Notes under the pieces: model-generated
What the model saw: the letters and a program-made list of their open reading frames with translations, nothing else
Told to the model about the DNA's origin: nothing
Database searches by the model: none
Made by a program: the position numbers and the translations under genes
In this document: one piece after another, positions 1 through 13,226 of the stretch
How the letters are laid out: the number at the start of each line of letters is the position of its first letter
Position numbering within the stretch: position 1 is the first letter of the stretch
DNA from: Sedimentisphaerales bacterium
GTDB taxonomy: Bacteria > Planctomycetota > Phycisphaerae > Sedimentisphaerales > SG8-4
Direction: 5' to 3'
Length of the DNA stretch: 13,226 nucleotides
Assembly (NCBI GenBank): GCA_016928975.1
Contig: JAFGJR010000216.1
Coordinates: 1-13,226, forward strand

Positions 1-68
1 TGTAAGAATATGTCACACGAAACGATTCTCCCCCAAAACCCCTTACCGCGCCAGCCCAATTTACCTAA

Positions 69-1277
69 AGTGCGCGCTGGCCCTGGGCCGCAGAGGAGAC
101 GCAAAGATCACGCTCCTTTCTGTATACTGCTATGGCATATGCAATCGCCTCGGCACATGGGGAGGATAGTCTCGCGGTCTACGAGAACGGCGTGACAAGC
201 ATTAATCTGCACCGAAGAGAAGATTTGATGAATGCTCGCGCAAGCAGGACAACACACCCCCAGACCATAGGTAGACTGGCTTCTCTCTATTCGCTCGTTG
301 GGGAGAAACCCTTTCAAATCAAGCTTCCATATCTCGACTTGACCAAAGCAGAAGTGATTCGGAGACTCCGGTCGAAATCGCCAGAACTCATTGCGAGTTC
401 TGTGTCCTGCACCAAGACGTTCAACATAACAGGAGAAGCGAGCCACTGTGGCTACTGTTTCCAATGCATAGATCGTCGAATTGCAGCGTTTGCTGCTGAG
501 GCAGAGAATGAGGATCATCGGGGTCTGTATGACCATGATATCATCGGCGACCCAGTAGACGACTCGGAAGCTCGTACAACGCTTGTAGATTATCTTCGTC
601 AGGCAACGCGGTTGGCAGATCAGTCGGTGGACGCATTTGCGAGTGAATATCTCCTGGATCTTGGGAATCTGCTTGATTATCTGCCCACAGGTCTGACTGA
701 CTCGGACAAGACTACGTTGGTATGGAGGCTCTGCCAGCGTCACGGGCTTCACGTGAAGAACGCAATCAACCGGATGAGGAGCCTATACGATGATGTCTAC
801 AAGCCTATCCCGAGGACATCGCTCTTGGGCCTGATCTCCGGGCGCGAGCATCTCAGGCCAGAGGTCATTCGCCTTTGTGAATCCATACTCCATCATATTG
901 ATCCATTCCTTGGTGATATGTTCGGGCAGAACAAGCCCAAGGACGAGAATGATCTAAACAGCAAGCTTGCCGCTTTGCTGGGGCCGCATGAGGCGAAACT
1001 CCGCCGTGAACACCCAACCGTTTCCTTTGCATGTGCCCGCGTTGTCCCCGACCATCTCGATCTATGCTCCGGTCTGCTTATCGAGGCCAAGTACATAAGG
1101 TCGAACACTCCCCCCTCAAGAGCCAACGAGGGAATCGCAGCGGACTTGACGAAATATCCTGCAAGGAGCTTCATACTCTTTGTAGTCTATGATCCCTTTC
1201 ATAAGATTGATAATGATGTCGTCTTCTGTTCCGACATAGAGCGCAAGGGAAGAAACAGAGTGATTATCGTGCGGTAA
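69..1277 (+). CDS. QueC-like protein fused to C-terminal PD-(D/E)XK nuclease domain (5' truncated)
   Basis: The reading frame is open from 69; the first ATG is 132 (residue 1 below). Residues just upstream of that ATG (EETQRSRSFLYTA) still look like the QueC-like family, so the true protein starts further left, but a TAA at 66-68 blocks this frame. Seen: a family-like ENGV.SINL stretch, RTTHPQ, then a zinc-type cluster C93, C106, C109, C112 (Cx12CxxCxxC) resembling the C-terminal metal site of 7-cyano-7-deazaguanine synthase. The ATP-binding SGGxDS loop is not in the window. After a helical middle, the last ~130 residues carry P306-D307 and E318-A319-K320, a textbook PD-(D/E)XK spacing, followed by a KY.. 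and VVYDP core strand. QueC-like proteins are known in defence systems (QatC of Qat, Cap9 of type IV CBASS); a defence role here is inference. The gene is visibly more A/T-rich than its neighbours, hinting at transfer. It could be a pseudogene. Confidence 0.72.
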   Translation, partial: SARWPWAAEETQRSRSFLYTAMAYAIASAHGEDSLAVYENGVTSINLHRREDLMNARASRTTHPQTIGRLASLYSLVGEKPFQIKLPYLDLTKAEVIRRLRSKSPELIASSVSCTKTFNITGEASHCGYCFQCIDRRIAAFAAEAENEDHRGLYDHDIIGDPVDDSEARTTLVDYLRQATRLADQSVDAFASEYLLDLGNLLDYLPTGLTDSDKTTLVWRLCQRHGLHVKNAINRMRSLYDDVYKPIPRTSLLGLISGREHLRPEVIRLCESILHHIDPFLGDMFGQNKPKDENDLNSKLAALLGPHEAKLRREHPTVSFACARVVPDHLDLCSGLLIEAKYIRSNTPPSRANEGIAADLTKYPARSFILFVVYDPFHKIDNDVVFCSDIERKGRNRVIIVR

Positions 1278-1340
1278 CGCCGCCAACCGGATGACACGAA
1301 CACGAGGTATGAGGGTCAAACCTGCGTTGCCACATCTATC

Positions 1341-1375
1341 GGGCCTGCGAAAACCAACAAGCGGGCCCGTCTTTT
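1341..1375 (+). terminator. Candidate intrinsic terminator after the QueC-nuclease gene
   Basis: The arm GGGCCTGC (1341-1348) can pair with GCGGGCCC (1361-1368), an 8-bp stem with one G-U pair and a 12-nt A-rich loop. A short T run (1372-1375) follows two bases later. It lies 64 nt after the stop codon at 1275-1277, in the right orientation to end that transcript. The T run is short, so termination strength is uncertain. Confidence 0.5.
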
Positions 1376-1638
1376 GTCACACTGGCACCCGGAGTTACCC
1401 GCTCGTGTAATTACGACAGATTAAGACGGGAAAGGCAAGGGGCTGGGCGATTTTTGATTTTCGATTTGTGATTGGGGGGAGAGTCCGGGGCGGCGCGATT
1501 GCGGCCCCAGATCGGTGTCTGGGGTGACATGATTTTGAATTGCAGACTGCGCGCCGGGCGGTTTCTCCCCTCCTATGTTCCGGCCTTGCCTCCTGTCCTC
1601 TGCATCCCGCCGTCTCTGCGTGAGGAAGAAGGAAGTGG

Positions 1639-1658
1639 ATTCCCGCCTCCGCGGGAAT
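1639..1658. repeat. REP-like palindrome, copy 1
   Basis: ATTCCCGC-CTCC-GCGGGAAT is a perfect 8-bp inverted repeat with a 4-nt loop, followed by GACATGCGCG. A diverged second copy with compensated stem bases is at 2492-2511 and has the same GACATGCGCG flank. The paired changes (C to T on one arm, G to A on the other) argue that the stem itself is maintained. Confidence 0.7.
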
Positions 1659-1780
1659 GACATGCGCGGGAGTCTTTCGCGTGGTTCGCGATTGAGAATC
1701 GGCGTTCATCAGCGTCTATCTGCGGTTACCTCTTTTCCTCCACGTCCCTCGCCGTCCTCTGCGGCTACATGGCAGATGGC

Positions 1781-1811
1781 ATCGGTGTGCATGGCACACC
1801 CTACGAGAACC
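1781..1811 (+). repeat. 31-bp direct repeat, copy A (left of the MNT gene)
   Basis: Starts ATCGGTGTGCATGGC and runs to CGAGAAC-C. Copy B at 2256-2286 has the same orientation and differs at three positions. The two copies bracket the small nucleotidyltransferase gene: copy A ends about 30 bp beyond its stop codon. Only the left part of the longer unit seen at 2256-2370 is recognisable here. Confidence 0.7.
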
Positions 1812-1841
1812 GGTGTGAATCCGTCTTGAAGAAATCCCCTG

Positions 1842-2171
1842 TCACGCGGCGACTCCCTCTTCCTTGATGGTCCTGTGGATGGCGAACCGGCCGGCCTTCA
1901 GGTCCGCCTCTTCGGCGAAGAAGAAGAACACGGGCGTGCCATAGTCGAGGCTCAGGTCGGCTCCTAATAGGCTGGTTCGCTCGTGCTCGGCGAGGCGGTT
2001 GGGGATGTGATCGAGAATGACGGCGATATCGATGTCGCTGTCGGGCGTCAGTTGGTCCCTTGCGGCTGAGCCGTAGAGATACACGGCGCGGAGGCGCTCC
2101 CCATAGACAGACCTGAGCCCTTGGCGAGCCCTGACGGCGATTTCCAGTGCCTCTTCCCGCGTCGCAACCAT
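1842..2171 (-). CDS. MNT-type minimal nucleotidyltransferase domain protein
   Basis: A 109-residue protein with the nucleotidyltransferase signature G34-S35 followed by D46-x-D48 (GSAARD....DSDIDIAV), which places a metal-bound NTP. A possible third acidic residue lies in the later LSLDYG strand. Size and motifs match the MntA antitoxin half of MNT/HEPN toxin-antitoxin pairs; known MntA proteins AMPylate the HEPN RNase toxin. I chose the ATG at 2171 because AGGA sits 8 nt upstream; a TTG at 2189 in the same frame has no ribosome-binding site. No HEPN-like gene is next to it on either side, so it may be an orphan or act on a distant partner. It sits between two copies of a 31-bp direct repeat. 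The function as an antitoxin is inference; the fold assignment is firm. Confidence 0.8.
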   Translation of the reverse strand: MVATREEALEIAVRARQGLRSVYGERLRAVYLYGSAARDQLTPDSDIDIAVILDHIPNRLAEHERTSLLGADLSLDYGTPVFFFFAEEADLKAGRFAIHRTIKEEGVAA

Positions 2172-2255
2172 CGATAAGTTCCTGCTCAAGAGCCCGTTGA
2201 ATCACCTGTATGGTAGCACGCCTGGAGACTACACGCAACAAAAGACACGAGAGGG

Positions 2256-2370
2256 ATCGGTGTGCATGGCGCACCCTGCGAGAATCCACGGAATCCGTGG
2301 AATCCGTGTCCGGGACTCCGTACCTCTTCCAGATGAGTCGCCGTAAGTCTCGTTCTGGCAAGTGTTTATC
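2256..2370 (+). repeat. Long dispersed repeat unit, copy B (includes the 31-bp direct repeat)
   Basis: Begins with the 31-bp direct repeat (2256-2286), continues through an iterated GGAATCCGTGGAATCCGTG stretch, and ends with a segment containing CCGTAAGTCT and TGTTTAT (2332-2370). A related unit at 3231-3335 has the same order of blocks: CACC..CGAGAATCC first, then CCGTAAGTCT 60-66 nt later. The last 39-nt block matches at about 31 positions between the two copies by eye. Confidence 0.6.
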
Positions 2371-2491
2371 TGTGCGTCTGGGGTTGCGGAGGCGTTGTTG
2401 GCCGCTGGTTGTTGGTTTCTTGTTGAGAACCTCAGCGGACCTCTGGGACCCCCGCTTGCGCGAGGGCAAGCCTTTGCGGTGAAAAACCTGG

Positions 2492-2511
2492 ATTCCTGCT
2501 TTCGCAGGAAT
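2492..2511. repeat. REP-like palindrome, copy 2
   Basis: ATTCCTGC-TTTC-GCAGGAAT is a perfect 8-bp inverted repeat with a 4-nt loop, preceded by a GG and followed by GACATGCGCG as in copy 1 (1639-1658). Confidence 0.7.
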
Positions 2512-2714
2512 GACATGCGCGTGTGGCCCCTCTTCAGGTGGTTTGCATTCATCCGTGGTTGCGCGTGATCTCTGTACTCTCTGTGGCAGACAATCTCTCC
2601 GTGGTTTCATTAGTCCTTGTGACATAGGAGGTTGGCAGCGTAGAAAAGCCGCGTCTGGTCTCGGTATTCTCTTGACATGGGTGTATGGTGGATGTACCAT
2701 ATCTCGTGGAAAAC

Positions 2715-2745
2715 GCGAAATCCGAATATCGAAATCCGAAACGAA
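2715..2745. repeat. Short direct repeat CGAAATCCGAA
   Basis: CGAAATCCGAA occurs twice within about 25 bases, separated by TAT, then followed by ACGAACG. It resembles the low-complexity GATTTT/CGAAAT runs at about 1450-1470 read on the other strand. No gene overlaps it. Confidence 0.45.
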
Positions 2746-2843
2746 CGAGGAGGAGTGGGACAATGGAATGCTGTGATAGTGGAATGGCGGGTTTCGGGGT
2801 CATCCCAGCCGAGGGCGACTGGGCCACATCGGGGATGGCCCGC

Positions 2844-3146
2844 TGTGCGAAACAAAGCCAATTCCGGGGAGCCAGCGGGAGCCGGGAGGTGAGGGGGCCC
2901 GGTATGCGAAACAAAGCCAATTCCAGGAGATGGGCGGCGAGGAGCGGGTCCGCCGATGACAGGTTGTGCGAAACAAAGCTAAATCTGGGAAGGATGGGAC
3001 ATCTGGAGAAGAGCGAACGTCGCGAGCGGAGCGACTCCGCGGGAGAGTGGAGTGTGCGAAACAAAGCCAATTCCGTGGCTGGGCTTCACAGGACGACCGA
3101 AGCGAGCGGGGACGCTCGCCCTGCCGTGCGAAACAAAGCCAATTTG
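2844..3146 (+). repeat. Array of five ~22-bp repeats, unit TGTGCGAAACAAAGCCAATT
   Basis: Copies start at 2844, 2903, 2965, 3053 and 3125, all in the same orientation. The core GCGAAACAAAGC is invariant in all five; the flanks CCAATTCC vary (copy 3 reads CTAAATCT, copy 5 CCAATTTG). Start-to-start distances are 59, 62, 88 and 72 nt. Intervening sequences are unrelated, G-rich and of unequal length. The copies fall in different reading frames, so a protein repeat is excluded. No palindrome is evident in the unit. Confidence 0.8.
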
Positions 3147-3230
3147 TCCTGCCGGATCAGTGGCGTGGAGGCCACGCCGCATAGGTGTCGAGTGCATCGG
3201 GCAATGGAGACAGCAGAAGTGTCTGTGACA

Positions 3231-3335
3231 CACCGCACGAGAATCCGCGGGAATCCCCGGAACCAGTGTCGAACGGGGTCCAGTCCTTAACTTCGGGGTG
3301 AATTGCCGTAAGTCTTGTTGTGACAAATGTTTATA
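3231..3335 (+). repeat. Long dispersed repeat unit, copy C
   Basis: Related to 2272-2370. It starts CACCGCACGAGAATCC (CACCCTGCGAGAATCC in the other copy) and ends with a block containing GCCGTAAGTCT and ATGTTTAT at 3297-3335. Spacing between the two blocks is 66 nt here and 60 nt there. Its function is unknown. Confidence 0.55.
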
Positions 3336-3412
3336 TGCACGCGTCAGACAACACGGGTGCTGACGGTTGTTGGCTGATGGCTGCTGGAAGACCGCCGCGG
3401 GCTGCGTTTGGG

Positions 3413-3451
3413 CCTCGCGGTCCCCTTTCATTCACCCGGAACACCGCGAGG
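3413..3451 (-). other. 9-bp inverted repeat just beyond the C_GCAxxG gene
   Basis: CCTCGCGGT (3413-3421) and ACCGCGAGG (3443-3451) are perfect inverted copies with a 21-nt loop. The repeat begins 3 bases after the stop codon of the minus-strand gene. There is no T run after it on the minus strand, so it may stabilise the 3' end of the mRNA or be another repeat element, more than a classical terminator. Confidence 0.4.
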
Positions 3452-3454
3452 CGA

Positions 3455-3886
3455 TCACAGCATCTCTTCGAGGATCTCGGCGGCATCCTGGACCAATCTG
3501 GGGCAGATGGTTCGGAAGAGGCCTTCTTTCGTCGCCTTCTCGCTGCCTTCGGGGGTGCTGATGTCACAGCCGAGCAGCTCCTTGCAGAGGATCGTGCGGT
3601 TTCGCTGCTGGAAACGGTCGGCGAACTGGCGGATGTGGGTGTAGACGTTCTCGCGGGCGCCTCGCTGGTCGCAGTCGGGTCCGGCGTGCTTGAGGCCCAG
3701 GACCATGAAGGCGCCGGTGACCGCCCCGCAGGTCTGGGCCAGGCGCATCCCGCCGGCAAAGCCGGAAGCGAGCTTGAGCCCCAGCTCCGGCGCCAGGCCC
3801 ACGAGCGGGCCGTAGGTCTTCACGATCGCCTGAGAACAGGCGGCGCCCCGACAGAAACAGTCTACCGCATCTTCCACTCTGCTCAT
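3455..3886 (-). CDS. C_GCAxxG_C_C family redox-type protein
   Basis: A 143-residue cytoplasmic protein of the C_GCAxxG_C_C family, small proteins with conserved cysteines thought to bind a metal or a redox centre; no reaction is established for the family. Visible signature: C17 in a CSQAI motif, G42-F-A-G-G-M, then TCGAVTGA with C53, a GLK strand, C101 in LCKELLG and a final C128 in the ICPRLV motif. Extra cysteines are C10, C12, C72 and C107. The length is normal for the family. I chose the ATG at 3886 because GGAGAG lies 6-7 nt upstream and the family homology begins there; an in-frame ATG at 3991 would add 35 unlike residues. It is divergent from the propeller/TPR gene with a 168-bp shared upstream region. 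Confidence 0.85.
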   Translation of the reverse strand: MSRVEDAVDCFCRGAACSQAIVKTYGPLVGLAPELGLKLASGFAGGMRLAQTCGAVTGAFMVLGLKHAGPDCDQRGARENVYTHIRQFADRFQQRNRTILCKELLGCDISTPEGSEKATKEGLFRTICPRLVQDAAEILEEML

Positions 3887-3933
3887 GGCAGCTCTCCAAC
3901 TCGAACGAGCACGATTGACGACCACGAACGGAC

Positions 3934-3963
3934 ATTCTACATCGCAATGTGGCGGAGACGCAA
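3934..3963 (-). promoter_or_regulatory. Candidate sigma-70 promoter of the C_GCAxxG gene
   Basis: On the minus strand: TTGCGT (plus-strand 3958-3963), an 18-nt spacer, then TAGAAT (3934-3939), five of six matches to the -10 consensus. It would give a leader of roughly 40 nt containing the GGAGAG ribosome-binding site. The -35 match is weak. Confidence 0.4.
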
Positions 3964-4012
3964 GATCCTGTGTCCCTACAGACACGGCCACTGTGCCGTC
4001 GCGTCACGCCAA

Positions 4013-4042
4013 TTGACAAGCCGGACGTGCATGGCATAGCAT
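4013..4042 (+). promoter_or_regulatory. Candidate promoter of the propeller/heme/TPR gene, very short leader
   Basis: TTGACA (4013-4018), perfect to consensus, an 18-nt spacer, then TAGCAT (4037-4042), four of six. Transcription would start near 4049, only about 6 nt before the ATG at 4055, and there is no Shine-Dalgarno sequence. This matches the arrangement at tsaD. Confidence 0.4.
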
Positions 4043-4054
4043 CGTCGTTTGTCT

Positions 4055-6367
4055 ATGAGAACTCTGGCTGCACTGATGGTGATCGTTGGGGGACTGGCTG
4101 GCATTGCGTGGCCGGCGGCTCATGCGCTGCTCGGTGAGGCCAACGCGGTGGTCTACACTGCGGCCGAGGTGGGCGACGACAGTCTCCGCCGAGTGATCAG
4201 CCGGGCGGTGGAGGCGGCCGCGGCGGGCGGCGATTCCCTGCCGCTGGTCATCGACTATCCGTTGGATCAGGCCGTATTCCCGCCGGATATGGCGGCGCCG
4301 ACATTCGTTTGGACCGATCCGGCCCCAAAGGCCGACACGTGGCTGATCGACGTAGCCGGGACCGACACGAATGACCATCTTCACATCCTCACGCAAGGAG
4401 CTACGCCGCCCCGGGCCCATGACGACGACCCCCGGACGGCCTCGGCGGCCGCCATCGCGTACAGTCCGCCGGCCCCGGCGAGCCCGCTGAGACGATGGAG
4501 GCCGGACGAACGGACCTGGGAACGAGTCAGACGCTTGTCCGGCGGGTCGGGCACGACGGTCACGATCATAGGTTTGTGCAGCGACGAGCCCGGCAGAATC
4601 CTCTCGCGAGAGAGCATGCGGTTCAGCGTCTCGCCGGACGCGGTCGGCGCTCCGGTCTTCTACCGCGACGTGCCGCTGCCCTTCCGCCACACGCTTGCCA
4701 ACGTCGAGTCGATTCGCTGGCGGCTGGGGGAGGTCTCGTCGCACAAGCCGCCGACCCTGCTGACCGGCATGAAGGTCTGCGGCAATTGCCACTCGTTCAC
4801 GGCCGACGGCAGGACCCTCGCAATGGACGTCGACTACGGCAGCGACAAAGGGTCGTACGTCATCGCCAATGTCGAGCCGCAGACCGTCTTGCACAGGGAC
4901 AGCGTGATCTCCTGGAGCGACTATCGCCGGGACGACAAGGAGCCGACCTTCGGGCTGCTGGCCCAGATCTCGCCCGATGGGCGGTATGTCATCAGCACGG
5001 TGAAGGACCGCTCCGTGTTCGCGGCGGTGGACGAGCTGGACTACTCGCAGCGGTTCTTTCCGGTCGCAGGCATCCTGGCCGTCTACGACCGGCAGACAAA
5101 GCAGTTCTTCTCGCTCAAAGGCGCCGACGACCGGCGGTACGTGCAGAGCAATCCGGTGTGGAGCCCGGACGGCAAGACGATCCTGTTCGCCCGCAGCGAT
5201 TCGTACACGCTCAAGGGACTCAAGGACGCCACGTCGGCCGTCGTGGAAAAGGACGAAGTGGCCGAGTTCTTCGAGGGCGGCAAGAAGTTCCGCTACGACC
5301 TCTACCGACTCGACTTCAACGAGGGACGAGGCGGCGAGCCGGCACCTCTGCCCGGGGCCTCCGGCAACGGCGTGAGCAATTATTTCCCGCGATACTCCCC
5401 CGACGGCAAGTGGATCGTGTTCTGCCAGAGCGACACGTTCATGCTGTTGCGCCCCGACAGCACGTTGTACATCACGCCCTCGGCGGGCGGAACGCCTCGA
5501 AAGATGCGATGCAATTTCCCCGGCAGGATGAATTCCTGGCATAGCTGGTCGCCGAACGGCAGGTGGCTGGTCTTCGCATCCAAGGCGGCCGGACCGTTCA
5601 CCCAGCTCTGGCTGACGCATATCGACGCCGAGGGCAACGACAGTCCTGCTGTGCTCCTGGAGCACTTCACGGCTGCCGATCGTGCCGCCAACATCCCGGA
5701 ATTCGTCAACGTCAGGCCCGAGCAATTTGCCCGAATTCGCCAGGAGTTCGCCGACTATTACACGCATTACCGGATCGGGATCGGCCACGAACAGCGTCAC
5801 GAGTACGTCAAGGCCATCGAGGAGTTCAAGCTGGCCCTGAGCGAAGAGCCGAACCACGTGGAGTCTTTGTACCTGCTGGCCTCGTGCCTGGCCCGGTTGA
5901 ACCGGGAGCCGGAGGCGATGTCCCATGCTCGGAAGGCTGCTTCGCTGGTTCCGGACAGTCCGATGGTGCATGGCCTGCTGGGCGGCCTGCTGTGCACCAT
6001 CGGGCAGTACCGCGAGGCCCGGGCCCATCTGGAGGCCGCCCACGCGGCGAACGCGGCGGATGTGAGCGTCGCGAACAATCTGGCCTGGCTGCTAGCCACC
6101 TGTCCCGACGGGGCCTGCCGGGATGGGACTCGGGCGGTGCGGCTGGCCGAGTGGGCGTGCAACGCCACATCGTTCAAATCACCTCCGTTGCTGGACAGTC
6201 TGGCCACTGCCTACGCCGAATCGGGCCGGTTTGAGGAGGCCGTGCGCACCGCTCGCCAAGCCATCGAGATCGTCCAAAGCAATCCGAAGGCATCGACGGT
6301 GACGCTCGAATCCCGCCTGAGCCTGTATCTGGCCGGCGAGCCGTACCGCGAGCCGGCTCGCAAGTAG
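4055..6367 (+). CDS. Secreted TolB-like beta-propeller protein with one CxxCH heme site and C-terminal TPRs
   Basis: A 770-residue protein. Residues 1-24 form a signal peptide (basic start, hydrophobic core, A-H-A end), so it acts outside the cytoplasm. Residues ~30-240 are an N-terminal beta-rich domain. C242-G-N-C245-H246 is a single c-type heme motif in CGNCHSFTADGR, at the entry of a PD40/WD40-like propeller with four clear blades marked by SPDG or SPNG at ~306, 370, 448 and 499. Residues ~568-755 are tetratricopeptide repeats. Proteins with this CxxCHSF.DG plus PD40 layout occur in Bacteroidetes and Planctomycetes; their role is not established, though a heme-dependent redox or scaffold role is plausible. 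I chose the ATG at 4055; the in-frame TTG at 4049 adds two residues and has no support. There is no Shine-Dalgarno sequence, consistent with a near-leaderless mRNA. Confidence 0.85.
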   Translation: MRTLAALMVIVGGLAGIAWPAAHALLGEANAVVYTAAEVGDDSLRRVISRAVEAAAAGGDSLPLVIDYPLDQAVFPPDMAAPTFVWTDPAPKADTWLIDVAGTDTNDHLHILTQGATPPRAHDDDPRTASAAAIAYSPPAPASPLRRWRPDERTWERVRRLSGGSGTTVTIIGLCSDEPGRILSRESMRFSVSPDAVGAPVFYRDVPLPFRHTLANVESIRWRLGEVSSHKPPTLLTGMKVCGNCHSFTADGRTLAMDVDYGSDKGSYVIANVEPQTVLHRDSVISWSDYRRDDKEPTFGLLAQISPDGRYVISTVKDRSVFAAVDELDYSQRFFPVAGILAVYDRQTKQFFSLKGADDRRYVQSNPVWSPDGKTILFARSDSYTLKGLKDATSAVVEKDEVAEFFEGGKKFRYDLYRLDFNEGRGGEPAPLPGASGNGVSNYFPRYSPDGKWIVFCQSDTFMLLRPDSTLYITPSAGGTPRKMRCNFPGRMNSWHSWSPNGRWLVFASKAAGPFTQLWLTHIDAEGNDSPAVLLEHFTAADRAANIPEFVNVRPEQFARIRQEFADYYTHYRIGIGHEQRHEYVKAIEEFKLALSEEPNHVESLYLLASCLARLNREPEAMSHARKAASLVPDSPMVHGLLGGLLCTIGQYREARAHLEAAHAANAADVSVANNLAWLLATCPDGACRDGTRAVRLAEWACNATSFKSPPLLDSLATAYAESGRFEEAVRTARQAIEIVQSNPKASTVTLESRLSLYLAGEPYREPARK

Positions 6368-6426
6368 GCACAGTCACGTCGGCCTGTGAGTTCAGCGATG
6401 CTCAGCCGAAACTCGGGTTTTCTGGC

Positions 6427-6455
6427 TTGACGTACTGGGGTCGCCCTGCTAAACT
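6427..6455 (+). promoter_or_regulatory. Candidate promoter of the Cys-heptad protein gene
   Basis: TTGACG (6427-6432), a 17-nt spacer, then TAAACT (6450-6455). Five of six and four of six consensus matches at optimal spacing. The transcript would begin near 6462 and carry a leader of about 140 nt. Confidence 0.45.
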
Positions 6456-6468
6456 GCAACATAAGAGT

Positions 6469-6495
6469 CGTGTGCGTGCGCTTCGGCGCAACACG
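6469..6495 (+). promoter_or_regulatory. UUCG-capped hairpin at the predicted 5' end of the leader
   Basis: TGCGC-TTCG-GCGCA (6477-6490) is a perfect 5-bp stem closed by the very stable C(UUCG)G tetraloop. It is extended by CGTGT (6469-6473) pairing with ACACG (6491-6495) across a 3-nt bulge. It starts within about 10 nt of the predicted transcription start and ends about 95 nt before the ribosome-binding site. A role in protecting the 5' end of a long mRNA is inference. It does not match a riboswitch class that I recognise. Confidence 0.5.
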
Positions 6496-6603
6496 CCGGA
6501 CGGGTCGGGCAAACAGACATATCCTACGACACGCATTCAGGAGGTCCGGCTCGACTGCGCAGACCGTTGTGGGTACCGGTTGACGCAAATGGAGGATCAT
6601 ATC

Positions 6604-9600
6604 ATGAAGAGACTTACAATTGCATTGGGTGCTGTCGTCGTAGTCGCCGCCTTCTCCGTGCCGTCACTTGGGGCCATCGTCTATTCGGGCTCCCAGAATG
6701 TGACTCTCGCGCTGAACCCCATGTCCCCCATGGACTCCAAGACGATCCCGTTGGCCGGCATGTCCACTGACTGGGCCGACTTTCGCGTGGAGCTGTGGCT
6801 GGACATGAGCAACATGGGGATGATGAGCGGGATGACGGGCGGGATGATCGACGGGATGACCATGATGCCCATGCGAACCAAGCTGGCGATCTATGCACCT
6901 GGCAGCATGGGGATGGGCATGGGCATGGGGATGAGCATGGGAGGCGTTGTGGCCCTTCGGGGCCTGGCTCTGAACCTGCCTCTGTCGGCCATGGTTGGTG
7001 CGGATTCCTTCTTTGACGTATGGCCGGAGATCTACGGCTCCGGCGAGTTCCGTGAGGACGGCGGGTACATCGGCCTTCGCACAGGGATGGGCCAGTACGG
7101 CTGGCTGCACATGCTCAGCCAGTCCAACGTCGGGACCGACACACATGCCGTGACGTTCGACGGATGGGCATATGAGGACCAGCCGGGTACACCGATCCGG
7201 ACGGGGGAGGGAGGACCGTGCGATTGGAGGCCCGGCGCGCCTCATAAGATGCACTGGCCGCAACTGCCCGATCTTGGCTTCACGGGCATTGACATCAGCC
7301 TGGAGCAAGCGACTCTGGCGGACGATTTCAGGTGCACCGCCACAGGCCCGGTCCGCGACATTCACATCTGGGGCTCCTTCCGGGACGACGTCCTGCCCAA
7401 GGAGGGTCCCGACAGTCTGACCTTCGAGATCAGCATCCACTCCGATGTGCCGGCAAGCGGCAAGAGGTGGAGCCTGCCGGGCGATCGGCTTTGGACGAGG
7501 ACGTTCAAGCCTGGCGAGTACACGGTCCGCCGGGTCCACAATGGACCGGAGGATTGGTACGACCCGGCCAGGGGTCTCTATGTGCCGCAGAATCACCGGT
7601 ATGCTTTCCAGTACAACTTCTGCATCGACCGCGATCCCTTCACACAGCGGGAAGGAAGCATCTACTGGCTGGCGGTGACGGAATCGTCGGCGACAGGGAA
7701 CTACAGTTTCGGATGGAAGACCGCCGTCCGAGAGTCCCGCTGGAACGATGACGCCGTATACGATCAGTCCGGTTGGATGGAGATGGCCTATCCGAAAGGC
7801 CACAAGTACGGCGGCGAGTCACTGGACCTGGCGTTCGTCATTACCGACGGCCTCGACCTTCTGGCGAACCGGGATCTCGGCGATGCACCGGATAGCTCCA
7901 ACAGTGTCGCCGGGGCACAAATGCTGGCCTACCCCAGCGGCGTCTTCGCCCATTTCCCGACTGTCTACTTGGCGGGTTCCCCGCCCTTCGGGCCGATCCA
8001 TCTATACCCGCGCGACATGTACTACCTGGGCAAGTGGGTCAGCCTGGAGAGCGAGGCGGACATCGGGCTCGACGACGACGGAGTCACGAACATCGATCCG
8101 CTGAACGATGCCGCCGACCGCGACGGGGCCGACGACGGCCTGCAACTGCCGGTCCCCATGCCGTACTGCCAGCGAACGACTCTGAACTACACGGTCACCG
8201 TCACGAACGCCGCGGCGCAAGAGGCGTATGTGAACGTCTGGTGCGACTGGAATCGCGATGGCGATTGGGACGACATCCTGCTGTGCCCGGACGGAGATCG
8301 CGTGCCGGAGTGGGCCGTGCAGAACGACAAGCCTGCCTTTGCAGGTGTCGGCACGTATTCGCTCACCACCTCGCCATTCAAATGCTGGCATCCCGTCAAG
8401 GACAGGATCGACCCGATCTGGGTGCGGATCTCGATTGCCGAGCAGGAGCACCTGCCGTCTATCATCGTACCGGGCGCTGCGCCTGGTATTGAAGGCACCG
8501 GGCCCAGAGACGGCTACAAGTACGGCGAGACAGAGGACTACTACATTCGGCCGACGGACGAGCCGCCGGCCGTCAAGTACGATTGGGGCGATGCTCCGGA
8601 GAGCGCGGCGGCTCCCGGCTATCCGACGCTGGCCGCCAGCAACGGCGCGCGACACGTGCCCACCGGTCCTTGGCTGGGCGATGAGAACGGCATGCCTGAC
8701 TCCGAGCCGGACGGCCAACCTCAGGCGGACGCCCTCGGGGATGATAGCACAGCAAACGACGATGAGAACGGCGTGTGGTGGCTGCCCCTGTTCCCCGGTC
8801 TGCCGGCGGCGACGGGCGTTGTGGTTGGCGGCGGCGGAGGCGTGGTCCAGGCATGGATCGACTTCAACAGCGATCACACCTGGCAAAGCAGCGAGAAGAT
8901 CTTCGACGGCTTCCTGTCGGATGGAATCCACACAATCAACTTCACCACCCCCACGACAGCGGTGATCGGGCAGACGTTCGCACGGTTCCGCATCAGCAGG
9001 GAGGGCGGACTGAATCCGGAGGGTGAAGCCAAGGATGGAGAGGTCGAAGATCACAGGCTTCGGATCCTGGAGCCTCCTGAAGCACAGAAGCAGTGGTGCC
9101 AGCGGCCGGACCTGACGCCGCAAGGCATCGACATCCGCGTGGACGGCGACGAGAGCCTGCCTCGGAGGATCGCCGACGACTTCGAGTGCAGGCAGCCTGG
9201 ACGGCTGACGCACGTCCGCCTGTGGGGCTCGTGGAAGGGCGACAGGAAGGGCGAGCTCAAGAGGCTGCACCTGCGCATCCATCCGGACGATCCGGTCGGA
9301 CCGGACGGGGCGGACGCGAGGAACAAGTACTCCAAGCCCGGCCCGGGGACCCTCTGGGAAGGAGAGTTCCTCACCGGTCAATTCATCGAAACGCTGCACC
9401 ATACCGTCGGGATCGACGGCGAATGGTGGTGGGATCCTGCCTCGGGCGACGCGGTTCCGGGCGGTGACAAACAGGTCTGGCAGCTCGACATCGACGTCTC
9501 GCCCGAGAAGGCGTTCCGGCAGGAAGGCACGTCGGAGAGCCCGCGGATCTACTGGCTGGAGGTCACGGCCGAGACCGCGGATGGGCAATTCGGCTGGAAG

Positions 9601-10551
9601 ACGCGATGGTGGCCCGAGCACTTCATGGATGACGCGGTCTTCTACGGCGGCGCGAACGACCCGCCCGTTTGGAGGGAGCTGTTCTACCCGCACGGTCACA
9701 AGTACTACGCCAACGAGCGGAACTCCATCGACATGGCCTTCTGCCTGGAGTTCGAGGTGGACACGGTCCAGCCCACCTCGCAGCCGACGAGCCTGACGCA
9801 GTGTCCGGTCGTGCAGACGACGTGCCCGGCAACGGTCACGGAGTGCCAGACGGTGAGGACGGTTTGCCCTGCCGTGGAGACTTCTTGTCCGGCCGTCGAC
9901 ACCGAGTGTCCGGCAATATCCACGCGGTGCCCGCTGACGCCGACGAAGTGCCCGGCGACCGCTACTGAATGCCAGGTGATTCAGACGGAATGTCCGGCCG
10001 TGTACACCAAGTGTCCCACGAGCGCGACGAAGTGCCCGGCAGCGGAGACACGTTGTCCGGTGGAGTCCACCAAATGCCCACCGACGGCCACTGAATGTCA
10101 GACGGTCGAGACGCAGTGCCCAACGGTGCACACCAAGTGCCCCACGAGCGACACGACGTGCCCCGCCGCGGAGACACGCTGTCCGGTGGAGTCCACCAAA
10201 TGCCCGCCGACGGCCACTGAATGCCAGACGGTCGAGACGCAGTGCCCGACAGTGTACACCAAGTGTCCCACGAGCCCGACGAAGTGTCCTGTCATAAGCA
10301 CGCGGTGCCCGGAGGAGGATACCCGGTGTCCCGAAGAGAGCACGCAGTGTCCGCCGGTCCAGACGCAGTGTCCGCAGCCGGTTACCACATGCGCGTCGCC
10401 GACGGCGTGCCCCGGCGCCGCGTGCGGGAACCCGGAGTTGCAGCCGGTCTACAGTATCGGCACGTGGGTGCTGGGATCGGGTTGTCCGACCGTTGAAACC
10501 ATGTGCCGTACCGTGGACGACTACTTGATCCTGGCGCAGATGGTGGAGTAG
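6604..10551 (+). CDS. Large secreted multidomain protein with Met-rich insert, GEVED-like domains and Cys-heptad stalk
   Basis: 1315 residues. The start ATG at 6604 has GGAGGA 7 nt upstream and opens a clear signal peptide (residues 1-23, cut near SLG-A). Order of parts: residues ~24-200, a beta-rich domain ending WAYEDQPGTPI, broken by a Met-rich stretch (68-112); ~213-415, a domain with PDL..TGIDI, ADDF.C and HIWGS motifs (resembles the planctomycete domain I recall as DUF7901; name from memory); 424-650, a DLGDAPDS...GETEDYY domain; 660-821, a second GEVED-type domain (DWGDAPE...GEVEDH) with Asp-rich probable Ca sites; ~828-1050, a second copy of the ADDF domain; a Pro/Thr linker; 1067-1274, 28 exact heptads CPxxxTx then closing cysteines; C1294 and C1301 form one more heptad. 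No membrane anchor or sorting signal is seen at the end. Likely a surface or extracellular matrix protein; the function is unknown. Confidence 0.85.
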   Translation: MKRLTIALGAVVVVAAFSVPSLGAIVYSGSQNVTLALNPMSPMDSKTIPLAGMSTDWADFRVELWLDMSNMGMMSGMTGGMIDGMTMMPMRTKLAIYAPGSMGMGMGMGMSMGGVVALRGLALNLPLSAMVGADSFFDVWPEIYGSGEFREDGGYIGLRTGMGQYGWLHMLSQSNVGTDTHAVTFDGWAYEDQPGTPIRTGEGGPCDWRPGAPHKMHWPQLPDLGFTGIDISLEQATLADDFRCTATGPVRDIHIWGSFRDDVLPKEGPDSLTFEISIHSDVPASGKRWSLPGDRLWTRTFKPGEYTVRRVHNGPEDWYDPARGLYVPQNHRYAFQYNFCIDRDPFTQREGSIYWLAVTESSATGNYSFGWKTAVRESRWNDDAVYDQSGWMEMAYPKGHKYGGESLDLAFVITDGLDLLANRDLGDAPDSSNSVAGAQMLAYPSGVFAHFPTVYLAGSPPFGPIHLYPRDMYYLGKWVSLESEADIGLDDDGVTNIDPLNDAADRDGADDGLQLPVPMPYCQRTTLNYTVTVTNAAAQEAYVNVWCDWNRDGDWDDILLCPDGDRVPEWAVQNDKPAFAGVGTYSLTTSPFKCWHPVKDRIDPIWVRISIAEQEHLPSIIVPGAAPGIEGTGPRDGYKYGETEDYYIRPTDEPPAVKYDWGDAPESAAAPGYPTLAASNGARHVPTGPWLGDENGMPDSEPDGQPQADALGDDSTANDDENGVWWLPLFPGLPAATGVVVGGGGGVVQAWIDFNSDHTWQSSEKIFDGFLSDGIHTINFTTPTTAVIGQTFARFRISREGGLNPEGEAKDGEVEDHRLRILEPPEAQKQWCQRPDLTPQGIDIRVDGDESLPRRIADDFECRQPGRLTHVRLWGSWKGDRKGELKRLHLRIHPDDPVGPDGADARNKYSKPGPGTLWEGEFLTGQFIETLHHTVGIDGEWWWDPASGDAVPGGDKQVWQLDIDVSPEKAFRQEGTSESPRIYWLEVTAETADGQFGWKTRWWPEHFMDDAVFYGGANDPPVWRELFYPHGHKYYANERNSIDMAFCLEFEVDTVQPTSQPTSLTQCPVVQTTCPATVTECQTVRTVCPAVETSCPAVDTECPAISTRCPLTPTKCPATATECQVIQTECPAVYTKCPTSATKCPAAETRCPVESTKCPPTATECQTVETQCPTVHTKCPTSDTTCPAAETRCPVESTKCPPTATECQTVETQCPTVYTKCPTSPTKCPVISTRCPEEDTRCPEESTQCPPVQTQCPQPVTTCASPTACPGAACGNPELQPVYSIGTWVLGSGCPTVETMCRTVDDYLILAQMVE
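6805..6945 (+). repeat. Met/Gly-rich coding repeat within the large secreted protein
   Basis: Residues 68-114. Sixteen methionines fall in residues 68-112, in two clusters (68-90 and 102-112) with MxxM, MxM and MGMGMG spacing, separated by a normal beta strand (KLAIYAP). At the DNA level it is an iterated ATGGGCATGGG pattern, prone to slippage. It interrupts an otherwise ordinary beta-rich domain. Confidence 0.8.
9802..10389 (+). repeat. 28 tandem Cys heptads (CPxxxTx), 42-residue super-repeat
   Basis: From residue 1067 every seventh residue is Cys, 28 times without a slip. Position 2 is Pro except in heptads 3, 9, 15 and 21, where it is Gln: an exact period of six heptads (42 residues, 126 bp). 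Position 6 is Thr in all 28. The blocks at 10015-10140 and 10141-10266 are nearly identical in DNA, a recent duplication; earlier blocks are more diverged. Position 7 is often Lys, Arg, Glu or Gln. Confidence 0.9.
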
Positions 10552-10585
10552 TCACCGCGCACGAAATGTGCGAGGTTCGCGTTCT

Positions 10586-10612
10586 CATATCCACGTTGGT
10601 GTGGATATGTTT
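10586..10612 (+). terminator. Candidate terminator hairpin after the Cys-heptad gene
   Basis: CATATCCAC (10586-10594) and GTGGATATG (10601-10609) form a perfect 9-bp stem with a 6-nt loop, 34 nt after the stop codon, followed by only three T residues. A second hairpin, ACGGGT-AAGGC-ACCCGT (10642-10658), is followed by TTTT at 10661-10664. Either or both could separate this gene from tsaD. Confidence 0.5.
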
Positions 10613-10704
10613 AACCGATAGGGTGTCTTGCTCGTGGACGCACGGGTAAGGCACCCGTCGTTTTGCGCATCCCGCCTCAGCCTCGCCGCGCTGCGGCAGT
10701 CGCG

Positions 10705-10733
10705 TTGACAGCATCGTCCGGCGGGGCTATTAT
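10705..10733 (+). promoter_or_regulatory. Near-consensus promoter of tsaD, implies leaderless mRNA
   Basis: TTGACA (10705-10710, six of six), a 17-nt spacer, TATTAT (10728-10733, five of six). The expected start of transcription, about 7 nt past the -10 box, falls at 10740-10741, on or next to the ATG at 10741. No Shine-Dalgarno sequence lies before the ATG. Confidence 0.65.
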
Positions 10734-10740
10734 CGCCGTA

Positions 10741-11784
10741 ATGGCGGCAGAACGTGAACAAATCAACATCCTGGGTATCGAGACGAGCTGTGATGAGACG
10801 GCGGCCTCCGTGGTGGCCGATGGACGTCAGGTCAAATCGTCCGTGGTGGCCTCTCAAAACAAGCTGCACGAGAAGTACGGCGGCGTGGTACCGGAGATCG
10901 CCTCGCGGGCGCACATCGAGAAGATCTATCCGGTTATCGCCGAGGCGATGGCGCAGGCCGGCGTCGGCAAGGACGACCTCGATGCAGTGGCCGTGGCGAA
11001 CCAGCCCGGACTGACCATCGCACTGGTCGTCGGCGTGACAGCCGCCAAGACGCTCAGCTTCATGTGGGGCAAGCCCCTGATCGCCGTCAATCATCTGCAC
11101 GCCCACCTGCAATCAGCGATGCTGAACGAGGAGCATTTCGAGCTGCCTGCCGTCGCGCTGATCGTCTCGGGCGGCCACACGAGCCTCTACGAAGCGAACT
11201 CGCCGCTCGATCTGCGGCTGCTCGGCTCGACGATCGACGACGCCGCCGGCGAGGCGTTCGACAAGGTCGCCACGATCCTCAAGCTGCCCTACCCCGGCGG
11301 ACCGAACATCGAGCGGATCGCACGGAACGGCGACCCCAAGGCGGTTCGCTTCCCGCACCCGATGCTCGGCCGGGATTCGCTCGACTTCTCCTTCAGCGGG
11401 ATCAAGACCGCGGTCTTGTACCACTGCCGGGGCCAGGACATGAAAGGTGAGAACCGGGTCGATTCGATGAGCGAGCAGGAGATCGCGGACGTCGCCGCCT
11501 CATTCCAGGCCGCAGTGATCGACGTGCTGGTCAAAAAGACGCGGCGCGCCGCGGACCGGATCGGCGCCAGGACGGTCCTTCTCGGCGGCGGCGTGGCCGC
11601 CAACGGCGCCCTGCGTGAAGCCATGCAGAACACGTGTGACAAGAGCCGGCCCCCCCGCCGCCTGCTCGTCGCGCCGAAACCGTATTGCACGGACAACGCG
11701 GTTATGGTAGCCTCGTTGGCGTTCTACAAATACAAGGCCGGCCTGTTCGCGCCGCTGACGCTGGAAGCGAGCGCAAACGGCTGA
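10741..11784 (+). CDS. tsaD: tRNA N6-adenosine threonylcarbamoyltransferase TsaD
   Basis: A 347-residue cytoplasmic enzyme of the Kae1/TsaD/YgjD family. It transfers the threonylcarbamoyl group from threonylcarbamoyl-AMP to A37 of ANN-decoding tRNAs, working with TsaB and TsaE. Visible: the N-terminal ILGIETSCDETAASV, the NHLHAH metal site with H118 and H122 (HxxxH), D318 in CTDNAVM as third metal ligand, the SGGHTS nucleotide loop, DDAAGEAFDKVA, FSFSGIKTAV and GGGVAANGALRE. Length is normal. The ATG at 10741 is chosen because family homology begins within ten residues of it and the promoter places transcription there; an upstream in-frame TTG at 10663 lies before the promoter and is excluded. 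tsaB and tsaE are not in the window. Confidence 0.97.
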   Translation: MAAEREQINILGIETSCDETAASVVADGRQVKSSVVASQNKLHEKYGGVVPEIASRAHIEKIYPVIAEAMAQAGVGKDDLDAVAVANQPGLTIALVVGVTAAKTLSFMWGKPLIAVNHLHAHLQSAMLNEEHFELPAVALIVSGGHTSLYEANSPLDLRLLGSTIDDAAGEAFDKVATILKLPYPGGPNIERIARNGDPKAVRFPHPMLGRDSLDFSFSGIKTAVLYHCRGQDMKGENRVDSMSEQEIADVAASFQAAVIDVLVKKTRRAADRIGARTVLLGGGVAANGALREAMQNTCDKSRPPRRLLVAPKPYCTDNAVMVASLAFYKYKAGLFAPLTLEASANG

Positions 11785-11865
11785 TTCATGTAGCCCAGCC
11801 CCCCTCGGCTGGGAAATCACCCCCGAGGGCGGAGGTGCCACATGGTTGGTTGAAGGAGATCGAGT
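11785..11865 (+). promoter_or_regulatory. tsaD-larB spacer with hairpins and the larB ribosome-binding site
   Basis: CCCAGCC (11794-11800) and GGCTGGG (11807-11813) form a perfect 7-bp hairpin. The CCCTCGG in its loop side is also complementary to CCGAGGG a little downstream, so a competing fold exists. The spacer ends with AAGGAG (11853-11858), 7 nt before the proposed ATT start of larB. A TGA at 11851-11853 closes the larB frame upstream. The pyrimidine/palindrome style resembles short dispersed repeats, so this may be an inserted repeat copy. Confidence 0.5.
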
Positions 11866-12633
11866 ATTCAGCCTGAACAACTGAGACAACTGCTGGAGCA
11901 GGTCAAGGACGGCCGGCTCGGGATCGACGAGGCAGTCGGACGGCTTCGCCTCCTGCCTTTTGAGGACCTCGGATTCGCCCGCGTGGACCACCATCGGCAG
12001 CTCCGCAGAGGATTTCCCGAGGTGATCTTGTGCTCAGGCAAGACAACCGAGCAGATCGTCGCCATCTTCGATTCGCTGGCCTCGCGAGGCAACAACGTGC
12101 TGGCGACAAGGGCCCGGCCGGAAGTCTTTCAGACCCTCTCGCAGACCGGCAAATTCCCCGGCGTCCAATACGAAGAGCTTTCGCGGGCCATCACACTGGT
12201 GCAGAAGGAGCTGCCGCCATCGAAGAGCGTGCTGCCGATCGTGACCGCGGGCACGGCGGACCTTCCTGTGGCGATGGAGGCGAAGATCACCGCCGAGATT
12301 ATGGGCCAGCGGACGGAGCTGATCTGCGACGTGGGCGTGGCCGGCCTGCATCGGCTGTTCGGGCATTTGCCCGACCTGCAGAAGGCGAACATCATCGTTG
12401 TGGTGGCCGGCATGGAGGGCGCTCTGGCGAGCGTGCTGGGCGGGCTGGTGAGCTGCCCGGTGATCGCCGTACCGACAAGCATCGGGTATGGGGCGAGTTT
12501 CCAGGGCCTGTCGGCGTTGCTGACAATGCTCAACAGTTGCGCCTCCGGCATCACGGTAGTCAATATCGACAATGGTTTCTCCGCCGCCGTGACGGCGACA
12601 CTGGTGAACAGGAAAATCGACGGAATGGGGTGA
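11866..12633 (+). CDS. larB: Nickel-pincer nucleotide cofactor biosynthesis protein LarB (apparent ATT start)
   Basis: LarB (PurE/AIR-carboxylase-like) carboxylates and hydrolyses nicotinic acid adenine dinucleotide, the first step towards the nickel-pincer cofactor of lactate racemase and related enzymes. From 11866 the protein has 255 residues, normal for the family: an N-terminal helix region QPEQLRQLLEQV, then LPFEDLGFARVDHHR (~30-44), GFPEVILC, TAGTADLPVA (127-136), AGMEGALASVLGGL (181-194), VPTSIGYG (203-210) and C225 in NSCASGI, probably the catalytic Cys known in LarB. The frame is closed by TGA at 11851 and holds no ATG, GTG or TTG before the conserved GTG codon at 11983, which would delete 39 conserved residues. 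ATT at 11866, 7 nt after AAGGAG, is the best start. larC and larE are not seen here. Confidence 0.9.
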   Translation: MQPEQLRQLLEQVKDGRLGIDEAVGRLRLLPFEDLGFARVDHHRQLRRGFPEVILCSGKTTEQIVAIFDSLASRGNNVLATRARPEVFQTLSQTGKFPGVQYEELSRAITLVQKELPPSKSVLPIVTAGTADLPVAMEAKITAEIMGQRTELICDVGVAGLHRLFGHLPDLQKANIIVVVAGMEGALASVLGGLVSCPVIAVPTSIGYGASFQGLSALLTMLNSCASGITVVNIDNGFSAAVTATLVNRKIDGMG

Positions 12634-12636
12634 GAT

Positions 12637-13226
12637 ATGGAGATCGTGCGCGAGGCGCCGGGGCTCAAGCCACGGCCGGCGGACGGACACAAGGGCACGT
12701 TCGGTCGGGTATACGTCATCGCCGGCAGCGTCGGCATGACAGGAGCGGCGGCCCTGGTCGGCCGGGCGGCCTTGCGCGCGGGAGCGGGTCTTGTGCGAGT
12801 GGCCACCGCCAGGAGCGCCCTGCCGATTGTGGCGGCCATCGAGCCTTCGTACACAACCGCCCCACTTGCGGAGGACAACGCCGGACGAATCTCCGCCAAG
12901 GCAGTCAACGCGATCCTCGATGCGGCCGCGGAGAACGACGTCGTGGCCGTCGGTCCAGGCCTCGGCCAGGGTCCCGGCCTGCGATCGGTCGTCCAGGCGC
13001 TGCTTCAGCAGGAGGCGCTGCGCCTGGTCATCGACGGCGACGGCCTGAACAACCTGAGCAAGCTGGGCGACTGGCCGAAGAAGCGCAGGGCGCACCTGAC
13101 CCTGACGCCTCACCCGGGCGAGATGAAGCGGCTGTGGTCGGGGCTGTTCCGAGAGGACATGCCGCAAGATCGGCAGGAGACCGCGACGCGCGTTTCCTCC
13201 GCTACGGGCGCCGTCGTCGCCCTCAA
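12637..13226 (+). CDS. nnrD: ADP-dependent NAD(P)H-hydrate dehydratase (3' end outside the window)
   Basis: The first 196 residues of a YjeF C-terminal/ribokinase-fold protein that dehydrates S-NAD(P)H hydrate back to NAD(P)H using ADP. Visible: K19-G20..FG strand then VIAGS.GMTGAA (28-38), VGPGLG (105-110), IDGDGLN (132-138; the family more often has DADALN) and the TPHPGE motif (157-162). The ATG at 12637 follows the larB stop by three bases and is in the same frame; GGGGTGAG overlapping the larB end serves as ribosome-binding site, so translational coupling is likely. The N-terminal NAXE-type epimerase domain is absent, so this is the stand-alone dehydratase. The gene runs off the window. 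Confidence 0.93.
   Translation, partial: MEIVREAPGLKPRPADGHKGTFGRVYVIAGSVGMTGAAALVGRAALRAGAGLVRVATARSALPIVAAIEPSYTTAPLAEDNAGRISAKAVNAILDAAAENDVVAVGPGLGQGPGLRSVVQALLQQEALRLVIDGDGLNNLSKLGDWPKKRRAHLTLTPHPGEMKRLWSGLFREDMPQDRQETATRVSSATGAVVAL

What the first reader, a model, noticed from the sequence alone, without database searches (positions are those of the whole stretch)
9802..10389. 28 uninterrupted Cys heptads with a hidden 42-residue super-period
Seen: CPxxxTx repeats 28 times in exact register. Pro at position 2 is replaced by Gln only in heptads 3, 9, 15 and 21, so the evolving unit is six heptads (126 bp), and two of these blocks are near-identical in DNA. Thr at position 6 is kept in all 28 copies, so each unit presents a T-x-C ladder. 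Inference: an extracellular disulfide- or metal-stapled rod or solenoid that lifts the folded domains off the cell surface, or a cross-linking tail. A one-sided T-x-C array resembles in spirit the regular Cys/Thr ladders of insect antifreeze solenoids, but no homology is claimed.
Basis: partly seen in the sequence, partly recalled or inferred. Interest (0 to 1): 0.78.

Follow-up and report, generated by a model that had tools for sequence, protein, structure and literature searches.

The report
Cysteine-studded stalk on a surface protein
A probably secreted bacterial protein carries a long tail in which a short Thr-x-Cys-Pro motif recurs about every seven residues; the same uncatalogued module is attached to many other proteins, some of them traced to two bacterial phyla, and most likely serves as a cysteine-linked stalk of adjustable length.

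Summary
Between the 126-bp blocks, Cys and Thr codons differ only synonymously, so selection holds the pattern in the protein. The array ends a 1315-residue protein with a signal-like start, two DUF7901 and two GEVED domains. It belongs to a module without a match in Pfam, NCBIfam or PDB sequences; 120 listed relatives hold 5782 such heptads, Thr 97%. Arrays I judged genuine lie in Planctomycetota and Verrucomicrobiota by record titles. Two refinements: (1) in units that are not seven residues long, Thr stays two residues before the NEXT Cys (91-100% of distinct units), so T-x-C is the invariant and the pitch is loose; (2) the 42-residue super-period is local. AlphaFold2 gives the adjoining DUF7901 domain mostly pLDDT above 90, the array about 40 without a fold, so a rigid solenoid is not supported. 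Best reading: an extended thiol- or disulfide-rich stalk of a fibrillar-adhesin-like protein with a conserved tail. Disulfides are inferred.

The parts
6604..10551 (+). CDS of 1315 aa carrying the array (ATG after GGAG)
   Evidence: one search also lists a longer TTG-started ORF from 6427, not preferred because the signal-like start follows the ATG at 6604
6604..6675 (+). signal-peptide-like N-terminus MKRLTIALGAVVVVAAFSVPSLGA
   Evidence: read from the sequence; no signal-peptide program was available, only the crude rule
7249..7845 (+). first DUF7901 domain (PF25470), aa 216-414
8227..8547 (+). first GEVED domain (PF20009)
   Evidence: E 1.1e-7 on the piece
8845..9060 (+). second GEVED domain, aa 748-819
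9091..9747 (+). second DUF7901 domain; modelled mostly above pLDDT 90; jelly-roll/lectin-like by structure comparison
9802..10389 (+). 28 CPxxxTx heptads, aa 1067-1262
9905..10317 (+). 126-bp (six-heptad) tandem period, 3.3 copies
10390..10548 (+). C-terminal tail with five more Cys
10483..10524 (+). conserved tail motif CPTVETMCRTVDDY (in 45 held proteins as C..[VIL][EDN]..C.[ST][VIL].[DE]Y or close)
10513..10545 (+). predicted C-terminal helix, the best-modelled part after the DUF7901 domain (last two ten-residue blocks 82 and 77)
4049..6367 (+). upstream gene: PD40 repeats + TPR + one CxxCH motif; also next to the array gene in two related loci

Best explanation
The array is the stalk of a fibrillar-adhesin-like surface protein. 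The N-terminal part (two DUF7901 domains of jelly-roll/lectin-like fold and two GEVED domains) is the presenting or binding part. The T-x-C-P array is an extended, flexible tether whose length changes by recombination of 21n-bp repeats. The conserved tail (CPxVExxCxTVxDYL plus a short helix) is the likely attachment end. Each T-x-C-P node carries one thiol in an extended, Pro-capped setting; after export these thiols are most likely oxidised, between neighbouring nodes of one chain (CPxxxTxC loops) and/or between chains, giving a tough, cross-linked stalk. Shown here: signal-like start, architecture, purifying selection on Cys and Thr, T-x-C invariance, copy-number variation, a conserved tail in part of the relatives, and no confident fold. 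Inferred: export, disulfides, surface attachment, adhesion.
Against: No direct evidence of disulfides, surface location or adhesion. No CshA_NR2-type adhesive domain was found: Pfam lists only DUF7901 and GEVED, and the passages of PMC10952558 also speak of GEVED as a stalk domain. Low pLDDT only suggests disorder: repeats confuse alignments and inter-chain bonds are not modelled. Total Cys is even in 64 of 103 complete relatives but 29 of 53 clusters, and 33 Cys lie in the window's array plus tail, so pairing within one chain is not shown. The even-period bias is weak after clustering. The tail motif, by a loose rule, is in 87 of 178 proteins whose array ends within 110 residues of the C-terminus. 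Ten of the 120 array proteins list a dockerin as well, so the array does not simply replace that anchor. Foldseek gave no match at E <= 0.001, and the top structural rows mix phage, capsid and lectin chains.
Confidence: 0.5

Rival explanations
1. Matrix cross-linker: arrays join many chains by inter-chain disulfides into a proteinaceous wall or sheath, doing in other planctomycetes what cysteine-rich YTV proteins are thought to do in Planctomycetales.
For: Proteins that are little more than a signal-like start plus array exist (L178, L179, L180, L219); Pfam finds nothing in L178-L180 and only an MSG match inside the repeats of L219. PMC8567305 (passages) says YTV proteins are solely in Planctomycetales. 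Odd spacings and odd Cys numbers fit inter-chain bonds.
Against: Patchy: strong hits in 22 of 161 genomes of the order and arrays I judged genuine in 7 of 392 genomes of the phylum, sparse for a general wall component. Most arrays held here are tails of multidomain proteins, which partly reflects the queries.
Confidence: 0.2
2. Regular solenoid or rod: the heptads fold into a fixed-pitch structure with a one-sided T-x-C face.
For: Thr and Cys two apart would share a face of an extended strand; Pro after Cys suits a turn; seven is by far the commonest spacing.
Against: Array pLDDT about 30-47 in two runs although the adjoining domain was mostly above 90 in the second; single uncompensated spacings of 5, 6, 8 and 9 occur 28, 75, 109 and 102 times.
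Confidence: 0.1
3. Metal or redox reservoir: extracellular thiols bind soft metals or pass electrons.
For: Arrays occur with a multicopper oxidase (P0005); the upstream gene has a CxxCH and is syntenic in L239 and L243; L015 ends in a cytochrome-c-like segment, judged by eye.
Against: The L015 segment has CxCH, not CxxCH, and Pfam finds no family in it; on that recheck I lowered this rival from 0.10 to 0.08. No CxxC pairs in the window's array; many array partners are not redox proteins.
Confidence: 0.08
4. Export or sorting signal: array plus tail is recognised, perhaps cleaved, by a dedicated C-terminal sorting system.
For: The array is C-terminal in 171 of 218 proteins; conserved tail with a Tyr-containing helix; some array-less relatives list dockerin or Por_Secre_tail.
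Against: Arrays are in the middle or N-terminal third in 34 and 13 of 218, sometimes together with Por_Secre_tail or dockerin (P0235, P0242).
Confidence: 0.08

Closest known systems
Fibrillar adhesins / periscope proteins (PMC8286594, PMC9210967; GEVED/CshA family PMC10952558; passages seen)
   Same: Large protein with signal-like start, putative binding domains N-terminal, repetitive stalk of variable copy number without a confident fold, C-terminal end as likely anchor; GEVED domain shared.
   Different: Stalks there are described as repeating protein domains; here the unit is a T-x-C-P node about seven residues apart without a Pfam model. No known anchor and no CshA_NR2 domain was found.
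YTV-domain cysteine-rich cell-wall proteins of Planctomycetales (PMC8567305, passages seen)
   Same: Cysteine-rich proteins of planctomycetes.
   Different: No YTV match in the Pfam scan; reported as confined to Planctomycetales.
Insect antifreeze solenoids with Thr/Cys ladders (recalled)
   Same: Thr and Cys in a regular ladder.
   Different: Motif and pitch differ, no solenoid predicted, no PDB sequence match.
Cys-Thr thioether peptides of the ranthipeptide/SCIFF type (recalled)
   Same: Thr five residues after a Cys is the majority spacing.
   Different: When spacing changes Thr follows the next Cys, not the preceding one; no radical-SAM family among the eight window proteins scanned.

Membership tests
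Fibrillar-adhesin-like protein | Exported, large, with an adhesive region | tested here: inconclusive
   1315 aa, signal-like start, GEVED, lectin-like DUF7901 fold; no CshA_NR2 domain; binding not tested
Fibrillar-adhesin-like protein | Repetitive stalk whose copy number varies among relatives | tested here: met
   25-106 seven-residue units per protein in 120 listed proteins
Fibrillar-adhesin-like protein | Known cell-surface anchor motif or domain | tested here: not met
   No anchor family in the window protein; a conserved tail of unknown function is present; PMC8286594 says that nearly half of such proteins lack a known anchor
YTV-domain cysteine-rich planctomycete wall protein | YTV domain | tested here: not met
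   Pfam scan at E <= 1 lists only DUF7901 and GEVED
Antifreeze-type Thr/Cys beta-solenoid | Regular beta-solenoid fold | tested here: inconclusive
   AlphaFold2 gives coil at low confidence
Cys-to-Thr thioether (SCIFF-type) crosslink | Thr at a fixed distance after its Cys | tested here: not met
   In units of other lengths Thr is at position 6 in 0-21% and at -2 of the next Cys in 91-100%
Disulfide-stapled stalk | Cysteines form disulfides | not testable with these tools
   needs the protein
Young DNA minisatellite read as protein | Near-identical DNA units without codon constraint | tested here: not met
   60-83% nt identity between blocks, only synonymous change at C1/T6

The most novel reading that the evidence does not exclude
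T-x-C-P is a general covalent-bonding node of bacterial extracellular proteins: a mobile module, absent from the libraries searched, in Planctomycetota and Verrucomicrobiota, that turns exported domains into parts of a thiol-cross-linked surface fabric, with the conserved Thr two residues before each Cys guiding oxidation or carrying a modification (for example a glycan) read together with the Cys.
Probability: 0.2. Interest if true: 0.8.

Novelty: new variant of a known kind. Interest (0 to 1): 0.57.

Why it matters
A strongly selected repeat with 25-106 seven-residue cysteine units per protein has no model in Pfam or NCBIfam and no paper was found for it in the searches made. It marks a class of planctomycete and verrucomicrobial proteins whose stalks may be held by disulfides. 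It gives a testable candidate for cysteine-based surface architecture in planctomycetes outside Planctomycetales, where the described YTV proteins are reported absent (PMC8567305, passages).

Tried and rejected
DNA minisatellite: rejected. Phages: no match. Plasmids: six records at 33-35% identity; only the Streptomyces one was opened, and there the match lies antisense within a giant CDS; the four Borrelia and one Haematobacter records were not opened, and none is taken as a relative. Viral contigs: 41 pattern loci; none was taken as genuine (short frames, few distinct units, or no Pro); L132, a 314-residue frame with seven distinct C....T. units without Pro, was left open. Controls: 0 of 198 and 0 of 201 genomes at E <= 1e-12 in the phyla of L019 (titled Kapaibacterium) and L096 (titled Chloroflexi); the tool says that an empty answer without a known positive shows nothing. 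Alternation of residue classes between odd and even heptads: not seen. A fixed 14-residue frame: 6+8 spacings occur 30 times (14 distinct strings, mostly variants of one block), but 362 single odd spacings stand without compensation. Rfam, the viral fold library and promoter scans were not run. Literature searches: (open-licence library only); DUF7901 0 papers; motif strings such as CPxxxT 0 papers; Sedimentisphaerales with cysteine-rich 0 papers. PMC12617251 (isopeptide bonds in adhesins) was seen only as a listing.

Full report
WHAT WAS CHECKED. The gene at 6604-10551 (+) encodes 1315 residues beginning with a signal-like segment. Pfam finds DUF7901 twice and GEVED twice and nothing in array or tail; NCBIfam gives no family above its cut-off; no PDB chain matches array or whole protein by sequence. 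The array is as described: 28 CPxxxTx heptads, Gln at heptads 3, 9, 15 and 21, Thr in all, period 126 bp, and no match of the six-heptad pattern in 200 shuffles. Between the 126-bp blocks, Cys and Thr codons differ only synonymously. Selection on the protein therefore holds the pattern.

RELATIVES. A search with array and tail gave 185 proteins at E <= 0.001, 120 listed, mostly with DUF7901 and GEVED; where a source names them they are Sedimentisphaerales, Phycisphaeraceae or Planctomycetota/Planctomycetes. In these 120 (window protein included) 5782 seven-residue Cys-to-Cys units were counted: position 2 Pro in 90%, position 6 Thr in 97%, commonest residues C-P-[PA]-V-[ED]-T-[QKR], 25 to 106 units per protein, median 44. 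A search with residues 560-1055 gave 1463 relatives among the candidates scored, 120 listed: 75 have at least six units and 45 have none or one. Of the 45, 12 list dockerin, Por_Secre_tail or FlgD_ig; their position was not checked one by one. Conversely 10 of the 120 array proteins list a dockerin too. A search with an array-only protein gave 70 proteins. Of all 265 proteins held, 218 have at least eight units; 171 of these have the array in the C-terminal third, 34 in the middle, 13 in the N-terminal third; 170 of 218 have a signal-like start by a crude rule, 32 fail it and 16 do not start with Met.

DISTRIBUTION. With the array as query, 22 of 161 genomes of the order of G002 (locus L032, titled Sedimentisphaerales) matched at E <= 1e-10; a locus of each of the 22 shows at least eight CP...[TS] units in one frame. 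In the phylum sample 35 of 392 matched at E <= 0.001; I count 7 genuine (G002, G051, G056, G060, G090, G113, G124; read); the other 28 are weaker, mostly of low identity, and not all were read. In the sample of the phylum of G005 (L074, titled Verrucomicrobia) 9 of 288 matched at E <= 1e-8 and 3 are genuine (G005, G724, G825). Two other phyla gave 0 of 198 and 0 of 201 at E <= 1e-12, without a positive control.

THE INVARIANT IS T-x-C. Units of other lengths within arrays show what is held. Among distinct units flanked by normal ones, Thr lies two before the next Cys in 91% (length 5, 23 units), 96%, 98% (7, 2903), 100%, 100%, 100% and 100%; at the fixed sixth position it lies in only 0-21% for lengths other than 7. 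So the conserved node is T-x-C, usually followed by Pro (86% in seven-residue units, 13-71% in the others), and the loop between nodes is free in length. Odd spacings mostly stand alone, without compensation (362 singles).

SUPER-PERIOD. Of 130 arrays with at least 20 in-register Cys, 71 had a significant period; the fundamental was six heptads in 16, eight in 11, two in 10, four in 8, five in 7. Six is common but not general. Even periods outnumber odd ones 49 to 22, and 29 to 15 after clustering by the rest of the protein (12 to 5 and 6 to 2 at looser cut-offs); this hints at pairs of nodes as the unit, for example C-n to C-n+1 loops, but is weak, and no alternation between neighbouring heptads was seen. 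Total Cys leans even (64 to 39; 29 to 24 by cluster).

CONTEXT. The upstream PD40-TPR gene with a CxxCH motif stands next to the array gene also in L239 and L243 (70-72% identity), two of 17 fetched stretches; a third, L240, has a partial 45% match at its edge in the opposite orientation. Downstream lie tsaD, an AIRC-domain gene (LarB-like, recalled) and an NAD(P)H-hydrate dehydratase gene.

READING. Passages on fibrillar adhesins describe an adhesive region, a repetitive stalk of variable number that tends to be predicted disordered, and an anchor, with nearly half of such proteins lacking a known anchor (PMC9210967, PMC8286594); GEVED invariably partners the CshA_NR2 domain there (PMC10952558), a domain not found here. 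The window protein fits this plan in outline, with the T-x-C-P array as a stalk type absent from the libraries searched. That the thiols are disulfides is inferred from the signal-like start and from selection on Cys; metal binding, free thiols and inter-chain bonds remain open. YTV cysteine-rich wall proteins, reported only from Planctomycetales (PMC8567305), are the nearest analogue in kind but not in sequence.

The cytochrome-like segment of L015 has CxCH, not CxxCH, and no Pfam match; the metal/redox rival was lowered from 0.10 to 0.08 for that reason. The missing CshA_NR2 domain and the ten array proteins with a dockerin were added as points against.

Noticed in passing
window 2834-3152: Five intergenic copies of a repeat with core TGCGAAACAAAGC, 59-88 bp apart.
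   Followed up: no
window 1636-3387: Several pairs of similar stretches, four of them about 850-970 bp apart, suggest a duplicated intergenic block.
   Followed up: no
window 132-1277: Protein joining a QatC/QueC-like part to a DpnII/MboI-like domain, perhaps a piece of a defence locus near the window edge.
   Followed up: partly
window 4049-6367: PD40 + TPR protein with a CxxCH motif, adjacent to the array gene also in L239 and L243.
   Followed up: partly
L015:2521-3237: 239-residue ORF with 12 in-register Cys followed by a cytochrome-c-like segment that has CxCH instead of CxxCH; no Pfam match.
   Followed up: no
L074:1-4779: Verrucomicrobial frame of 1593 aa with 145 Cys that have another Cys seven residues on.
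   Followed up: no
L165:1147-3031: Two neighbouring array genes of about 300 aa in one genome, with tails unlike the DUF7901 type.
   Followed up: no
L068:4459-8000: The array continues in a second frame, as if one indel split the ORF inside the repeat; may be an assembly error.
   Followed up: no
L185 (G124): An array followed by a dockerin-like segment, judged by eye.
   Followed up: no
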